In this document: positions 1-64,000 of the stretch, in pieces
Numbering within the stretch: the first letter of the stretch is position 1
Layout of the letters: the number at the start of each line of letters is the position of its first letter
Source: Bacteroidota bacterium
GTDB lineage: Bacteria; Bacteroidota; Ignavibacteria; UBA10030
Direction of reading: 5' to 3'
Length of the DNA: 64,000 nucleotides
Assembly: GCA_026416125.1 (NCBI GenBank)
Contig: JAOAFT010000001.1
Span: 1-64,000, forward strand
Notes under the pieces: generated by a model
The model's database searches: none
Told to the model about the DNA's origin: nothing
What the model saw: the letters and a program-made list of their open reading frames with translations, nothing else
Program-made: the position numbers and the translations under genes

Positions 1-697
1 GTATATAGGTGCTTGTATACGTTCTATACTGGATCAAACTATTCCTCGCGATTACTATGAAATAATTGTATCAGATGCGAATTCGAGTGATAATACATGT
101 GCTATAGCAAAAAAACTCGCAGATGTTGTTGTTCAGACATCTCAACGTGGTATAGCTCATGGTAGAAACTTTGGTGCCAAATATGCACAAGGGGAAATTC
201 TTGTTTTTGTCGATAGTGATACAATACTCGATCCAGAATTTCTAAACTTCTGTGAATTTACTTTTCGCAATGAACGGATTGCTGGTGTATGTGGTAAAGC
301 TATACCATGCGATGGTTCACTGCTAGCCAAATTTGTTTATTATGCAACGTATTTTCTTGTTCGATTGTTTTCTTTTTTTAAAATTCACTTATACCCTGGC
401 ATATGTGTAGCATATCGGAAGTCAGTATTTCAATTGGTCAAAGGTTTTCGAGAGGATTTAGGCATTTCAGAAGATATTGATTTAAGTAGACGTATTTCAA
501 ATGTAGGTCAATGTAAAGTATTACCACAGGCAAAAGCATACGTTTCAACACGTCGTTTACAAAAACACTGCCTAAGTGTTATTTTCTTTCATCTCTGGAA
601 TCACTGCAAATATCTCATTACTGGTAAATCCGCGACATATTATCCAAAAACAGAAGAAGTAACAAATTGGAGAGATATATGGAAAGTACAAAACTGA
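1..697 (+). CDS. family 2 glycosyltransferase, 5'-truncated by window edge
   Basis: The reading frame is open from base 2 and ends at 697, so the gene starts before the window. The visible 231 residues show a GT-A glycosyltransferase fold: IIVSDANSSDNT near the start (nucleotide-sugar binding), FVDSDT (DxD-type metal site) and GISEDIDLSRR (the ED acid/base region). A hydrophobic stretch (YYATYFLVRLFSFF) near residue 115 may be membrane-associated. Such enzymes transfer a sugar from a nucleotide donor to a lipid or glycan acceptor at the cytoplasmic membrane; the sugar cannot be told from sequence. Its last 19 bases overlap the next gene, so the two are probably co-translated. Confidence 0.85.
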   Translation, partial: YIGACIRSILDQTIPRDYYEIIVSDANSSDNTCAIAKKLADVVVQTSQRGIAHGRNFGAKYAQGEILVFVDSDTILDPEFLNFCEFTFRNERIAGVCGKAIPCDGSLLAKFVYYATYFLVRLFSFFKIHLYPGICVAYRKSVFQLVKGFREDLGISEDIDLSRRISNVGQCKVLPQAKAYVSTRRLQKHCLSVIFFHLWNHCKYLITGKSATYYPKTEEVTNWRDIWKVQN

Positions 698-2313
698 GGA
701 CCCTTTTTACTTATCTTGCTGTAGTTCACGTGTGCATAACAGGGCTACTTGTAAGTCAAGTTGTTTACGTACCACCGACACATGAAATCTATAAGTTTTT
801 GAAAAGAATGGAATCGAAGGGATACATAACTTCCTATCGGGATGCTGCACTACCTTTATCACGTAAAGAAATTGCTTATTATTTACAATCCTTGGAAGAA
901 CAGGTTCAATATTTAACAAACAATGAAAAAGATAGTTATTATTTTTTCACAACTGAGTTTAAGTATGAGTTGCTTTTATTGGAAGGCGATCAGGAGCCAT
1001 CAGAAATACGTTGGCATGCTTTAACTACAAAACTCTTTGAAGGACAGATGAATCTCGATCCAAATATATGGTTTCAATGGCGTAAAGAAGGAAATGAAAT
1101 AACACGGATACGGACATTAGGGTTGAAACTCTATGGGTACGCATACAATACCGTTGGTTACTATTTTAATATAGTTGATAACGTTGAAACTGGCGATAAC
1201 TTGAACCCGAAGCGATTATATACCGATGAAAAGGGTATTGTTGTATCGACTATACCATCACCTCACGAATTTCATTACGACGAAAACGATGTACAACTAA
1301 CAGTTCAGGTAGGACGTGTTACAGCATCTATTGAGAAAATATCAAATGTATGGGGGTATGGTGAACGTGGGTCGGTCATTTTTTCCCAGAGACCACCGAC
1401 GTTCCCTCTTGTAAAGCTTAGATTCCCACTTTCAAAATCGATCGATTTTGTTTATTTCCATGGAGAATTGAATTCTGATGTAGTAGATTCTACGTCAAGT
1501 TACTTAGTAGTACATCCCAACTATACAACATTTCGTCGAGTTGACCACCCAAAATACATAGCTGCACATCAAATCGAATTTTCCATAGTATCAGGAATCG
1601 ATATATCACTCGGAGAGTCTGTAATCTATAGCGATAAAAGGCCGCTCCTCATTTATTGTATACCAATAATGTTTTTTAAAGCTGCCGAGCATTATAATCG
1701 AGACGTTGATAATACGCAGCTCTTTGGAAGTATTGATGTCACACTAATTAAAAAATTCAATATCTACTCGTCAGTATTTATCGATGAGATAAATACTGAT
1801 GAAATATTAGATGAATTTAAATCCAGAAAACAAGTTGCATATACACTTGGGGTACGATCCTATGATATACCGTTTCAAAACGTGGAAATGACTATTGAAT
1901 ACACACGTGCAAACCCTGGAGTTTATAATCATAAATTTACGACTGCAACATTTTCAAATTCAGGTTTTACTCTAGGTCATTGGATTGGACAAAATGCTGA
2001 TCTTTTCTATGCAAGTTTATCATATACACCTGTCTACAATTTTAGAATTACTCCATTTTATGAACGATTCAGAAAAGGGGAAGAGCTCCCAATAGCAGAT
2101 CAGTACGCTTCTGATCAAGGTCGAAAAGGATTTCTTTTTGGAAAACTTCATAGCGAGTCAACAGCTGGAATTATGGTGCGGTATCAACCATTACGAGAGG
2201 TGTTTTTCAATGGCCAAATTAACTGGCGAAGTATAACCGATGAACAAGAACCAACGAGAAGAAGAAATAAGCAGTTAGCAATTCGTTTTTCAATTGGTAT
2301 TGGTGTATGGTAG
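679..2313 (+). CDS. outer-membrane beta-barrel protein, possibly Wzi-like
   Basis: 544 residues. I chose ATG 679 over an in-frame TTG at 667 because it is followed by a short basic start (MESTKLR) and a signal-peptide-like hydrophobic core (about residues 8-26). The segment after it (VPPTHEIYKFLKRMESKGYI) resembles the helical region seen before capsule-assembly Wzi-type barrels in this lineage. The rest alternates short aromatic and polar strands and ends in FSIGIGVW, a terminal-aromatic strand typical of outer-membrane barrels. Coupling to a glycosyltransferase fits a role in surface polysaccharide attachment, but that is inference. No catalytic motif is seen. It could be another barrel family. 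Confidence 0.5.
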   Translation: MESTKLRTLFTYLAVVHVCITGLLVSQVVYVPPTHEIYKFLKRMESKGYITSYRDAALPLSRKEIAYYLQSLEEQVQYLTNNEKDSYYFFTTEFKYELLLLEGDQEPSEIRWHALTTKLFEGQMNLDPNIWFQWRKEGNEITRIRTLGLKLYGYAYNTVGYYFNIVDNVETGDNLNPKRLYTDEKGIVVSTIPSPHEFHYDENDVQLTVQVGRVTASIEKISNVWGYGERGSVIFSQRPPTFPLVKLRFPLSKSIDFVYFHGELNSDVVDSTSSYLVVHPNYTTFRRVDHPKYIAAHQIEFSIVSGIDISLGESVIYSDKRPLLIYCIPIMFFKAAEHYNRDVDNTQLFGSIDVTLIKKFNIYSSVFIDEINTDEILDEFKSRKQVAYTLGVRSYDIPFQNVEMTIEYTRANPGVYNHKFTTATFSNSGFTLGHWIGQNADLFYASLSYTPVYNFRITPFYERFRKGEELPIADQYASDQGRKGFLFGKLHSESTAGIMVRYQPLREVFFNGQINWRSITDEQEPTRRRNKQLAIRFSIGIGVW

Positions 2314-2350
2314 AATGTCAATGTAAAGTACTATGATATATTCAGCTCGC

Positions 2351-3271
2351 TCAATCAGCGAAGAGTGTTTCATATGCTAACCCATACCGTAATCCTTGTG
2401 TGCTCACGGTTATTGCACTAAGATTATATTCTTCCATAAGGAGACGTACAATCAGTATTCCTGCGAGGATTATGTCAGCGCGTTGTGGATGAATTGAAGG
2501 AATCGAGAGTAGTTCAGTATACGGGAGGTCCTTAAGTGTATTGTATGCGAGATCGACTTTATCTTTCCATAACATGAAACGATGAATTTTTGAAGTTTGA
2601 AATGTAATTAAGTTTTGAATATATGCTGCAAGTGTTGTTATGGTTCCGGCTACACCAACAAAGGTAGTGCTTATTGGGACTCTCGGGAGTGTGGATAAAT
2701 GTGCTCGTATTACCGCACTTGCTTCCTCAAGTTCATCCGTTTCTGGAGGAGAATGGAGAAGGTACCGTTCGGTGATCCGTACGGAACCAATATCAATGCT
2801 CATACTAGACACTAATCGAGTACTTTCCCCAAATGCTAGTTCTGTACTTCCGCCCCCAATGTCAACAACAGCAACTGGTGTGTTCATCTTTTCATACCAT
2901 CCAACAAGTGATCCTATATAGGTTAGACGTGCTTCCTCTTTACCACTGAGGACCTGAATTGTTATACCAAGGCGAGACTTGATATAATCTATAAATTCTC
3001 GCTGGTTTTTTGCGTCACGGAGGGCGCTTGTACCACAGACGACGATTTTATCAACATTTAATTTTTCTGCAATTGATTTATATCGAAGTAAACAGTTTTC
3101 TACTCGTTCAAAGCTTTCAGGGAGAATAATCTTTTGCGAGTCGACACTTTTTCCCATGCGAGCTATGGCATGTTCATCGCAGAGTACATTAAATGTTTCG
3201 TGGCTTGTTCGTTCAAGAACGACCATTAATACAGTATTTGTTCCGATATCAATTGCAGCAACACGGTTCAT
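2351..3271 (-). CDS. ppx: Ppx/GppA family exopolyphosphatase
   Basis: 306 residues from ATG 3271. A longer in-frame start at 3298 is unlikely, because 3271 overlaps the prmA stop as ATGA, the usual coupling in this operon. Both ASKHA phosphate-binding motifs are present: AAIDIGTNT at residues 4-12 and VVDIGGGSTEL near residue 135. This matches the short (about 300 aa) one-unit Ppx/GppA proteins that hydrolyse polyphosphate or pppGpp. Length and motifs do not separate the two activities. It is the last gene of the dacB-prmA operon. No HD-type C-terminal domain is attached. Confidence 0.85.
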   Translation of the reverse strand: MNRVAAIDIGTNTVLMVVLERTSHETFNVLCDEHAIARMGKSVDSQKIILPESFERVENCLLRYKSIAEKLNVDKIVVCGTSALRDAKNQREFIDYIKSRLGITIQVLSGKEEARLTYIGSLVGWYEKMNTPVAVVDIGGGSTELAFGESTRLVSSMSIDIGSVRITERYLLHSPPETDELEEASAVIRAHLSTLPRVPISTTFVGVAGTITTLAAYIQNLITFQTSKIHRFMLWKDKVDLAYNTLKDLPYTELLSIPSIHPQRADIILAGILIVRLLMEEYNLSAITVSTQGLRYGLAYETLFAD

Positions 3272-4131
3272 AACTTCATCAACGCAAGTGCAATCCATTC
3301 ATTTTCATATACCATATCAATAGGATGTAAACGATATTGTGTGAAGAAAGGGAGGAGATTATCTCCATCCGATACGAGGATACCTGAAACGATTGCAATA
3401 CCACCGATTTTCATTCTTCGAGAAAGTGCTGGCAAACATTTTTTAATCGTTGGAACATCGATGTTAGCGAGAATAAGTGAAAATTTTCGAACAGGAACTT
3501 TTGATATACTTCCTTGAATGACATGAACCTTGTGCTCAACTTTGTTTTTATGGATATTCTCTTTCGCATTAGAAACTGCCCATTGATCATTGTCAATAGC
3601 TACAGCTGATTTCGCGCCAAGTTTAATACTGGCGATAGCAAGAATCCCAGTACCACAACCAAAGTCTAAAACACTTGCCCCTTTTTGTAAGTGCTTTTCT
3701 AAGAGCAGCAGAGAAAGTCGTGTTGTTTCATGGTGTCCTGTACCAAATGCCATTTTGGGATCGATGTGTATGACTAATTTTTTAGCATCGTTTTTGGGTA
3801 ATTTTGCCCAGTGAGGTTTTATAACAATCGTATTTGTTGCGTTAACAATACCTGTATTTTTTTCCCATATTTTATTCCAATTCTTTTCAATGATACTTTT
3901 GGAAGTAAGTTTCCACGTTGCATCAGGGAACTCATTCTGAAATTTTAAAAGAATCGATGTGACGGTCTTTAAAAGTTTCTCTTTTGGTTTTCGTGCTGGG
4001 ATGAAACACTCGAGTAGCGACTCTTTTTGTTCAAACCCAGTAAAACCTTCACTTGCTAAGAACCCTATCAATGCATCGTGGTATACACTGGGAATGTGAA
4101 GTGAAAATTGGTACCATTTACGCTTGTTCAT
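3268..4131 (-). CDS. prmA: ribosomal protein L11 methyltransferase
   Basis: 287 residues, the normal PrmA length. It methylates lysines and the N-terminus of ribosomal protein L11 with S-adenosylmethionine in the cytosol. The N-terminal half is the poorly conserved L11-binding domain. Then comes the family hallmark DPKMAFGTGHHETT near residue 127 and the SAM motif VLDFGCGTGILAIA near residue 155, with AIDND ending the next strand. A catalytic-loop LANIDVPTI (usually NxxxxP) follows near residue 222. Its start lies inside the preceding membrane-protein gene (14-base overlap) and its stop overlaps ppx, so expression is coupled to both. Confidence 0.93.
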   Translation of the reverse strand: MNKRKWYQFSLHIPSVYHDALIGFLASEGFTGFEQKESLLECFIPARKPKEKLLKTVTSILLKFQNEFPDATWKLTSKSIIEKNWNKIWEKNTGIVNATNTIVIKPHWAKLPKNDAKKLVIHIDPKMAFGTGHHETTRLSLLLLEKHLQKGASVLDFGCGTGILAIASIKLGAKSAVAIDNDQWAVSNAKENIHKNKVEHKVHVIQGSISKVPVRKFSLILANIDVPTIKKCLPALSRRMKIGGIAIVSGILVSDGDNLLPFFTQYRLHPIDMVYENEWIALALMKL

Positions 4132-4789
4132 GTGAAGAACCTTTAATTTGTTTGAACTGGTAGAGTAAGCGTGATATAGTATTAGAATTCATCTGTAACC
4201 AGATAATCTGATCATCATAGATTTCCTGAATTTTGCGTTCAGCTTTATTGTACCGTACTGTTAAATAGTATATCCACCAGGTAAGAAGCATGAATAGTGT
4301 CTTTTGTACTGGAGGGAAGTAGATTCCATAGAAAAGATGTTGTATAAGAAGTGTAAAAGCAGCAATTGCTCCAAACCACAATGCTATTCTGCGCAATTGT
4401 ATAATCACAAAATATACAGAGCCAAAGAAAATAATTTTTTCATGAAAGCGCTCCGGTATAAGCGTGTTGAGAATGTAGAAGTAAAGCTTTGTTGCTTCTT
4501 CATCTGTAAGAGGATTGATTGCTGAAGAGGTCTGCGAAAGCATTTTGATATAATGGCTCGGTTGATTTTTAAGGAATGCTTTCCGTCGTTTCGGTGACTC
4601 TAATATGTATAAAAGAACTCCAGAAATGCATAAGGAAAAGAAAAAAAACATTATTTGACTTACTTCAGAAAAAAATACAGGTTGATTGCCAATGAAAAAT
4701 ATTTTGAGGTAAAGAAATAGGAATGATGAAAAGAAAAAACCTGGAGCAAGCACACGTACACATTCGTTGAGAATAAACGATGATTTCAT
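4118..4789 (-). CDS. membrane protein of unknown function
   Basis: 223 residues. I do not recognise the family. Hydrophobic segments lie at about residues 10-32, 42-62, 117-150 and 158-175, with a soluble loop (about 65-115, TDEEATKLYFYI) between the two pairs and a charged, helical C-terminal tail (about 177-223, KAERKIQEIYDDQI) that may form a short coiled coil. It sits 11 bases after dacB and overlaps prmA by 14 bases, so it belongs to that operon. No catalytic motif or signal peptide cleavage site is evident. A role in the envelope is suggested only by dacB as neighbour. Confidence 0.7.
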   Translation of the reverse strand: MKSSFILNECVRVLAPGFFFSSFLFLYLKIFFIGNQPVFFSEVSQIMFFFFSLCISGVLLYILESPKRRKAFLKNQPSHYIKMLSQTSSAINPLTDEEATKLYFYILNTLIPERFHEKIIFFGSVYFVIIQLRRIALWFGAIAAFTLLIQHLFYGIYFPPVQKTLFMLLTWWIYYLTVRYNKAERKIQEIYDDQIIWLQMNSNTISRLLYQFKQIKGSSHEQA

Positions 4790-4800
4790 ACAGATCCCAA

Positions 4801-6252
4801 TTACTTTGATCGTTTAGACAGTGTCAATTTTGTTACTATACTATCCTGAATTGCACGGTACTGAGCTACATCACCTGTAAAATGCTGCATCATAATTGCA
4901 AATGCAAGCAATTCTCCATCAACCGTATAAATGTATCCTGCAAGATTACTAACGCCATTCAGTGTTCCAGTTTTTGCGTATACCCTTCCATGAGCTGTAG
5001 TAGATTGTAGTCTTGATGATAATGTACCATCAATTCCGGCAATAGGGAGTGTGTAGAATATTTTTTTTAAAAGTGGTGGATTTCTATAAATTGCCGTGAG
5101 AAGATCGAGTAAAGCGTTTCCTGTTATAAGGTTGTACCGAGATATGCCAGAACCGTCTACCATTTGGATTTGTGTACTATCAATTCCTAAGTTATTAAGA
5201 ACATTATAACAATACCGAATACCATTTCTTGTACTTCCTGGAACTCCATAGTATTCGGCAGCAATTGTTTTCAAAATGCACTCGGCAGAAAGATTATCAC
5301 TGTTTTTCATCATATTTATAACAACTGTATCGATAGGAGTAGAAACTTCAGCAATCGAAAAAGCAGAGGAGGGTATAGTACCTTTAGCAATGTACGAGGG
5401 ACACTGAATACCTCTTTTAGTGAGTGCTTGTTGTAGGAGATCAGCAAAAAGTATCTCTGGATGTTGTATGCTCAACCGCTTTATTACAAGTGAGGATGAT
5501 AACGGAATGGTCCCATGTAGAACAATAGTCATTCCTTCAGGGTATGATTTCCAGTGAACTGAAATATTTTCTGATGTACTTTCCGAAGTTAAAACTCTAT
5601 TATCTATTCCAATTCTATGAAAAGGGGGTGTAAGCAAAGTAATTGCTGGAAGTGCTGGCATATAATTCGGAATCACTAATATATGTACAATATTCTTATT
5701 TACTGAGAGCGGTGAAATGAACGGAGCATCATTAGTTCCGAGATCATCAATCATCCATCCATCACACCAGTAGAGAGAATCAAAGTACGAATCATCGACA
5801 ACAATCCCTGTTGATACAGATTTTATTCCGAAATAAGAAATTTGCTGTGCAAGTGAATCAATTTGTTGTGACATAAGAGAAGGATTCCCATAGCCTTTGA
5901 GATACAATGTAGAGACTGTTGCGTTACCAATTTCTAAGGAGTCTATGAATATCCGCGTTAAGAATTTAAATGTATCAGGGAAAGCAGTGTAAGCAGCAAT
6001 AGCAACTAAGAGTTTTATTGTAGATGCAGGATGAACAAAAAGAGCGGAGTTTCGTTCGTAGAGTATCCGATTGTGTGTGATTGATACTACCTTTAGTGAT
6101 GCTTGAGTACGATTAAACAATGGTAGTGAAAGTAACGAATCGATTTCTGATTGATATGAGTCAGTGAAATAGTTCGTGGGTTGGTCTCGATAGGGAAGAG
6201 CACAACTAATGATGTAACTAAAACATGGAATAAGAAACCACTTATAATTCAT
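4801..6252 (-). CDS. dacB: D-alanyl-D-alanine carboxypeptidase/endopeptidase (PBP4 type), lipoprotein
   Basis: 483 residues. A class C low-molecular-weight penicillin-binding protein that trims or cleaves peptidoglycan peptide bridges in the periplasm. The three active-site motifs are visible: STIK (SxxK, near residue 80), SDN (SxN, near 323) and KTG (near 427, YAKTGTLNGVSN). The gap of about 240 residues between SxxK and SxN holds the extra domains typical of PBP4. The N-terminus is a lipoprotein signal (FSYIISC, lipobox IISC at residues 14-17), so it is probably tethered to a membrane, which differs from E. coli PBP4. First gene of the minus-strand operon continuing to ppx. Confidence 0.9.
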   Translation of the reverse strand: MNYKWFLIPCFSYIISCALPYRDQPTNYFTDSYQSEIDSLLSLPLFNRTQASLKVVSITHNRILYERNSALFVHPASTIKLLVAIAAYTAFPDTFKFLTRIFIDSLEIGNATVSTLYLKGYGNPSLMSQQIDSLAQQISYFGIKSVSTGIVVDDSYFDSLYWCDGWMIDDLGTNDAPFISPLSVNKNIVHILVIPNYMPALPAITLLTPPFHRIGIDNRVLTSESTSENISVHWKSYPEGMTIVLHGTIPLSSSLVIKRLSIQHPEILFADLLQQALTKRGIQCPSYIAKGTIPSSAFSIAEVSTPIDTVVINMMKNSDNLSAECILKTIAAEYYGVPGSTRNGIRYCYNVLNNLGIDSTQIQMVDGSGISRYNLITGNALLDLLTAIYRNPPLLKKIFYTLPIAGIDGTLSSRLQSTTAHGRVYAKTGTLNGVSNLAGYIYTVDGELLAFAIMMQHFTGDVAQYRAIQDSIVTKLTLSKRSK

Positions 6253-6313
6253 ACACTCTAATGATGCTAGAAAATGAGGTAAGAATCAAGAAAGCATTTA
6301 GTGGAGTGCTACC

Positions 6314-6342
6314 TTGTTTCACGCTAATTTAATAGGTATATT
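6314..6342 (+). promoter_or_regulatory. sigma70-like promoter of secA
   Basis: TTGTTT at 6314-6319 and TATATT at 6337-6342 are separated by 17 bases. Transcription would start near 6349, giving a leader of about 19 bases that holds the AAAAGGG ribosome site before the ATG at 6368. It lies in the divergent gap between dacB and secA. Confidence 0.55.
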
Positions 6343-6367
6343 AAAAAAAATTGAAAAGGGTAAATCT

Positions 6368-9300
6368 ATGTTCAAATTTTTACGAAGACTCTTTGGTACA
6401 AAACACGAACGTGATATTCAAGCGCTACGTCCCATCGTTGATGAGATCAATCGTTACTATGAGCAATATAAAACTTTGACAGACGAACAATTGAAAGCTA
6501 AAACAATAGAGTTTAAACATAAAATCTCTCAAGAAATAAAGCCTCTCGAGGAAGAACTTTCTGCTGTCAAGGCAAGTATTTCTGATGAAACAACATTTGA
6601 TGAACGAGAGGAATTATATAAAAAGATTGATCTGATTGAGAAAGAGATAGATAATAAGATAGAAGAAGTACTTAATGAAATACTTCCAGAAGCATTTGCA
6701 GTAGTAAAGGAAGCATGCCGTCGACTCTTAGGAAAATCATGGGAAGTAGCAGGGAACAAGATAGTGTGGGATATGGTACCTTTTGATGAACAGTTACTTG
6801 GAGCAATTGTCCTCCATCAAGGGAAAATAGCCGAAATGGCAACAGGTGAAGGAAAAACATTGGTTGCAACAATGCCATGTTATTTAAATGCCCTTCCCGG
6901 ACGAGGGGTTCATGTTGTAACAGTCAATGACTATCTTGCTCTCCGTGATAGTCAATGGATGGGAAAAGTATATGAATTTTTAGGACTTACAGTGGGATGT
7001 ATACTTCAGAACATGGATTCCCATCAGCGACGTGCACAGTATGCAGCGGATATAACTTATGGTACAAACAACGAGTTTGGGTTCGACTACCTCCGTGACA
7101 ACATGGTGATAAATCCGGATGAAATGGTACAACGAGGACACAATTACGCAATTGTTGATGAAGTTGACAGTGTTCTTATTGACGAAGCAAGAACCCCACT
7201 CATTATAAGTGGTCCAGTTGCATCAGAAGAGCATAAGTTTAATGAAATGAAGCCTTACGTTGAACGTCTTTACAAGGCACAGGTGAATCTTATTGCAAAA
7301 GTAACTACCGATGCAGAAAATTTCTTGCAGAGTGGAAAGTACGACGAAGCTGGTGTTTTGCTCTTGCGAGCACACCGTGGTTTACCAAAAAATAAAAAAC
7401 TATTGAAATTATTAGCTGAGCCATCGAATAAAATGCTCCTCCAGAAAACAGAACGAGAATATCTCCAAGATCAAGGAGCAAGAATGCATGAAATTGATGA
7501 TGAGCTCTATTTTACAATTGATGAAAAATCACACATTATAGATCTGACAGAAAAAGGAAGAACATTTTTAGCACAAATATATCCGGGTAACGATAAGGAA
7601 ATGTTTGTAATTCCTGATATAAGCACAGAGCTTAGCCTTATTGAGGGTGATACATCTCTTTCACTCGAAGACAAACAAAGGAAGAAAGATGCCATTAACA
7701 AACTCTTTGCTGATCGTAGTGATAGAATTCATACCATTCATCAACTTCTCCGTGCGTATTGTTTGTATGAAAAAGATGTTGAATACGTTGTTTCAGATGA
7801 CGGGAAAATCATGATTGTTGATGAATTTACTGGCCGGTTACTCCCTGGACGACGGTATTCAGAAGGACTTCATCAGGCTATAGAAGCAAAAGAGGGTGTT
7901 AAAGTTGAACGAGATACTCAAACACTTGCAACAATTACACTTCAAAATTATTTCCGGATGTATAAAAAGCTAGCTGGGATGACAGGAACAGCTGAAACAG
8001 AAGCTGCTGAATTTTATGACATCTACAAGCTCGATGTTGTTGTAATACCGACTCATAAACCAGTAATCCGTATTGACTACGACGACCAAGTATACAGAAC
8101 AAAGCGGGAAAAGTACAATGCCGTACTTGCGGAAATAGAAGAAATGCATAAGATTCAACGACCAGTTCTTGTAGGTACAACAAGTGTTGAAGTATCTGAA
8201 ACAATTAGTCGAATGTTACATAGAAAAGGTATCCGTCACAACGTATTGAATGCAAAACATCACCAACGCGAAGCTGAGATAATTGCTCATGCTGGATTAC
8301 CAGGTGCTGTGACAATTGCTACCAATATGGCCGGCCGTGGAACTGATATTAAATTAGGTCCAGGTGTCAAAGAGTTAGGTGGCTTACATATCATTGGTAC
8401 CGAGCGACATGAAGCTCGACGGATTGATCGACAACTTCGAGGACGAGCAGGCCGCCAAGGTGATCCAGGCTCATCACGTTTTTACCTTTCACTCGAAGAT
8501 GATTTAATGCGCCTTTTTGGAAGTGAACGTATAGCTCGTATAATGGAACGAATGGGGATTCAAGAAGGTGAAGTTATTCAACATCCAATGATTACTCGTT
8601 CGGTTGAACGAGCACAAAAAAAAGTAGAAGAAAACAACTTTGCGATCCGTAAACGCCTTCTTGAATACGATAATGTTATGAATCAACAACGGGAAATTAT
8701 ATATACTCGGAGACGACATGCACTCCTTGGTGAGCGATTACGCGATGACATTTATGACATGATTCATGATGTTGCTAGTAAAATTGTTGAAAAATACTAC
8801 TCACAAGGTGATGTTGAGGGATTACGACAAGAAGTACGATCTAAGTTCCTCATCGATTTGCCAATTACTCCAGATCAATTTCAAAAACTCGGAGAAAGAG
8901 GACTTATTGATGAAATTGTAATACATGCAAAGGAATTTTACCATAGAAAAGAGCAGCAAATCGGTTCTGAGTTAATGAAGCAGTTAGAGAAAATGGTGAT
9001 GCTACAAGTGATTGATACGAAGTGGCGTGATCACCTCCGTGAACTAGATGACCTTAAAGAAGGGATTCACCTTCGTGGATATGGGCAAAAAGACCCACTT
9101 ATTGAATATAAGACTGAAGCGTTTTCAATGTTTGTTGAGCTACTTGATATGATCGCGAACGATGTTGTGGATCTCGTATTTAAACTCTACCCAGAGCGCC
9201 CAGAACAAATGCCTTCACTGCGACATCGTTCTCCTCAAGTGCGAAGAGAACAACTCGTATATAAACATGAGTCAGCGATTGGAGCAGGGTTACAACAGGT

Positions 9301-9430
9301 CACACCACAACACCAACGCGATGGAGCAATCACGAAAGTACAGACGGTACGTGTCCCTAAGAAAGTCGGAAGAAACGAACCTTGTCCCTGCGGAAGTGGG
9401 AAAAAGTACAAAAATTGCCATGGTGCATAA
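6368..9430 (+). CDS. secA: preprotein translocase ATPase SecA
   Basis: 1020 residues. Start set at ATG 6368 (AAAAGGG seven bases upstream, [10 protein letters not shown] start); an in-frame TTG at 6314 falls in the promoter. SecA drives protein export through SecYEG. Seen: Walker A ATGEGKT near residue 158, [14 protein letters not shown] near 262, [11 protein letters not shown] near 660, the helicase motif [13 protein letters not shown] near 690, and a C-terminal zinc-binding SEC-C motif [15 protein letters not shown]. It is longer than E. coli SecA (901 aa): about 100 extra residues follow the DEVD motif (roughly 285-400), an insertion common in Bacteroidota/Chlorobiota SecA. It has its own promoter. 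Confidence 0.98.
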
Positions 9431-9451
9431 AGTACAACGTCAATAATCGAC

Positions 9452-10345
9452 ATGAAAGCTGGTTATGTAGCACTTGTTGGAAAACCAAACGTAGGTAAGT
9501 CGACGTTAATGAATGCACTCATTGGTCAAAAGTTATCAATTGTATCGAAGAAGCCACAAACGACTCGCCAAAGTATTTTAGGTATACTTACAGAGAAAGA
9601 TTACCAGATTATTTTTATCGATACACCGGGGCTTATAGAACCGGTATACAAATTGCAAGAAGAAATGATGAATTTTGCAGTATCTGCAATGAACGAGGCT
9701 GATATAATTTCTGTTATTGTCGATCCAATACGGGTAGAGGACCAACTCCGCGATATTAAGAAAAAAGTTATACCTAACGTTAAAGGAAAACCGACTTTAT
9801 GTGTTCTAAACAAGATCGACACGATTGATGAGTCCGAGAGAAATAAGTTAGAAAAATACTGTAAACAGATTGAAGGTATAGCGCTAACTCTCGCCATCTC
9901 AGCAAGTTCTGGTTATAATATTAATGTATTCCTTGAATCAATTCTTAGTTACCTACCAGAGCATCCCCCATATTACCCAGATGATATACTCAGCGATAGG
10001 AGTGAACGTTTTTTTGTGTCTGAACTTATTCGAGAAAAAATTTTTGAATTATTTTTTGAGGAAGTTCCATACTCAACAGCTGTCATTGTTAGAGAGTTTA
10101 TTGAGCGAGAAAAAGGAAAAACGTATATTGCAGTGGATATCGTCGTTGAACGAGATTCCCAAAAAGTAATAATTATTGGCAAAAATGGCGAAATGCTGAA
10201 AAAACTAGGTTCACTTGCAAGAAAAGAAATAGAAACATTTCTTCAACGTGAAATATTCCTCGAGATGCATGTTACGGTTCGAAAAAAATGGCGGCAAAAT
10301 GAATCCATGTTAAAACAATTCGGTTATGTAGCACCGAAACAATAG
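9452..10345 (+). CDS. era: GTPase Era, 16S rRNA-binding ribosome assembly factor
   Basis: 297 residues, normal Era length. The GTPase domain shows G1 GKPNVGKST (residues 10-18), the switch QTTRQS, G3 DTPG (near 55), G4 NKID (near 120) and G5 ISASSG (near 150). The C-terminal KH domain contains IIGKNGEMLKKLGSLAR (near 245), which binds the 3' end of 16S rRNA. It begins 21 bases after secA and is followed after four bases by a transporter gene, so it may be read through from secA. Confidence 0.97.
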   Translation: MKAGYVALVGKPNVGKSTLMNALIGQKLSIVSKKPQTTRQSILGILTEKDYQIIFIDTPGLIEPVYKLQEEMMNFAVSAMNEADIISVIVDPIRVEDQLRDIKKKVIPNVKGKPTLCVLNKIDTIDESERNKLEKYCKQIEGIALTLAISASSGYNINVFLESILSYLPEHPPYYPDDILSDRSERFFVSELIREKIFELFFEEVPYSTAVIVREFIEREKGKTYIAVDIVVERDSQKVIIIGKNGEMLKKLGSLARKEIETFLQREIFLEMHVTVRKKWRQNESMLKQFGYVAPKQ

Positions 10346-10349
10346 ACGT

Positions 10350-11282
10350 ATGGATACGGTTCCAAAAACGTGGGGTCTTTATGCTTTAATTTGTATTATT
10401 TGGGGAACTTCGTGGGGATTTGTAAAAATTGGCTTAGAGCATTTTCCGCCTTTTACATTCGCAGGGTTGCGTTTTATTATTGCCTTACTATGTGTTTTTC
10501 CGCTTCTTAAAAAAAAACACTTTCTTCCTATAAATGAACCTCAATTTTGGTACTGTGTTACTATAGTTTCCTTTTTTGCATATACTTTACCAATTTCTTT
10601 ATTGTATTTTGGACAACGCATTGTACCATCAGCACTTGCCTCGGTACTTTTCTCTACATTTCCATTATGGGTAACTATTGCAACCTACTTATTTTTACCG
10701 AATGAAAAAATTGATTCTTTTCAAGTTATAGGTGTATTTACTTGTTTTATCGGAGTGGTTGCTCTTTTTAATCCAAAGAGAATTGTATACTCAAATGAAC
10801 ATCTTCTTGGTATGCTAGCCATTCTTACAAGTGCTGTACTACAAACGATTCCTTTAATTGTAGCAAGGAAAAGTTGCTCAACATATAATAGTTTCGGATA
10901 TAATACTCTTTCGATGGGGATTGCCGCAATTGTACTGTTAAGTATAGGATTCTCTCTTAATGAATTACGGTTTGTTACATTTTCTATGGCTGGTTTAATT
11001 GCATTGCTTTATTTGGGAATTTTTGGAACTGCAATTTCATTTGTTGGATATTTTTGGTTGATTACATACTTACCACCTCTTGTACTTTCGCTCACTGCTT
11101 TCATTACACCACTTATAGCAATTGTAGTAGGTATTTTTCTATTGGATGAATATTGGAGTTTAGAATTAACAATAGGAACAATCGCTATTCTCCTTGGTAT
11201 ATTCCTCACATTATTTGGTAAACGATACAGTGTTGAGCTACATAAACAAATACGCAAATTTCTAATGCGATATGGATTCTGA
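10350..11282 (+). CDS. EamA/DMT-family permease
   Basis: 310 residues with about ten hydrophobic segments arranged as two EamA repeats (the first begins IICIIWGTSWGFVKIGLEHF, the second near residue 150). Drug/metabolite transporters of this family export amino acids, nucleobases or other small molecules; the substrate cannot be told. The tail is basic and probably cytoplasmic. Its last 11 bases overlap uvrC, so the two are coupled, which does not imply a shared function. Confidence 0.85.
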   Translation: MDTVPKTWGLYALICIIWGTSWGFVKIGLEHFPPFTFAGLRFIIALLCVFPLLKKKHFLPINEPQFWYCVTIVSFFAYTLPISLLYFGQRIVPSALASVLFSTFPLWVTIATYLFLPNEKIDSFQVIGVFTCFIGVVALFNPKRIVYSNEHLLGMLAILTSAVLQTIPLIVARKSCSTYNSFGYNTLSMGIAAIVLLSIGFSLNELRFVTFSMAGLIALLYLGIFGTAISFVGYFWLITYLPPLVLSLTAFITPLIAIVVGIFLLDEYWSLELTIGTIAILLGIFLTLFGKRYSVELHKQIRKFLMRYGF

Positions 11283-13128
11283 ACTTAGTTCGAACAATAG
11301 AAAAACATTACCATATCAAAGTAAATTACAAGTATTGCCCCAGAAACCTGGTGTTTACCGTTTTCTTAATCGTGAAGGGACTGTTATTTACGTTGGAAAA
11401 GCTCAAAATCTTCGAGCGAGAGTGAAACAATATTTTCAGAGCACTCGTTCTCAAGAACCACGTATTGCTGTGATGGCATCGAAAATCTATGACTTAGAAG
11501 TTACAGTTACTGATACTGAAGTAGAAGCTCTTATTCTTGAAGCAAACTTAATAAAAGAGTTGAAACCGCGGTATAACGTTGTACTTAAAGATGATAAAAG
11601 TTACCCTTACATTGCAATAACTCACGAAGAGTATCCACGAGTACTTGTAACACGCAAACGTATTGCTGGAGGGGCAGACTATTTTGGCCCCTATACTGAA
11701 GTACGTTCAATGCGTTCTGCATTAAAAACTATTCGGTCACTCTTCATGATTCGTAGTTGTAACTACGATTTAAATGATGAAACAATTGCAAAAAGAAAGT
11801 ACAAAGTGTGCTTAGACTATCATATAAAAAAGTGTGGTGGACCTTGTGAGGGACTTGTTTCGAAAACCGAATATCAACGTATGATTGTACAAGTAGCAAA
11901 TGTTTTAAATGGGAAAACAAAAGATGTGCGTCGATATTTAGAAACAGAGATGAACAAGCGAGCAGAAGAGTTGAAATATGAGGAAGCCGCGTTGTACCGG
12001 GATAAGATTCAACAATTGCATGTATATGAAGAAAAACAGAAGATTATTGATCCCAAGGAACGGGATAGGGATATCTTTGGTGTCTATTCAGAACAGGATA
12101 GTGCGTGCTGTGTACTCTTTCGTGCTCGTGAAGGGAAAATAATTGGTAATCGAAATTTCTTGATTCAAAATGTACAATCTCATGAGATAGAAGATATTCT
12201 GGAACAAGTACTTGAACAATACTATCTCGAGAATAATGATATTCCAGAAACTATATTGGTTCCAGAACGACTTGACTCTCAGAGTCTAATCGAAGAATGG
12301 CTTAGACAAATGGTGGGCAATGCAAAGGTATCACTTACATATCCTCAGAATGAGAACGATAAGCAACTCCTTGAATTAGTGAAAACAAACGCTCAGTATG
12401 TCCTAAAAGAATACTTACTCCAGAAATCACAAGCAACTGATTACATTCCAGTAACACTTACAACACTTCAGCAAGAGCTACACCTTCAAGAATTACCTCG
12501 TCGAATTGAATGTTTTGATATATCAACTTTTCAGGGATCTGATACTGTTGCTTCGATGGTGGTCTTTGTTGATGGTAAACCTAAGAAAAGTGAGTATAGG
12601 AAGTACCATATTCAAACAGTTAAAGGACAAGACGACTTTGCCAGTATTCGGGAAGTTATCGAAAGGAGGTACAGTAAAATCTCGTTTGAAGAAAAACCGA
12701 ATTTAATTGTCATTGATGGTGGTAAAGGACAATTGAGTAGTGCGCAGGAGGTACTAACTAGGTATCAAGTACATATCCCCGTAATTGGATTGGCAAAACG
12801 ATTAGAAGAGATTTTTATACCAAACGTTGATGAACCGATACTACTACCGAAAACATCACCGAGTTTACGACTTCTTCAAAGGATTCGCAACGAAGCACAT
12901 CGGTTTGCTGTTGAATACCATAGAGTAGTACGGACTAAACGTGTTTTGAGAACAGAATTGGATTTAATCAAAGGTGTTGGGAAAAAACGGGCAAAAGAGC
13001 TTCTAGAGATATTTGGTTCGGTGCAAGCAATTAGGTTTGCAAATGAAGAGCAATTGGCAGAAATAGTTGGACCAAAAGTTGCAGAACAAATCCGTGAATA
13101 CTTCGATACTAGTAGTAATGGACTGTAA
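11272..13128 (+). CDS. uvrC: UvrABC excision nuclease subunit C
   Basis: 618 residues. UvrC makes both incisions in nucleotide excision repair. In order: GIY-YIG nuclease domain (PGVYRFL...VIYVGKAQNLRARV, residues 25-50), a cysteine group at about 160-193 (RSC, KVC, KKCGGPC) of the type known to bind a metal cluster in UvrC, the UvrB-interacting UVR motif (ELKYEEAALYRDKIQQL, near 235), the RNase H-like nuclease (IECFDISTFQGSD near 410) and tandem helix-hairpin-helix motifs at the C-terminus (LIKGVGKKRAKELLEIFGS). Its start overlaps the EamA gene by 11 bases. Confidence 0.97.
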   Translation: MDSELSSNNRKTLPYQSKLQVLPQKPGVYRFLNREGTVIYVGKAQNLRARVKQYFQSTRSQEPRIAVMASKIYDLEVTVTDTEVEALILEANLIKELKPRYNVVLKDDKSYPYIAITHEEYPRVLVTRKRIAGGADYFGPYTEVRSMRSALKTIRSLFMIRSCNYDLNDETIAKRKYKVCLDYHIKKCGGPCEGLVSKTEYQRMIVQVANVLNGKTKDVRRYLETEMNKRAEELKYEEAALYRDKIQQLHVYEEKQKIIDPKERDRDIFGVYSEQDSACCVLFRAREGKIIGNRNFLIQNVQSHEIEDILEQVLEQYYLENNDIPETILVPERLDSQSLIEEWLRQMVGNAKVSLTYPQNENDKQLLELVKTNAQYVLKEYLLQKSQATDYIPVTLTTLQQELHLQELPRRIECFDISTFQGSDTVASMVVFVDGKPKKSEYRKYHIQTVKGQDDFASIREVIERRYSKISFEEKPNLIVIDGGKGQLSSAQEVLTRYQVHIPVIGLAKRLEEIFIPNVDEPILLPKTSPSLRLLQRIRNEAHRFAVEYHRVVRTKRVLRTELDLIKGVGKKRAKELLEIFGSVQAIRFANEEQLAEIVGPKVAEQIREYFDTSSNGL

Positions 13129-13179
13129 TGTCGTACATCTAAATTGATATTGTATAAATTTTCGGATAACTTCAATTTT

Positions 13180-15009
13180 ATGATGAGCCCAGCAAAAATA
13201 TTTTTCCGTTTAGCAACATATGTAGTTAAATATAAGTGGCGAATTATTGGCGGGTTGATTTCTGTAGCGATCATGAGTAGTGCCGATACTGCATCGGCAT
13301 TCCTTGTTGCTCGTCTGTTTGAAGTACTCCAAGCAATAGGTCAACAGGTGCGCGCTGGACAAGAAATATTCGTTACTGTTACACCAATAAAAATTTTAGA
13401 CTACACACTTTTTGATTATACGATTCGAGGTAAAGAAGAAGGGTTTCAGCTCATCTTCCGTTTTGCACTCGTTGTAATTGTGATAATATTCGTTAAAGTA
13501 CTATTCGTATATACCCGTGAATATTTAATGAGTTCTGTACAACAAAAACTTCTCATGCGTTTTAGGATCGATTTATACAATACAATCATTGCATTACCTG
13601 TCAAATACTTCGATGATAATAAAACTGGTTTCATTATGTCGAGAGTTACAAACGATGTGAACAACCTTGAACATGCAATGACATTAATGATCGAAATAGC
13701 TCAAAATTGTGTATACACCATTATTTTTGCAACGGCTCTCTTTTACACAAACTGGCAGTTAACAATTGTTACGATACTTATTTTCACAGTTTCAGGTGGC
13801 ATATCGCGACGGTTCGGTGATCGGATTCGCGCATATAGTCGTGACTTAACGAATACGCTCGCTGATATTTCTGCATTTCTCCAAGAAAAAATTTCAGCAA
13901 TTCGTATTGTTAAATCGTTTACGCGTGAGGACTACGAAAAAAAGACATTTAAACAGAAAGTTGAACGTAATTACCATTTTTCTATGAAAATAGTACGGGT
14001 AATAGCACTCTTGAGCCCAACAAACGAGCTATTTAACACTACCGCAGCGTCGCTACTAGTTATATTTTGTGGATACCTTTTTCTTCAAGGGAGCATGACC
14101 ATTGAATCAATGATTTTTTTCCTGATGTTAATGATAAATCTAGCGAAACCTGTTAAAGCACTTGGTGAAAGTGTTGCACGTGTACAAAAATCACTTGTAT
14201 CAGCTGGGTATATTTTTGAAATTCTTGACTTGAAACGTGAACCACTAAGCGATTCAAAACCAGATTTTGTAATTACACGCGGTGAAGTTGAATTTCGTAA
14301 CGTCTCATTCTCGTATAACAATGAAACAGAAGCTTTGCATAATATTACTCTCCATGTGTACCCAGGTGAAAAAGTAGCACTCGTTGGTCCAAGCGGTAGT
14401 GGTAAAAGTACACTTATTAACTTAATCCCGAGATTCTATGAATTACAAGAGGGTGAAATACTTATCGATGGTAGGGATATACGGGAAATAAATTTATATT
14501 CATTACGAAACCAAATTGCCATTGTTCCTCAGGACATCATATTATTTGCTGGAACAATTTTAGATAACATTCGGTATGGGAAACTCGATGCAACATTGGA
14601 AGAAATAATTGAAGCTGCTAAAGCTGCTAATGCGCACGATTTTATTGTAGAACTCGATAAAGGTTATGAAACAGAAGTTGGAGAACGAGGTGTACAACTA
14701 TCAGGAGGACAGCGGCAACGTATTGCTATTGCCCGTGCAATGTTACGCAATCCCAAAATACTTTTGCTTGATGAAGCAACATCGGCGCTTGATGCGGAAT
14801 CCGAAATAATAATACATGATGCTATTAATCGTTTAATGAAGGGGCGGACCTCCTTCATCATTGCACATCGCCTTTCTACGGTTGCCGATTGTGATAGAAT
14901 CGTTGTGCTCGATGAAGGTAAAATTGTTGAGGTTGGAACCCACGAGGAACTTCTCCAAAAGAACAGCGGACTTTACAAACGGCTTCACAGTCTGCAATTC
15001 AATCTTTAA
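13180..15009 (+). CDS. MsbA-like ABC exporter (half-transporter)
   Basis: 609 residues from ATG 13180 (a second ATG follows directly; an upstream in-frame TTG at 13144 is less likely). The N-terminal half has six membrane helices of ABC exporter type I. The C-terminal ATPase has Walker A GPSGSGKST (near 410), Q-loop VPQD, signature LSGGQRQRIAIARAM (near 510), Walker B ILLLDEATSALD and the switch histidine in IIAHRLST. The following genes are GT9 enzymes and an O-antigen ligase, so flipping of lipid A/LPS core is the most likely role, but multidrug or lipid export by the same family is possible. Confidence 0.85.
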   Translation: MMSPAKIFFRLATYVVKYKWRIIGGLISVAIMSSADTASAFLVARLFEVLQAIGQQVRAGQEIFVTVTPIKILDYTLFDYTIRGKEEGFQLIFRFALVVIVIIFVKVLFVYTREYLMSSVQQKLLMRFRIDLYNTIIALPVKYFDDNKTGFIMSRVTNDVNNLEHAMTLMIEIAQNCVYTIIFATALFYTNWQLTIVTILIFTVSGGISRRFGDRIRAYSRDLTNTLADISAFLQEKISAIRIVKSFTREDYEKKTFKQKVERNYHFSMKIVRVIALLSPTNELFNTTAASLLVIFCGYLFLQGSMTIESMIFFLMLMINLAKPVKALGESVARVQKSLVSAGYIFEILDLKREPLSDSKPDFVITRGEVEFRNVSFSYNNETEALHNITLHVYPGEKVALVGPSGSGKSTLINLIPRFYELQEGEILIDGRDIREINLYSLRNQIAIVPQDIILFAGTILDNIRYGKLDATLEEIIEAAKAANAHDFIVELDKGYETEVGERGVQLSGGQRQRIAIARAMLRNPKILLLDEATSALDAESEIIIHDAINRLMKGRTSFIIAHRLSTVADCDRIVVLDEGKIVEVGTHEELLQKNSGLYKRLHSLQFNL

Positions 15010-15020
15010 GGTACGAATCA

Positions 15021-16112
15021 GTGAGTACACCTACTCTAAAAACCATTGAACTTTGGTTTAGGCGGTTTCTCGTTTCTTTTGTTGGTAAGCTTATTACGAA
15101 AAAAAAGAAAACCACTTATCGAAAGAACTTTTCAACGGCAAAATACCTCTTTATTCGACAAGATCGTATCGGCGATGTCCTCGTGTCTACACCGTTATTT
15201 TCACTTTTAAAAAAACAATACCCGAATGCAATAATTGATGTCTTCTTAAGTACAAATAATCATTTCACTTTACTTAACAACCACAATATTAGAAAGCGAT
15301 GGATTTATACTAAAAATATATTCGAAACAATAAAACTTATTAAGGATATTCGTAAAGAACGATACGACTTCGCTATCGACCTCATTGACAATCCGTCAGC
15401 CACATCAACACTTCTTTGTTTGCTTGTCGGTGCAAGAACAACTGTTGGACTTGAGAAAGAAAATAGTTATGCATACGATATATGTATACCTCTCTTATCG
15501 CGACGTGAAGTTCATATTGTTGAACGCTTAGCGCAATTATTAACTGCATTTGATATACATCCAGTTCCAGAACAATTGGTTATAGAATATAAGACATTGC
15601 CTGAATCAAAACTTTTTGCGTCAAAATATTATCAAGCGTACGACTTGTGCACAAAACATAAGATCGGAATAAATATTTCAGCTGGAAGCGATACAAGATT
15701 TTGGGGAGTGAATAATTTTGTTCATTTGATTAACTACCTTCACATGAATTATCAAGGGTATGCAATAATCGTACTTAATAGTCCACAGCATAGAAACTAC
15801 GCTGAACAAATCAAAGCACTTGCACCAGCGGTGTTTCTTTCGCCAATTACTTCAACATTCGATCAGTATGCAGCACTCATTGAACAACTCGATTTTCTTA
15901 TAACACCAGATACAGCAGCAGTTCATTTAGCAGCTGCTTTTGGGATACCATCTGTAGTGCTCTATATCCAATTGAATCCTGAGTTACGTATTTGGGAACC
16001 ATATCGTACACCTTGTGAAGTACTTATAACACAGTACGACGACATTAAGACCATATCCCCAAATCAGGTTGAAGAGGCATTTGACCGTCTAGTACAACGA
16101 ACGAAACACTAA
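15021..16112 (+). CDS. glycosyltransferase family 9 (heptosyltransferase-like)
   Basis: 363 residues with a GTG start (AAGG about nine bases upstream). The GT-B fold signatures of ADP-heptose:LPS heptosyltransferases are visible: YLFIRQDRIGDVLVSTPLF near residue 40, NISAGSDTRFW near 218, and ITPDTAAVHLAAAFGIPSV near 295. It probably adds a sugar to the inner LPS core on the cytoplasmic face. It begins 11 bases after the ABC exporter and four bases before a second GT9 gene. The sugar donor cannot be fixed from sequence. Confidence 0.85.
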   Translation: MSTPTLKTIELWFRRFLVSFVGKLITKKKKTTYRKNFSTAKYLFIRQDRIGDVLVSTPLFSLLKKQYPNAIIDVFLSTNNHFTLLNNHNIRKRWIYTKNIFETIKLIKDIRKERYDFAIDLIDNPSATSTLLCLLVGARTTVGLEKENSYAYDICIPLLSRREVHIVERLAQLLTAFDIHPVPEQLVIEYKTLPESKLFASKYYQAYDLCTKHKIGINISAGSDTRFWGVNNFVHLINYLHMNYQGYAIIVLNSPQHRNYAEQIKALAPAVFLSPITSTFDQYAALIEQLDFLITPDTAAVHLAAAFGIPSVVLYIQLNPELRIWEPYRTPCEVLITQYDDIKTISPNQVEEAFDRLVQRTKH

Positions 16113-16116
16113 ACCA

Positions 16117-17280
16117 ATGATTAAACATGTACTTAAAAGAATAGAATGTTGGTGGCGACATAGGATAGTATATCCATTGTTTCGAAATATTCTTTCAAAT
16201 GTACCATATGAAGGTAGCATTGATCTACGGTTCGTGAAAAAAATACTTTTTTTACGTCATGACAGAATTGGTGATATGATTGTAACAACACCATTCTTTC
16301 AGATTTTAAAAGCTCGATACCCACACCTTACCATAGGAGTAACAGCGAGTCCAAGAAATATCGAGATTATTCAACACAACGAGTATGTTGATGCAATATA
16401 CCTTATTGGCAACAATGTTTTACAAACTATCCATGAAATTCATCGGATGAAATGTGAGCGCTACGATGTTATTGTCAATCTTATATTCAATAGAACAACA
16501 AGCCTTGGTTTGCTTGCATACTATGTTTCAAAAGATGGAGTAAAAATTGGACAGGGAAATGAAAAATATCGTTTCTACTTTAATAAATATTTTTCATATC
16601 CTCGAAATACAAAACATATGGTACAATTGATTGCAACAATTTTAAGTCAATCATTTGCAATGACAATTTGTGATTCTGAATTAGAGTATTCAATCCACAT
16701 ACCTATGAGTGTTAAACAATTCGTTCATCAATATATTGAATCAAAAGCTATTCCAAAGCTCTCAAATGGACGTTTTAACTTTATTCTACTCAACCTTTCT
16801 CCCAGTGTAGGTAGATGTGGAGTAACAAGGCAACAAATTCAAAATATTGTTGAACATTTAACGAATCGCCATGAAAACGTTGTAATAATCTATGATCCCC
16901 AAGATGCTACAATGCGTACACTAGCTTTAGAATTACTACGTTACCATAACTGTTTCTTATTTCCCGAGGAGAGAAAAGCAAGTTTGCTAGAACTTGCAGC
17001 TATTATCCACAATGCATATTGCGTTGTTACACCCGATACATCGGTTGTCCATTTTGCATCTGCAATGAAAACACCAGTATGTGCTCTCTATACTCCATTG
17101 AGTGAGTATTGCGAATGGCAACCATGGAAGGTACCTCATATATCGATTCTTGCAGACGAACATCAACCAGTATCCTCGATACCAAGCTCTACTATAATAG
17201 AGCAGCTAGATAAATTCATACTTCAGCTCAGGAGTGCAAATGAATATTCGATCAACAGTAATGTGCATTCGAAATCTTAA
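16117..17280 (+). CDS. glycosyltransferase family 9 (heptosyltransferase-like)
   Basis: 387 residues, related to the preceding gene and probably an old tandem duplicate. Signatures: ILFLRHDRIGDMIVTTPFF near residue 46, LLNLSPSVGR near 227 and VTPDTSVVHFASAMKTPVCALY near 305. It likely extends the LPS core started by its neighbour. Its last 41 bases overlap the O-antigen ligase-like gene in another frame, a larger overlap than elsewhere in the window. Confidence 0.85.
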   Translation: MIKHVLKRIECWWRHRIVYPLFRNILSNVPYEGSIDLRFVKKILFLRHDRIGDMIVTTPFFQILKARYPHLTIGVTASPRNIEIIQHNEYVDAIYLIGNNVLQTIHEIHRMKCERYDVIVNLIFNRTTSLGLLAYYVSKDGVKIGQGNEKYRFYFNKYFSYPRNTKHMVQLIATILSQSFAMTICDSELEYSIHIPMSVKQFVHQYIESKAIPKLSNGRFNFILLNLSPSVGRCGVTRQQIQNIVEHLTNRHENVVIIYDPQDATMRTLALELLRYHNCFLFPEERKASLLELAAIIHNAYCVVTPDTSVVHFASAMKTPVCALYTPLSEYCEWQPWKVPHISILADEHQPVSSIPSSTIIEQLDKFILQLRSANEYSINSNVHSKS

Positions 17281-18442
17281 GTACAAAAACCTCTCTCTTT
17301 TTCTTTTTCAATCTATCGGTCTGATTTTTGCTTTTTCAATAATCGTTTCTATAGCAATGGCACAACTGTGCGCCATTCTCCTCTTAGTCCTCGCAATTAT
17401 TCTCCTCATCGAGAAAAAACACTTCTACTCAACATCGCTCGATGTTCCACTGTTACTCTTTGTTTGTGCACGTTTGCTTTCTACCATATTCGCGGAGTAC
17501 CCTCAGTACAGTATATCAACAATTCAGCGAGAAATACCGTTCTACTTTCTCTACTTCGCACTTGTACAATTGTTTTCATATTCAAGCAATACCTTTCGAA
17601 AACTCTTTATTTGTACTTTATTAGTGGGAGGTGTTATTGCTGCTAGTTATGGAATTATTATTTATATCCTTGGCATTACTGAACGAGCACACTCTACAAC
17701 AAGCGGGTACTATACGCTTGGGTCATACCTCACTGCTTTACTTGCATATGTTCTTGTTGTTGGACCAAGAGGTTCAACAAGAGGACATCAGATGTTATGG
17801 AGTTCTTTAGTACTTCTCTATGCAATTGCTATTGCTACAACTTTAAACAGAATTCATTGGGGAATAACTGCCCTTATTTTTGTTATACTTGGCATAATGA
17901 GGTATCGAACGCTTCTTGCCTTTGCAATAATTGGAGCAATAGCGATGTATATAATTTTACCATCTGTGCAACAACGTGTTGAACAAACAATACATTTTAC
18001 TTCCCACTTAAGTGATCGCGATATCTTATGGGCTGAAGGGTTAACAAAAGCTTTTGACCATCCACTCATTGGATATGGTCCGAATTCATTCCAAAGTGTT
18101 TTTCAAAATTATGGGAACCTTCAAGATAAAAAAGTGGGGGGTTGGCATAATGAGTACTTACGTCTACAAATTGAAAGTGGTATTATTGGATTGATTACAT
18201 TTATTGGTGTTATCGTTTCTATCGTGTTGCATGCATTTCGTGTCAAAAAAGCAGTAGACATCATTCAACGTAAGGAAATCTTAGGAATAGTTGTAGCGTT
18301 TGGAACGATTGTTCTCTCTTCCATGACTGGAAGTGCTTTATTTGATATTCTCATCATGTTGCTTTGGATTTCATTCTGTTCTCTCCTTTTTACAGTAAAG
18401 AGACAGTACCACCATACACCTAACGGACTGTCACAGAGCTAA
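17240..18442 (+). CDS. O-antigen ligase / Wzy-type polymerase-like membrane protein
   Basis: 400 residues from ATG 17240, chosen because CAGGAG sits six bases upstream; an in-frame GTG at 17234 touches that site. There are about ten or eleven hydrophobic helices. A large periplasmic loop carries the family motif: HPLIGYGPNSF followed by WHNEYLRLQIESGIIGL near residues 272-315. The Wzy_C family includes WaaL ligases and Wzy polymerases. Its position after MsbA-like and GT9 genes favours ligation of O-antigen to lipid A core. Its stop shares the bases CTAA with the convergent glycosyltransferase. Confidence 0.8.
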   Translation: MNIRSTVMCIRNLKYKNLSLFLFQSIGLIFAFSIIVSIAMAQLCAILLLVLAIILLIEKKHFYSTSLDVPLLLFVCARLLSTIFAEYPQYSISTIQREIPFYFLYFALVQLFSYSSNTFRKLFICTLLVGGVIAASYGIIIYILGITERAHSTTSGYYTLGSYLTALLAYVLVVGPRGSTRGHQMLWSSLVLLYAIAIATTLNRIHWGITALIFVILGIMRYRTLLAFAIIGAIAMYIILPSVQQRVEQTIHFTSHLSDRDILWAEGLTKAFDHPLIGYGPNSFQSVFQNYGNLQDKKVGGWHNEYLRLQIESGIIGLITFIGVIVSIVLHAFRVKKAVDIIQRKEILGIVVAFGTIVLSSMTGSALFDILIMLLWISFCSLLFTVKRQYHHTPNGLSQS

Positions 18443-19305
18443 ATCAGAGTATAATTTTTATATTCGCCAATTCTATAACCAGTTAAGGATTCTATCCAAT
18501 CAAGAATAGCATCTTTTAATGGAATTTTTGTTTTTGATTCATCATATTCAAATTTCCAGGATTGTGAGTTGATTCGTTCAAGCATTACCGATGGATGTGT
18601 ACCCGTAAAAGGAATAAGTTTTCCTGCATTGATGGTGTAATCGAATTCTTGTTGAGACCCCAGGTGTTGTTCGACCCATCGTACAGGATGCCACAGCGAG
18701 TGGAAAGACCGCTGTTTTTCCATTTGAACCCGAGGTGGTTTAACCCATCCATAGTGGTAAATACGCGCATCGATGAGTTTAACGTAAAGTTTTCTTGTAT
18801 TGATACGAAAGCCTTGTGCATCGCCCCACGAAGTTAACCCAGGGACAGGGCGCACGATTCTGATTTCCCGTCTGTACCACCTGCGTGAGTTACCAATATA
18901 CTGATAACTCCCAAAAAAGTGGTAGTAAGAAAACAAAAGACCCTCGACTTCGTGTTTATGGAGGTATAATTCCATTGCATTTTGTATAGTAGCATAGTCA
19001 TCTTGATGAAGAACTTCGTCGGCTTGCAAATATATACCCCAATCTCCTCGAACGTACGAGAGGGCTATATTTGTTTGTTGAGCAAGGACTCGTCCACCAT
19101 CTCGGAGTGTGGGATCCCATATTGTTTCGATGATTTTGATTTTGGGTGATTGAATAAGTCGTATTTCTTCAGTTGTTGCATCATCAGAATCACCTGCTAC
19201 AACTATAACTTCATCACAAAGGGGGAGAAGTGAACGAATAGACTCCCGAAATGGGTAGTCGTATTTTATCCCGTTTTTTACAAATGTAAATCCGACAACT
19301 CGCAT
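18439..19305 (-). CDS. family 2 glycosyltransferase
   Basis: 288 residues, soluble, no membrane helix. N-terminal GT-A motifs: VGFTFVKNGIKYDYPFRESI, then CDEVIVVAGDSDDAT (near 30-45) and DWGIYLQADEVLHQDD (near 95, where QADE takes the DxD place). This resembles the WaaE/KdtX-like subset of GT2 that decorates LPS core or proteins. It is the last gene of the minus-strand export module and starts five bases after a PorV/PorQ-like gene. Target is unknown: LPS core (neighbouring genes on the other strand) or the secreted products of its own operon. Confidence 0.8.
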   Translation of the reverse strand: MRVVGFTFVKNGIKYDYPFRESIRSLLPLCDEVIVVAGDSDDATTEEIRLIQSPKIKIIETIWDPTLRDGGRVLAQQTNIALSYVRGDWGIYLQADEVLHQDDYATIQNAMELYLHKHEVEGLLFSYYHFFGSYQYIGNSRRWYRREIRIVRPVPGLTSWGDAQGFRINTRKLYVKLIDARIYHYGWVKPPRVQMEKQRSFHSLWHPVRWVEQHLGSQQEFDYTINAGKLIPFTGTHPSVMLERINSQSWKFEYDESKTKIPLKDAILDWIESLTGYRIGEYKNYTLI

Positions 19306-19310
19306 GAATG

Positions 19311-20195
19311 TTAATCCAGAGAAAACTGGAGCGTTACGCAGTGTGAATTACCAAAGGAGTAGCGAAAAGGTATATATGAATAGTCAACTTTCACAAAACC
19401 AATGTGAAGACCAACTCCAAATGAAAGATTATGAGAATCAAAACCACTAACGTACCCGAAGCGTGCAAACAGTGTATTTATATAATTAACTTCAGCACCA
19501 ACATGGCCTCTAATGTAATGATTATGCAGTTCTGAAGAAAGAGCACAAAAGAGTGTCGTTGTTATGGTACTAAAATAGTAATCGTAGCTGCATCCGGTAA
19601 TAATGGAGGTAGGCAGTTTTTCTGAATTACCAAATTCCCCTGCATTGAGAAAAGAAAGTGAGAATATTAATGGTGTTATGGTATAATGAAAACCTATATC
19701 AAACGAGTATCCATCTTTCTCAGTTACAAAGATTTTGTTTGTGATATACTTCCAAGAAAGGCCTATAGAGAGATTTTCTAAAATACTTTTAGCATAGATA
19801 AGAGAATAGAATGAAGTCCTGTAAGTAAACGAACCCTCTGATGGCCCAGGCCTTAAACGATATTCGATATTTGGTGTTGAAAGATTCCAAGAAACAACAG
19901 CAATAGTTCCAAATCTGGTTGGTGTTAGAACGCCAATTGTATACAATGTAGTCCCTACCATCCATTCATGTATTGAAAGTAGGATATTCATGGAAGATAT
20001 TCTAGTTGCGTTTGCTGGATTCAGAAATACACCATCGAATGTAGGACTTGCGACGTTCGATATTCCTAAGCTTGCAGATTGTGCTGTTTGAGGAATTAAG
20101 AGCTCACGCATCGAAGTAGATGTTCCTTGTGAATATCCTTTAGCTGAAAAGGCCAGTATAATAATAAAAACATTCAGGGCTTGATATGTTTTCAT
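19311..20195 (-). CDS. PorV/PorQ-like outer-membrane protein
   Basis: 294 residues. A signal peptide is clear (hydrophobic VFIIILAFSAKGYSQ, cleavage near 22). After it comes the family-type N-terminal block: QTAQSASLGISNVASPTFDG followed by VFLNPANATRI, close to the SxGxxxA...NPA pattern of PorV/PorQ (UPF0164) proteins. The rest alternates barrel strands. PorV and PorQ work with the type IX secretion machinery, PorV carrying substrates to the sortase. The start overlaps the stop of the upstream paralog as ATGA. Which of the two roles applies is not decidable here. Confidence 0.7.
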   Translation of the reverse strand: MKTYQALNVFIIILAFSAKGYSQGTSTSMRELLIPQTAQSASLGISNVASPTFDGVFLNPANATRISSMNILLSIHEWMVGTTLYTIGVLTPTRFGTIAVVSWNLSTPNIEYRLRPGPSEGSFTYRTSFYSLIYAKSILENLSIGLSWKYITNKIFVTEKDGYSFDIGFHYTITPLIFSLSFLNAGEFGNSEKLPTSIITGCSYDYYFSTITTTLFCALSSELHNHYIRGHVGAEVNYINTLFARFGYVSGFDSHNLSFGVGLHIGFVKVDYSYIPFRYSFGNSHCVTLQFSLD

Positions 20196-21160
20196 AAGAA
20201 TTCAAATGAAAGCGTAAGTACGTGAAAATTCATTGGACTATAACGTTCAATACAGTATGTGTACTGGAAAACCGTTACTATATTACTAAGTATGTTTGTT
20301 TTGAATGACGTACCAATTGACGGTTTTGGATCGAAACCACGGTCGATCATTATTTCGTCAATTCCACAACGAAGAGAAAATGAAGAGATGGGTAACGTTT
20401 CTATACCAAATCGGAACAACGAATTTTTACCAATAACTTCGTATTCTCCTCCAAGGACGGATAGAAGAGCTGGAATTTTATATGTGCAACTTAATTTTTT
20501 TCGAAGTGGAAAACGATCAATAGTAGTCTTCCCTTGATCACCATATAAACGTGAAGTATCCCATCTATACTTTGAATTAATATCTTGCAGAACAAATGCA
20601 ACGTGGAATCCTGTGCTAACGCTGTATAATGTTCCAATGTCAAATCCTACTGTCGTACTTCTAACGGTTTCATAGAGGTGATAGTAATGGATCTTCATTG
20701 TGATGCCAAGGGATAATCGAGAACTAGTTTGAATACCAAATGAAAAAGCAAACATATTTTCTGAAGTTGATAGCATGGATGTATGGTATCCATTAATTGT
20801 TCGACCATCAATCTCTGTTACACCTGTATTGAGAACAGTGAGAGAAAAACCCGCATTTGGATTTATGTGCATCGTATATGCAAAAGTATTGAGTGATCGA
20901 CCGAGAGAAAGAATACCATGCGTTACAGAAAAGGAAGAACGAGCATGGTAGGGTAAAAGAGCTGGGTTGTAGTAACTTACAACTGCACTATCGATGTATG
21001 CTGTTACAGCATTGCCCATTCCTATCGAACGAGCGTCGAAGCCCATTCTTGTTGCAGCTCCAGCTCTATGAGAGTATGAATACTCACTTTGGAGTTGAGC
21101 ATTGAGTAACTGCACTTGGAAGAAAACCAAAAGAAAAATATTACTCAAACAATACTTCAT
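20192..21160 (-). CDS. PorV/PorQ-like outer-membrane protein
   Basis: 322 residues from ATG 21160, which overlaps the upstream stop as ATGA; an earlier in-frame start at 21184 is not needed. Signal peptide IFLLVFFQVQLLNAQ with cleavage near 22. The mature start has the PorV/PorQ signature: GFDARSIGMGNAVTAYIDSA followed by YYNPALLPY. The C-terminus ends FHVLTLSFEFL, a typical last barrel strand. It lies between a secreted propeller protein and a second family member, which suggests it handles or anchors that propeller. Confidence 0.78.
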   Translation of the reverse strand: MKYCLSNIFLLVFFQVQLLNAQLQSEYSYSHRAGAATRMGFDARSIGMGNAVTAYIDSAVVSYYNPALLPYHARSSFSVTHGILSLGRSLNTFAYTMHINPNAGFSLTVLNTGVTEIDGRTINGYHTSMLSTSENMFAFSFGIQTSSRLSLGITMKIHYYHLYETVRSTTVGFDIGTLYSVSTGFHVAFVLQDINSKYRWDTSRLYGDQGKTTIDRFPLRKKLSCTYKIPALLSVLGGEYEVIGKNSLFRFGIETLPISSFSLRCGIDEIMIDRGFDPKPSIGTSFKTNILSNIVTVFQYTYCIERYSPMNFHVLTLSFEFL

Positions 21161-22731
21161 CGGACTACTAAAATTTTTCCCCATACTGGTGTATTATTGT
21201 TGATGCTAACGGAATAAAAGTAAACTCCATTCGATACGACATGTCCTCTATCGTCTCTTCCATTCCACAACTCGTCATATTCAATTCCAGTTGTTCTGGT
21301 AGCATTCCACAGCAATGTTCGTACAGGTTGTAGTGCAAAATTAAAAATTTGAATTTTTACAGAAACTGTAGTACTGCTATGACCTTTAGTGCTATAGTGT
21401 ATACGTATAAATTCTAAATCAGGAGAGAATGGATTTGGGTATGCATATGTCATTCGGTTAGTACCTATTTCGTCATAGCGTCGAATAATATGCCATTCGG
21501 ATCCAAAAGGTTTTTCAATTGTATCAAAGGTATACGCAAGTCCATCTATGCTACCAACCCATACTGTATCACCAGTTACTCCAACACAGTATATGTCGTC
21601 ACTCGTAAATTGTTGATGTGTTCTAATGTCGTAAATAGTACCGTTTTTTATCCAGGTTTTCCCGATATCTGCAGAGCGATAAACACCATTATTGGTTGCA
21701 ACGTACACAATTGAATCTCTACATGCGATGTTATGTATAAAAAGTCCATGAAGTGCAGTTTTCCAGGTTAGTCCATCATCTTCAGAATAACTTACTGCTT
21801 TATATTCTGATGGATCGACAGCATTGTTTGTAGCAGCCCACAGAACTCTGTGATTTTTCCATCGTTGTTCTCGAATAGCGACGACAAAATTCCCTGAAAT
21901 CGGATGCGCTTGGTTTTGGTGAGTATATTTCCTCCAACTTATTCCACCATCTGTTGATCTATTAATTCCATTTGCAGTGCCAACCCAAATTTCCGATTCG
22001 CTTGTTGCATACACTGCAAATACTTTATGATTGTGATTTTCTTTTAGTGTGTCTTTGATGCCATTAATAGTAAAAACTTTCTGAACAGGTGACAAATCAA
22101 ATTTCAAAGTCATGGAAGTGTCTATTTCATTCAAATGATCTGGTGGAAGAACTACCCGTTGCCATGTTATACCACCATCTGTTGATTTTCTTAGCATTCC
22201 AGCCCAGCTTGCAATCCAGATAGTGCTACTTGTTACAGCAATATCGTAGGTAATGTTTTGTTGTGGTACGGTGATTGCTAATGTTCGGATAATGTTACTT
22301 CCATAAAAAAGTGTGTCAATAGTACCAACATCAACTGGTTGGGGAACATATCTCCAGGTTCGACCATGATCAGTGGAAATGTGTAATCCACCACCAGTTA
22401 CTACATTAGCATCTCCGAGTGTTGTAGTGTAACCAGTAGCGACGCAAATAGTGGTTCCATATACTCCTATAGCTGAAATTCCTTTTGCATCAAATGTATA
22501 TGTGTTAGCTAAATTAGTCCAGGATAAAGCACCACGAGGTGAATAGCTTACACCTTTTTCTGTAGCTAGCCAAATTGTATCTCCAGCAACAACGATATCG
22601 TTAATCACATTGCTGAGCAAAGTAGTTTGAAGCGTACTCATTGTTTGTGCTTGCCGAAATTCTATTGGTACTTGTCCAAGCGACAAATTAACAACAGCTA
22701 TCATCCCTATGCAAACTATTGATAATTTCAT
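21157..22731 (-). CDS. secreted beta-propeller protein with FlgD-like C-terminal (T9SS-type) domain
   Basis: 524 residues. Signal peptide at 1-19 (VCIGMIAVVNLSLGQ). Residues about 30-400 hold repeated units of the form STDGGITW or SADIGKTW (BNR/Asp-box type) separated by VWIAT/IWVGT strands, giving a beta-propeller. The end has YAYPNPFSPDLEF (near 428) and then the FlgD-like Ig fold WNGRDDRGHVVSNGVYFYSV, finishing GKILVVR, the layout of type IX secretion sorting domains in this group. A secreted or surface-attached binding protein is likely. The start overlaps the upstream lipoprotein stop as ATGA. Confidence 0.75.
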   Translation of the reverse strand: MKLSIVCIGMIAVVNLSLGQVPIEFRQAQTMSTLQTTLLSNVINDIVVAGDTIWLATEKGVSYSPRGALSWTNLANTYTFDAKGISAIGVYGTTICVATGYTTTLGDANVVTGGGLHISTDHGRTWRYVPQPVDVGTIDTLFYGSNIIRTLAITVPQQNITYDIAVTSSTIWIASWAGMLRKSTDGGITWQRVVLPPDHLNEIDTSMTLKFDLSPVQKVFTINGIKDTLKENHNHKVFAVYATSESEIWVGTANGINRSTDGGISWRKYTHQNQAHPISGNFVVAIREQRWKNHRVLWAATNNAVDPSEYKAVSYSEDDGLTWKTALHGLFIHNIACRDSIVYVATNNGVYRSADIGKTWIKNGTIYDIRTHQQFTSDDIYCVGVTGDTVWVGSIDGLAYTFDTIEKPFGSEWHIIRRYDEIGTNRMTYAYPNPFSPDLEFIRIHYSTKGHSSTTVSVKIQIFNFALQPVRTLLWNATRTTGIEYDELWNGRDDRGHVVSNGVYFYSVSINNNTPVWGKILVVR

Positions 22732-23555
22732 TGTGATAATACGACAATTGGACGTATAATGACATTGCTTGAATCAAGAGAACGATCGATTGCAACGAAT
22801 TTGAAAATATCCGATTTTGGTTCTTGTGGATTTGACCATCCGATTGTTTCAGTGTAAATACCATTCCCAGCAACAAGATCACCATTGACCCCTTTATCAT
22901 TTAGTTCATACTTGTTTCCAGCTTGAGTAATTCTGTATACTTTATAAATATCAATATTTCCATCAGGATCGTATACTTTGACTGTGATATAAAGACGATT
23001 ATACTTATATGTGTATACTGTATCAACAGGTGTAAAATCCGGATCGAGAATTGACAAATCAGAAATCACGGGTGGCTGGTTTTGCCGAATGATTGTAAAG
23101 GGGACCAATTTTGTAATACTTTGGTATCCTTTCTTCGTTGTAGCCCAAATTTCGATATGAAATTGACCAACAAGTGAACGGAGAAATCGCAACGCCGGTG
23201 TACTTGAATATTCATAGTACTCTTTTGTAGATAAACGCCGTTGAAAATCAAGTGAACCTGCTGTGAGCTGTACATTCTCAGTATGTGAAATAATTCTATA
23301 ATGAACTCCTTCAATAATGTCTATCGAAGGATCGATCGAGACTAGTGCAATGATCGAAATTCTGGCTGTTAAGGTATCGTTTGGTATGCGGATTGATCCT
23401 ACAAGGATAGTGTCCGTATTCAAAACAGATGGTGTAACTGTAACAGTATGTACATACGGAAGTGCACCGAGAGAATCAACAACAGTACTATCGTTCTTAC
23501 TACATCCAGAGAAGATAATGAGAGTAGCGAGAGCAATAAATTTAAACAATGACAT
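22728..23555 (-). CDS. lipoprotein with Ig-like domains
   Basis: 275 residues from ATG 23555 (an in-frame TTG at 23588 precedes the signal and is unlikely). Lipoprotein signal MSLFKFIALATLIIFSGC with lipobox FSGC and cysteine at 18. Two beta-rich regions follow. The second contains VKVYDPDGNIDIYKVYRI and then DKGVNGDLVAGNGIYTETI, the D-G-D-x-x-A-G-D/N-G-x-Y-T pattern of extracellular beta-sandwich domains. No catalytic motif. First gene of a five-gene coupled operon with the propeller protein and PorV/PorQ-like proteins. Role unknown; a surface partner of the propeller is a guess. Confidence 0.7.
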   Translation of the reverse strand: MSLFKFIALATLIIFSGCSKNDSTVVDSLGALPYVHTVTVTPSVLNTDTILVGSIRIPNDTLTARISIIALVSIDPSIDIIEGVHYRIISHTENVQLTAGSLDFQRRLSTKEYYEYSSTPALRFLRSLVGQFHIEIWATTKKGYQSITKLVPFTIIRQNQPPVISDLSILDPDFTPVDTVYTYKYNRLYITVKVYDPDGNIDIYKVYRITQAGNKYELNDKGVNGDLVAGNGIYTETIGWSNPQEPKSDIFKFVAIDRSLDSSNVIIRPIVVLSQ

Positions 23556-23673
23556 GGAGTGTACAAGTTCCTTTGTATAGTTTATCAAAAATTGGTAACA
23601 ATTGTTAATATGTGTCCATTAAGAATATTTGCTCTCGTAAAAAAGTAACAAACAATCCTTTAACTTCCAAACA

Positions 23674-24690
23674 TCATTCAATACGAAATGGAGTGAGCGA
23701 AAATGAAAGTAAAAATATTCCCAATGTAATCCATCCGATAATTTTCCGATGATTGTCTATTTCTGTCTCGTCAGGAACAGGAGGATGGTAGAGTTTCACG
23801 AAAAAGTAGGCAATTAAAGCCCATACAAACCAACCTGGCCAACTGTACTCAACAAATGGGAATGGAGGGACTTCTTGCTGGAAGAAGAGAATAAGTAACA
23901 TTCGAATTACTGAATCAACAATAGCTGGTAATCCGAGCAGCAAGAGAAATGCAAAAACAAACCGAACAATTTTTCGGTGTGCTGAACCAAACATCGCGTA
24001 GATGATATGTCCACCGTCAAATTGTCCCATCGGAATAAGGTTGAGAGCTGTAACGAAAAGCCCAAACCATCCAACACAAAGGAATGGGTAGTGATAGATC
24101 TCACTCATTGGTGGTACAAATTGGTTTGGATTTGTTAAAAGTACTTGAAGCAGTGTATATAGTAGTGAATCTCCAAATGATAATGATATACCATGTACAT
24201 TCTGTGAAGCGTTGAGCGAGAAATCGTAATCGGGGTGAATCGATAAGATGAATTCTGGTCCCGGGAGATGTGTAAAACCATAAAAGAGTACTACAATCGA
24301 TGCAAGAAATCCAGCAATTGGACCTGCAACACCAATGTCAAAAAGCGCTTTCCTGCTTGGTACAACTGCCCGTGTTCGAATTACTGCACCGAAAGTTCCA
24401 AAATTTAGCAAGAAAAATCCCATCAATGAAGGAACCATTGGAAACGGAATATAGTACGGCAAAGTGGAACTTACATTATGGTAACGTGCAGCGAAGTAGT
24501 GCCCGAATTCATGACAGGTGAGTATGAAAAGAAGTGCTGTTGAATATGGAATTCCGTATGGAAAATTTTCTAGGTTAAACGGATCTTTATTTAACCAAAA
24601 TACACCAGCAACAGTTGTTGTAAAAAATGTTAAAACAAACAACATTGCGTGAAATGGTAAACTTGTAAAGAATGATTTCTCTGGTTTCAT
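23674..24690 (-). CDS. M50-family intramembrane metalloprotease (site-2 protease type)
   Basis: 338 residues, about seven membrane helices. Zinc site: HEFGH near residue 61, in a helix (LLFILTCHEFGHYFAARYH). The third ligand region is NLIPMGQFDGGHIIYAMF near 216. Between them lies GVAGPIAGFLASI, the conserved loop. It cleaves substrates inside the membrane; there is no PDZ domain as in RseP, so it belongs to the compact site-2 group. It is monocistronic: an 85-base gap separates its stop from the next gene and it diverges from the PASTA gene. Confidence 0.88.
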   Translation of the reverse strand: MKPEKSFFTSLPFHAMLFVLTFFTTTVAGVFWLNKDPFNLENFPYGIPYSTALLFILTCHEFGHYFAARYHNVSSTLPYYIPFPMVPSLMGFFLLNFGTFGAVIRTRAVVPSRKALFDIGVAGPIAGFLASIVVLFYGFTHLPGPEFILSIHPDYDFSLNASQNVHGISLSFGDSLLYTLLQVLLTNPNQFVPPMSEIYHYPFLCVGWFGLFVTALNLIPMGQFDGGHIIYAMFGSAHRKIVRFVFAFLLLLGLPAIVDSVIRMLLILFFQQEVPPFPFVEYSWPGWFVWALIAYFFVKLYHPPVPDETEIDNHRKIIGWITLGIFLLSFSLTPFRIE

Positions 24691-24729
24691 AATACATTAA
24701 TATAAAAAGAATTTTGCATACACCCAATT

Positions 24730-24758
24730 TTCATTTTCTTAAAAAATTTAAGTATATT
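24730..24758 (+). promoter_or_regulatory. possible promoter of PASTA-rpe operon
   Basis: A good -10 element TATATT at 24753-24758 lies 17 bases after a poor -35 match TTCATT (24730-24735). Transcription would start at or next to the ATG at 24766, leaving almost no leader. No ribosome site is seen between them. Confidence 0.35.
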
Positions 24759-24765
24759 TTGTGCA

Positions 24766-25524
24766 ATGAAATCGAAAATATCAAAATCATTTGTTTGGTT
24801 CTCAGGGCTGTTCTTATTTACTTTAGTTGTCTTCCTGCTCATTGATAACATTATAATGCCCACATACGTCCAACATGGTAAAACTACAAAAGTACCAAAT
24901 GTGATTGGTAAACCAATTGAGGAAGCACAACGAATATTACAGCAAGTTGGATTAAATCCTAAAGAACAAGAACGTAAACCTGATCGACACTATCCAATCG
25001 GGACTGTACTTGCACAAACCCCCATTCCAAACAGTGAAGTTAAATATGGACGTGGAGTATACCTTATTGTAAGTGGTGGTGAACAATTAATCACAATACC
25101 AGACTTGAAAGCTAAGTCAATCCGTGAAGCTACCTTTACACTGGAACGATACGGATTAAAACTAGGAACAATTCAGTATGAACCATCAGAAGAGTTTTTT
25201 GAGAATACGATTATTCGTCAAGACCCACAGGCAGGAGCAAGAGTTAGTCAAAATGTAGTAGTCCATATTGTCGTTAGTCAAGGGCGTCCTGGTGAAAAAG
25301 AGATAGTACCCAATGTTGTCGGTAAAACCCTTTCAGAAGCTGAGCGTATAATATTACAGAGTGGTTTTAGTATGGGACGAGTTACTGAACAAGTGAGTAT
25401 TTCATTGTTACCGCATACGATCATTGAACAATATCCTCGGGCTGGTGAATTAGCAAAGAAAGGACAACCAATCGACCTTATTGTAGCACAAAAGTCTGAA
25501 ACGAAACCAACATCGGAATTCTAG
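24766..25524 (+). CDS. membrane-anchored PASTA-domain protein
   Basis: 252 residues. Short cytoplasmic start, one membrane helix (about residues 9-30, FSGLFLFTLVVFLLIDNII), then three PASTA repeats of about 65-70 residues. They begin near 43 (VPNVIGKPIEEAQRIL), 111 (IPDLKAKSIREATFTL) and 181 (VPNVVGKTLSEAERIIL). PASTA domains bind peptidoglycan fragments. There is no kinase domain and no transpeptidase domain, so this is a stand-alone sensor or cell-wall anchor. The gene ends two bases before rpe. Confidence 0.88.
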   Translation: MKSKISKSFVWFSGLFLFTLVVFLLIDNIIMPTYVQHGKTTKVPNVIGKPIEEAQRILQQVGLNPKEQERKPDRHYPIGTVLAQTPIPNSEVKYGRGVYLIVSGGEQLITIPDLKAKSIREATFTLERYGLKLGTIQYEPSEEFFENTIIRQDPQAGARVSQNVVVHIVVSQGRPGEKEIVPNVVGKTLSEAERIILQSGFSMGRVTEQVSISLLPHTIIEQYPRAGELAKKGQPIDLIVAQKSETKPTSEF

Positions 25525-25526
25525 CT

Positions 25527-26183
25527 ATGGAAATAGTAATAGCTCCATCAATTCTTGCAGCAGATCTTCTTCACTTAGGTGACCAGCTACGAGCAGCAGA
25601 AGAAGGAGGTGCCGATTGGATCCATATTGACGTAATGGATGGGCATTTCGTTCCCAACATTTCATTTGGTGTTCCAGTGGTTCAAGCTGTTCGTTCTGGG
25701 ACAAAGTTACCACTTGATGTTCACTTAATGATAAGTAATCCTGAACAGTATATAAGCAAATTTCGTGAAGTGGGAGCTGATATAATAACCATTCATCAAG
25801 AAGCTACACCTCATCTCCATAGATTACTCTCTCTCATTAAAGAGCTTGGTGCGTTAGCCGGTGTTTCGTTAAATCCGTCAACACCCGTACAAACACTCAC
25901 TGAAGTTATTGACATTGTTGATCTTATTCTCATCATGACCGTCAATCCAGGGTGGGGAGGACAACGATTTATTGAACCATCAATACGAAAAATAGAGCAA
26001 TGTCGAAGACTAGTCAATGAGGTTGGAAGAAATATATACATTGAAGTCGATGGCGGTATTGATAACACAACAGCAGCTCGTGTTCTTGCTGCTGGCGCAA
26101 ATGTGTTAGTTGCAGGAACTTCAGTATTTGGTTCGAAAGATGTAAAACAAGCAATCCAAAAATTGCGTGATGTACAGAAGTGA
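25527..26183 (+). CDS. rpe: ribulose-phosphate 3-epimerase
   Basis: 218 residues, normal length. Interconverts ribulose 5-phosphate and xylulose 5-phosphate (pentose phosphate pathway). Motifs: IAPSILAADLLHLGDQL at the start (catalytic-region Ser), HIDVMDGHFVPNISFG near 33 (metal His and Asp), DVHLMISNPEQY near 66 (metal His), TVNPGWGGQRFI near 138 (phosphate loop) and IEVDGGID near 171 (metal Asp). It follows the PASTA gene by two bases. Confidence 0.97.
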   Translation: MEIVIAPSILAADLLHLGDQLRAAEEGGADWIHIDVMDGHFVPNISFGVPVVQAVRSGTKLPLDVHLMISNPEQYISKFREVGADIITIHQEATPHLHRLLSLIKELGALAGVSLNPSTPVQTLTEVIDIVDLILIMTVNPGWGGQRFIEPSIRKIEQCRRLVNEVGRNIYIEVDGGIDNTTAARVLAAGANVLVAGTSVFGSKDVKQAIQKLRDVQK

Positions 26184-26185
26184 AA

Positions 26186-26195
26186 GGAAGGAGGG
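26186..26195 (+). promoter_or_regulatory. strong Shine-Dalgarno site of the Lrp/AsnC gene
   Basis: GGAAGGAGGG ends five bases before ATG 26201. It is the most complete ribosome site I saw in the window and it decides the start against an in-frame GTG at 26180. Confidence 0.75.
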
Positions 26196-26200
26196 ATTGT

Positions 26201-26698
26201 ATGAACCTCGATGGTATCGATTTGCAAATTCTTGAAGCACTTCAGCGAGAAGGTCGTACAAAACGAAGCAACCTAGCTGAGAAAGTAAACCTCTCATTGC
26301 CAGCTCTAAGTGAACGATTGAGAAAACTTGAGCAAGAAGGGTATATACTAGGATACTTTGCAAAACTTAATCACCGTCTTTTTGGAAAAGATATAACAGC
26401 TTTTGTTGTTGTTACTGTTGATTCATCCAAACATTTTCAATCATTTTTAGACCATGCTGGGAAAAACGAGGAAATTCTAGAATGTCATGCGATAACTGGC
26501 GATGGAACACACATCTTAAAAGTACGTACGGAGAATACAGCAAGCCTTGAAAAGCTTCTAGCAAAAATCCAATCTTGGCCTGGTGTGGTACAAACTCGTA
26601 CAAGTATAGTACTTTCCACACAAAAAGAATCATTTCATATAAAGTTGCCTGATGCTAAACACCACTCACATTCGGAACGTCCCAAAGAGTCGACATAG
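26201..26698 (+). CDS. Lrp/AsnC family transcriptional regulator
   Basis: 165 residues. The N-terminal winged helix-turn-helix begins LDGIDLQILEALQREGRTKRSNLAEKVNLS and runs on to YILGYFAKL; the C-terminal half is the ligand-binding RAM/ACT-like domain (VVVTVDSSKHFQSF, HAITGDGTHILKVR, TRTSIVL). These proteins form octamers and respond to amino acids or other small effectors. Neighbours are rpe and a crotonase, not an amino acid operon, so the regulated pathway is not clear. Four bases separate it from the crotonase gene, which it could control. Confidence 0.92.
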   Translation: MNLDGIDLQILEALQREGRTKRSNLAEKVNLSLPALSERLRKLEQEGYILGYFAKLNHRLFGKDITAFVVVTVDSSKHFQSFLDHAGKNEEILECHAITGDGTHILKVRTENTASLEKLLAKIQSWPGVVQTRTSIVLSTQKESFHIKLPDAKHHSHSERPKEST

Positions 26699-26702
26699 CT
26701 GA

Positions 26703-27488
26703 ATGCAATACACTGCAGTCAAATATTCAATTGACGATTACAGAGCTACTATCGAACTTCCTGATGACACTTCATCAATTACGTATCAAGCAGTTGTATC
26801 CGAGCTATCTCATGCATTGTTAACAGCACAAAAGAATTCAAATGTTAGAGTAGTGATTTTAAAAAGCCAGAAAGAAGATTGGTACTCTGGATTAAGTAAA
26901 GAGAACATGTCCTCCATTCTCAAGTTTGATTTTTCTCAAAATCTTCATGATTCGACAGAACTCGTAAAAATATTCCAACAAATACATACTTTACGGAAAC
27001 CTGTTCTTTCAGTCGTGAAGGGTAAAGCGTTCTCATTAAGCTGTGGAATTGTTGCGGCAAGTGACTTTGCATTTGCTGCAAAAGAAACAGCTCGTTTTGG
27101 CTTTCCGGAAGTACAGTGTGGGTTATTTCCAGCCGCTGCATTATACTTTCTCACAAGGAGAGTAGGAGATCTTAAGGTTCGTGAACTTATGCTCAAAAAA
27201 ACGATTCTTAATGCTGAAGAAGCATATACCTATGGATTGGTGAATATTCTATCGCCCGAAGTAGAACTTGAAGAAACGGTTAATAAATTTGTTGAAAACT
27301 TACTACGAACAAAAACTGGAATGGCAATTGGATTACTCAAAGAACTACTCTTTAGAGTGCAGGGGATGTCTCTCAACGATGCATTGGAGTATGCTGCAAA
27401 CCTCAATGCACTCTCTCGCATGACAGATGATTTCAAAAAAGGTATTGAATCACTCATGAACAATAAGTTTTTCAGAGAAGACGTATGA
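26703..27488 (+). CDS. enoyl-CoA hydratase/isomerase (crotonase) family protein
   Basis: 261 residues, family length. The oxyanion-hole region reads VKGKAFSLSCGIVAASDFAFAA (near 100) and the second region ARFGFPEVQCGLFPAAAL (near 137). The later catalytic glutamate (PEV) is present. The earlier one, normally in GGCELA, is replaced by glycine (SCGIVAA). That substitution is also found in methylglutaconyl-CoA hydratase-like members, which usually read GGGVGLVAA. Fatty acid or branched-chain amino acid degradation is likely, but the exact reaction is open. The stop overlaps apt as ATGA. Confidence 0.85.
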   Translation: MQYTAVKYSIDDYRATIELPDDTSSITYQAVVSELSHALLTAQKNSNVRVVILKSQKEDWYSGLSKENMSSILKFDFSQNLHDSTELVKIFQQIHTLRKPVLSVVKGKAFSLSCGIVAASDFAFAAKETARFGFPEVQCGLFPAAALYFLTRRVGDLKVRELMLKKTILNAEEAYTYGLVNILSPEVELEETVNKFVENLLRTKTGMAIGLLKELLFRVQGMSLNDALEYAANLNALSRMTDDFKKGIESLMNNKFFREDV

Positions 27489-28009
27489 ACAACCTACAGT
27501 CATACATTCGAGATGTTCCTAATTTCCCAAAGCCTGGAATTGTATTCAAAGACATAACAACGTTGCTAAAGGATCCAAGTGCTGTACGTGACGTACTTGA
27601 ACAATTTAAACGTTACTATAGGCATGCTGGGATAACAAAAGTAGTAGGTATTGAATCTCGTGGCTTTATATTTGGATCAATGCTAGCAGCAGAATTACAT
27701 GCCGGTTTTGTACCAATTCGCAAAAAGGGGAAATTACCAGCAGAAACACTTTCAGGCTCCTATAGTTTAGAGTATGGCACTGATAGTATAGAAATCCATA
27801 AAGATGCTCTTACTCCAACCGACATTGTACTTCTACACGATGACTTGCTCGCTACTGGAGGGACAATGAGGGCCGCGGTAGAGCTTGTAAACTGTCTCGG
27901 TGCACATATCAAAAGCATTTGTTTCTTAATTGAACTTAGTTTTCTCAAAGGTCGCACCAAGCTGGAACCGTACGAGGTAGTTTCCCTCATTCAGTATACG
28001 ACTGAGTAG
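27485..28009 (+). CDS. apt: adenine phosphoribosyltransferase
   Basis: 174 residues, normal length. Converts adenine and PRPP to AMP (purine salvage). Seen: FKDITTLLKDP near 21, GIESRGFIFGSMLA near 56, KKGKLPAET near 81, and the PRPP-binding loop IVLLHDDLLATGGTM near 119. The start codon overlaps the crotonase stop. A 12-base gap separates it from the next gene. Further purine and pyrimidine salvage genes lie at 52.6-55.7 kb. Confidence 0.96.
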   Translation: MNNLQSYIRDVPNFPKPGIVFKDITTLLKDPSAVRDVLEQFKRYYRHAGITKVVGIESRGFIFGSMLAAELHAGFVPIRKKGKLPAETLSGSYSLEYGTDSIEIHKDALTPTDIVLLHDDLLATGGTMRAAVELVNCLGAHIKSICFLIELSFLKGRTKLEPYEVVSLIQYTTE

Positions 28010-28021
28010 AAGATAACGCAT

Positions 28022-28726
28022 ATGCAGTGTTCTGTATGTGGTAGCCCAAATGATGAACTTGCTGTACGATGCACAAAATGCCGATCGTATTTGCAAGGGC
28101 GCGTAGCTAATATAGACTTATTCAGAATACTTTGGACTTTATTAGAAAATCCTCGGTATGCATTTAAAACTATCGCCCTTGCAGAACACAAAAACTATTC
28201 AGTCTGTTTATTTTTAATCGTCGGAGTATTTTTTACCTCAATTGTCTTTTTTATTAATAAGAGTGGAGAGTACCACGACAATTTGTTGAATTTACTTTTA
28301 AATTTAATTCTACAAGGTTTTGTATGTGGCATTGCACTCGCTTTATTTTTACCAGCACTCCATTCTTGTTTTGGGAAACTTTTTCGTTGTCTTGGTTCTT
28401 TTCGAAATGCATTTTCATTATTAGCTTACGCAAGTACACCGATCGCTTATGCTACAATTTTTCTTTTACCTCTTAAGCTCCTCTCCTTTGGGCTTTTTTA
28501 CTACACTGCATCACCTCATCCTGTAACTATTAATGAAACACTTTTTTATACATTTGCTCTACTTGATTCAGTGTCTATACTATGGTCATTTTGTCTTGTT
28601 ATAATTGGAACTAATATTACTTACCAAACAACATCGACTCGATCGTTTTTTATAAATTTTTTTACTTTTATCCTAGGTTTAGGAATTGTATATTATAGTT
28701 GTATAGTATTTATTAACAAGTTATGA
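28022..28726 (+). CDS. zinc-ribbon membrane protein, Yip1-like
   Basis: 234 residues. It begins with a four-cysteine zinc ribbon: CSVCG at 3-7 and CTKC at 18-21. Five or so hydrophobic segments follow (about 60-80, 90-117, 130-155, 178-200, 207-230), a layout like the Yip1/DUF1282 membrane family. Function unknown. It sits in the rpe-apt run, seven bases before another orphan. No signal peptide, so the ribbon is probably cytoplasmic. Confidence 0.6.
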   Translation: MQCSVCGSPNDELAVRCTKCRSYLQGRVANIDLFRILWTLLENPRYAFKTIALAEHKNYSVCLFLIVGVFFTSIVFFINKSGEYHDNLLNLLLNLILQGFVCGIALALFLPALHSCFGKLFRCLGSFRNAFSLLAYASTPIAYATIFLLPLKLLSFGLFYYTASPHPVTINETLFYTFALLDSVSILWSFCLVIIGTNITYQTTSTRSFFINFFTFILGLGIVYYSCIVFINKL

Positions 28727-28733
28727 GAATTCT

Positions 28734-29030
28734 ATGGCGAAAGTTATACTACAAATATCGTATGAAATTCAGGATGATAAACGGCAAGAATACCTTGCTT
28801 TAACTCAGGCACTTAAGCACCATTTTATTGTGGAACAACAAAAAAATTATTCAATCTATGAACAGCGTGGGAAACATAACAACTTCGTAGAACAATTCGT
28901 GTGTAATTCTGAAGAAGAGTATGAAACTCTCGAAGATAATATGACAGATAGTAGTACAGAGCTCATAAATAAACTTGAGAATCTTGTTAAACAAGGCACT
29001 ACGAAGTACACGACACTCATCGAGATTTAG
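28734..29030 (+). CDS. small protein of unknown function, ferredoxin-like fold possible
   Basis: 98 residues, soluble, acidic C-terminal half. The pattern KVILQISYEIQDDKRQEYL (strand, then helix) and FVEQFVCNSEEEYETLEDN (strand, then helix) resembles small alpha/beta dimeric proteins such as the antibiotic-biosynthesis-monooxygenase fold, but no family signature is visible. It follows the zinc-ribbon membrane protein by seven bases and is the last gene before a transcription terminator, so the two may act together. Confidence 0.6.
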   Translation: MAKVILQISYEIQDDKRQEYLALTQALKHHFIVEQQKNYSIYEQRGKHNNFVEQFVCNSEEEYETLEDNMTDSSTELINKLENLVKQGTTKYTTLIEI

Positions 29031-29111
29031 TACTAGGTGATTGTGAATACTATACAGAACGATTAAGGCAATACATCACAATTCTCTTATGCATCTATTT
29101 GTGAAGTGAAT

Positions 29112-29143
29112 AAGTGCAAACCGTCCGTGTTTGCACTTTTTTT
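29112..29143 (+). terminator. intrinsic terminator after the PASTA-to-orphan operon
   Basis: A perfect 10-base-pair stem (AAGTGCAAAC with GTTTGCACTT) encloses a seven-base loop and is followed by a run of T. It lies 81 bases after the 98-residue orphan and before yqeY, separating the two transcription units. Confidence 0.85.
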
Positions 29144-29175
29144 ATAAAAAGGTTTTATGGAAAGGAGTATCAATA

Positions 29176-29625
29176 ATGGCGTTAACAGAGAAAATAAATG
29201 AAGATTTGAAAACTGCGATGAAGTCTGGTGACCAAGTACTTTTAAATACAATACGATCAATTCGTGCACAAATTATCGAATTTACCAAACGTGGTGGGAA
29301 AAACGATCTCTCACAAGATGATGAAATAACAATTTTACTCTCTGCAATAAAAAAGAGAAAAGAGTCAATAGAAATGTATGAAAAAGGTGGACGTACTGAT
29401 TTAGCTGAACAAGAGCGACGTGAACTAGAAATAATTAGTGCATACCTACCAAGACAAATAACCCGTGAAGAAGCAGAAACGATTATAGAGTCAATTATTA
29501 AACAGGTTGGAGCAACAACGTCAAGAGATTTTGGAAAAGTAATGTCACTGGCAATGAAAGAATTAAAAGGGAAGATTGACGGTAACATTGTTCAAGAAAT
29601 TGTAAAGTTAAAACTTGGAAACTAA
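29176..29625 (+). CDS. yqeY: YqeY/GatB-domain protein
   Basis: 149 residues, the usual YqeY length. Start at ATG 29176 with AAAGGAG eight bases upstream; a more upstream in-frame start overlaps the terminator. Motifs: MALTEKINEDLKTAMKSGD, then LSQDDEITILLSAIKKRKES, LAEQERRELEIISAYLPRQ near 82, and GKVMSLAMKELKGKIDG near 122. The family shares the tRNA-tail domain of GatB and is often near rpsU or dnaG, but its function is not settled. It starts the yqeY-cvpA-mutS2-purL run. Confidence 0.93.
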   Translation: MALTEKINEDLKTAMKSGDQVLLNTIRSIRAQIIEFTKRGGKNDLSQDDEITILLSAIKKRKESIEMYEKGGRTDLAEQERRELEIISAYLPRQITREEAETIIESIIKQVGATTSRDFGKVMSLAMKELKGKIDGNIVQEIVKLKLGN

Positions 29626-29628
29626 GGA

Positions 29629-30198
29629 ATGACCTTAGACATTATTATTGCAATTCCGATTCTTATTGCTATACTTCTTGGATTTCGGGATGGCTTTGTA
29701 CGAAAAATATTCTCGCTAGGATTCATCGTTCTTGGTCTTTACATCGCACAAATTACACAACACCAACTTGGGAAAACATTATTAGCGATCGGCATAAGTT
29801 CCCCTGAGAACGCACCATCACGAGCATTCAACATAGTATTTTGGGGTGTACTAATTTTACAAATGCTTCTCTATCGTTTGGCATTAGGGAAGTATAAAGT
29901 TGGTGGTGTTGCTGATCGTATTGTTGGGGCTGTATTGGGATTTATTCAAGGTGTTATTATCATGAGTACAATTTTGATGGTTCTGGCAACACATGGTTCA
30001 CCACGACGTACTCTGACCCGTGATTCAAAGCTATATAAGTCTATTGTCAATGTAGCTCCACAAATCCTTGACATTATCACTATAGTAAGTGATGAAACAA
30101 CAAAAGCTATCAAAACAATTGAAAGTCATTTACCAGAAGATGAAGATGCAACACCGAAAAGTGATCAACAACGAAAAAAAAATCCTCCCACTAAATAG
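29629..30198 (+). CDS. CvpA family membrane protein
   Basis: 189 residues with four hydrophobic helices (about 3-20, 25-43, 63-83, 100-120) and a polar, lysine-rich tail ending NPPTK. The first segment LDIIIAIPILIAILLGFRDGFVRKIFSLG is typical of CvpA. Members are linked to colicin V production in E. coli and to envelope homeostasis; in this group it often precedes mutS2, as here (24-base gap). It follows yqeY by three bases. Confidence 0.88.
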   Translation: MTLDIIIAIPILIAILLGFRDGFVRKIFSLGFIVLGLYIAQITQHQLGKTLLAIGISSPENAPSRAFNIVFWGVLILQMLLYRLALGKYKVGGVADRIVGAVLGFIQGVIIMSTILMVLATHGSPRRTLTRDSKLYKSIVNVAPQILDIITIVSDETTKAIKTIESHLPEDEDATPKSDQQRKKNPPTK

Positions 30199-30222
30199 CA
30201 TGTATGTTGGTACACCAAGTCT

Positions 30223-32583
30223 ATGAGAAATTCTTTTGAAGCAGTTGCTGAAAAGTTAGAGTTCTCAAAACTTCTCCACTACATTACGCGGTATGCAGTA
30301 TCAGAAAGCGGTAAGAAAAAGTTGCTTCAATTACGTCCACTCCATTCTATGTCAGAAATCCAGGCAGAAGTTAAGAAGGTGAGTGAAGCAAAGAATTTAG
30401 TGATTTCTGAACCATCAATCCCACTTGAATCATTTAAAGACATAACCCTAAGCCTACGAAAAGTCGAAGTTGAAAACCAAACACTAACTATCCCAGAAAT
30501 ATTGGACATTTCAACGGTTCTTCGTATTTCTCGGGAATTACGCTCATTTCTTTTGAAACGCCGTGCGACCTATCCATTATTGGTAACTTATTGTCACTCA
30601 CTCGTTGTTGATAAAGTAATCGAATATAATATTGCAAATGCACTCGACCCACAAGGATTTGTTAAAGATACAGCAAGCCAAGAACTCCAACAAATACGCC
30701 GAGCCCTTGCAGCCTCCCTTGAATCGCTTCGAAAAAGTCTTGAGGCGATTATGCGGAAGATATCGGAAAAGGATTTCCTTCAGGAGGAAATTATTACAAC
30801 CCGAGATGGACGGCTTGTTATACCAGTTAAAGTGGAACACAAAAATCGTGTACCTGGTTTTGTTCACTCCACATCTGCAAGCGGAGCAACCGTATACATT
30901 GAACCAGCTGAAACACTTGAACTTAACAATGAAATACGTGAACTCCAATTACAAGAACAGCGGGAGATTCATCGCATTCTTCAAGAACTTACACATCAAA
31001 TTGCAGGGCTTAAAAATGAATTACTTAACACATTTCTTGCACTTACAGAACTAGATTCACTCATCGCTCGGGCGAAGTATTCAATTGAAATTCAGGGGAG
31101 TGAACCAACATTTACTGATATTCCGAGCATTAAAATTATCGATGCTCGTCATCCTATTCTCCTACAACACTTAAACCGTAGAGATGTCATTCCTCTTACA
31201 CTTCAATTAGAAAAAACTGAACGTACGTTAATCATTACTGGACCAAACGCAGGAGGAAAAACTGTAGCATTAAAGTTGGTTGGTCTACTAACACTCTGTG
31301 CTCAGTCTGGTTTGCACATTTCTGCATCGGCCGATTCTGTTCTATATCCTTTTGACGCTATTTTTATTGACATAGGCGATGAACAATCCATTGATAACGA
31401 TTTAAGTACGTTTAGTTCACACTTACTTTTTCTAAAAGAAATTCTAGAACATGCAACACCACATTCGCTTGTATTAATCGATGAAATTGGAACAGGTACA
31501 GATCCTTCAGAAGGTGCAGCAATAGCCATTGGAGTACTAACAGAGTTAACAAAGCGTGGATGTATAACTATAGCTACAACTCATCATGGCATGCTGAAAG
31601 CATTTGCTTTTCATACACCTGGTGTTGTTAATGGTTCTATGGAGTTCGATCATACCTCATTACGTCCTACATACCGATATCGCCATGGAATACCCGGTAG
31701 TAGTTATGCATTTGAGTTAGCAGATCGAATTGGTCTTCCACAGACTATTATTTCAATAGCAAGAGAACACATTGGTAAGGAGCGAGCTCAACTCGAGAAA
31801 CTCATTATAGACCTAGAAGAAAAAACACAAGCCCTTGCTCGTAGATTGAATGATGCAGAACAAGAGAAATCAAAGTTGGATAATTTAATAAAAACATACG
31901 ATCAGAAGTTACTTCATTTTAAACGTGAAATAGCAACTTTACGGAAAGAAGCAATTACAGAGGCACGAGAAATCGTTCAAAGCGCATACACACAAATAGA
32001 ACATATTATTAAAGAACTCAGAGAAACAAATGCTGAGAAATCAATCATCAAAGCCTCAAAACAATCTATCAACGCACTTTCCGAAAAACTCGTTCAACTC
32101 AGTCAACAAATAGAAATGCCACCTGAAATTTCAGAGAAATTATCGGTTGGCGATAAAGTACGACTTAAGAATGGTACAGCGATTGGAGAAATTATTTCTA
32201 TCGATGAACAAATTGCAACAGTACTTACGGCGTCAGCAAAGTTCGAAATACCATTGAGTGAAATTCAAAAGATTGAGAAGAAGATTCATCACACACAAAA
32301 TTCAACAAACGTGTCAACACATTTTCATCTTGATTTACCTGTATCGACAAAAATTGATGTACGAGGTTTGCGGAGCGAAGAGGCGCTCCCTAAATTGGAA
32401 TCATTTTTAGATAAAGCGTATGCAGCGGGTATTAATGAAATTAGTATTATTCATGGTAAGGGAACAGGAAAACTTCGGAAAGCCATTGCAGAATACCTCC
32501 TCCGGTGCCCACATATCAAATCATTTCGCTTTGGAGAATGGAGTGAGGGTGGAACAGGAATAACTGTAGTAGAGTTGAAGTAA
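30223..32583 (+). CDS. mutS2: endonuclease MutS2
   Basis: 786 residues, full length. Core and clamp helices occupy the first 300 residues. The ATPase has Walker A GPNAGGKTVALK (near 345), DEQSIDNDLSTFSSHL (near 387) and Walker B LIDEIGTGTDPSEGA (near 423). A long coiled coil (about 520-640) follows, and the C-terminal Smr nuclease domain has IDVRGLRSEEAL and HGKGTGKLR. It lacks the MutS mismatch-recognition domain. MutS2 acts in suppression of recombination or in rescue of collided ribosomes, depending on species. Confidence 0.95.
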   Translation: MRNSFEAVAEKLEFSKLLHYITRYAVSESGKKKLLQLRPLHSMSEIQAEVKKVSEAKNLVISEPSIPLESFKDITLSLRKVEVENQTLTIPEILDISTVLRISRELRSFLLKRRATYPLLVTYCHSLVVDKVIEYNIANALDPQGFVKDTASQELQQIRRALAASLESLRKSLEAIMRKISEKDFLQEEIITTRDGRLVIPVKVEHKNRVPGFVHSTSASGATVYIEPAETLELNNEIRELQLQEQREIHRILQELTHQIAGLKNELLNTFLALTELDSLIARAKYSIEIQGSEPTFTDIPSIKIIDARHPILLQHLNRRDVIPLTLQLEKTERTLIITGPNAGGKTVALKLVGLLTLCAQSGLHISASADSVLYPFDAIFIDIGDEQSIDNDLSTFSSHLLFLKEILEHATPHSLVLIDEIGTGTDPSEGAAIAIGVLTELTKRGCITIATTHHGMLKAFAFHTPGVVNGSMEFDHTSLRPTYRYRHGIPGSSYAFELADRIGLPQTIISIAREHIGKERAQLEKLIIDLEEKTQALARRLNDAEQEKSKLDNLIKTYDQKLLHFKREIATLRKEAITEAREIVQSAYTQIEHIIKELRETNAEKSIIKASKQSINALSEKLVQLSQQIEMPPEISEKLSVGDKVRLKNGTAIGEIISIDEQIATVLTASAKFEIPLSEIQKIEKKIHHTQNSTNVSTHFHLDLPVSTKIDVRGLRSEEALPKLESFLDKAYAAGINEISIIHGKGTGKLRKAIAEYLLRCPHIKSFRFGEWSEGGTGITVVELK

Positions 32584-32628
32584 GCATCTAGTAAGTATCA
32601 ATTGTATAACAAGCACGGAATAGTTACA

Positions 32629-34875
32629 ATGAAACGTTATTTACCTGTACTGAGAGAAGAACCAGATGTTACACTAGAACTAGCCTTAGAACATGGGCTA
32701 ACAGAAGAAGAATATTACCGAATGCTCAAATTTCTCGGTAGAACTCCAACTTATACGGAACTCGGCATTTATAGTGTAATGTGGAGTGAACACTGTAGTT
32801 ATAAAAACTCTATTGCAGTACTGAAAATGCTTCCTCGCTCAGGAAAAAAATTACTTGTAAGCGCAGGAGAAGAAAACGCTGGGTTAATTGATATTGGAGA
32901 TGGATTAGCAGTCGCATTTAAAATTGAGAGCCACAATCATCCTTCAGCTATTGAACCGTATCAAGGTGCAGCAACTGGTGTTGGTGGCATTTTACGAGAT
33001 ATTTTTTCAATGGGGGCACGACCGATTGCTGTTTTGAATTCGCTTCGTTTTGGAGAGCTTAATGATGCGCGTGTAAAGTACCTTTTTAAAAATGTAGTAA
33101 AAGGAATTGGTGACTACGGCAATAGTTTTGGTGTACCAACTGTAGCTGGTGAAGTATACTTTGATAATTGCTATCGTACAAATCCATTAGTAAATGCAAT
33201 GGCAGTTGGAATTGTTGAACACTCCTATATCGCAAAAGCATCTGCAAAAGGGGAAGGAAATACTGTACTCATCGTTGGTTCATCAACCGGTAGGGATGGC
33301 ATTCATGGTGCTACGTTTGCCTCCGAAGAAATTAGCGAAAAATCAGAATCGAAACGACCGGCAGTGCAAGTTGGTGATCCTTTCGTTGAAAAGTTACTTC
33401 TTGAAGCGACCTTAGAAGCAATAAGAACTGGTCACGTAGTCGGCATTCAAGATATGGGGGCAGCAGGAATTACTTGTAGCACTACTGAAATGAGTGCTCG
33501 GGGTGGAATGGGAATGGAAATTGACCTGTTAAAAGTACCGCTTCGTGAAAGTAACATGACACCGTACGAAATAATGTTGTCTGAATCTCAAGAACGTATG
33601 CTTTTCATTGTGTCGAAAGGATATGAAGAAGAAATTATCAGAATATTTAAGAAATGGGATATCGAAGCTGAACCAATAGGCACTGTTGTAAATTCAAAAT
33701 TTGTAACTATAAAAGTAGGGACTACCACCGTAGCACAAGTCCCTGCAAAAAGCTTAGTACTAGGGGGAGATGCACCTGTATATATTCGTGAGCAAAGACG
33801 CCCTACATATTTAGACCAAGTACATTCATTCGATATCACTAGTCTACCACCAGTTGACAATTATAATGAAACATTTCTGAAACTGCTTTCTCGTCCATCA
33901 ATAGCAAGTAAACGTTGGATCTATGAGCAGTATGATGCTCAAGTTCGAACAAACACAATACTTTACAAAAACTGTGATGCAGCTGTTGTTCGGATAAAGG
34001 GTACAACAAAAGCACTTGCAATGAAGACAGATGGAAATGGACGATATGTTTACCTTAATGCGCGACGAGGTGGACAAATTGCTGTTGCTGAGTCAGCTCG
34101 TAACGTTGTTTGTGTTGGTGCCCAACCGGTAGCAATAACAAATTGCCTTAACTTTGGAAATCCATATGATCCAGAAGTATATTGGCAATTCTATGAAGCT
34201 GTTCAGGGTATAGCAGAAGCATGTACTATATTGGAAACACCTGTTACAGGTGGAAATGTAAGTTTTTATAATGAGAGTAATGAAGAAACAATTTACCCAA
34301 CCCCTGTCATTGGAATGCTTGGAATAATAGATGATATCGATCAAGTAATTGATAGTAACTTTAAAGAACCTGGTGATATAATTTGGGAATTAGGTCGTAA
34401 TTTCGGTGAAATCGGAGGTTCCGAGTATCTTATGATGATTACTAAAAAGGCAGTCGGTGATGCACCGAATATCGATTTACACTATGAACGTAGTATTCAA
34501 CAGTGCTTACTCGAAATGAATAAACATAACTTACTCAAATCAGCCCATGATATATCAGACGGTGGTATCGCAGTTGCATTAGCAGAGTCGATTGTTTCTA
34601 CAAAAGGATTGGGTCTTCATGTAGAATACAATTGTAAAATACGTCCAGATTTCATGTTGTTTAGCGAATCTCAATCACGAATTATTCTCACAACAGAAAA
34701 TAAACCAACTATTTTGCAAGAAATGTATGATCTTGCTAATAAGTTTAATGTCCAACTTACCAAAATAGGTATTGTTACAGATAGACCACAATTTAACATT
34801 AATGCTACTATAATGGTTGATGTTGAGAAAATAAAGGACGTTTACTACAACGCCATAGAACGAATTATTGAGTAA
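32629..34875 (+). CDS. purL: phosphoribosylformylglycinamidine synthase, large subunit PurL
   Basis: 748 residues from ATG 32629; an in-frame TTG at 32602 is less likely. Catalyses conversion of FGAR to FGAM in purine synthesis. Motifs: [10 protein letters not shown] near 51 (catalytic His), [21 protein letters not shown] near 95 (ATP/metal), [11 protein letters not shown] near 245, [19 protein letters not shown] near 272, and the second-half [15 protein letters not shown] near 502. This is the short PurL (about 750 aa), which needs separate PurS and PurQ subunits; neither gene is in the window. Last gene of its run. Confidence 0.96.
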
Positions 34876-34931
34876 TAGGGGGGATACTATTCAACATAAT
34901 ATGTATTATAACATATCTAAGATGTGATTTG

Positions 34932-35299
34932 TGGAGGTGCGGGGATTCGAACCCCGGTCCGAAGAGAAGACCCACAGAACGTCTCCATACACAGTCCATC
35001 TATAAATTTTCGTGTAAAGAAATTCCGATGGACAGGATATTCTTTACACTATCTCAAGTTAAACACCTCGTTAGGTGTTTCGTTGCTCAACCCTGAGAAC
35101 ATTGAGCAACTAGCTCATCATTGCGACGTCTTCATTCCAACAGATGAGCATGTCGAAATGAGACGGGCTACCTTTTTTTAGGCAGCCATTGCGTAATTGT
35201 AATTGGCACTTATTGCCTTACCGTTTTTTTTACGTGGATTCGGTAACCACGGTATGCAGTTCTATGCATCCTCATCCCCGTCGAAACCAAGTCACCCCC
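34932..35299 (-). ncRNA. ssrA: tmRNA (one-piece)
   Basis: The 368-nucleotide RNA reads GGGGGTGACTTGGTTTCGAC at its 5' end (35299 downwards) and ends in a T-arm GGGGTTCGAATCCCC plus CACCTCC-A. The 5' GGGGGTG pairs with 3' CACCTCC to give the seven-base-pair tRNA-like acceptor stem with one G-U. The CCA is not encoded. The middle holds the tag reading frame and several pseudoknot-forming hairpins (for example TTGCTCAATGTTCTCAGGGTTGAGCAA). It rescues stalled ribosomes with SmpB. The smpB gene is not in the window. Confidence 0.96.
35178..35207 (-). other. tmRNA proteolysis-tag reading frame
   Basis: Inside ssrA: GCC AAT TAC AAT TAC GCA ATG GCT GCC TAA, giving ANYNYAMAA and stop. I take GCC as the resume codon because the bases before it (AATAAGT) match the pattern before the E. 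coli resume codon (U at -5, A at -4) better than the alternative GCA three codons earlier, which would add AIS. The YAMAA end matches Chlorobi tags. Confidence 0.7.
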
Positions 35300-35310
35300 A
35301 GCTATATCTT

Positions 35311-35338
35311 AATATAATATTTTCTCTTTGTAAATCAA
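35311..35338 (-). promoter_or_regulatory. putative ssrA promoter
   Basis: On the minus strand TTGATT (35338-35333) and TATATT (35316-35311) are separated by 16 bases, ending 11 bases before the mature tmRNA 5' end. A short 5' extension removed by RNase P would fit. Confidence 0.45.
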
Positions 35339-35349
35339 GGTTTAATAAT

Positions 35350-36048
35350 TTACCAGTAATGTGAATAATATTTTGTTTTTCCCCTTAGTTTTAAAAACAT
35401 TGCTAGTAGCATACCAACTATAAAACCACCGATATGAGCCCACCATGCAACACCACCAAAGCCTGAAGTATTGAAACCGAGTGAAAGAACACCATTGAAA
35501 AATTGTAGAATAAACCACATAAAAAGCAAGAAAAAAGCTGGGACTTCAGCAATTTGGATAAATATAAATATTGGAATAAGCGTAAGTACGCGAGCCCGGG
35601 GAAAAATCAACATATATGCTCCAAGTACACCGGCAATAGCACCACTTGCTCCGATTGTTGGGAGTTCAGAAAATGGATCAACAAGAATATGGAATATCGC
35701 TGCACCAATTCCACATAGTAGGTAAAAAATCAAATACACAAAGTGGCCAAGTTTATCTTCAACATTATCTCCAAAAATCCATAAGTAAAGCATGTTACCA
35801 ATAATGTGCATCCAACCTCCATGTAAAAACATCGAAGTAAAAAATGGTATAATATCGTGCAATATGAATGTACCTCTAGCAAGTGAAGTTGTTACATTAA
35901 GAGGTACTAATCCATAGATATAAAAAAATTGTTCGAGTTTTGGTCCCAAAATAATCTCGTAATAGAATACAATACAGTTAAGAATTATTATAGAGAGGTT
36001 TACTATTGGAAATGTTCGCCGAGGATTAATGTCTTTTATGGGAAGCAC
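35350..36048 (-). CDS. rhomboid-family intramembrane serine protease
   Basis: 232 residues with a GTG start that follows the upstream stop directly. Six membrane helices. The catalytic serine is in GASGAIAGVLGAYM near residue 132, the histidine in AHIGGFIVGMLLAMF near 208, and the supporting HGGWMHIIGNMLYLWIFGDNVED near 75 is the conserved loop and helix-2 region. It cleaves membrane proteins near the periplasmic face; the substrate is unknown. It is the last gene of a long minus-strand run. Confidence 0.93.
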   Translation of the reverse strand: MLPIKDINPRRTFPIVNLSIIILNCIVFYYEIILGPKLEQFFYIYGLVPLNVTTSLARGTFILHDIIPFFTSMFLHGGWMHIIGNMLYLWIFGDNVEDKLGHFVYLIFYLLCGIGAAIFHILVDPFSELPTIGASGAIAGVLGAYMLIFPRARVLTLIPIFIFIQIAEVPAFFLLFMWFILQFFNGVLSLGFNTSGFGGVAWWAHIGGFIVGMLLAMFLKLRGKTKYYSHYW

Positions 36049-36597
36049 TTATAGACCAATCCTTTCTCGTTCTTGACGTAACGCTGTAATGACAAATTGA
36101 ACGTGATCATCAAAAGGTAATCCAAGCTCCATCGCCCCGTTCATAACATCATCTCTGTTTATGTTTCGAGCAAATCCTTTATCTTTTAATTTCTTTTTTA
36201 CCGACGATACTTCTAAATCGAGTATTTTATTCGGTCGTACAATGGCCACTGCGTTAATGAAACCACAAAGTTCATCGCATGCATAGAGTGTTTTAGCCAA
36301 TAATGTTGAACGAGTTACATTTGTATATGTTGCATGACCTAAAATGGCATTTATTATTTCCTCTGGATACTCAAGTTGACGAAGGATCTCTGCTCCCTTC
36401 AGTGGGTGATCTGGTGCATAGGGATATTTCTCATAATCGAAGTCATGAAGGAGACCTACAATAGCCCATAATTCTTCGTTCTCTCCAAATTTTCGAGCAT
36501 ATGCGCGCATTGCACACTCAACTGCATACATATGTTTACGGAGGGCATCATTTTGAACATATGAATGCATGAGCATTAGCGCGTCATTGTACATCAT
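36049..36597 (-). CDS. HD-domain (HDIG-type) hydrolase
   Basis: 182 residues. Metal-binding residues of the HD superfamily appear in order: HMYAVECAM (H near 22), LLHDFDYEKYP (HD near 51), DHPLKGAEIL (H near 62), GHATYTN (H near 88) and YACDELCGF (D near 107). The family includes phosphohydrolases acting on nucleotides. A close relative type (HDIG/YedJ-like) is widespread and not assigned a substrate. AAAGGA lies before the ATG. It abuts the rhomboid gene with no gap. Confidence 0.85.
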   Translation of the reverse strand: MMYNDALMLMHSYVQNDALRKHMYAVECAMRAYARKFGENEELWAIVGLLHDFDYEKYPYAPDHPLKGAEILRQLEYPEEIINAILGHATYTNVTRSTLLAKTLYACDELCGFINAVAIVRPNKILDLEVSSVKKKLKDKGFARNINRDDVMNGAMELGLPFDDHVQFVITALRQERERIGL

Positions 36598-36614
36598 GGG
36601 ATGAATCCTTTCTC

Positions 36615-37280
36615 TTACTTTTTATTTAGACCAGACTTTGGACAGAGCACTTCAAGTATACAATTATCACAGTTTGGATTACGTGCTTTACACACTGTTC
36701 TTCCATGTTCAATAATTCTATTACTAAAAGTATACCAATCTTTTTTCGGAAGAACAACCATTAAATCAGATTCTACTTTTATTGGACTTGTGTGAGTTGT
36801 CAGACCTAACCTATACGATACTCTACGCACATGTGTATCAACAACTATGCCCTCTGCTTTGCCAAAAGCACCTCCTAAAACACAGTTTGCGGTTTTACGT
36901 CCTACTCCTGGTAACAATGTGAGTTCTTTTAGAGTATTAGGTACTTTACCATTATACTTTTCTACCAAGACACGTGATAGAGAAATAAGATTCTTTGCTT
37001 TTACCTTGTAAAAACCGGTTGAACGGATAATTTTTTCAACATCTGGTTGACGTGCAGATGCAAGTGATTGAACAGTTGGAAAAACATGAAACAATGTTGG
37101 AGTTACCATATTGACACGTTTGTCGGTACACTGTGCTGAAAGTATTGTCGCGATAAGCAACTGATAAGGAGTTTTAAACTTCAAAGCTGTTTTAGCATTC
37201 GGATATTCATGCTTGAGCTTTTCGTTAATTATTTTAGCACGAGCTTTTCTTTGTTCTTGTGTTTCATTATATACAGTCAT
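36615..37280 (-). CDS. nth: endonuclease III (DNA glycosylase/AP lyase)
   Basis: 221 residues, normal length. Removes oxidised pyrimidines and cleaves abasic sites in base excision repair. The helix-hairpin-helix LPGVGRKTANCVLGGAFG contains the catalytic lysine (near 126), VVDTHVRRVSYRLGL the catalytic aspartate (near 144), and the C-terminal iron-sulfur motif C-x6-C-x2-C-x5-C (CKARNPNCDNCILEVLC) is intact. The start overlaps the upstream orphan stop by one base (TAATG). Confidence 0.96.
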   Translation of the reverse strand: MTVYNETQEQRKARAKIINEKLKHEYPNAKTALKFKTPYQLLIATILSAQCTDKRVNMVTPTLFHVFPTVQSLASARQPDVEKIIRSTGFYKVKAKNLISLSRVLVEKYNGKVPNTLKELTLLPGVGRKTANCVLGGAFGKAEGIVVDTHVRRVSYRLGLTTHTSPIKVESDLMVVLPKKDWYTFSNRIIEHGRTVCKARNPNCDNCILEVLCPKSGLNKK

Positions 37281-38185
37281 TATAATGTTTCGCTTTCCTC
37301 AAGTTTTTCAAATTCTCCAATAGACAATGTTAATTTATTTGGATTATTTCGTTTTAACCCTTTTTGTAAATCACTGCGAACTATATCCCGAAAATGATGT
37401 AGCTCTTCCCTATCTGAAAATTCAAATACAAAAACTTCTTCACCTGTATATGATGGTAAAAGATGAGATTGTAAATGATACCATGAAAATTCGGAAAGTG
37501 TATTAGTAAGAAGATCATAGCTTGCTGTACTATTGTGCTGAGTGGATTTCACAACTATCTTCCCTTTGTAACGATGAGAAACAAGTTTTTTAGTTGACCG
37601 ATCGACGAGAATGTATGAAGTAACAATTGGTACAGCAACAGAAGAAAAGTATTGGTTATATTTTTCGGTTAGATTGTTTCGAATAAATAGCTCAAGATGG
37701 TAAAGAAACTCTACATGTGAAAAGTAAAACCATGTCTCAAAAAGTCCATGGGTTGTTGTCGTTGGTGAAAGTTGTTTCTTGTACTGAGTAAAGTAGTGAG
37801 TATAGATTTTTTTTAATTGTGCATTCAGAGTTGTTGGAAATAAATACTTATAGCCATTAACATTAAATTTTAGATGGTGACTGAGTGGAGTTGTGAAAAG
37901 TTCTTGGAGTTGTTCGATTATTATTTTTTTGAGTTCTTCAACATCAGATCTCAATGGTAGCGTTAAAAATTCAGCAAGACTGCCTTGGAGAATTTTCGCG
38001 GCTCTATGAAAGCATTCTTTACGCTCTTCGTTAACGTGTGTTTTAAAGTTATCACCCCACTGTCGTAATTCGGAGTAAAATTCAATAAGATTTTGTCTGT
38101 ACTCCAAACTATGGATTGTTTCTGGCATGGTGTGGATTATTGATGTGTACATGTGATACTCATCAGCAGGGTTGAGCATTTCCAT
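37280..38185 (-). CDS. protein of unknown function between polX and nth
   Basis: 301 residues, soluble, helical in the first two thirds. I recognise no family. The N-terminal part (NLIEFYSELRQWGDNF, SDVEELKKIIIEQLQEL) looks like a helical bundle and the C-terminal third has short strands (KIVVKSTQHN, EVFVFEFSDREELHHFRDIV). No nuclease, ATPase or zinc motif. It starts two bases after polX and overlaps nth by one base, so it is translated with two DNA repair genes. A DNA-related role is a guess from position only. Confidence 0.6.
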   Translation of the reverse strand: MEMLNPADEYHMYTSIIHTMPETIHSLEYRQNLIEFYSELRQWGDNFKTHVNEERKECFHRAAKILQGSLAEFLTLPLRSDVEELKKIIIEQLQELFTTPLSHHLKFNVNGYKYLFPTTLNAQLKKIYTHYFTQYKKQLSPTTTTHGLFETWFYFSHVEFLYHLELFIRNNLTEKYNQYFSSVAVPIVTSYILVDRSTKKLVSHRYKGKIVVKSTQHNSTASYDLLTNTLSEFSWYHLQSHLLPSYTGEEVFVFEFSDREELHHFRDIVRSDLQKGLKRNNPNKLTLSIGEFEKLEESETL

Positions 38186-38187
38186 TA

Positions 38188-39918
38188 TTAATCCTTTCGA
38201 ATTGTTTCAAAGAGTGTTTTGATTGCAGTATTTGACCATGTATTGAGTATATCCCTAGGTTCCAACCAGCCTTTTCTTGCAATACCAACACCATAGTAGG
38301 TATCATTGAGGCCTTCGGCATTGTGCGCATCTGGGCTAATGCAAAGTTTTACTCCATGTTGCTTTGCGTACCGTATCCACCTCCAATCGAGGTCCAATCG
38401 TTTGGGGTGCGAGTTAATTTCAATTACTTTTTGAAGTTTTGCGGCGACGTCTATAACTACCTTGAGATTTATTGGGTAACCCTCACGTTCTAAAAGTAAT
38501 CGTCCTGTTGGATGACCAAGAATTGTTGAATATCGATTTTGTAATGCATTGATAATACGCTCTGTTGCTTCAGTTTCTGTCATTTTGAACTTACTATGGA
38601 TCGAAACAACTACATAATCATATTCCTGAAGAAGAGAATCTGGAAAATCAAGGCTCCCATCTGGTAAAATGTCACATTCAACACCAAGGAAAATCGTAAA
38701 ATTTGTTAATGTAGTTGATAATTTTCGAACATGTTCAATTTGGCGTTTTGCTGTTTCAATGCTCATCCCATTAGCATACGCTGCAGATTTAGTGTGATCA
38801 GCTATTCCTATGAATTTCCAGTGTTTAGCTTTTGCTGCTTCACAAAGTTCTTCGGGTGTAAGCGAGCCATCACTATAGGTAGTATGACAATGAAAGGCAC
38901 CACGAATATCTTGTTCACTAATGAGCTTTGGTATGCCCGTTTCTGCTTCTTCAATTTCTCCCATATTTTCACGGAGTTCGGGTGGAATTGGATGTAAACC
39001 TAACGATTTGTAAATGTCATCTTCCGTTGTACATCTTGGCACTTGAACTTTTGATATAGATGAAAAATTATATTCATTCAAGCTCAAGCCTACTGCTTTT
39101 GCCCTTGTTCGGAGGGCAACATTGTGTTCCTTGCTCCCTGTAAAATATTGCAACGCAAATGGGTAACTCTTAGGTTGGACTAAGCGAATATCGCATTGAA
39201 TTCCATTTTTTAATATTGTAGATATTTTGGTTTCACCACATCCAGTAACTTGTTCAATTTGTGTGAGTTGAATTATTTCAGCAGAAGTTTTTTGTATGTC
39301 ATATTCTTCCACACTTACGAGAATGTCAATGTCACCAATAACTTCTTTTTTTCTTCGGACACTTCCAGCTACTTCACATAAGATAACACCTTTTAGTTGA
39401 GAAATTGATTCCACAAGGATATCTGCTGTATGTTTTGCTATGCTATATAAAAATTTTCCAGTTGACTTTGTTATTTGTTCAATACCTTGTAATATGTTTT
39501 CTTCTATTTTTGTTCCAAAACCTTGTAATTTTTGCAATTGATGTCGTTCACATGCGTATTTCAATTCGGAAATACTAGCTATACCAAGCTGTTCATAAAG
39601 AATTTTGACACGTTTGGGGCCAAGACCAGGAATTTTCAATAGCTCGAGAACACCTGGTGGAAACATCGATTTTAATTCAGAAAGTACTTTAGTATCACCA
39701 TGAATAGCGAGATCTGTAATTTTCTCTGCTAGATCTTTCCCAACTCCTTTCAACGTTGTAAGTGAGTTTGAGTTAATGTAAAACATTAGGTCTGCAGTTG
39801 TATTACGAATAGTTTGAGCAGCTGTAAAGTAAGCTCGCACCCGAAATGGATTTTCACCTTTTAGTTCTAGTAATGTACCGATTAGTTCTAATGTGTCAGC
39901 GACATCGTACTTGTCCAT
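38188..39918 (-). CDS. polX: family X DNA polymerase with PHP domain
   Basis: 576 residues from ATG 39918 ([14 protein letters not shown]); another ATG lies two codons earlier at 39924. Domains in order: 8-kDa DNA-binding domain with helix-hairpin-helix ([20 protein letters not shown] near 93), polymerase palm with [17 protein letters not shown] (near 190, the catalytic aspartate pair in DID), then a C-terminal PHP phosphoesterase from about 340 ([24 protein letters not shown], and a late [10 protein letters not shown]). Such enzymes fill gaps in base excision repair and trim 3' ends. The start overlaps dus by 23 bases. Confidence 0.95.
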
Positions 39919-40903
39919 GAGCATTCTCAATTGATTCAACAGCAGCAATAGACTCAAAATAAATGTGTAGTGTTTCAATGATAGGTGCAATTTCAACAAA
40001 TGTCATTAGTACTTGACGTATTTTTGAAGAATTAGGTAGCCCCTTAAGGTATCCGGCATAAAACTTGCGGAATTCAATAACACCTCGATATTCACCTTTA
40101 TACTCAACAGCTAATTGTAAATGTCTAAGTATAGTTGATAAGCGATGTTTAATTGAAGGTTCACTAAAGGTACCGTAGCTAAGGAAATTCTTTGTTTGTG
40201 AAAAAATCCATGGTGCTCCAATTGCTGCACGGCCTATCATGACACCATCACAATGCGTTGTTTCTAATAATAACTTGATTTTTTGTGGTGAGTGTAGTGA
40301 ACCATTTGCAATGATGGGAATAGAAACACTGTTTTTCACAAGTTTTATCCAAGAGTAATCAGGATCACCTTTGTGCCCTTGTGATCGTGTTCGGCAATGT
40401 ATAGTAAGAGCTGCAGCTCCTGCTTGCTCCACAATTTTTGCAATATCGAGGATATTGATACTTTGTAAATCCCAGCCGAGCCGTGTCTTTACAGTAACTG
40501 GTAAGGAAGTTGTTGATACTACCGATTTGATAATACGTTCCATGCGAGGAAGATCTCGTAAAAGATCTGCACCAGCACCATTATTTACAACATTCCGTAC
40601 CCAGCAACCACAGTTGATATCGAGGAAATCTGGCCCTACTTCTGTTGCTAAGTGAGCGGCACGCTGCATAGATTCTGGATTACTACCATAAAGTTGAATT
40701 CCGATAGGCCGTTCTTGTGGTGAAAAAGTCATTTTAGAAAGTGTTTTATTCGAATTACGAATAATTCCTTCCGAGTTGATAAACTCTGTATAGACAAGAT
40801 CAGCACCATGTTCTTTGCAGATTAAACGAAATGATACATCAGTGATGCTTTCCATGGGTGCAAGTGCAATTGGAGTATCGATATGTATCTTTCCGATATT
40901 CAT
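39896..40903 (-). CDS. dus: tRNA-dihydrouridine synthase
   Basis: 335 residues. Reduces uridines in the D-loop of tRNA with FMN. Motifs: IALAPMESITDVSFRLICKE at residues 12-31, DINCGCWVRNVVNNGAGADL near 95 (the catalytic cysteine is the second one, in GCW), VKTRLGWD near 138 (phosphate/FMN lysine-arginine pair), HCRTRSQGHKGDPDYSWI near 168 and GVMIGRAAIGAPWIF near 220. The residue after the catalytic cysteine is tryptophan where proline is usual in E. coli-type enzymes. Subtype A/B/C cannot be fixed. Confidence 0.93.
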   Translation of the reverse strand: MNIGKIHIDTPIALAPMESITDVSFRLICKEHGADLVYTEFINSEGIIRNSNKTLSKMTFSPQERPIGIQLYGSNPESMQRAAHLATEVGPDFLDINCGCWVRNVVNNGAGADLLRDLPRMERIIKSVVSTTSLPVTVKTRLGWDLQSINILDIAKIVEQAGAAALTIHCRTRSQGHKGDPDYSWIKLVKNSVSIPIIANGSLHSPQKIKLLLETTHCDGVMIGRAAIGAPWIFSQTKNFLSYGTFSEPSIKHRLSTILRHLQLAVEYKGEYRGVIEFRKFYAGYLKGLPNSSKIRQVLMTFVEIAPIIETLHIYFESIAAVESIENAHGQVRCR

Positions 40904-40957
40904 CCTTAGTGTGGGAAATATACGAAAGCTCCAAGGGACTTACAAATTCATATAAAA

Positions 40958-42499
40958 CTACATTACGTAATAAGATCTATCTAAACTTCGATACTGTATT
41001 GCTTCACTGATGTGGTGCGGTAAAAGTGCCTCTGAACCTTCTAAGTCAGCGATTGTACGACTTACTTTCAAGATCCTATCATATGCTCTTGCTGAAAGAC
41101 CTAGTTTTTCCATAGCCATTTTCAATAGTGTTGAACAATCCGCGGACATTTGGCAAAATTCCTTTATATCTTTTGATTGCATATCGGCATTGCTATAGAT
41201 TCCTGGTTTTGATTTAAATCGATATTCTTGCATTTTACGAGCACGTACTACTCGTTCCCGGATAGTGCTGGATAGTTCTCCAACTCTCTTTGAGGAGAGT
41301 TCAGAATACTGCACAGTTGGAACTTCAACGTGAATATCTATTCTATCCAGGAGTGGGCCAGATATTTTCCCAATATACTTTTGGATTTGAGTTGGTGAAC
41401 ACATACATGTTTGATTGGGATTCCCGTAGTTACCACAGGGACATGGATTCATAGCACAAACAAGCATGAAGTTTGCAGGATACTCAACCGTCATTTTGGA
41501 TCGACTTATAGTAACTTTTCCGTCTTCTAAAGGTTGACGGAGGACTTCCAGAACGTTACGAGCAAATTCTGGTAATTCATCGAGAAAAAGAACACCGTGA
41601 TGTGCAAGGGATATTTCACCTGGACGAGGAATTGTGCCTCCGCCTACGAGTGCTGTATCGGATATTGTGTGGTGTGGTGAACGAAAAGGACGGGTTGCCA
41701 CTAGTGCTGTATTCGGAGGTAAAAGTCCAGCTACAGAGTGTATTTTGGTCGTTTCCAGTGCTTCATCAAATGTCATTGGTGGTAGAATTGTAGGTAATCG
41801 CTTAGCAAGCATCGTTTTCCCTGAACCTGGCGGGCCAATGAGGAGGACATTGTGACTTCCAGCAGCTGCTATTTCTAGAGCACGTTTAACACTCTCCTGC
41901 CCTCGTACATCTGCAAAATCTAGAGAATAGGATTGTTCTACTTCAAAGACCTTTTTCATATCGACTGTAAATGGTCGCAATAACGAATGTTCACCATTAA
42001 GAAAATCAACTGCTTCCCGTAATGAACGTATTGGGTAAACTTCGATGCCATTTACCATGGCAGCTTCTTGTGCATTTTCTTCAGGAACAAGGACTCCACG
42101 TACTCCTTTTTGTTTACTCTCCAGTGCAATTACAAGAGCACCGTGAATTGGTCGAAGAGCACCATCAAGTGCTAATTCACCGAGTATAATGAAATGTTCA
42201 AGAATTGTACTTTTCATTTGTTCCGACGCTGCAAGAATACCAAGAGCAATGGGCAAATCGTATGCTGATCCTTCTTTCTTTATATCTGCCGGAGCAAGAT
42301 TTACAGTGATTCGTCTGCTTGGAAACTTATACCCTGAATTTTTTATAGCAGCAGTAACCCGATGGATGCTTTCTTTAACTGCGTTATCTGGTAAACCAAC
42401 AATAAAAAATTTTGGCACACTGAAATCAAGGTGTGTTTCAACATCAATGAGATGGGCATCTACTCCATACGTAGCAGCACTCCTAAGGTGTGCATACAT
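40958..42499 (-). CDS. comM: ComM/YifB family Mg-chelatase-like ATPase
   Basis: 513 residues, normal length. N-terminal Lon-like domain ([59 protein letters not shown]). AAA+ domain with Walker [21 protein letters not shown] (near 217), Walker B-type [22 protein letters not shown] (near 300) and a cysteine-rich loop [20 protein letters not shown] (near 350). ComM is a helicase that extends recombination intermediates during natural transformation; it is found widely beyond competent species. Gap of 54 bases to dus. Confidence 0.94.
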
Positions 42500-42528
42500 T
42501 GTTATTTCCCCCTTATGTGTGATAATGA

Positions 42529-43740
42529 TTACTCAGCGAACAGCGTTTTGTATTGTTGTATGGCACGTCCTATGAGTTCGATAGAACGTTTTAGATCAAC
42601 TACATTCAACATGAATGCAAGACGTACTTCATTTATTCCTTTCCCTGGGGTAGCGTAAAAACCTTGAGCAGGTGCGAGGAGTACTGTTTCTTTGTTTTCA
42701 TGAAATTCTTCGATGAGCCATTTCGCAAAATGTTCTGAGTCTTTCACAGGCAACCCAATGATAATATAGAAAGCTCCTTCAGGCTTGTAGTATGTAATTT
42801 CTGGAATCGTACTTAGAGCTTCGTATACAATATCGCGTCTCTTATGGAATTCTTCCACTATAGGCTGCGTATAGAGCGCTGAATTTTCTAATAACGGTAT
42901 AACAGATAGTTGATCAATAGTAGCAACAGACAAGCGAGCCATACTGAATTTTAATACAGCGTCAATGATATCCTTGTTTTTCGATGCAAGTGCTCCAATC
43001 CGTGCACCACACATATTGAATCGTTTTGAACAACTATCCACAATTATAACCCTGTCACTGAGTTCAGGTATTCGGGCAATACTTATCGGCTTTCGATCAT
43101 AAGCAAATTCTCTGTATACTTCATCTGCAATTAAAAACAAATTATACGTACGCGCTATATCAGTTATGTTCCGTATTTCATCCTCGGTAAAGATCCTCCC
43201 TGTTGGATTTGACGGGTCACAGAAAAGAATGGCTTTTGTTCGAATCGTTATGTACTTCTCTATTACTTCTTTTGGTGGTAGACTAAAACTATTGGAAATG
43301 TTAAGCTCAACCGGAACAAGTTTAACACCTGCAAGAGATGCAAATCCATTGTAGTTGGTATAAAAAGGTTCAAATACGATTACTTCATCTCCAGGATCAC
43401 AAATAGCACTGATGGCAAACGCAATAGCCTCAGAACCACCAGTTGTTACAATAATTTCCTCATCGTCGAAATATATATCGTAGTTTTCAAAGTACTTTCT
43501 CCATGCACTAATAGTCTCTGGCAATCCATTTGAAGGTGCATATTCTATGGTGCGGCGAGAAAAAGTTTTAAAAAATTGTTGGACTACTTCGGGTGAGGGT
43601 AAGTCTGGTTGTCCAATGTTAAGGTGGTATACTCGTATACCTTCTCTTTTGCGCTTTTCTGCTATAGCCGCAAGCTTACGTATTGGTGATCCTTGAACTT
43701 CTCGACCGCGATTTGATATTGTTAATTGTGATAGTGCCAT
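42529..43740 (-). CDS. class I/II pyridoxal-phosphate aminotransferase
   Basis: 403 residues. PLP enzyme of the aspartate aminotransferase fold. [12 protein letters not shown] (near 171), [15 protein letters not shown] (near 202) and the PLP-lysine segment [18 protein letters not shown] (near 235). The variant SKRFxxCGARIG in place of SKxFxMTGWRIG is usual in Bacteroidota-type members. Substrate probably aspartate or an aromatic or branched-chain amino acid; not decidable from sequence. Followed after 12 bases by the M16 peptidase on the 5' side. Confidence 0.9.
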
Positions 43741-43752
43741 TGCTTGCTCCAG

Positions 43753-45066
43753 TCACACAATTGTTTTCGTACTCTTCTCCGGTGTTACTATAATTGTCAC
43801 AAAGTACTCGGGGTTATAGAGTTCATGTGTAAGTTGTACAATTTCATCAATGGTAACACGTTCAATTGCTTGAAGAATCGTATCCAATGGTATAATATCA
43901 CCAAAGTATAGTTCGTTACTTGCTAGTCGTATCATCCTATTCGGAATGCTCTCTAAGCTCAGCACTAAGCTTCCTTTTAGCTGAGCTTTTGTACGTTCAA
44001 GTTCATCACTCGCTACCCTCCCACCTTTTACTTTCTCAAATTCTTTCCACACAAGATCAATACATCGATCAACATTATTTGCATCAGTTGCAATATACGC
44101 TCCTACAGCTCCTGTGTCCGACATTGGACTATTGAAACTGTAAATTGAATACGCTAATCCGTAGCGTTCACGAATAGTTTGAAATAATCGTGAACTCATT
44201 CCTTCACCGAGAAGTGTATTCAATACTTGTAATATGTACCGTTTTTCATGTTTCGCATGCAAACCAATTGTTCCCATACACACGTGTGCTTGTTGGATTG
44301 GTCGATAGAGTATATTTCGGTATTTGCGCTTTGTTGGTTGAGGCTGATACGCTTTAGCGCCGAGTAAAGGTGTTAAAGGGAGTTTATGAAAATACTTTTC
44401 ACTCAAGTTCACGAGTGTTTCGTGATGTATATTTCCCGCAGCAACAATGATGAGATTATTTGCTCTATACTGTGTGCGATAGAATTCAAGTAAGTGTTTC
44501 CGCGTAAAAGACGAAACAGTTTCTGTTGAACCGAGAATTGAGAAATGGAGTGGATGGTCTTTGTAAAGTTCTCTTTCAAATACTTCGTGCACAAAATCAT
44601 CCGGCTCATCTTCGGACTGTTTAATTTCTTCTAGTACGACCTGTTTTTCTTTTTGAATATGACTAGTTTTCATCGTTGCATTCATAATTAAATCAGCAAG
44701 GACATCAAAGGCGAGCGTTGTGTATTCGTCAAGAACACGAGCATAAAAACAAGTATGTTCTTTACTTGTGTACGCGTTCAGATACCCTCCAACCTGTTCA
44801 AGACTTTGAGCAATTTCGGTTGCTGATCGTTTTCTTGTTCCTTTAAACGTCACATGCTCAATAAAATGTGTAATTCCATTGTTATGTTCATTCTCACATC
44901 GAGAACCGACTGTAATCCACATACCAAGCGAAACAGATCGAACATGAGGGAGATGTTCCGAAATTACACGAACACCATTCGATAACACAGTTTTATGGTA
45001 CGTAGATTCCCTTACACTACTTTGCAAACGTTCACGAAATAAAGTGGTTCGTTTGTTTCTTTTCAC
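43753..45066 (-). CDS. M16-family zinc metallopeptidase (pitrilysin-like, processing-peptidase type)
   Basis: 437 residues from a GTG at 45066, preceded by TGAGG nine bases upstream; a longer reading from TTG 45174 crosses a terminator-like hairpin and is unlikely. Inverted zinc motif HFIEH (near 72, GITHFIEHVTFKGT) and distal glutamate in VVLEEIKQSEDEP (near 150). Second half (from about 215, IVAAGNIHHETL) is the inactive M16 fold. No signal peptide, so it is probably cytosolic. Single-unit members are paired with a second M16 protein in some bacteria; none is next to it. Confidence 0.9.
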   Translation of the reverse strand: MKRNKRTTLFRERLQSSVRESTYHKTVLSNGVRVISEHLPHVRSVSLGMWITVGSRCENEHNNGITHFIEHVTFKGTRKRSATEIAQSLEQVGGYLNAYTSKEHTCFYARVLDEYTTLAFDVLADLIMNATMKTSHIQKEKQVVLEEIKQSEDEPDDFVHEVFERELYKDHPLHFSILGSTETVSSFTRKHLLEFYRTQYRANNLIIVAAGNIHHETLVNLSEKYFHKLPLTPLLGAKAYQPQPTKRKYRNILYRPIQQAHVCMGTIGLHAKHEKRYILQVLNTLLGEGMSSRLFQTIRERYGLAYSIYSFNSPMSDTGAVGAYIATDANNVDRCIDLVWKEFEKVKGGRVASDELERTKAQLKGSLVLSLESIPNRMIRLASNELYFGDIIPLDTILQAIERVTIDEIVQLTHELYNPEYFVTIIVTPEKSTKTIV

Positions 45067-45087
45067 AATACCAACCTCACAATCAAT

Positions 45088-45131
45088 ATAAAAAATAGCA
45101 CTACCACTTTCTGTAAAATGTGGTAATGCTA
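45088..45131 (-). terminator. intrinsic terminator or attenuator between udk and M16 peptidase
   Basis: On the minus strand TAGCATTACCAC pairs with GTGGTAGTGCTA (12 base pairs, one G-U) around a 12-base loop, followed by TTTTTTAT. It lies 140 bases beyond the udk stop and 21 bases before the M16 GTG start. It could end the udk transcript or act as a leader element of the next gene. Confidence 0.8.
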
Positions 45132-45270
45132 CCAAATCAACTACTAAGATATTGTTTATTTGATGGAGAATCAAGAAATCACACGATTTAGAGAGGCAGA
45201 ATACTTAGTTCGTATTCACAGACAAGTTTTTTCAAAACAAAATGTGTAGAAGACTTTGTTAATACTTAAA

Positions 45271-45909
45271 TTAAAGCAGTTTTTCTTGTTGTCGTTTTGC
45301 AATCATCGATACTATTTTCGTAACAATCATATCAATCGCTACTGTATTTTCAGCTCCTCGTGGTATGATGATATCTGCCCAATGTTTACTGGGTTCAACA
45401 AATTCAATATGCATTGGTTTTACTGTTGTGAGGTACTGCTCCATGATACTTTGAACAGATCGACCTCGTTCAGTAATATCTCGTTGAATTCTCCGAATTA
45501 AACGCTCGTCGGCATCTGTATCAACGAAAATTTTAAGATCCATGAACTTGCGCAATGCTTTATCAACAAAAATGAGAATTCCATCGATGATAATTATATC
45601 TTTTGGCTCAACTCGACGTGTTTCTTTCATACGTCGATGTGTTGCAAAATTATAAATTGGTTGCTCAATCGCTTTCCCTGCACAAAGTGATTGTATATCT
45701 CGAACAAGGAGTTCTGTATCGAGCGAATCAGGATGATCGAAATTAATTTTTTCGGGCGGAGTGCCTTGATAGTAACTTAAATCTTTGTAGTATGAATCAT
45801 GTTGTATAAGTACAACTTTTTGTGGATCAAGTTGTTCAACAATGCGGTGGGCTACCGATGTTTTTCCAGAACCAGTTCCTCCAGCGATTCCAATAACAAA
45901 AGGTTTCAT
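45271..45909 (-). CDS. udk: uridine kinase
   Basis: 212 residues from ATG 45909 (an upstream TTG is also in frame). Phosphorylates uridine and cytidine with ATP or GTP in pyrimidine salvage. P-loop GIAGGTGSGKTSVA at residues 6-19, HDSYYKDLSYYQGTPPEKINFDHPDSLD near 36-63 (substrate side), PIYNFATHRR near 82, IIIDGILIFVD near 100 and RLIRRIQRDITERGRS near 128. First gene of the minus-strand run that starts at about 45.9 kb. Confidence 0.95.
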   Translation of the reverse strand: MKPFVIGIAGGTGSGKTSVAHRIVEQLDPQKVVLIQHDSYYKDLSYYQGTPPEKINFDHPDSLDTELLVRDIQSLCAGKAIEQPIYNFATHRRMKETRRVEPKDIIIIDGILIFVDKALRKFMDLKIFVDTDADERLIRRIQRDITERGRSVQSIMEQYLTTVKPMHIEFVEPSKHWADIIIPRGAENTVAIDMIVTKIVSMIAKRQQEKLL

Positions 45910-45994
45910 AGTAATCAAGATAGAAAAGTTACACTCATAAATGTTATGATCAATTTTATGAGAAGCAAGAAATAATTTGTTGTATTGTTTTCGT

Positions 45995-46022
45995 TTGAAA
46001 AACAGAAGACTTTTTGTAATCT
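45995..46022 (+). promoter_or_regulatory. sigma70-like promoter of the glycan cluster
   Basis: TTGAAA at 45995-46000 and TAATCT at 46017-46022 are 16 bases apart. The predicted start is only a few bases before the ATG at 46032, so the first transcript may be nearly leaderless. Confidence 0.45.
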
Positions 46023-46031
46023 TGGCATTGT

Positions 46032-47135
46032 ATGGTAATTATAATTATTCTTGTGCTATCTGCAGTTATCTATCTTGTTGTGCATATTGCACTTTACCGT
46101 GGACTTTCTCAGATCAGCTTCCAACCACAAACTGAAGTACCGTTTGTTTCTATAATTATCGCTGCGCGGAATGAAGAAAAACATTTACCACGTTTACTCA
46201 GTGCACTATCTTCCCAGTCGTACCCACACTACGAAATAATTATTGCTAACGATCGATCAACAGATAGCACGGCTGTCATTCTAGAAAAGGCACAACATGA
46301 GTACCCCAATTTACGGGTTATAACTATTACTGATTACTCAACGAACTTACCTCCTAAAAAAAATGCTCTCACTCTGGCTATCCAAGCAGCACGCGGTGAA
46401 ATACTTTGTTTCACAGATGCAGACTGTATACCACAACAAAATTGGCTCTATGAACTTGTTTCCGCATTCGAACCATCAGTAGGATTAGTTGCAGGTTACT
46501 CCCCCTACATGATTGGAGAGAGCGCTACAGTTTTGTCATACTTTGTGGCATACGAAGAGTTTAGAGCTGCAGTGTGGTCAGCAGGAGCAATTGGATTGCG
46601 ATTAGCATGGTTGTGTACTGGCAGAAATTTAGCATACCGAAAGCGTGTATTTGAAGAAGTTGGTGGGTACGAAGCCACAAAGATGTCAATAAGCGGCGAC
46701 GATGATTTATTCCTTCAAACAGTTCGCCGTAAAACAAAGTGGCACATTCGATATGTCACTAAGCCACAATCTCATGTTACGACGTATCCACCATCAACAC
46801 TGAAACAATTTATTGAACAACGAAAACGACACTTTTCAGCGGCACGGTTCTTTTCACTCCGTATGAAAATCTTTTTTGTATTATATCACGGAGCAAATAC
46901 ATTTATTTTTTTTATGTTTCTTATAGGTTTTTTTAATCAGTCATTTATCTATTGGTGTCTAGGTGGGTATTGTACAAAGCTTCTTGCTGATCATTTACTT
47001 TTGCACAAAGGTGCTTCAATACTGGAGGAACGAAAATTTCTCAAATGGTTTATCCCTATGGAAATATTGTATATATTCTACAACGCAATTATCGGACCAC
47101 TTGGTCTCGTTTTTAAATTTTCATGGAAACAATAG
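46032..47135 (+). CDS. membrane-bound family 2 glycosyltransferase
   Basis: 367 residues. One N-terminal helix (residues 1-22), a cytoplasmic GT-A domain, then C-terminal helices (about 282-310, 340-360). Motifs: PFVSIIIAARNEEKHLPRLL near 38, IIANDRSTDS near 70, CFTDADCIP near 130 and GDDDLFLQT near 227. The place of the processive QxxRW motif reads QRKRH, so the tryptophan is missing. Such enzymes make or extend lipid-linked or secreted glycans. First of six overlapping genes; it overlaps the next by 13 bases. Confidence 0.82.
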   Translation: MVIIIILVLSAVIYLVVHIALYRGLSQISFQPQTEVPFVSIIIAARNEEKHLPRLLSALSSQSYPHYEIIIANDRSTDSTAVILEKAQHEYPNLRVITITDYSTNLPPKKNALTLAIQAARGEILCFTDADCIPQQNWLYELVSAFEPSVGLVAGYSPYMIGESATVLSYFVAYEEFRAAVWSAGAIGLRLAWLCTGRNLAYRKRVFEEVGGYEATKMSISGDDDLFLQTVRRKTKWHIRYVTKPQSHVTTYPPSTLKQFIEQRKRHFSAARFFSLRMKIFFVLYHGANTFIFFMFLIGFFNQSFIYWCLGGYCTKLLADHLLLHKGASILEERKFLKWFIPMEILYIFYNAIIGPLGLVFKFSWKQ

Positions 47136-48088
47136 TAAACCGATCAATGTCAACACACCAATATATTCGTCCATTATTTATTTTTATCATAAAAATAGTT
47201 ATTACCCTCTTTTTACTTTATTGGGTACAAACTCTTGTTGATCTCAATCACCTCATAGAACTATTTTTTACTGCACGATACGAGTTTATTGTAGTAGGAT
47301 TCTTACTTGTACCTCTAAATGTTGGCTTACGTATTTATCGTTGGAAAATCCTTGTTTCTTCACTTGGTATAAGCATTGACTGGAAAACTGCAACAAATTC
47401 ACTTCTTGTTGGTATAGCTCTAGGAAGTTTTACACCTGGTGAAATAGGAGATTATCTTGGAAGAATGCTGCATCTCCCCAAAGCGCGGAAATCACAGATT
47501 GTTGGACTCACTGTTCTTGATAGGTTACAAACAATGCTCGCTATGGCTCTCTTTGCTATTCCTACGCTTGCATTTCTTTTTTTTAATGATCATTGGATTT
47601 TAATAGGTAGTCTTTCACTGTTGAGTATACTATCACTTTACTTCCTTTTGGGCAATCAATTTTCATTTCTTGTACATCGTTTTCAAAACATTCGGTATGT
47701 AGGTTCAATGTCGGCAACACTTTTTAAATTAAAAAAACGGCAACAGGTAATATCATTTTGTTTGATTATCTTTTTAATCCTTGTAATTGGCATACAAATG
47801 CATTGCTTTTTGAATGCATTCGTTAGTATCCCTTTCTACGTAAGCGTTCTAGGTTGCTCAGCAATGCTATTTATAAAATCTTTCGTACCGATCAGCATTG
47901 GCGATTTAGGAATTCGTGAGTTAACAACGGTTTACATCTTTTCATTGTGGACTGTACCAATGAGCGCATCTATCAATGCTTCGCTTTTATTATTCACTGC
48001 GAATGTATTTTCTCCTGCATGTTGTGGAGTCCTTGTTTTATTCTTAACAAACCATACGAATATTTCAACCCTTTTTCGAAATGATTGA
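47123..48088 (+). CDS. lysylphosphatidylglycerol synthase TM / AglD-type (UPF0104) membrane protein
   Basis: 321 residues with about eight hydrophobic helices. SFTPGEIGDYLGRMLHLPKA near 107 and SFVPISIGDLGIRELTTVYIF near 255 are the two family-specific loops. The family covers the membrane domain of MprF and proteins near glycosyltransferases that may move lipid-linked sugars across the membrane. The soluble MprF synthase domain is absent. Position between GT2 genes supports a flippase-like or accessory part in glycan assembly; this is inference. Confidence 0.82.
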   Translation: METIVNRSMSTHQYIRPLFIFIIKIVITLFLLYWVQTLVDLNHLIELFFTARYEFIVVGFLLVPLNVGLRIYRWKILVSSLGISIDWKTATNSLLVGIALGSFTPGEIGDYLGRMLHLPKARKSQIVGLTVLDRLQTMLAMALFAIPTLAFLFFNDHWILIGSLSLLSILSLYFLLGNQFSFLVHRFQNIRYVGSMSATLFKLKKRQQVISFCLIIFLILVIGIQMHCFLNAFVSIPFYVSVLGCSAMLFIKSFVPISIGDLGIRELTTVYIFSLWTVPMSASINASLLLFTANVFSPACCGVLVLFLTNHTNISTLFRND

Positions 48089-49220
48089 AGCCATTCTCTT
48101 AACACTATTAGCTTTAACTACACTGTTTTACTTTTTCTTCTTAACTCGTGTACATATCGGGTTATGTCGACTTACACAACATTCTCCCAGGCTTCAAGGA
48201 TACCCTTTTATAAGTGTTATTATTGCAGCCAGGAACGAAGAAACTACAATTGGGCAATGTCTTCACTCGGTACTTACCCAAGAATACCCTATCAACCGAT
48301 TTGAGGTTATCGTTGTAGATGATCACTCAACAGATCACACTGTACAACGTGTGCAGGATTTACAACGTGGGTATTCAAATCTAAAGCTACTCCATAATAA
48401 CAATAGTGGAAAAACCAGTGCGATTACCTTAGGTATTAGTAAAGCAAGAGGTGAAATTATTGCAACAACCGATGCTGATTGTACTGTAACTCCACAATGG
48501 TTATTACGAATTGCATCGCATTTTAGAGAAGGAACTGTGCTAGTAGCAGGTCCGGTTGTTTATGACAACTCACCCACACGAGGTTCACCACTTACGGATT
48601 TTGATAGAATTGAACTGTTAGGACTTGTAACTGTTGCTGCTGGCTTAATTGGCGTTGGTCGTCCTATTATTTGCAATGGAGCCAATTTAGCCTATAAAAA
48701 ATCTACATTTCTTCTAGTAGGAGGATTTGGAACCAGTAGTGTCGATAATGATGATGAATTGTTAATGAGTCGCTTCCTAGAAAAAAACTTAGGCACAATT
48801 GACTTTATGTGGGAACCAGATGCACTTGTAACAACAAAGCAAATGAACACACTCCGTTCGTTTTTATTCCAACGTATTCGTTGGGCTTCAAAAAAGGGGC
48901 ACTATAATGATAGGACTGTTTTCATTGAGTTAACTCTCCTTTATTTCTTTTTTGCTTCACTCTTTATTAACCTTCTTGTTGGATTTTTATGGGATACCAT
49001 GGTTCTTTTACCTGTTGGACTCGCTTATGGAGGTAAAATTATCTTAGATTACTTTACTCTTCGATTAGGTGCTGATCTTTGGAAACAGCATTTACCCATT
49101 CCAATGTTCTTTCTTGCAGAGATTTTCCATGTTCCGTATATTGTGATTGTTGCATGTATAGCTCAATGTATTTCAATTCGCTGGAAAGGTAGAATAAAAA
49201 CGTGTGAGAGCACCTGTTAA
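48081..49220 (+). CDS. membrane-bound family 2 glycosyltransferase
   Basis: 379 residues, same design as the gene at 46.0 kb: helix at 1-22, GT-A domain with PFISVIIAARNEET (near 48), VVDDHSTDHT (near 78), TTDADCTVTPQW (near 132), VDNDDELLMSR (near 222) and an intact QRIRW (near 262), then C-terminal helices. QxxRW is the hallmark of processive enzymes such as cellulose, chitin and poly-GlcNAc synthases. Overlaps its neighbours by 8 and 17 bases. The sugar cannot be told. Confidence 0.83.
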   Translation: MIEAILLTLLALTTLFYFFFLTRVHIGLCRLTQHSPRLQGYPFISVIIAARNEETTIGQCLHSVLTQEYPINRFEVIVVDDHSTDHTVQRVQDLQRGYSNLKLLHNNNSGKTSAITLGISKARGEIIATTDADCTVTPQWLLRIASHFREGTVLVAGPVVYDNSPTRGSPLTDFDRIELLGLVTVAAGLIGVGRPIICNGANLAYKKSTFLLVGGFGTSSVDNDDELLMSRFLEKNLGTIDFMWEPDALVTTKQMNTLRSFLFQRIRWASKKGHYNDRTVFIELTLLYFFFASLFINLLVGFLWDTMVLLPVGLAYGGKIILDYFTLRLGADLWKQHLPIPMFFLAEIFHVPYIVIVACIAQCISIRWKGRIKTCESTC

Positions 49221-49812
49221 ACTTTTTCGAAAGATATTCCCTACTCTCCTTTGTACTATTCCATCAACCTCACTTTACTTAACATTTGATGATGGGCCAT
49301 CGCAATTTACTACTGAAGCAATTCTTGAACTGCTTAAGCAATTTGATATTCGTGCAACGTTTTTTGTCCTGGGAGTTAATGTACGGCGTTACCCAGCTTT
49401 ACTTGAACGTATAGCAAAGCATCAACATACAATAGGGAATCACTCATACATGCATACCTCTTTCTTGTTCAAGCAAAAGTCGTTGGTAACCGAAGAAATC
49501 GAGTCAACAAATCGACTCATTGAAAATATCGTTGGTTACAAGCCAAAGTACTTTCGTCCTCCGTATGGGCATATAACGATATCGCTCCTTCAAATGGTTC
49601 GATCTCTAGGAATGGAAACAGTACTCTGGTCCTTTGATCCCAAAGACTATAAACGAACACCAAAAACATTAACTAAAATTAAATTGCATAAAATTAAGAA
49701 GGGCGATATAATCTTATGTCATGATAATTTATCTCAACAAGTTGCGTTACCACTAGTCCGTACGATTATCGACTATGCTAACCAAAATTCTCTACAATTT
49801 TTGCCTTTATGA
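49204..49812 (+). CDS. NodB-type polysaccharide deacetylase
   Basis: 202 residues, GTG start inside the preceding gene. Catalytic and metal residues: TFDDGPSQ (D-D pair near 26), GNHSYMHTS (H-x-x-x-H near 80), RPPYGH (near 119) and ILCHDN (near 176). It is a carbohydrate esterase family 4 enzyme that removes N-acetyl groups from GlcNAc-type sugars. There is no convincing signal peptide, only a short mildly hydrophobic start, so it may act in the cytosol or at the inner face on a lipid-linked product of the neighbouring GT2 enzymes. Confidence 0.9.
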   Translation: MRAPVKLFRKIFPTLLCTIPSTSLYLTFDDGPSQFTTEAILELLKQFDIRATFFVLGVNVRRYPALLERIAKHQHTIGNHSYMHTSFLFKQKSLVTEEIESTNRLIENIVGYKPKYFRPPYGHITISLLQMVRSLGMETVLWSFDPKDYKRTPKTLTKIKLHKIKKGDIILCHDNLSQQVALPLVRTIIDYANQNSLQFLPL

Positions 49813-50900
49813 GTATTGAATTATTCGTTTTTATTTTTACTATCTGCTACATTGCTTTAGTAGGTATTTTCATTATTGGCCTACAACGACCTCGAGACAA
49901 CGATGGAGGAGCTCGACCATTCGTTTCAATTGTAATTGCTGCACGCAATGAAGAAAAGACATTGCCCTTGTGCCTTCGTACTGTGCTTAATCAGACATAT
50001 CCACCGGATCTATTCGAGGTGATTGTCGCAAACGATAACTCGACCGATAATACGGAGGAAATATGCAAAGAATTTTCTACCAAACATCCAAATTTCTCAT
50101 ACATTAATGTTCAAGAAAGCTTATATGCCCTTGGAAAAGCTAATGCACTAGCTCATGGCATTGAGAAGGCACGAGGTGAGGTTATTCTTATTACTGATGC
50201 CGACTGTATAGTACCACCTACTTGGGTAGAACATACAGCTCGACGATTTGAGTCATCAATAGGTCTTTCCGGCGGAATAACTTTACCCCAAAGTACAAAT
50301 TGGTTTTCAGGTTTGCAGACACTTGATTGGGCATTTACGTTAGCAATGGCTGCTTCAACTGCAGCGCTTGGGAGTCAGCATGGAAGCATCGGTAATAATC
50401 TTGCATTTCGCAAACATGCCTACAACGCGATTGGTGGGTACCGAAAACTTAAATTCAGTGTAACAGAAGATTATACGCTTGTTCAAGCCATAATCAATAC
50501 AAAACAATGGGACTACATTTACCCTATCGACCCGAATGTACTTGTAACGACACAAGCGTGCGATACACTCCGATCGTTGGTTCGTCAAAAACATCGTTGG
50601 GGAAAGGGTGCACTCGATATGAAAGCTTCTGGTTTTGCGATCTTTACAATTGGTTACTTCATGCATGTATCGATTGTTACCCTTTTCCTACTTACCGAAT
50701 TTTTAAGCGCTGCAACTGTATCGTTAGTTAAAGTAACCATGGACTATATCTTTCTTTATAAGTTTTTGAAAAAGCTCGGTAAACAAAACGAGTTGCGGTG
50801 GTTTTACTACTTTGAAATCTATTTCTTTATTTACGTACTGACGTTACCACTACTTGTATTCTTTGGCGGAAAAGTACAATGGAAGGATCGAAAATTCTAG
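49809..50900 (+). CDS. membrane-bound family 2 glycosyltransferase
   Basis: 363 residues, third of the cluster. Helix 1-24, PFVSIVIAARNEEKTLPLCL near 38, VANDNSTDNT near 72, ITDADCIVPPTW near 128, VTEDYTLVQA near 220, QKHRWGKGALDM near 260 (intact QxxRW) and C-terminal helices. The first three blocks are close to those of the other two, so the three are probably duplicates. Start overlaps the deacetylase stop by four bases (ATGA); end overlaps the PHP gene by 22. Confidence 0.83.
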   Translation: MSIELFVFIFTICYIALVGIFIIGLQRPRDNDGGARPFVSIVIAARNEEKTLPLCLRTVLNQTYPPDLFEVIVANDNSTDNTEEICKEFSTKHPNFSYINVQESLYALGKANALAHGIEKARGEVILITDADCIVPPTWVEHTARRFESSIGLSGGITLPQSTNWFSGLQTLDWAFTLAMAASTAALGSQHGSIGNNLAFRKHAYNAIGGYRKLKFSVTEDYTLVQAIINTKQWDYIYPIDPNVLVTTQACDTLRSLVRQKHRWGKGALDMKASGFAIFTIGYFMHVSIVTLFLLTEFLSAATVSLVKVTMDYIFLYKFLKKLGKQNELRWFYYFEIYFFIYVLTLPLLVFFGGKVQWKDRKF

Positions 50901-52519
50901 CCATACTTCAGCAAATCCTTTCACTTTCTCCGTTATTATTTTTGTATGCAGAAATACATTATTCGTTTAAATACTTTATAAGTCTTTTAAAAAAACGCGA
51001 GCCCGAAATTATTGCCGATGCTCCACACCGGATTACTTACGGTGAGCCCCTCCCAATTTTATTGCTAATAAAAGATGCGCACGCTTACCCTATCACACTT
51101 AAGTCCGTTACAATTTCAATTCGCTCTCTGCAAAGTAATAGACTATGGACCGATCACAACGTATTTGCTGGTTCTGAGTTTATTAGTACAAAGTGGTGGT
51201 GGAGAATTTTTTGGTTGAAATTACCTGAAGGTACAAGCGGAGCTATTGAGTGCGATACCGTAGTAACTATCGATGTTAATGGCCAAACACGTATATATCG
51301 AAATGATAACTACCGCACCACCAGTCATAAGCCATTAAGAATTTACATTTCAAAAACTACCCTACCTACCTATAAAAACTTATATTTAGGTGAAATTCAT
51401 TCACATTCATATTACACTGAAGATCAAGTCGAATTTGGAGCACCACTTGAACCAACAGCAATCTTAGCACGGTCATTGGGACTAACCTACTTTGCTGTTA
51501 CCGATCATTCATATGACCTCGATGACGATCTAGATAACTATCTTTCCAATAATCCTGAACAACCTAAATGGCAGCTATTATTACGCGAAGTGGAACGAAT
51601 ACAGGGTAGATACACGACTATTCTTGCTGGTGAAGAGGTCAGTTGCCGAAATCAACGAAATAAGAATGTACATTTTCTTATTATTAACAACAAAGAATTT
51701 ATTCCTGGAAGTGGTGATAGTGCTGAACGATGGTTTAAAACACAATCAGAATTTTCAATCGAAGAAATTCTTAAAGTTGTTAATGCAAAAGACATACTCT
51801 ACATACCAGCACATCCATTTGAAAAAGTATCATTTCTTCAGTCAATTTTTCTCAACCGAGACACGTGGAACAATAGCGACTTTTCAGATAATATATTTGA
51901 TGGAATTCAATTTATTAATGGTGCCTTAAAAAAATATGACACATTAAGTTATAGCAAATGGATTCAATTATTACTTGAAGGAAAAAGATTACCACTTTTT
52001 GCTGGGAATGATGCCCATGGGAATTTTAATCGCTATAGGCAAATTCTAGTACCATTTTTACTTATGCACGAAAATAATGGTCACATTTTTGGGAAATTTC
52101 GAACAGGGATCTTTTCTCCAACAAATTCAGTACACGATTTGATTAGATCTGCTAAAGAAGGTAAAACGATTGCTTCGGATGGTCCAGTAGCAAATATACA
52201 AACAAGTTATAAGCATCACGATACACTCCTTGGTCAAACCATTAGCACACCACTTACTGATCTGGTAATAACAGCACTTTCGACTGAAGAGTTTGGCGCA
52301 CTCGATAAAATCATTTTATATGGCGGTATTGTTGGACAAACTAAGGAAGTAACTGTTTTTCTGAAAAAAAATCTTCAATCAATGAATTTTTCGCACATTG
52401 TTACTGCTAAATTCCATGAATTTAATTATGTGAGACTTGAAGTTTATACAGTTCAAGGAAAGCAAGATGACAAATCTCACTTTTGTTTAACAAGTCCAAT
52501 ATGGTTTCAAAAGTCATAA
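50879..52519 (+). CDS. membrane-anchored PHP-domain metal hydrolase (CehA/McbA-like)
   Basis: 546 residues. A weakly hydrophobic N-terminus (about 5-30) is followed by a beta-rich domain (about 45-160). The PHP part starts near 170: LGEIHSHSYYTEDQVEFG (H-x-H), FAVTDHSYDLDDD (near 208), LAGEEVSCRN, VHFLIINN, YIPAHPFEK near 305 and AGNDAHGNFN near 377, which together supply the usual metal ligands. A further beta-sandwich ends the protein. Such proteins hydrolyse phosphoesters or carbamate-like esters. Clustering with GT2 and deacetylase genes suggests a glycan or lipid substrate, unproven. Confidence 0.78.
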   Translation: MEGSKILAILQQILSLSPLLFLYAEIHYSFKYFISLLKKREPEIIADAPHRITYGEPLPILLLIKDAHAYPITLKSVTISIRSLQSNRLWTDHNVFAGSEFISTKWWWRIFWLKLPEGTSGAIECDTVVTIDVNGQTRIYRNDNYRTTSHKPLRIYISKTTLPTYKNLYLGEIHSHSYYTEDQVEFGAPLEPTAILARSLGLTYFAVTDHSYDLDDDLDNYLSNNPEQPKWQLLLREVERIQGRYTTILAGEEVSCRNQRNKNVHFLIINNKEFIPGSGDSAERWFKTQSEFSIEEILKVVNAKDILYIPAHPFEKVSFLQSIFLNRDTWNNSDFSDNIFDGIQFINGALKKYDTLSYSKWIQLLLEGKRLPLFAGNDAHGNFNRYRQILVPFLLMHENNGHIFGKFRTGIFSPTNSVHDLIRSAKEGKTIASDGPVANIQTSYKHHDTLLGQTISTPLTDLVITALSTEEFGALDKIILYGGIVGQTKEVTVFLKKNLQSMNFSHIVTAKFHEFNYVRLEVYTVQGKQDDKSHFCLTSPIWFQKS

Positions 52520-52525
52520 ATTGTT

Positions 52526-52554
52526 TTGCACCTCATGACATTGTTCGATATATT
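52526..52554 (+). promoter_or_regulatory. sigma70-like promoter of the nucleoside salvage operon
   Basis: TTGCAC (52526-52531) and TATATT (52549-52554) with a 17-base spacer, about 17 bases before the cdd ATG at 52572. The leader would be about 11 bases. Confidence 0.5.
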
Positions 52555-52571
52555 CTTAACAATCATGCGTT

Positions 52572-52970
52572 ATGAAGAATACTTTTAATAAACTAGCAAA
52601 ACGGGCACTTGCTGCTCGAAAACGTGCGTATGTTCCTTATTCAAATTTCCACGTAGGTGCTGCACTTTTATGTAAATCTGGTAAAATATACACAGCATGT
52701 AATATTGAAAATAGCTCTTTTAGTCTCACTATATGTGCAGAACGCGTTGTTTTATATAAAGCAATTTCAGATGGAGAGCTTTCGTTTGAAGCAATTGCAG
52801 TAGCATCTGATAGTGACGAGTATACAAGACCCTGTGGAGCATGTCGTCAAGTAATTTTAGAGCTTGCTGGGAATATTCCATGTATAATGGTTAATAACAA
52901 AGGAAATTATGAGGTAAATCTTCTGAATATTCTTTTACCAGAAGCATTTACAAAAAATCATTTAAAGTAA
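52572..52970 (+). CDS. cdd: cytidine deaminase
   Basis: 132 residues, the small homotetrameric type. Deaminates cytidine and deoxycytidine. Zinc and catalytic residues: [13 protein letters not shown] (Cys and Glu, near 56) and PCGACRQV (two Cys, near 87). Also [15 protein letters not shown] near 19 and CNIENSSF near 46 for the substrate. First gene of cdd-tdk-nupC-purine nucleoside phosphorylase; one base separates it from tdk. Confidence 0.95.
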
Positions 52971-52971
52971 A

Positions 52972-53559
52972 ATGGATACTCTTTCTCTACACCATGTTCC
53001 CTCAGATATTGGTTGGATCGAAGTGATTTGCGGTTGCATGTTTAGCGGAAAGACTGAGGAATTAATCCGACGTCTTCGACGTGCTGAAATTGCAAGGCAA
53101 AAGATTGCTGTGTTTAAACCAATTCTTGATACGAGATATAGTGCAAATCATATTGTTTCTCACACCGATCAGTTCTTGAATTCTATACTAGTTGCTGACC
53201 CCCACGAAATTGTGGAACATTCACACGATGCGCAAGTAGTTGGTATTGATGAAGCTCAATTTTTTAACGATGATATAATAAATGTGTGCGAACTATTGGC
53301 TAACAATGGGAAGCGAGTTATTGTAGCAGGTTTAGATCAAGATTATCGTGGCAAGCCATTTGGTCCTATCCCCTATCTTTTAGCAATAGCTGAATACATA
53401 ACCAAAACACTCGCCATATGTGTTGTGTGTGGTAATCCAGCTGATCGTACTCAACGAAAAACAAAAGCAAAAGACATCGTAATCGTAGGTGCAAAAGATA
53501 TCTACGAAGCACGGTGTAGGAAATGTCATCAACCCAATGTGGATGAGTTAGAATCATGA
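52972..53559 (+). CDS. tdk: thymidine kinase (type II)
   Basis: 195 residues. Phosphorylates thymidine with ATP. P-loop [19 protein letters not shown] (near 23), [12 protein letters not shown] (near 88, catalytic Glu), [19 protein letters not shown] (near 110), and four zinc cysteines (CVVCG near 144 and CRKC near 184). Start follows cdd by one base. The stop overlaps nupC by four bases. Confidence 0.96.
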
Positions 53560-54905
53560 ATTTTGAATCGCTTAGCCGAGGAATAGTAGGTATCGTACTT
53601 TTACTCCTCATAGCATTTCTTTTTTCAAACAACAAACGAAGAATCCAATGGAAAATGGTGCTAACAGCAGTGGGGATCCAGTTTTTATTTGCAATTTTCA
53701 TCATTCATGGTGAAACGCTTCGTAAAGTATTTTATCCTTTAGGACTACCAAAGGACATTCTCAATTGGTTAGGTAGTGTATTCGTTTCCCTTTTGCATTT
53801 TACTGCGGAAGGTTCAACTTTTGTTTTTGGGCGTTTGGCTATCAACAATACACCTGATAGTCTCGGTGTATTTTTTGCCTTTCAAGTACTCCCAACTATT
53901 ATTTTTATATCTTCTGTAACATCGATTCTCTACTATCTTGGTATTCTTCAACTTGTAGTAAAAGGAATGGCCTGGATCATGGCAAAGCTTCTTGGTACAA
54001 GTGGAGCCGAATCTCTCTCAAATTCTGCGAATATTTTTGTTGGACAGACAGAAGCTCCGCTTCTAATTCGACCATACATTGGAAAGATGACAAATTCTGA
54101 ATTGTTAACGATTATGGTGGGTGGTATGGCAACAATCGCGGGTGGTGTAATGGCAAGTTACATACAAATGCTAGGTCAAGCTTATGCCGTTGCTAATAAC
54201 ATTGATCTTTCAGAGGCACAAATTAAGTTTGCAGTTCAACTCCTAGCTGCTAGCACAATGGCAGCACCTGCTTCTCTTGCAATTTCAAAAATTCTTTTTC
54301 CAGAAACTGAAGAACCGGTCACACGTGGTACTATAAAAATAAAAGTTGAAAAAAATGCCTCAAACATTATTGAGGCTGCGGCAACAGGAGCAAGCGAAGG
54401 ACTCCAATTAGCGCTTAACGTCGCTGCTATGTTAATCGCTTTTATAGCACTAATTGCTTTTTTGAACCATATACTCATTGGAATTGGTGATATTGTCGGA
54501 ATCAACGAATGGTTAACACAGAAGTATAATAGTCCTCTCTCGCTTCAACTACTGTTAGGCTTTATCCTTCAATTCATCGCAATTGGAATTGGTGTTCCAT
54601 GCAGTGATGCTTTTTACTTCGGAAGTTTAATTGGAACAAAGATAGCACTGAATGAATTTGTCGCTTACCTTGATATGTCGAAGCTTGTCCAAACTGGTGT
54701 GCTTACCGAAAAAGGAATAGTTATGGCAACCTATGCCCTTTGTGGTTTTGCAAATTTTGCTTCTGTTGCTATTCAAATCGGCGGTATAAGTCCCCTAGCA
54801 CCTGAACGAAAGAAGGATATTTCAGCACTTGGATTAAAAGCTGTTCTTGGTGGGACATTAGCAAACCTTATGACAGCGACACTTGCAGGAATTCTTTTAG
54901 GATAA
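53556..54905 (+). CDS. nupC: NupC-family concentrative nucleoside transporter
   Basis: 449 residues with about ten hydrophobic segments. Family regions seen: [19 protein letters not shown] (near 133), [19 protein letters not shown] (near 152, substrate loop), [20 protein letters not shown] (near 174), and [23 protein letters not shown] near 280. CNT transporters import nucleosides with sodium or protons. Place in the cdd-tdk operon fits pyrimidine and purine nucleoside uptake for salvage. Confidence 0.94.
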
Positions 54906-54909
54906 ATGG

Positions 54910-55740
54910 ATGGAATCCGATCTCTCTAACGCTATTCAACATATTCGTTCAATAACGTCACTTCAGCCTAAGGTTGCTGTTGTACTTGGCTCGGGTTTAG
55001 GCAATTTTGCATCGTTGATTACTCCAAGCTGTATACTAAGCACAACTGACATACCAGGTTATCCACAATCGTCAGTTGCGGGACATGCTGGTCGTTTGAT
55101 ATTTGGAACTATTCAATCAGGAGACTCTGTATCACCGCATCTCCTTGTGTTTCAAGGTCGGGTACATTTCTACGAATGTGGTTCATTGGAACTTGTAACA
55201 TACCCAATCCGAATTGCGTCAAGCTTGGGCGTACGACTCCTTATTCTTACGAACGCAGCAGGTGGCATTAATTCAACATTTAAGCAGGGTGACATTATGG
55301 CAATTCATAGTTTTATAAACTTTTCATTTCTCAGTATCCCAACAGTACAAGACCATCAACAAGTTGATAGAACTGTTACTCTACGATATCCTGATCAAAA
55401 ATTATACAAACATCTTATTTCATGTGCTCGTGAGCAAAAATTACCACTTCGAGAAGGGACTTATTGTTGGGTACAAGGTCCATCATATGAAACAGCTGCA
55501 GAGATCAAAATGTTAAAAATACTTGGTGCAGACGCTGTAGGTATGAGTACAGTTCCTGAAATTCTTACAGCACTTCAGCTCAAAATGAAAGTGTGCGCAC
55601 TATCGCTTATATCAAACCTTGGCACTGGATTGTCGCACGCTAAACTTTCACATCAAGAAGTAACTGAAGCTGCAGAACGAGCGAAGGATACATTTGTTCC
55701 GTTTCTTAAACGTGTTCTTTTGACGCTTAATCATTATTAA
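54910..55740 (+). CDS. punA: purine nucleoside phosphorylase (trimeric type)
   Basis: 276 residues. Cleaves purine nucleosides with phosphate. AVVLGSGLGNFA near 23 (phosphate Ser), VAGHAGRLIFG near 57, FQGRVHFYEC near 79, LTNAAGGIN near 115, VQGPSYETAAEIKMLK near 188 (base Glu), DAVGMSTVPE near 209 and SLISNLGTGLS near 236 (Asn that selects 6-oxopurines). These are features of the PunA/XapA trimeric family acting on inosine and guanosine. Four bases after nupC. Confidence 0.94.
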   Translation: MESDLSNAIQHIRSITSLQPKVAVVLGSGLGNFASLITPSCILSTTDIPGYPQSSVAGHAGRLIFGTIQSGDSVSPHLLVFQGRVHFYECGSLELVTYPIRIASSLGVRLLILTNAAGGINSTFKQGDIMAIHSFINFSFLSIPTVQDHQQVDRTVTLRYPDQKLYKHLISCAREQKLPLREGTYCWVQGPSYETAAEIKMLKILGADAVGMSTVPEILTALQLKMKVCALSLISNLGTGLSHAKLSHQEVTEAAERAKDTFVPFLKRVLLTLNHY

Positions 55741-55751
55741 CCTCAAAGAGT

Positions 55752-57392
55752 ATGAAATACTTTATAGCATTTAACGATTTGCCATACGAAGAAGTTGGAC
55801 TCTCAAAATTATTTTGTCACTATGTTTCTGATTATTCACTCGTTGCAAGATTCTTTAATGGTGATTATCGCGACGTATCTGTTTGGAAGAACCATTTTGC
55901 TTCCATAAGTAAGCGATCGATCGAACGGACAAAGCTTGTTCAGATATTATTAAATCAAAACAGAAACTTTCATTGTAGTGTGCAAACTCTTGACAACATT
56001 GATCGGTTACTCAATGATAATACCTTTGCTATTGTAACAGGTCAGCAAGTTGGAGTTTGTACTGGTCCTCTTTACACACTCTACAAAACACTTACAACAG
56101 TAAAGCTTTCGCAGATACTTTCACAGAAATTTTCAAACTACAATTTTGTACCTGTCTTCTGGTTGGAATCAGAAGACCATGATTACGATGAAGTATCTAC
56201 ACTATCAATTCTTACGAAAACGAATGAACTTCAAACGTTTCAATACGAAAATAAATCTTCCCAACGAAATTTGACCCCAGTAGGCGACATTACGTTCGAT
56301 AGTCAAATTCAAACTTTTTTAACGAGCGTAGAAGAGGCTCTCATCAAAACTGAATTTTCTAAAAAAGTCTTCGATATAATTCGAAGTGCTTATTCACCCG
56401 GTATGAATTTTACGCGTGCGTTTGTACACATATTCAATGTATTACTGAGTGATTCTGGATTAGTTTTTCTTGATCCCACTGATCCAGGGATAAAACAACT
56501 TTTAAAACCAATATTTTTGAAAGAATTAACCAAGGTGTCCCATACAAGCCAACTTGTAATTAGCCAGAGCGATGAATTAGAGGCTCAATACCATGCCCAG
56601 GTGAAACCACGTGCTGTTAATCTTTTCTTAAAACATAACAATGGACGATATGCAATAGAACCGAAAGACAATGGCCTTTTTTTCTTAAAGGGTACACGCC
56701 AGCACTTCACAAGTAATGAGCTTATAACAATGGTCGATCGTTCACCAGAGCTGTTTAGTCCAAATGTTGTATTACGTCCACTCTGTCAAGATTTTTTACT
56801 ACCAACAGTTGCGTACGTTGCAGGTCCTTCTGAAATAGCTTACTTTGCTCAATTCAAACTCGTATATGAGGATAACAATATTGTAATGCCACTTCTCTAC
56901 CCTCGCGCAAGTATTACAATACTAGAAGAAAGGCCAAGTGCAATCCTAAAAAAGTACAATCTTACAATCATCGATGCATTTCAAGAGAAAGAGTTTCTCC
57001 AGAAAAAGGTCATTGAACAACTTTCAGATTTTAAGATTGAACCTCTCTTTGAAAATACGGCAGGAACGATAGAAGAATCACTTAGTTCATTGAGAGATGG
57101 ATTAGAAAAAATTGACCCCACCCTTGTGCCAGTACTCAATACAACTCTTCAACGAATTCTTGCACAACTAACTGTTTTGAAGGAAAAAACTCAATCAGCA
57201 CAAGCACGTCAGCACGAAATCGCACTCCGCCAGATTAATCGAGCTATTACATCAATATTTCCTTCATCAACCCTTCAGGAACGTATATTAAATGTAGTCT
57301 ACTTCCTCAACAAATACGGTTTGGAGTTTGTTCGATGGGTTAATGATGAAATGGAAATAGAATGCCAAAAACACCAAGTACTTTGTATCTAA
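55752..57392 (+). CDS. bshC: bacillithiol biosynthesis cysteine-adding enzyme BshC
   Basis: 546 residues, family length. It joins cysteine to glucosaminyl-malate in the last step of bacillithiol synthesis. Rossmann-like core with VTGQQVGVCTGPLYTLYK near 95 and VFWLESEDHDYDEVSTLSI near 136, both specific to the family, followed by VLRPLCQDFLLPTVAYVAGPSEIAYFAQ near 337 and a coiled C-terminal region. bshA and bshB are not in the window. Its stop shares CTAA with convergent aroA. Confidence 0.95.
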   Translation: MKYFIAFNDLPYEEVGLSKLFCHYVSDYSLVARFFNGDYRDVSVWKNHFASISKRSIERTKLVQILLNQNRNFHCSVQTLDNIDRLLNDNTFAIVTGQQVGVCTGPLYTLYKTLTTVKLSQILSQKFSNYNFVPVFWLESEDHDYDEVSTLSILTKTNELQTFQYENKSSQRNLTPVGDITFDSQIQTFLTSVEEALIKTEFSKKVFDIIRSAYSPGMNFTRAFVHIFNVLLSDSGLVFLDPTDPGIKQLLKPIFLKELTKVSHTSQLVISQSDELEAQYHAQVKPRAVNLFLKHNNGRYAIEPKDNGLFFLKGTRQHFTSNELITMVDRSPELFSPNVVLRPLCQDFLLPTVAYVAGPSEIAYFAQFKLVYEDNNIVMPLLYPRASITILEERPSAILKKYNLTIIDAFQEKEFLQKKVIEQLSDFKIEPLFENTAGTIEESLSSLRDGLEKIDPTLVPVLNTTLQRILAQLTVLKEKTQSAQARQHEIALRQINRAITSIFPSSTLQERILNVVYFLNKYGLEFVRWVNDEMEIECQKHQVLCI

Positions 57393-58669
57393 TGTTGATT
57401 TGTGAGAATATAGTCCCAAAAGTGAGGAAATGAGATATTGACACATTCGGCATTGAGAATTGTAATTCCTGGAATTCGCAATCCAAGTATACCAAAAGCC
57501 ATCGCAATTCTGTGATCATGGTAACTTTCTATGGTAGCAGGTTTTATTTCCCGTGGCGATTCAAAAGCATATCCATCATCGTACTCTTCAACTTCGGCAC
57601 CAAGAGCACGTAAGTTCGAAACAATAGCTCGTATTCGATCGGATTCTTTCTTTCGAAGTTCAGAAGCATCACGGATAGAGCACACACCACCTGTAAAAAG
57701 ACCAGCAATTGTAAGTATTGGGATTTCGTCGATCACTTTTGCAACGAGTTCGCCTGAAATTGTGAGATTCCCGCGGAGCTCGGCTGAATGAATACGAATA
57801 TTTCCTACTTCTTCCCCGTTTTGCATTCGTTTATCTTCAATACTGATATTTGCACCAATTGATTGAAGTATATCGATAACGGCAGTTCGAGTTGGATTTA
57901 AACCAACATTTTCGATGAGTATCTCAGAGTGTTCTACAATTGAAGCAGCGACCATAAGAAACGCAGCTGCTGAGATATCGCCAGGAACAATGTACTGTTG
58001 AGGTTCCACAGGTTTCCCCCCTTCCACCGATACGATCCAATACGAAGACTCCTTTCTAGTTGTGAGACCAAGCATGCGTTCAGTATGATCGCGTGTTAAT
58101 ACACGTTCTAGTACCACTGTTGTTCCTTCAGCGTAAAGTCCTGCGAGGAGTATAGCTGATTTAACCTGAGCGCTCGCTACAGGCATTACGTATTCAATTG
58201 CATGTAGCTCTTTAACGGGTTGTATAGTAAGTGGTGCCGTATCATTTTCGGTCCCCATAATATCAGCGCCCATTTGGCGCAATGGTTCAATAATTCGTTT
58301 CATAGGGCGTCTATTGAGTGATTCATCACCTGCAATTGTTGACGCAAAGGATTGTCCAACAAGAATACCAGATAGTAATCGAATTGTTGTCCCTGAATTG
58401 CCGGCATCTAATAGTGTTTCTGGCTGATGAAAACCTCTTAACCCTTTTCCAATTACTTTCAACTGATTCATTGTACCGTATGTTTCAATGCCAAGCTTTT
58501 CAAGGCAGTTCTTTGTACTAAGAGGATCAGCAGCTCTTGAACAATTAATAATTTCACTTGTGCCTTGAGCGATCGCACTAAGCAAGAGTGCACGATGTGA
58601 AATTGATTTATCCCCAGGAACCTGAAATGTTCCTTTTAAGCCCTTCGAAAGTGGTACAATAATATTCAT
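57389..58669 (-). CDS. aroA: 3-phosphoshikimate 1-carboxyvinyltransferase (EPSP synthase)
   Basis: 426 residues, normal length. Shikimate pathway. Seen: VPGDKSISHRALLLSAIA near 17, LDAGNSGTTIRLLSG near 87, GDESLNRRPMKRIIEPLRQMGA near 113, SAQVKSAILLAGLYA near 168, ELRKKESDRI near 335, and YHDHRIAMAF near 383. Ends four bases inside bshC on the other strand; it lies seven bases after pnp and is probably read with it. Confidence 0.96.
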   Translation of the reverse strand: MNIIVPLSKGLKGTFQVPGDKSISHRALLLSAIAQGTSEIINCSRAADPLSTKNCLEKLGIETYGTMNQLKVIGKGLRGFHQPETLLDAGNSGTTIRLLSGILVGQSFASTIAGDESLNRRPMKRIIEPLRQMGADIMGTENDTAPLTIQPVKELHAIEYVMPVASAQVKSAILLAGLYAEGTTVVLERVLTRDHTERMLGLTTRKESSYWIVSVEGGKPVEPQQYIVPGDISAAAFLMVAASIVEHSEILIENVGLNPTRTAVIDILQSIGANISIEDKRMQNGEEVGNIRIHSAELRGNLTISGELVAKVIDEIPILTIAGLFTGGVCSIRDASELRKKESDRIRAIVSNLRALGAEVEEYDDGYAFESPREIKPATIESYHDHRIAMAFGILGLRIPGITILNAECVNISFPHFWDYILTNQH

Positions 58670-58676
58670 TGATTAA

Positions 58677-60890
58677 TTAATGGCGTTTTGTTGAGTGTTG
58701 TGTTTTATGCTGTTGGACTTTTTTATGTTGACCTTGTTGTTGCTTTTGTACCGGACCTGTTGCTCTTCGTTTTTCTTGGGATCGCCGAATTTCTTCAGCA
58801 GCATTTTCACCTCCGGGGAGTAATGCCTTCCGACTTAGACTTAATTTCCCATCCTCATCTATATGCATAAGTTTCACTTCAATGATATCACCGACTTTAA
58901 GGAAATCTTCAACTTTGTCAATTCTGTTTACATCAAGTTGTGAAATGTGTACCAATCCTTCTTTCCCTGGTAGTATTTCAACAAATGCCCCGAAATCAGT
59001 AACTTTTTTCACTGTAGCTTTATATGTTTTACCAACTTCTGGACTTTCTGTCATTCGTTGAATATAACTCAATGCTTTATCAGATGATTCTTTTTCAACT
59101 GCAGCAATTGTCACAGTACCATCGTCTTCAATGTTAATTTCAGCACCACTGTCTTTTACAATTTGCCGAATTGTTTTTCCTCCTGGACCAATGAGTGCAC
59201 CAATCATATCAACAGGTATTTTCACTGTCTGAAGGCGTGGTGCATACGGTGAAATTTCTGGACGCGGCTTATCAATAGTCTGTGCCATAATGTCGAGAAT
59301 TCTAAAGCGCCCTTCTCTCGCTTGAGCTAATGCGTGCTCAAGTATCTCAAAGGAAATGCCTTTGATTTTTATATCCATTTGAAATGCTGTTATACCTACT
59401 TTCGTACCAGCAACTTTAAAATCCATATCACCTAAATGATCTTCATTACCAAGAATATCACTGAGGATTACAACGTGATCACCTTCTTTCACTAAGCCCA
59501 TTGCTATGCCAGCCACTGGTCGCTTCATTGGAACGCCAGCATCAAAAAGTGCTAATGTCCCTGCACAGACTGTTGCCATTGATGATGAGCCATTCGACTC
59601 CAAAATGTCTGATACTACACGAATTGTGTAGGGGAATTCTGATTCATCTGGGATTAATGCTTTGAGTGCACGTTCTGCAAGGTTTCCATGTCCAATTTCA
59701 CGACGACCGGGCGATCCAATTTTACCAATCTCACCAACACTGAACGGTGGGAAGTTGTAATGGAGCATGAACCGTTTTGTTGTTTCAGGTAATAACCCAT
59801 CGAGGACTTGCTCATCCATTTTAGTTCCAAGTGTTACGGTGGTTAAGCTTTGTGTTTCACCACGAGTAAAAAGTGCTGACCCATGTGTTCTTGGAAGTAA
59901 ACCAATTTCGCATGTAATTGGACGAATATCCGAATAACCTCTTCCGTCGAGCCGTTTTCCTTCATTGAGGATTGTTGACCGCATTGCCTCACGTTCAAGG
60001 TCATGAAATATTTCTTGAATGCGAATCGCTTGGTCAGGGTACTTTTCTGCCAATGCTTGTTGGACCTGTTCGCACAGCGCAGATGTTGTTTTTGAACGCT
60101 GTTCTTTTGTCATGACAGTACGAGCCATGTCTCTTAATTGGGATTCTGCTAAATTTTTGACTGCATCAATAAGCCCATCAGGAAGTACTGGTTGTTGGAT
60201 CGTGCGTTTTGGTTTCGTAATATTTGCCGCAAATTCAAGTTGTGCTTCACAAAGTACTTTAATTGCGTCGTGACCGAATCGTAGTGCCTGAAGCATATCA
60301 TTTTCGGAGATCTCTTTTGCCTCACCCTCAACCATAACAATTGAGTCAATTGTGCCAGCTACTGTAATATCCATGTCACTTTTTTCAAGTTCAGAAAAGG
60401 TTGGGTTGACAATGAATTTACCATCAATACGTCCAACACGGACTTCGGCAATTGGGCCATCGAATGGTATATCAGAAATCATGAGTGCCGCTGAAGCTGC
60501 ACAAGCTCCAAGAACATCAGCATCATGTTCCTTGTCTGAAGAATAAACAGTAACAAGTATTTGGGTTTCATTTTTATACTCTTTGGGAAACATTGGTCGT
60601 ATTGGTCGATCAATGAGACGAGAAGAGAGAATTTCTTTCTCTGTAGGCTTCCCCTCGCGCTTAAAAAAACCGCCGGGTATTTTCCCTGCAGCCCCCATTT
60701 TCTCACGATATTCTACTTGCAGGGGGAAAAAATCTTGTCCTTCCACAGGTTTCTCAGCACTCACAACGGTTGCTAGCACCATCGTATCAGCATAACGCAC
60801 CATGACTGCCCCGTCAGCTTGTTTAGCAAAACGACCTGTTTCGAAGGTAAAAGTCTTTCCGCCAAGAAGAACTTCTTTCACTACTGTCAT
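58677..60890 (-). CDS. pnp: polynucleotide phosphorylase
   Basis: 737 residues from ATG 60890 (AAGGAAG eight bases before); a GTG three codons upstream is too close to that site. Degrades RNA with phosphate. Two RNase PH domains (first MVRYADTMVLATVVS near 30, second RTHGSALFTRGETQSLTTVTLG near 380), KH domain VPVDMIGALIGPGGKTIRQIV near 560, S1 domain KVTDFGAFVEILPGKEGLVHISQL near 630, then a basic Gln/Lys/His-rich tail. Follows rpsO as in many bacteria, 32 bases apart. Confidence 0.97.
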   Translation of the reverse strand: MTVVKEVLLGGKTFTFETGRFAKQADGAVMVRYADTMVLATVVSAEKPVEGQDFFPLQVEYREKMGAAGKIPGGFFKREGKPTEKEILSSRLIDRPIRPMFPKEYKNETQILVTVYSSDKEHDADVLGACAASAALMISDIPFDGPIAEVRVGRIDGKFIVNPTFSELEKSDMDITVAGTIDSIVMVEGEAKEISENDMLQALRFGHDAIKVLCEAQLEFAANITKPKRTIQQPVLPDGLIDAVKNLAESQLRDMARTVMTKEQRSKTTSALCEQVQQALAEKYPDQAIRIQEIFHDLEREAMRSTILNEGKRLDGRGYSDIRPITCEIGLLPRTHGSALFTRGETQSLTTVTLGTKMDEQVLDGLLPETTKRFMLHYNFPPFSVGEIGKIGSPGRREIGHGNLAERALKALIPDESEFPYTIRVVSDILESNGSSSMATVCAGTLALFDAGVPMKRPVAGIAMGLVKEGDHVVILSDILGNEDHLGDMDFKVAGTKVGITAFQMDIKIKGISFEILEHALAQAREGRFRILDIMAQTIDKPRPEISPYAPRLQTVKIPVDMIGALIGPGGKTIRQIVKDSGAEINIEDDGTVTIAAVEKESSDKALSYIQRMTESPEVGKTYKATVKKVTDFGAFVEILPGKEGLVHISQLDVNRIDKVEDFLKVGDIIEVKLMHIDEDGKLSLSRKALLPGGENAAEEIRRSQEKRRATGPVQKQQQGQHKKVQQHKTQHSTKRH

Positions 60891-60922
60891 AGTTATCACT
60901 TCCTTACAAATTAGAATGAGTT

Positions 60923-61192
60923 TTATTTACGAATGTCGAGTTCCTCAAGTATTTTTCGATACCGGTTAATATCTTTTTCCATAAGATAGTTGAGTAATCG
61001 GCGACGTTTTCCTACAAGTTTTAAAAGACCCAATCGTGAATGATGGTCTTTTTTATTTTGCTCAAGATGTTCTGATAATGAATTAATATGTGCTGTCAAT
61101 ATTGCGATTTGCACTTCTGTTGATCCACAATCGTTTGGATTTTTACCGTATTTTCGAATGATTTCCTGTTTCTGTTCTTTTGTAAGTGCCAT
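60923..61192 (-). CDS. rpsO: 30S ribosomal protein S15
   Basis: 89 residues, exact family length. Binds the central domain of 16S rRNA. The conserved core [20 protein letters not shown] followed by [19 protein letters not shown] is complete. An AAAGGAG site lies five bases before the ATG. The order ribF-rpsO-pnp is kept here with a 21-base gap upstream, too short for an extended leader. Confidence 0.98.
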
Positions 61193-61213
61193 AGTTACTC
61201 CTTTGTGAATAAA

Positions 61214-62152
61214 TTATTTATCACGGAATTGTTGAATTATTGAATAACCAATTTCTTTATCCTTATTCATTTGCTCAATAAGTTGTTCTATAGAATCAAA
61301 TTTTTGTTCATCACGTAAACGGTGTAATAATTCGATTTTGAGTTCTTTTCCATAAATTGTTTCTGAAAAATCATAAATATATGTTTCGATATGAAGTGTA
61401 CCATTCGTTGAGAATGTTGGCCGATAACCAATGCTTGTTAAACCGTAACTGTGTTGTTTCTCGAGAGTAACTCTGGATACATAAATTCCAGTATGAGGTA
61501 TTAACTTAGCAGATGGTACACGAATATTCGCAGTGGGATACCCTAACATTCTACCACGCTTGTCGCCTTCAACAACAGTACCAGTTAGGAAGTATGGATA
61601 TCCAAGCATTTCGTTAGCAGCCCAAATATCGCTCTCAATGAGCGCCTTCCGAATTCTCGTACTACTGATAGGTTGTCCATTGAAGCGTATTGGGTCAACT
61701 GTCATGACTTCAAATCCAAATTCTTTTCCAATAGTACAAAGTTCAGAAACTGAACCTTGCCGATCTTTTCCAAACCTGTGATTATATCCTTCGATAACGG
61801 CTGCAACACCAATTCGTTTGACGATATACTCACTGTAAAAATCGTGATATTTAATTTGTGAAAATTCCTTATTGAATTGTACGACAAGTACAGTTTCAAC
61901 ACCTACCTTTTCAAAAAGCAAAAGTTTTTCATTGAGAGTTGTCAACACTTGCATTGGAGATACTTGGTTGACAACGAATTGTGGATGTGGTTCAAATGTT
62001 ATAACAAGATGTCGTAACACATGATCCTGTGCATAGCTTAAGAGCGATTGAAGTATCGCCTGGTGTGCCCGATGAACACCATCGAATGTACCTATTGATA
62101 GAACCGTCGATTTGTTATATGGTATATCCTCAAACGAATAGAATACGTTCAT
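61214..62152 (-). CDS. ribF: bifunctional riboflavin kinase/FMN adenylyltransferase
   Basis: 312 residues. Makes FMN then FAD from riboflavin. N-terminal adenylyltransferase: SIGTFDGVHRAHQAIL near 21 (HxGH-like), EGYNHRFGKDRQGSV near 120 and ISSTRIRKAL near 162. C-terminal kinase: GTVVEGDKRGRMLGYPTANI near 190 and LHIETYIYDF near 260. Start overlaps the truB stop by four bases. Confidence 0.95.
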   Translation of the reverse strand: MNVFYSFEDIPYNKSTVLSIGTFDGVHRAHQAILQSLLSYAQDHVLRHLVITFEPHPQFVVNQVSPMQVLTTLNEKLLLFEKVGVETVLVVQFNKEFSQIKYHDFYSEYIVKRIGVAAVIEGYNHRFGKDRQGSVSELCTIGKEFGFEVMTVDPIRFNGQPISSTRIRKALIESDIWAANEMLGYPYFLTGTVVEGDKRGRMLGYPTANIRVPSAKLIPHTGIYVSRVTLEKQHSYGLTSIGYRPTFSTNGTLHIETYIYDFSETIYGKELKIELLHRLRDEQKFDSIEQLIEQMNKDKEIGYSIIQQFRDK

Positions 62153-62841
62153 GAGACCACTCCTTGGTTTGATACCTTTGTTGTAAGTTCATCGATAGTA
62201 AATGCATTGTCTACAGTGAACGTTCCTATTCTCGTACGACGGAGGGAATAAAGAATTGCACCACACCCTACCGCGTTTCCAAAATCGTTGATCAACGATC
62301 GTATGTACGTTCCTTTTGAGCAGAGCACACGGAAATGAACGAATGGCATTTGAATCCCTGTTATTTCGAATTCATGAATCGTTATAGTACGTTCTTTTCG
62401 AGGTATTTCTTTTCCACGACGTGCATATTTATAGAGAGGTTTCCCTTTTATTTTGATTGCGCTGTACATTGGAGGTATTTGCTTGAGTTGCCCTTTAAAA
62501 CGTTGTAATGTTTCTATGAGTAGCTGTGGTGTAACAGACCTGTAATCTGAGTATTCAATGACCGCTGTTTCTGTATCATAACTTGGTGTTCGTTTACCAA
62601 GTTCCATTGTACCAATATACTCTTTGTCAAGATTCATGTATTGGTGTATTTCTTTAGTCTTTGTGCCGACGCATATAACAAGTAAACCAGTTGCTTTGGG
62701 ATCTAATGTCCCAGCATGACCAATCTTTTTTTCTTTGTATATTGACCGAATTTTCCGTATAACATCGAACGATGACCAATCGATAGGTTTATCGATTAAG
62801 AGGATAAATCCTGGTTTATTATTGTCACTCAGAGTTTTCAT
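62149..62841 (-). CDS. truB: tRNA pseudouridine(55) synthase
   Basis: 230 residues from ATG 62841 (17-base overlap with rbfA). The reading frame continues to 62934 but those codons lie in rbfA and have no family match. Catalytic aspartate in KIGHAGTLDPKATGLLVICVG near 40-60, then QIPPMYSAIKIKGKPLYKYARRG near 115 and RVLCSKGTYIRSLINDFG near 165. The C-terminal PUA-type domain is short or absent, so the protein is smaller than E. coli TruB (314 aa). Confidence 0.94.
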   Translation of the reverse strand: MKTLSDNNKPGFILLIDKPIDWSSFDVIRKIRSIYKEKKIGHAGTLDPKATGLLVICVGTKTKEIHQYMNLDKEYIGTMELGKRTPSYDTETAVIEYSDYRSVTPQLLIETLQRFKGQLKQIPPMYSAIKIKGKPLYKYARRGKEIPRKERTITIHEFEITGIQMPFVHFRVLCSKGTYIRSLINDFGNAVGCGAILYSLRRTRIGTFTVDNAFTIDELTTKVSNQGVVS

Positions 62842-63205
62842 CCGTAGTATGAGGAGCCTCAGTTCGTTCAGAGTTGATTTTCTTAAACAAGAGTTCAAGT
62901 CGTTGTGCTCGTTCAATACTCTCATCGAGGACAAACGTCAACGCTGGTACAAAGCGTAAATGCAGTACTTTCCCTAAAGCAAAACGGATAGCGGGTTTTT
63001 GCTCTTCGAGCATGAGCATTGATTTCTTTTTTTGAGCTTCATCGCCATACACGCTAACGTATATTTTTGCATTCCGTAAATCAGAACTCATTCGAACTTC
63101 TGTTACCGTCATGAGGCCATATTCTTCCATCAAAAAATTTCGTTCAAAAAACATACCGACTTCTTCTTTTATAAAGGAAGCTACTTTTTCAGCACGAACT
63201 GACAT
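62825..63205 (-). CDS. rbfA: ribosome-binding factor A
   Basis: 126 residues from ATG 63205, six bases after GAGTGAG; another in-frame ATG at 63211 overlaps that site. Single KH domain that helps mature the 16S rRNA 5' end: SVRAEKVASFIKEEVGMFFE, then VTEVRMSSDLRNAKIYVSVYG near 35 and LRFVPALTFVLDESIERAQRLELL near 85. The acidic tail is not conserved. Placed between infB and truB as usual. Confidence 0.95.
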   Translation of the reverse strand: MSVRAEKVASFIKEEVGMFFERNFLMEEYGLMTVTEVRMSSDLRNAKIYVSVYGDEAQKKKSMLMLEEQKPAIRFALGKVLHLRFVPALTFVLDESIERAQRLELLFKKINSERTEAPHTTDENSE

Positions 63206-63212
63206 ATACATC

Positions 63213-64000
63213 TCACTCTAATGTTCGTTTTACTTCAACAAGTTTGTATGCTTCAATAATATCACCAACTTTGATATCGTTATAATTGTCAAGCATAATG
63301 CCGCACTCAAATCCTTGCTCTACTTCTCGTACATCGTCCTTAAAGCGTTTCAATGAAGCAAGCGTGCCGTTGTAAATTTCTATTCCATCGCGTATTAAAC
63401 GTACTTTATTATTCCGCGCAATTTTTCCATCTTTGACGTAACAACCAGCTACCGTACCGACTTTCGATATTCTAAATATTTCACGAACTTCCACTGTCGC
63501 AAGAATCTCTTCAGTGATTTTCGGTTTTAACATCCCTTCTAACGCACTTTTAACATCGTTTATCGCATCATAAATTATGTTATAGAGTCGAATATCAACG
63601 TTCTCTGCTTGTGCAAGTTGTCGTGCTTTAAGATGTGGCCGAACGTGAAAACCTATAATAATTGCATTCGATGCTAACGCTAGAAGTACGTCGGATTCAG
63701 AAATTCCACCAACTCCTTTGTGAATAACACGCACGGCTACTTCTTTTGTAGAAAGTTTCATAAGCGAATCTGCTATAGCTTCAGCAGAACCATCAACATC
63801 AGCTTTTACAATGATGGGAAGATCACGAACTTCTCCTTCTTTAATTTGTTTCGATATCTCATCAAGTGTGAGACGCCGTGCCTGACGAAAATCTTGTTCA
63901 CGTTTGAGCTGTTGCCGTTTCATACTTATTTCTCGAGCTTCACGTTCATCTGCGAGGACTATAAGCTCATCACCAGCTTGAGGTATGCCATCAAATCCAA
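63213..64000 (-). CDS. infB: translation initiation factor IF-2, 3' part
   Basis: The frame is open to the window edge, so only the last 262 residues are seen. They cover the end of domain II (GIPQAGDELIVLADEREARE), domain III (PIIVKADVDGSAEAIADSLM; GVGGISESDVLLALASNAIIIGFHVRP) and the initiator-tRNA binding domain IV (VREIFRISKVGTVAGCYV; FECGIMLDNYNDIKVGDIIEAY). The GTPase domain lies outside the window. First of the run infB-rbfA-truB-ribF-rpsO-pnp-aroA within this window. Confidence 0.97.
   Translation of the reverse strand, partial: GFDGIPQAGDELIVLADEREAREISMKRQQLKREQDFRQARRLTLDEISKQIKEGEVRDLPIIVKADVDGSAEAIADSLMKLSTKEVAVRVIHKGVGGISESDVLLALASNAIIIGFHVRPHLKARQLAQAENVDIRLYNIIYDAINDVKSALEGMLKPKITEEILATVEVREIFRISKVGTVAGCYVKDGKIARNNKVRLIRDGIEIYNGTLASLKRFKDDVREVEQGFECGIMLDNYNDIKVGDIIEAYKLVEVKRTLE

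What the first reader, a model, noticed from the sequence alone, without database searches (positions are those of the whole stretch)
46032..52519. Six-gene overlapping cluster that looks like an unassigned glycan assembly pathway
Three membrane GT2 enzymes, an AglD/UPF0104-type multi-helix protein, a NodB deacetylase and a membrane-anchored PHP hydrolase overlap by 4 to 22 bases each, with one promoter-like site at 45995. Known poly-GlcNAc operons (pga/ica) have one GT2, one deacetylase and accessory proteins; hyaluronan and cellulose operons lack a deacetylase. I know no named pathway with this set. A deacetylated amino-sugar polymer or glycolipid is an inference.
Basis: partly seen in the sequence, partly recalled or inferred. 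Interest (0 to 1): 0.55.

Follow-up and report, generated by a model that had tools for sequence, protein, structure and literature searches.

The report
Conserved amino-sugar glycan assembly operon
Six overlapping genes that look like a small sugar-building line at the inner membrane (three sugar-adding enzymes, a possible lipid flippase, an enzyme that strips acetyl groups, and a metal-dependent hydrolase) recur together in distantly related bacteria, yet their product is unknown, so this is a real but unassigned pathway.

Summary
The six-gene run is real: three membrane GT2s (here GT_A, GT_B, GT_C), a PF03706 flippase-like protein, a NodB deacetylase and a PHP-fold metallohydrolase, overlapping by 4-22 nt. 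The promoter at 45995 was not reproduced; a conserved membrane anchor on PHP is not supported. The cluster is not local. All six genes in this order occur in 6 of 9 same-family loci, related sets in another family and in KSB1, Caldithrix and Zixibacteria loci, and a PF03706-GT_B-NodB-GT_C core in other Bacteroidota. The GT2s fall into separate groups far from E. coli PgaC. In the class, 28 of 30 sampled genomes with this NodB carry it directly 5' of a GT_C-type gene. NodB shows no clear export signal and the genome has no PgaB glycosidase domain, so this is not pga. Most likely it builds a membrane-linked amino-sugar glycan, more probably glycolipid or lipid-linked oligosaccharide than secreted polymer, deacetylated in the cytoplasm and then flipped. 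Donor, acceptor and the PHP step are inferred; ceramide as general acceptor is weakened. Six paper searches aimed at it found no description.

The parts
46032..47135 (+). GT_A: membrane GT2 glycosyltransferase (hydrophobic N-terminal segment, GT2 domain, two C-terminal hydrophobic segments); D-x-S-x-D, TDAD, GDDD and QRxRH motifs
   Evidence: PF00535 89.3 bits; invariant columns; hydropathy; group with sequences from other phyla
47123..48088 (+). LPGTM: PF03706 multi-helix membrane protein, flippase-like
   Evidence: PF03706 74.3 bits, cut-off 33.4; TIGR00374 31.4 bits, below cut-off 43.2; 7 hydrophobic segments
48081..49220 (+). GT_B: membrane GT2 glycosyltransferase with QRxRW motif
   Evidence: PF00535 116.4 bits; group shared with other Bacteroidota and KSB1-type loci
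49204..49812 (+). NodB-type polysaccharide deacetylase, no clear signal or TM segment, GTG start
   Evidence: PF01522 124 bits; T-F-D-D-G-P, H80, H84 and R118-P-P invariant in 16 sequences
49809..50900 (+). GT_C: membrane GT2 glycosyltransferase (1 N-terminal and 3 C-terminal long helices in the model), ED, QxxRW and C-terminal WK motifs
   Evidence: NodB directly 5' of a GT_C-type gene in 28 of 30 class genomes that have this NodB
50879..52519 (+). PHP-fold metallohydrolase between two beta-rich domains, with invariant N-terminal Y23, E25, H27
45919..46031 (.). 113-nt intergenic region between a divergent uridine kinase-like gene (45271-45918, - strand) and GT_A; the likely promoter region (inferred)
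   Evidence: promoter-like matches in the region not above chance

Best explanation
The operon makes a short amino-sugar glycan on a membrane lipid (a glycolipid or lipid-linked oligosaccharide). GT_A, GT_B and GT_C, three GT2 subfamilies, add sugars one after another on the cytoplasmic face of the inner membrane. NodB, tied genetically to GT_C and probably cytoplasmic, removes the N-acetyl group from the sugar that GT_C handles, leaving a free amine. The PF03706 protein moves the product to the outer leaflet. The PHP metallohydrolase makes a hydrolytic cut on the same product or its carrier, probably in the cytoplasm. Shown: the genes, their families, intact motifs, conserved linkage, separate GT groups, the NodB-GT_C linkage. 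Inferred: donor (UDP-GlcNAc), acceptor lipid, order of steps, the cytoplasmic place of NodB and PHP, flipping, the PHP reaction and the final location.
For: Linkage: 23 of the 30 loci with PHP score >= 676 and >= 5 kb upstream carry >= 2 GT2 + NodB + PF03706, as do 4 of the 25 lower-scoring loci with >= 5 kb (L089 KSB1, L098 Caldithrix, L107 Zixibacteria, L110 BMS3Bbin03). GT tree: GT_A, GT_B and GT_C groups (support 0.54, 0.96, 0.87) each hold sequences from other phyla, separated from PgaC by a branch of 2.74. NodB directly 5' of a GT_C-type gene in 28 of 30 class genomes with NodB, 10 of 84 in other classes. NodB: only 18-38 residues (median 27) before the catalytic motif in 30 homologues, 12-residue hydropathy there median 1.11, maximum 1.91, against 1.87-2.87 in 7 known or presumed exported controls. 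GT_C: among the 60 of 63 solved-structure matches shown, ceramide glucosyltransferase 26qf/26qs (E 8e-19) is the only one whose best stretch spans the profile, 8-365 of 365; with the C-terminal half alone its match covers 46-214 of 215. GT_C model: 1 + 3 long helices, against 2 N-terminal hydrophobic segments in E. coli PgaC. No GHL13 (PgaB glycosidase domain) in the genome.
Against: By structure GT_C is also close to hyaluronan synthase (TM up to 0.73 by query). With the C-terminal half, cellulose synthase scores better (E 1e-5) than ceramide glucosyltransferase (E 2.4e-4), though only over 48-131. The Pfam name GT21 does not discriminate: E. coli PgaC hits PF13506 at 47.6 bits. NodB's best solved relatives are peptidoglycan GlcNAc deacetylases, so another substrate is possible. 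A Wzi-type capsule protein lies in a KSB1 locus, one of six loci with that protein cluster. 14 of the 25 lower-scoring PHP loci with >= 5 kb upstream have no GT2 nearby. In f5 loci such as L042 GT_C itself is missing while NodB stays. No acceptor lipid is identified: an SPT-like score > 400 bits is absent from 4 of 32 genomes searched, two with this cluster (G012, G053) and two with the four-gene core (G335, G174).
Confidence: 0.42

Rival explanations
1. Synthase-dependent exopolysaccharide: one or more of the GT2s is processive and extrudes a partly deacetylated poly-amino-sugar, while the other genes modify or trim it.
For: GT_B and GT_C have the QxxRW motif; Foldseek puts GT_C near hyaluronan and cellulose synthases; best NCBIfam model for all three GT2s is PgaC/IcaA, though below cut-off; Wzi-family protein in a KSB1 locus; DUF1207-type gene beside the cluster in 9 of 11 f5 loci and in class relatives; cellulose synthase matches the C-terminal half of GT_C.
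Against: No PgaA/PgaB/PgaD equivalent in the cluster; no GHL13 in the genome; NodB without clear export signal; several GT2 groups rather than one synthase; ceramide glucosyltransferase matches GT_C over its whole length.
Confidence: 0.27
2. Amino-glycosphingolipid: the acceptor is ceramide, as in the aminoglycosphingolipid reported for Chlorobium limicola (Jensen 1991, seen only as cited in passages of PMC11762602).
For: GT_C matches ceramide glucosyltransferase full length; the genome has a serine palmitoyltransferase-like enzyme whose best solved match is a serine palmitoyltransferase (3a2b/8guh) at 383 bits, next 274 (NCBIfam 471 bits, below cut-off 640).
Against: 28 of 32 genomes searched have an SPT-like score > 400 (none over the cut-off of 640) whether or not they have the cluster, and G012 and G053 have the cluster without it. 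Presumed Chlorobiaceae genomes G124 and G155 (identity guessed from genome size) have no NodB of this type at E <= 1e-30.
Confidence: 0.1
3. Polyprenyl-phosphate-sugar pathway: the GT2s load sugars on an isoprenoid carrier, PF03706 flips it, and the sugar is used for protein or surface glycosylation, perhaps of type IX secreted proteins whose genes lie nearby in relatives.
For: GT2s are also close to the mannosyltransferase PcManGT; PF03706-type flippases of lipid-linked sugars are known in archaea (recalled); PorV/PorQ-like proteins (tested member 84.2 bits, just below the cut-off of 90) lie downstream in many relatives.
Against: Those downstream genes do not follow the cluster in the window, where cdd-, tdk-, nupC- and pnp-like genes do; I saw no oligosaccharyltransferase in the cluster, but did not search the genome for one.
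Confidence: 0.12
4. A chance operon of genes with unrelated roles.
For: Members come and go: NodB missing in L039 and L040, only PHP left in L036, only GT_C left in the f2, f3, f4 and f6 loci looked at.
Against: Recurrence across families and phyla, the 22-nt GT_C/PHP overlap seen again in L035, L039 and L048, and the NodB-GT_C linkage in the class.
Confidence: 0.05

Closest known systems
pgaABCD / icaADBC (poly-GlcNAc)
   Same: A GT2 of the same superfamily plus a PF01522 deacetylase
   Different: Three GT2s, 25-27% identical to PgaC over 239-249 residues; deacetylase without GHL13 domain and without clear signal; no porin or PgaD; a PF03706 protein and a PHP hydrolase are added
HpnI-HpnK-HpnJ (bacteriohopanetetrol glucosamine / cyclitol ether; pathway recalled)
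   Same: GT2 + deacetylase logic on a lipid, and a radical SAM gene in some relatives; GT_C scores 78.6 bits to HpnI
   Different: Far below the HpnI cut-off of 310; no squalene-hopene cyclase match in the genome; HpnK is a different deacetylase family (recalled); three of four radical SAM proteins tested score best to PTO1314, and HpnJ is not among the best 25 models shown for any of the four
nodABC (lipochitooligosaccharide)
   Same: NodC-type GT2 motifs and a NodB-type deacetylase
   Different: NodB 122 bits against cut-off 240, NodC 53.5 and 39.8 against 550; no NodA-like gene recognised in the cluster
Holdfast synthesis, HfsH (Caulobacter)
   Same: Deacetylase reported cytosolic, proposed to act on precursors of a lipid-linked glycan that is then flipped (passages of PMC5362036)
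   Different: HfsH model 16.1 bits against cut-off 400; no Wzx/Wzy/Wza-type gene recognised in this cluster
Ceramide glucosyltransferase (26qf; GT21 by recall)
   Same: Match of GT_C over the whole profile, to the C-terminal end
   Different: Accompanied by deacetylase, PHP and further GT2s; ceramide acceptor not supported in all carriers

Membership tests
pga/ica operon | GT2 scoring above the PgaC/IcaA model cut-off | tested here: not met
   83.8, 97.9 and 89.6 bits against 422.3
pga/ica operon | PgaB-type deacetylase with GHL13 domain | tested here: not met
   No PF14883 match in the genome, E. coli control rings; NodB is 202 aa with PF01522 and no GHL13
pga/ica operon | Exported deacetylase | tested here: inconclusive
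   Hydropathy only, no signal-peptide program. 0 of 30 NodB pass the 19-residue threshold, but PgaB itself also fails it. With 12 residues NodB has median 1.11 and maximum 1.91, exported controls 1.87-2.87, cytoplasmic ones 0.22-1.85
Hopanoid glucosamine pathway (HpnI) | HpnI equivalog score and a hopene cyclase in the genome | tested here: not met
   63.8, 42.5, 78.6 bits against 310; no PF13243 match
nodABC | NodB and NodC equivalog scores | tested here: not met
   122.1 against 240; 53.5 (GT_B) and 39.8 (GT_C) against 550
GT21 ceramide glucosyltransferase | PF13506 match | tested here: inconclusive
   GT_A 52.3, GT_B 27.5, GT_C 51.6 bits over the cut-off 21.7, but PgaC also hits at 47.6
GT21 ceramide glucosyltransferase | Ceramide as acceptor | not testable with these tools
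   Indirect only: no SPT-like score > 400 in two cluster carriers
CehA/McbA metallohydrolase | NF038032 cut-off | tested here: not met
   63.9 bits against 80
PHP superfamily | PHP fold with conserved candidate metal ligands | tested here: met
   Z 18.1, 200 residues, rmsd 2.5 to 2anu; H174, H176, D209, H210, H312, D378 and H380 invariant in 64 sequences, E252 and H265 in 90% or more; that these bind metal is recalled from the family
PF03706 flippase-like family | Pfam cut-off | tested here: met
   74.3 bits against 33.4; NCBIfam TIGR00374 31.4 is below its 43.2; flippase activity not testable here
CE4 (NodB-type) deacetylase | PF01522 and catalytic motifs | tested here: met
   124 bits; D29, D30, H80, H84 and R118-P-P invariant in 16 sequences

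The most novel reading that the evidence does not exclude
An undescribed class of amino-sugar membrane glycolipids, built by three dedicated GT2 subfamilies, deacetylated in the cytoplasm, flipped by a PF03706 protein and finished by a new PHP-hydrolase family, ancient in the Ignavibacteria-Calditrichota-KSB1-Zixibacteria group, with simpler versions across Bacteroidota.
Probability: 0.26. Interest if true: 0.65.

Novelty: new variant of a known kind. Interest (0 to 1): 0.42.

Why it matters
The gene set has a core (PF03706, GT_B, NodB, GT_C) found in more than one class of what is, by record titles, Bacteroidota, including a 3.7 Mb single-contig genome, so the product may be a widespread but unassigned envelope component. 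A deacetylated amino sugar would put positive charge on the surface, which could affect membrane behaviour, antimicrobial peptide sensitivity and adhesion. Because the core also occurs in single-contig genomes, it may be testable in a cultured relative.

Tried and rejected
Single-protein scan of genome contigs with the PF03706 protein found no relative; the scan with the PHP alignment did. Hopanoid pathway: no hopene cyclase match, rejected. pga pathway: rejected. Ceramide acceptor as the general answer: lowered. Type IX secretion glycolipid anchor: followed because PMC7468200 came up; its one passage on a polysaccharide deacetylase concerns gene neighbourhoods with an exosortase in other bacteria, so it gives no support. 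PF13506 as evidence for GT21: rejected after the PgaC control. Foldseek's first 50 rows for the PHP model have TM 0.13-0.24 by query and were not used; VIA-align then gave PHP-domain proteins on top. No PDB sequence relative of PHP or of the PF03706 protein was found beyond weak hits. Sigma-70 promoter and terminator scans: no more than chance. Literature: ten searches; six were aimed at this kind of operon and gave no description of it, four were on related enzymes or lipids. The library holds only open-licence PubMed Central papers and I saw the listings. Papers: passages only, of PMC7468200, PMC5362036, PMC5219744, PMC11762602 and PMC10626005. In PMC5219744 three GT2 genes and one polysaccharide deacetylase of Lutibacter are taken as poly-GlcNAc genes by annotation; their locus tags are not adjacent.

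First hydropathy test of NodB: it also misses the signal of PgaB, so it was repeated with a shorter window and controls; the result leans to no export but is not clean.

The two exceptions in the class are G035, where a MJ1255-type GT stands after NodB, and G239. In other classes 5 more genomes have a match within about 3 kb upstream of NodB; the two looked at (L212, L213) show a GT_B-type gene there. One search used score thresholds that I chose; its split is by PHP score, not by taxonomy. The tree holds only ORFs of 330-440 aa scoring > 150 bits, without X.
Full report
1. What is there. Six + strand genes overlap by 13, 8, 17, 4 and 22 nt between 46032 and 52519: GT_A, a PF03706 protein (LPGTM), GT_B, NodB, GT_C and PHP. 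GT_A, GT_B, GT_C, LPGTM, U6, U7 and similar names are mine. A uridine kinase-like gene is divergent upstream; cytidine deaminase-, thymidine kinase-, NupC- and purine nucleoside phosphorylase-like genes follow on the same strand (these names are my reading of the translations). A promoter at 45995 was not reproduced, and promoter-like and terminator-like sites are no more frequent than in shuffles.

2. The enzymes look intact. NodB keeps D29-D30, H80, H84 and R118-P-P in all 16 aligned sequences. PHP keeps H174, H176, D209-H210, H312, D378 and H380 in 64 sequences, with E252 and H265 in 90% or more, and an unusual invariant N-terminal Y23, E25, H27. The GT2s keep D-x-S-x-D, TDAD-type and QxxR(W/H) motifs. 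That these are the metal and catalytic residues is recalled from the families.

3. Conservation. PHP is in 49 of 100 genomes searched (the window's own included): 28 of the 32 listed members of family f1, 21 of 22 of family f5, and none of the 46 others. Among the 9 f1 loci of the 20 that I fetched, 6 have all six genes in the window's order, two lack NodB and one has PHP alone. All 11 f5 loci add a further glycosyltransferase (U6; one member tested: PF04101/PF13528, MJ1255-type) before PHP, and 9 of the 11 add a U7 gene after it (one member tested: DUF1207). In families f2, f3, f4 and f6 I looked at 10 loci, all with GT_C but none of the other cluster genes in the stretch; 5 have uridine kinase directly beside it and 8 are followed by the U8 gene that also follows the cluster in some f1 and f5 loci, so the place on the chromosome is mostly the same.

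4. Beyond the order. A scan of one genome for each of 84,980 species with the PHP alignment found 246 relatives, 80 kept. Titles name Ignavibacteria, KSB1, Caldithrix/Calditrichota, Zixibacteria, Gemmatimonadetes and Latescibacterota among others. Of the 40 loci with PHP score >= 676, 30 have >= 5 kb upstream: 29 have a GT2 and 23 have >= 2 GT2 + NodB + PF03706. Of the 40 lower-scoring loci, 25 have >= 5 kb: 11 have a GT2 and 4 have the full combination; 14 have no GT2. So PHP is broader than the pathway. In 10 loci PHP follows a radical SAM gene of one cluster (K4), and six loci (five titled KSB1) have a K8 gene whose tested member is a Wzi-family protein. In a sample of 395 genomes of the phylum, 14 have PHP at E <= 1e-20.

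5. The core. Five class relatives (L167, L169, L177, L178, L185; 5 of the 20 loci) carry PF03706-GT_B-NodB-GT_C in a row, followed by U7 (after a radical SAM-type gene in L169, and after a 340-aa gene with a weak radical SAM-profile score in L185). L179 and L181, from other classes of the phylum, have the same four-gene order, L179 with a 446-nt gap. In the 296-genome phylum sample, NodB of this type is in 114 genomes and strong GT_C-type matches in 109. In the window's class 28 of 30 genomes with NodB have it directly 5' of a GT_C-type gene, whereas 72 have GT_C; in other classes 10 of 84. In the class, then, NodB goes with GT_C, not the reverse. In other Bacteroidota similar NodB genes often sit elsewhere, for example beside a roughly 1,100-aa membrane protein.

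6. Several GT2 subfamilies. A tree of 155 GT2s with E. coli PgaC as outgroup gives a GT_C group (74 tips, support 0.87), a GT_A group (42 tips, 0.54; 41 of them 0.91), a GT_B group (28 tips, 0.96) and a further group of 11 tips, largely f5 loci (0.98). The GT_A, GT_B and GT_C groups each hold sequences from other phyla. One gene labelled GT_B by profile (L107) falls in the GT_A group.

7. Polymer or lipid? For lipid: no PgaB domain was found, NodB shows no clear export signal, and the only solved structure that matches the whole GT_C profile is a ceramide glucosyltransferase, which reaches the C-terminal end when that half is used alone, though cellulose synthase has the better E-value over a shorter stretch. 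For polymer: GT_C's model is close to hyaluronan synthase and outer-membrane-type genes occur in some clusters. NodB's best solved relatives are peptidoglycan deacetylases, so the substrate is open. Ceramide as general acceptor is weakened because SPT-like enzymes occur with or without the cluster and are missing (score > 400) in G012 and G053, which have it. I put the membrane-linked glycan at 0.42 (0.45 before the export control) and the polymer at 0.27 (0.25 before).

8. PHP. The model has a short N-terminal helix, a beta-rich domain (about 39-160), a PHP domain (about 166-436) and a C-terminal beta-rich domain. Only 12 of 76 homologues have a TM-like N-terminus by hydropathy; the residues after it carry a mean net charge of +1.9, which suits a cytoplasmic, peripheral protein but does not show it. 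Its substrate is unknown.

9. Known systems. None tested fits: pga/ica, HpnI, nodABC, HfsH and CehA/McbA all score below their cut-offs. Six paper searches aimed at such an operon found no description. HfsH gives a precedent for a deacetylase reported as cytosolic and proposed to act on precursors (passages of PMC5362036). The result is an unassigned pathway of known enzyme types: a new variant of a known kind.

Noticed in passing
L150, L151, L155, L162, L163 (with L152, L156, L157, L160, L161): In families without PHP, GT_C stands without the other cluster genes, in 5 of 10 loci directly divergent from uridine kinase, so either the cluster was reduced to GT_C or grew around it.
   Followed up: partly
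L085 (KSB1) and L111 (Caldithrix): PHP overlaps a radical SAM gene upstream, with no GT2 in the stretch, which hints at a role of PHP outside this pathway.
   Followed up: no
G000:C2:30000-47000 (locus L199): Two other NodB-type deacetylases of the genome lie among glycosidase-like secreted proteins with type IX-like C-terminal ends (my reading of the translations): looks like a hemicellulose degradation locus.
   Followed up: no
L200, L201, L204, L205, L209: In other Bacteroidota a similar NodB gene lies directly after a 1,076-1,112 aa ORF; the one read (L200) looks like a DUF2723 membrane protein (recalled, not tested).
   Followed up: no
L213: In another class of the phylum the order is GT_B, a 406-aa ORF, NodB, then a U6-type glycosyltransferase in the place of GT_C, as in some f5 loci.
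   Followed up: no
window 52572-55740: In the window a nucleoside salvage set (cdd, tdk, nupC, pnp by my reading) follows the cluster after 52 nt; none of these four was found in the 20 relatives' stretches fetched.
   Followed up: no
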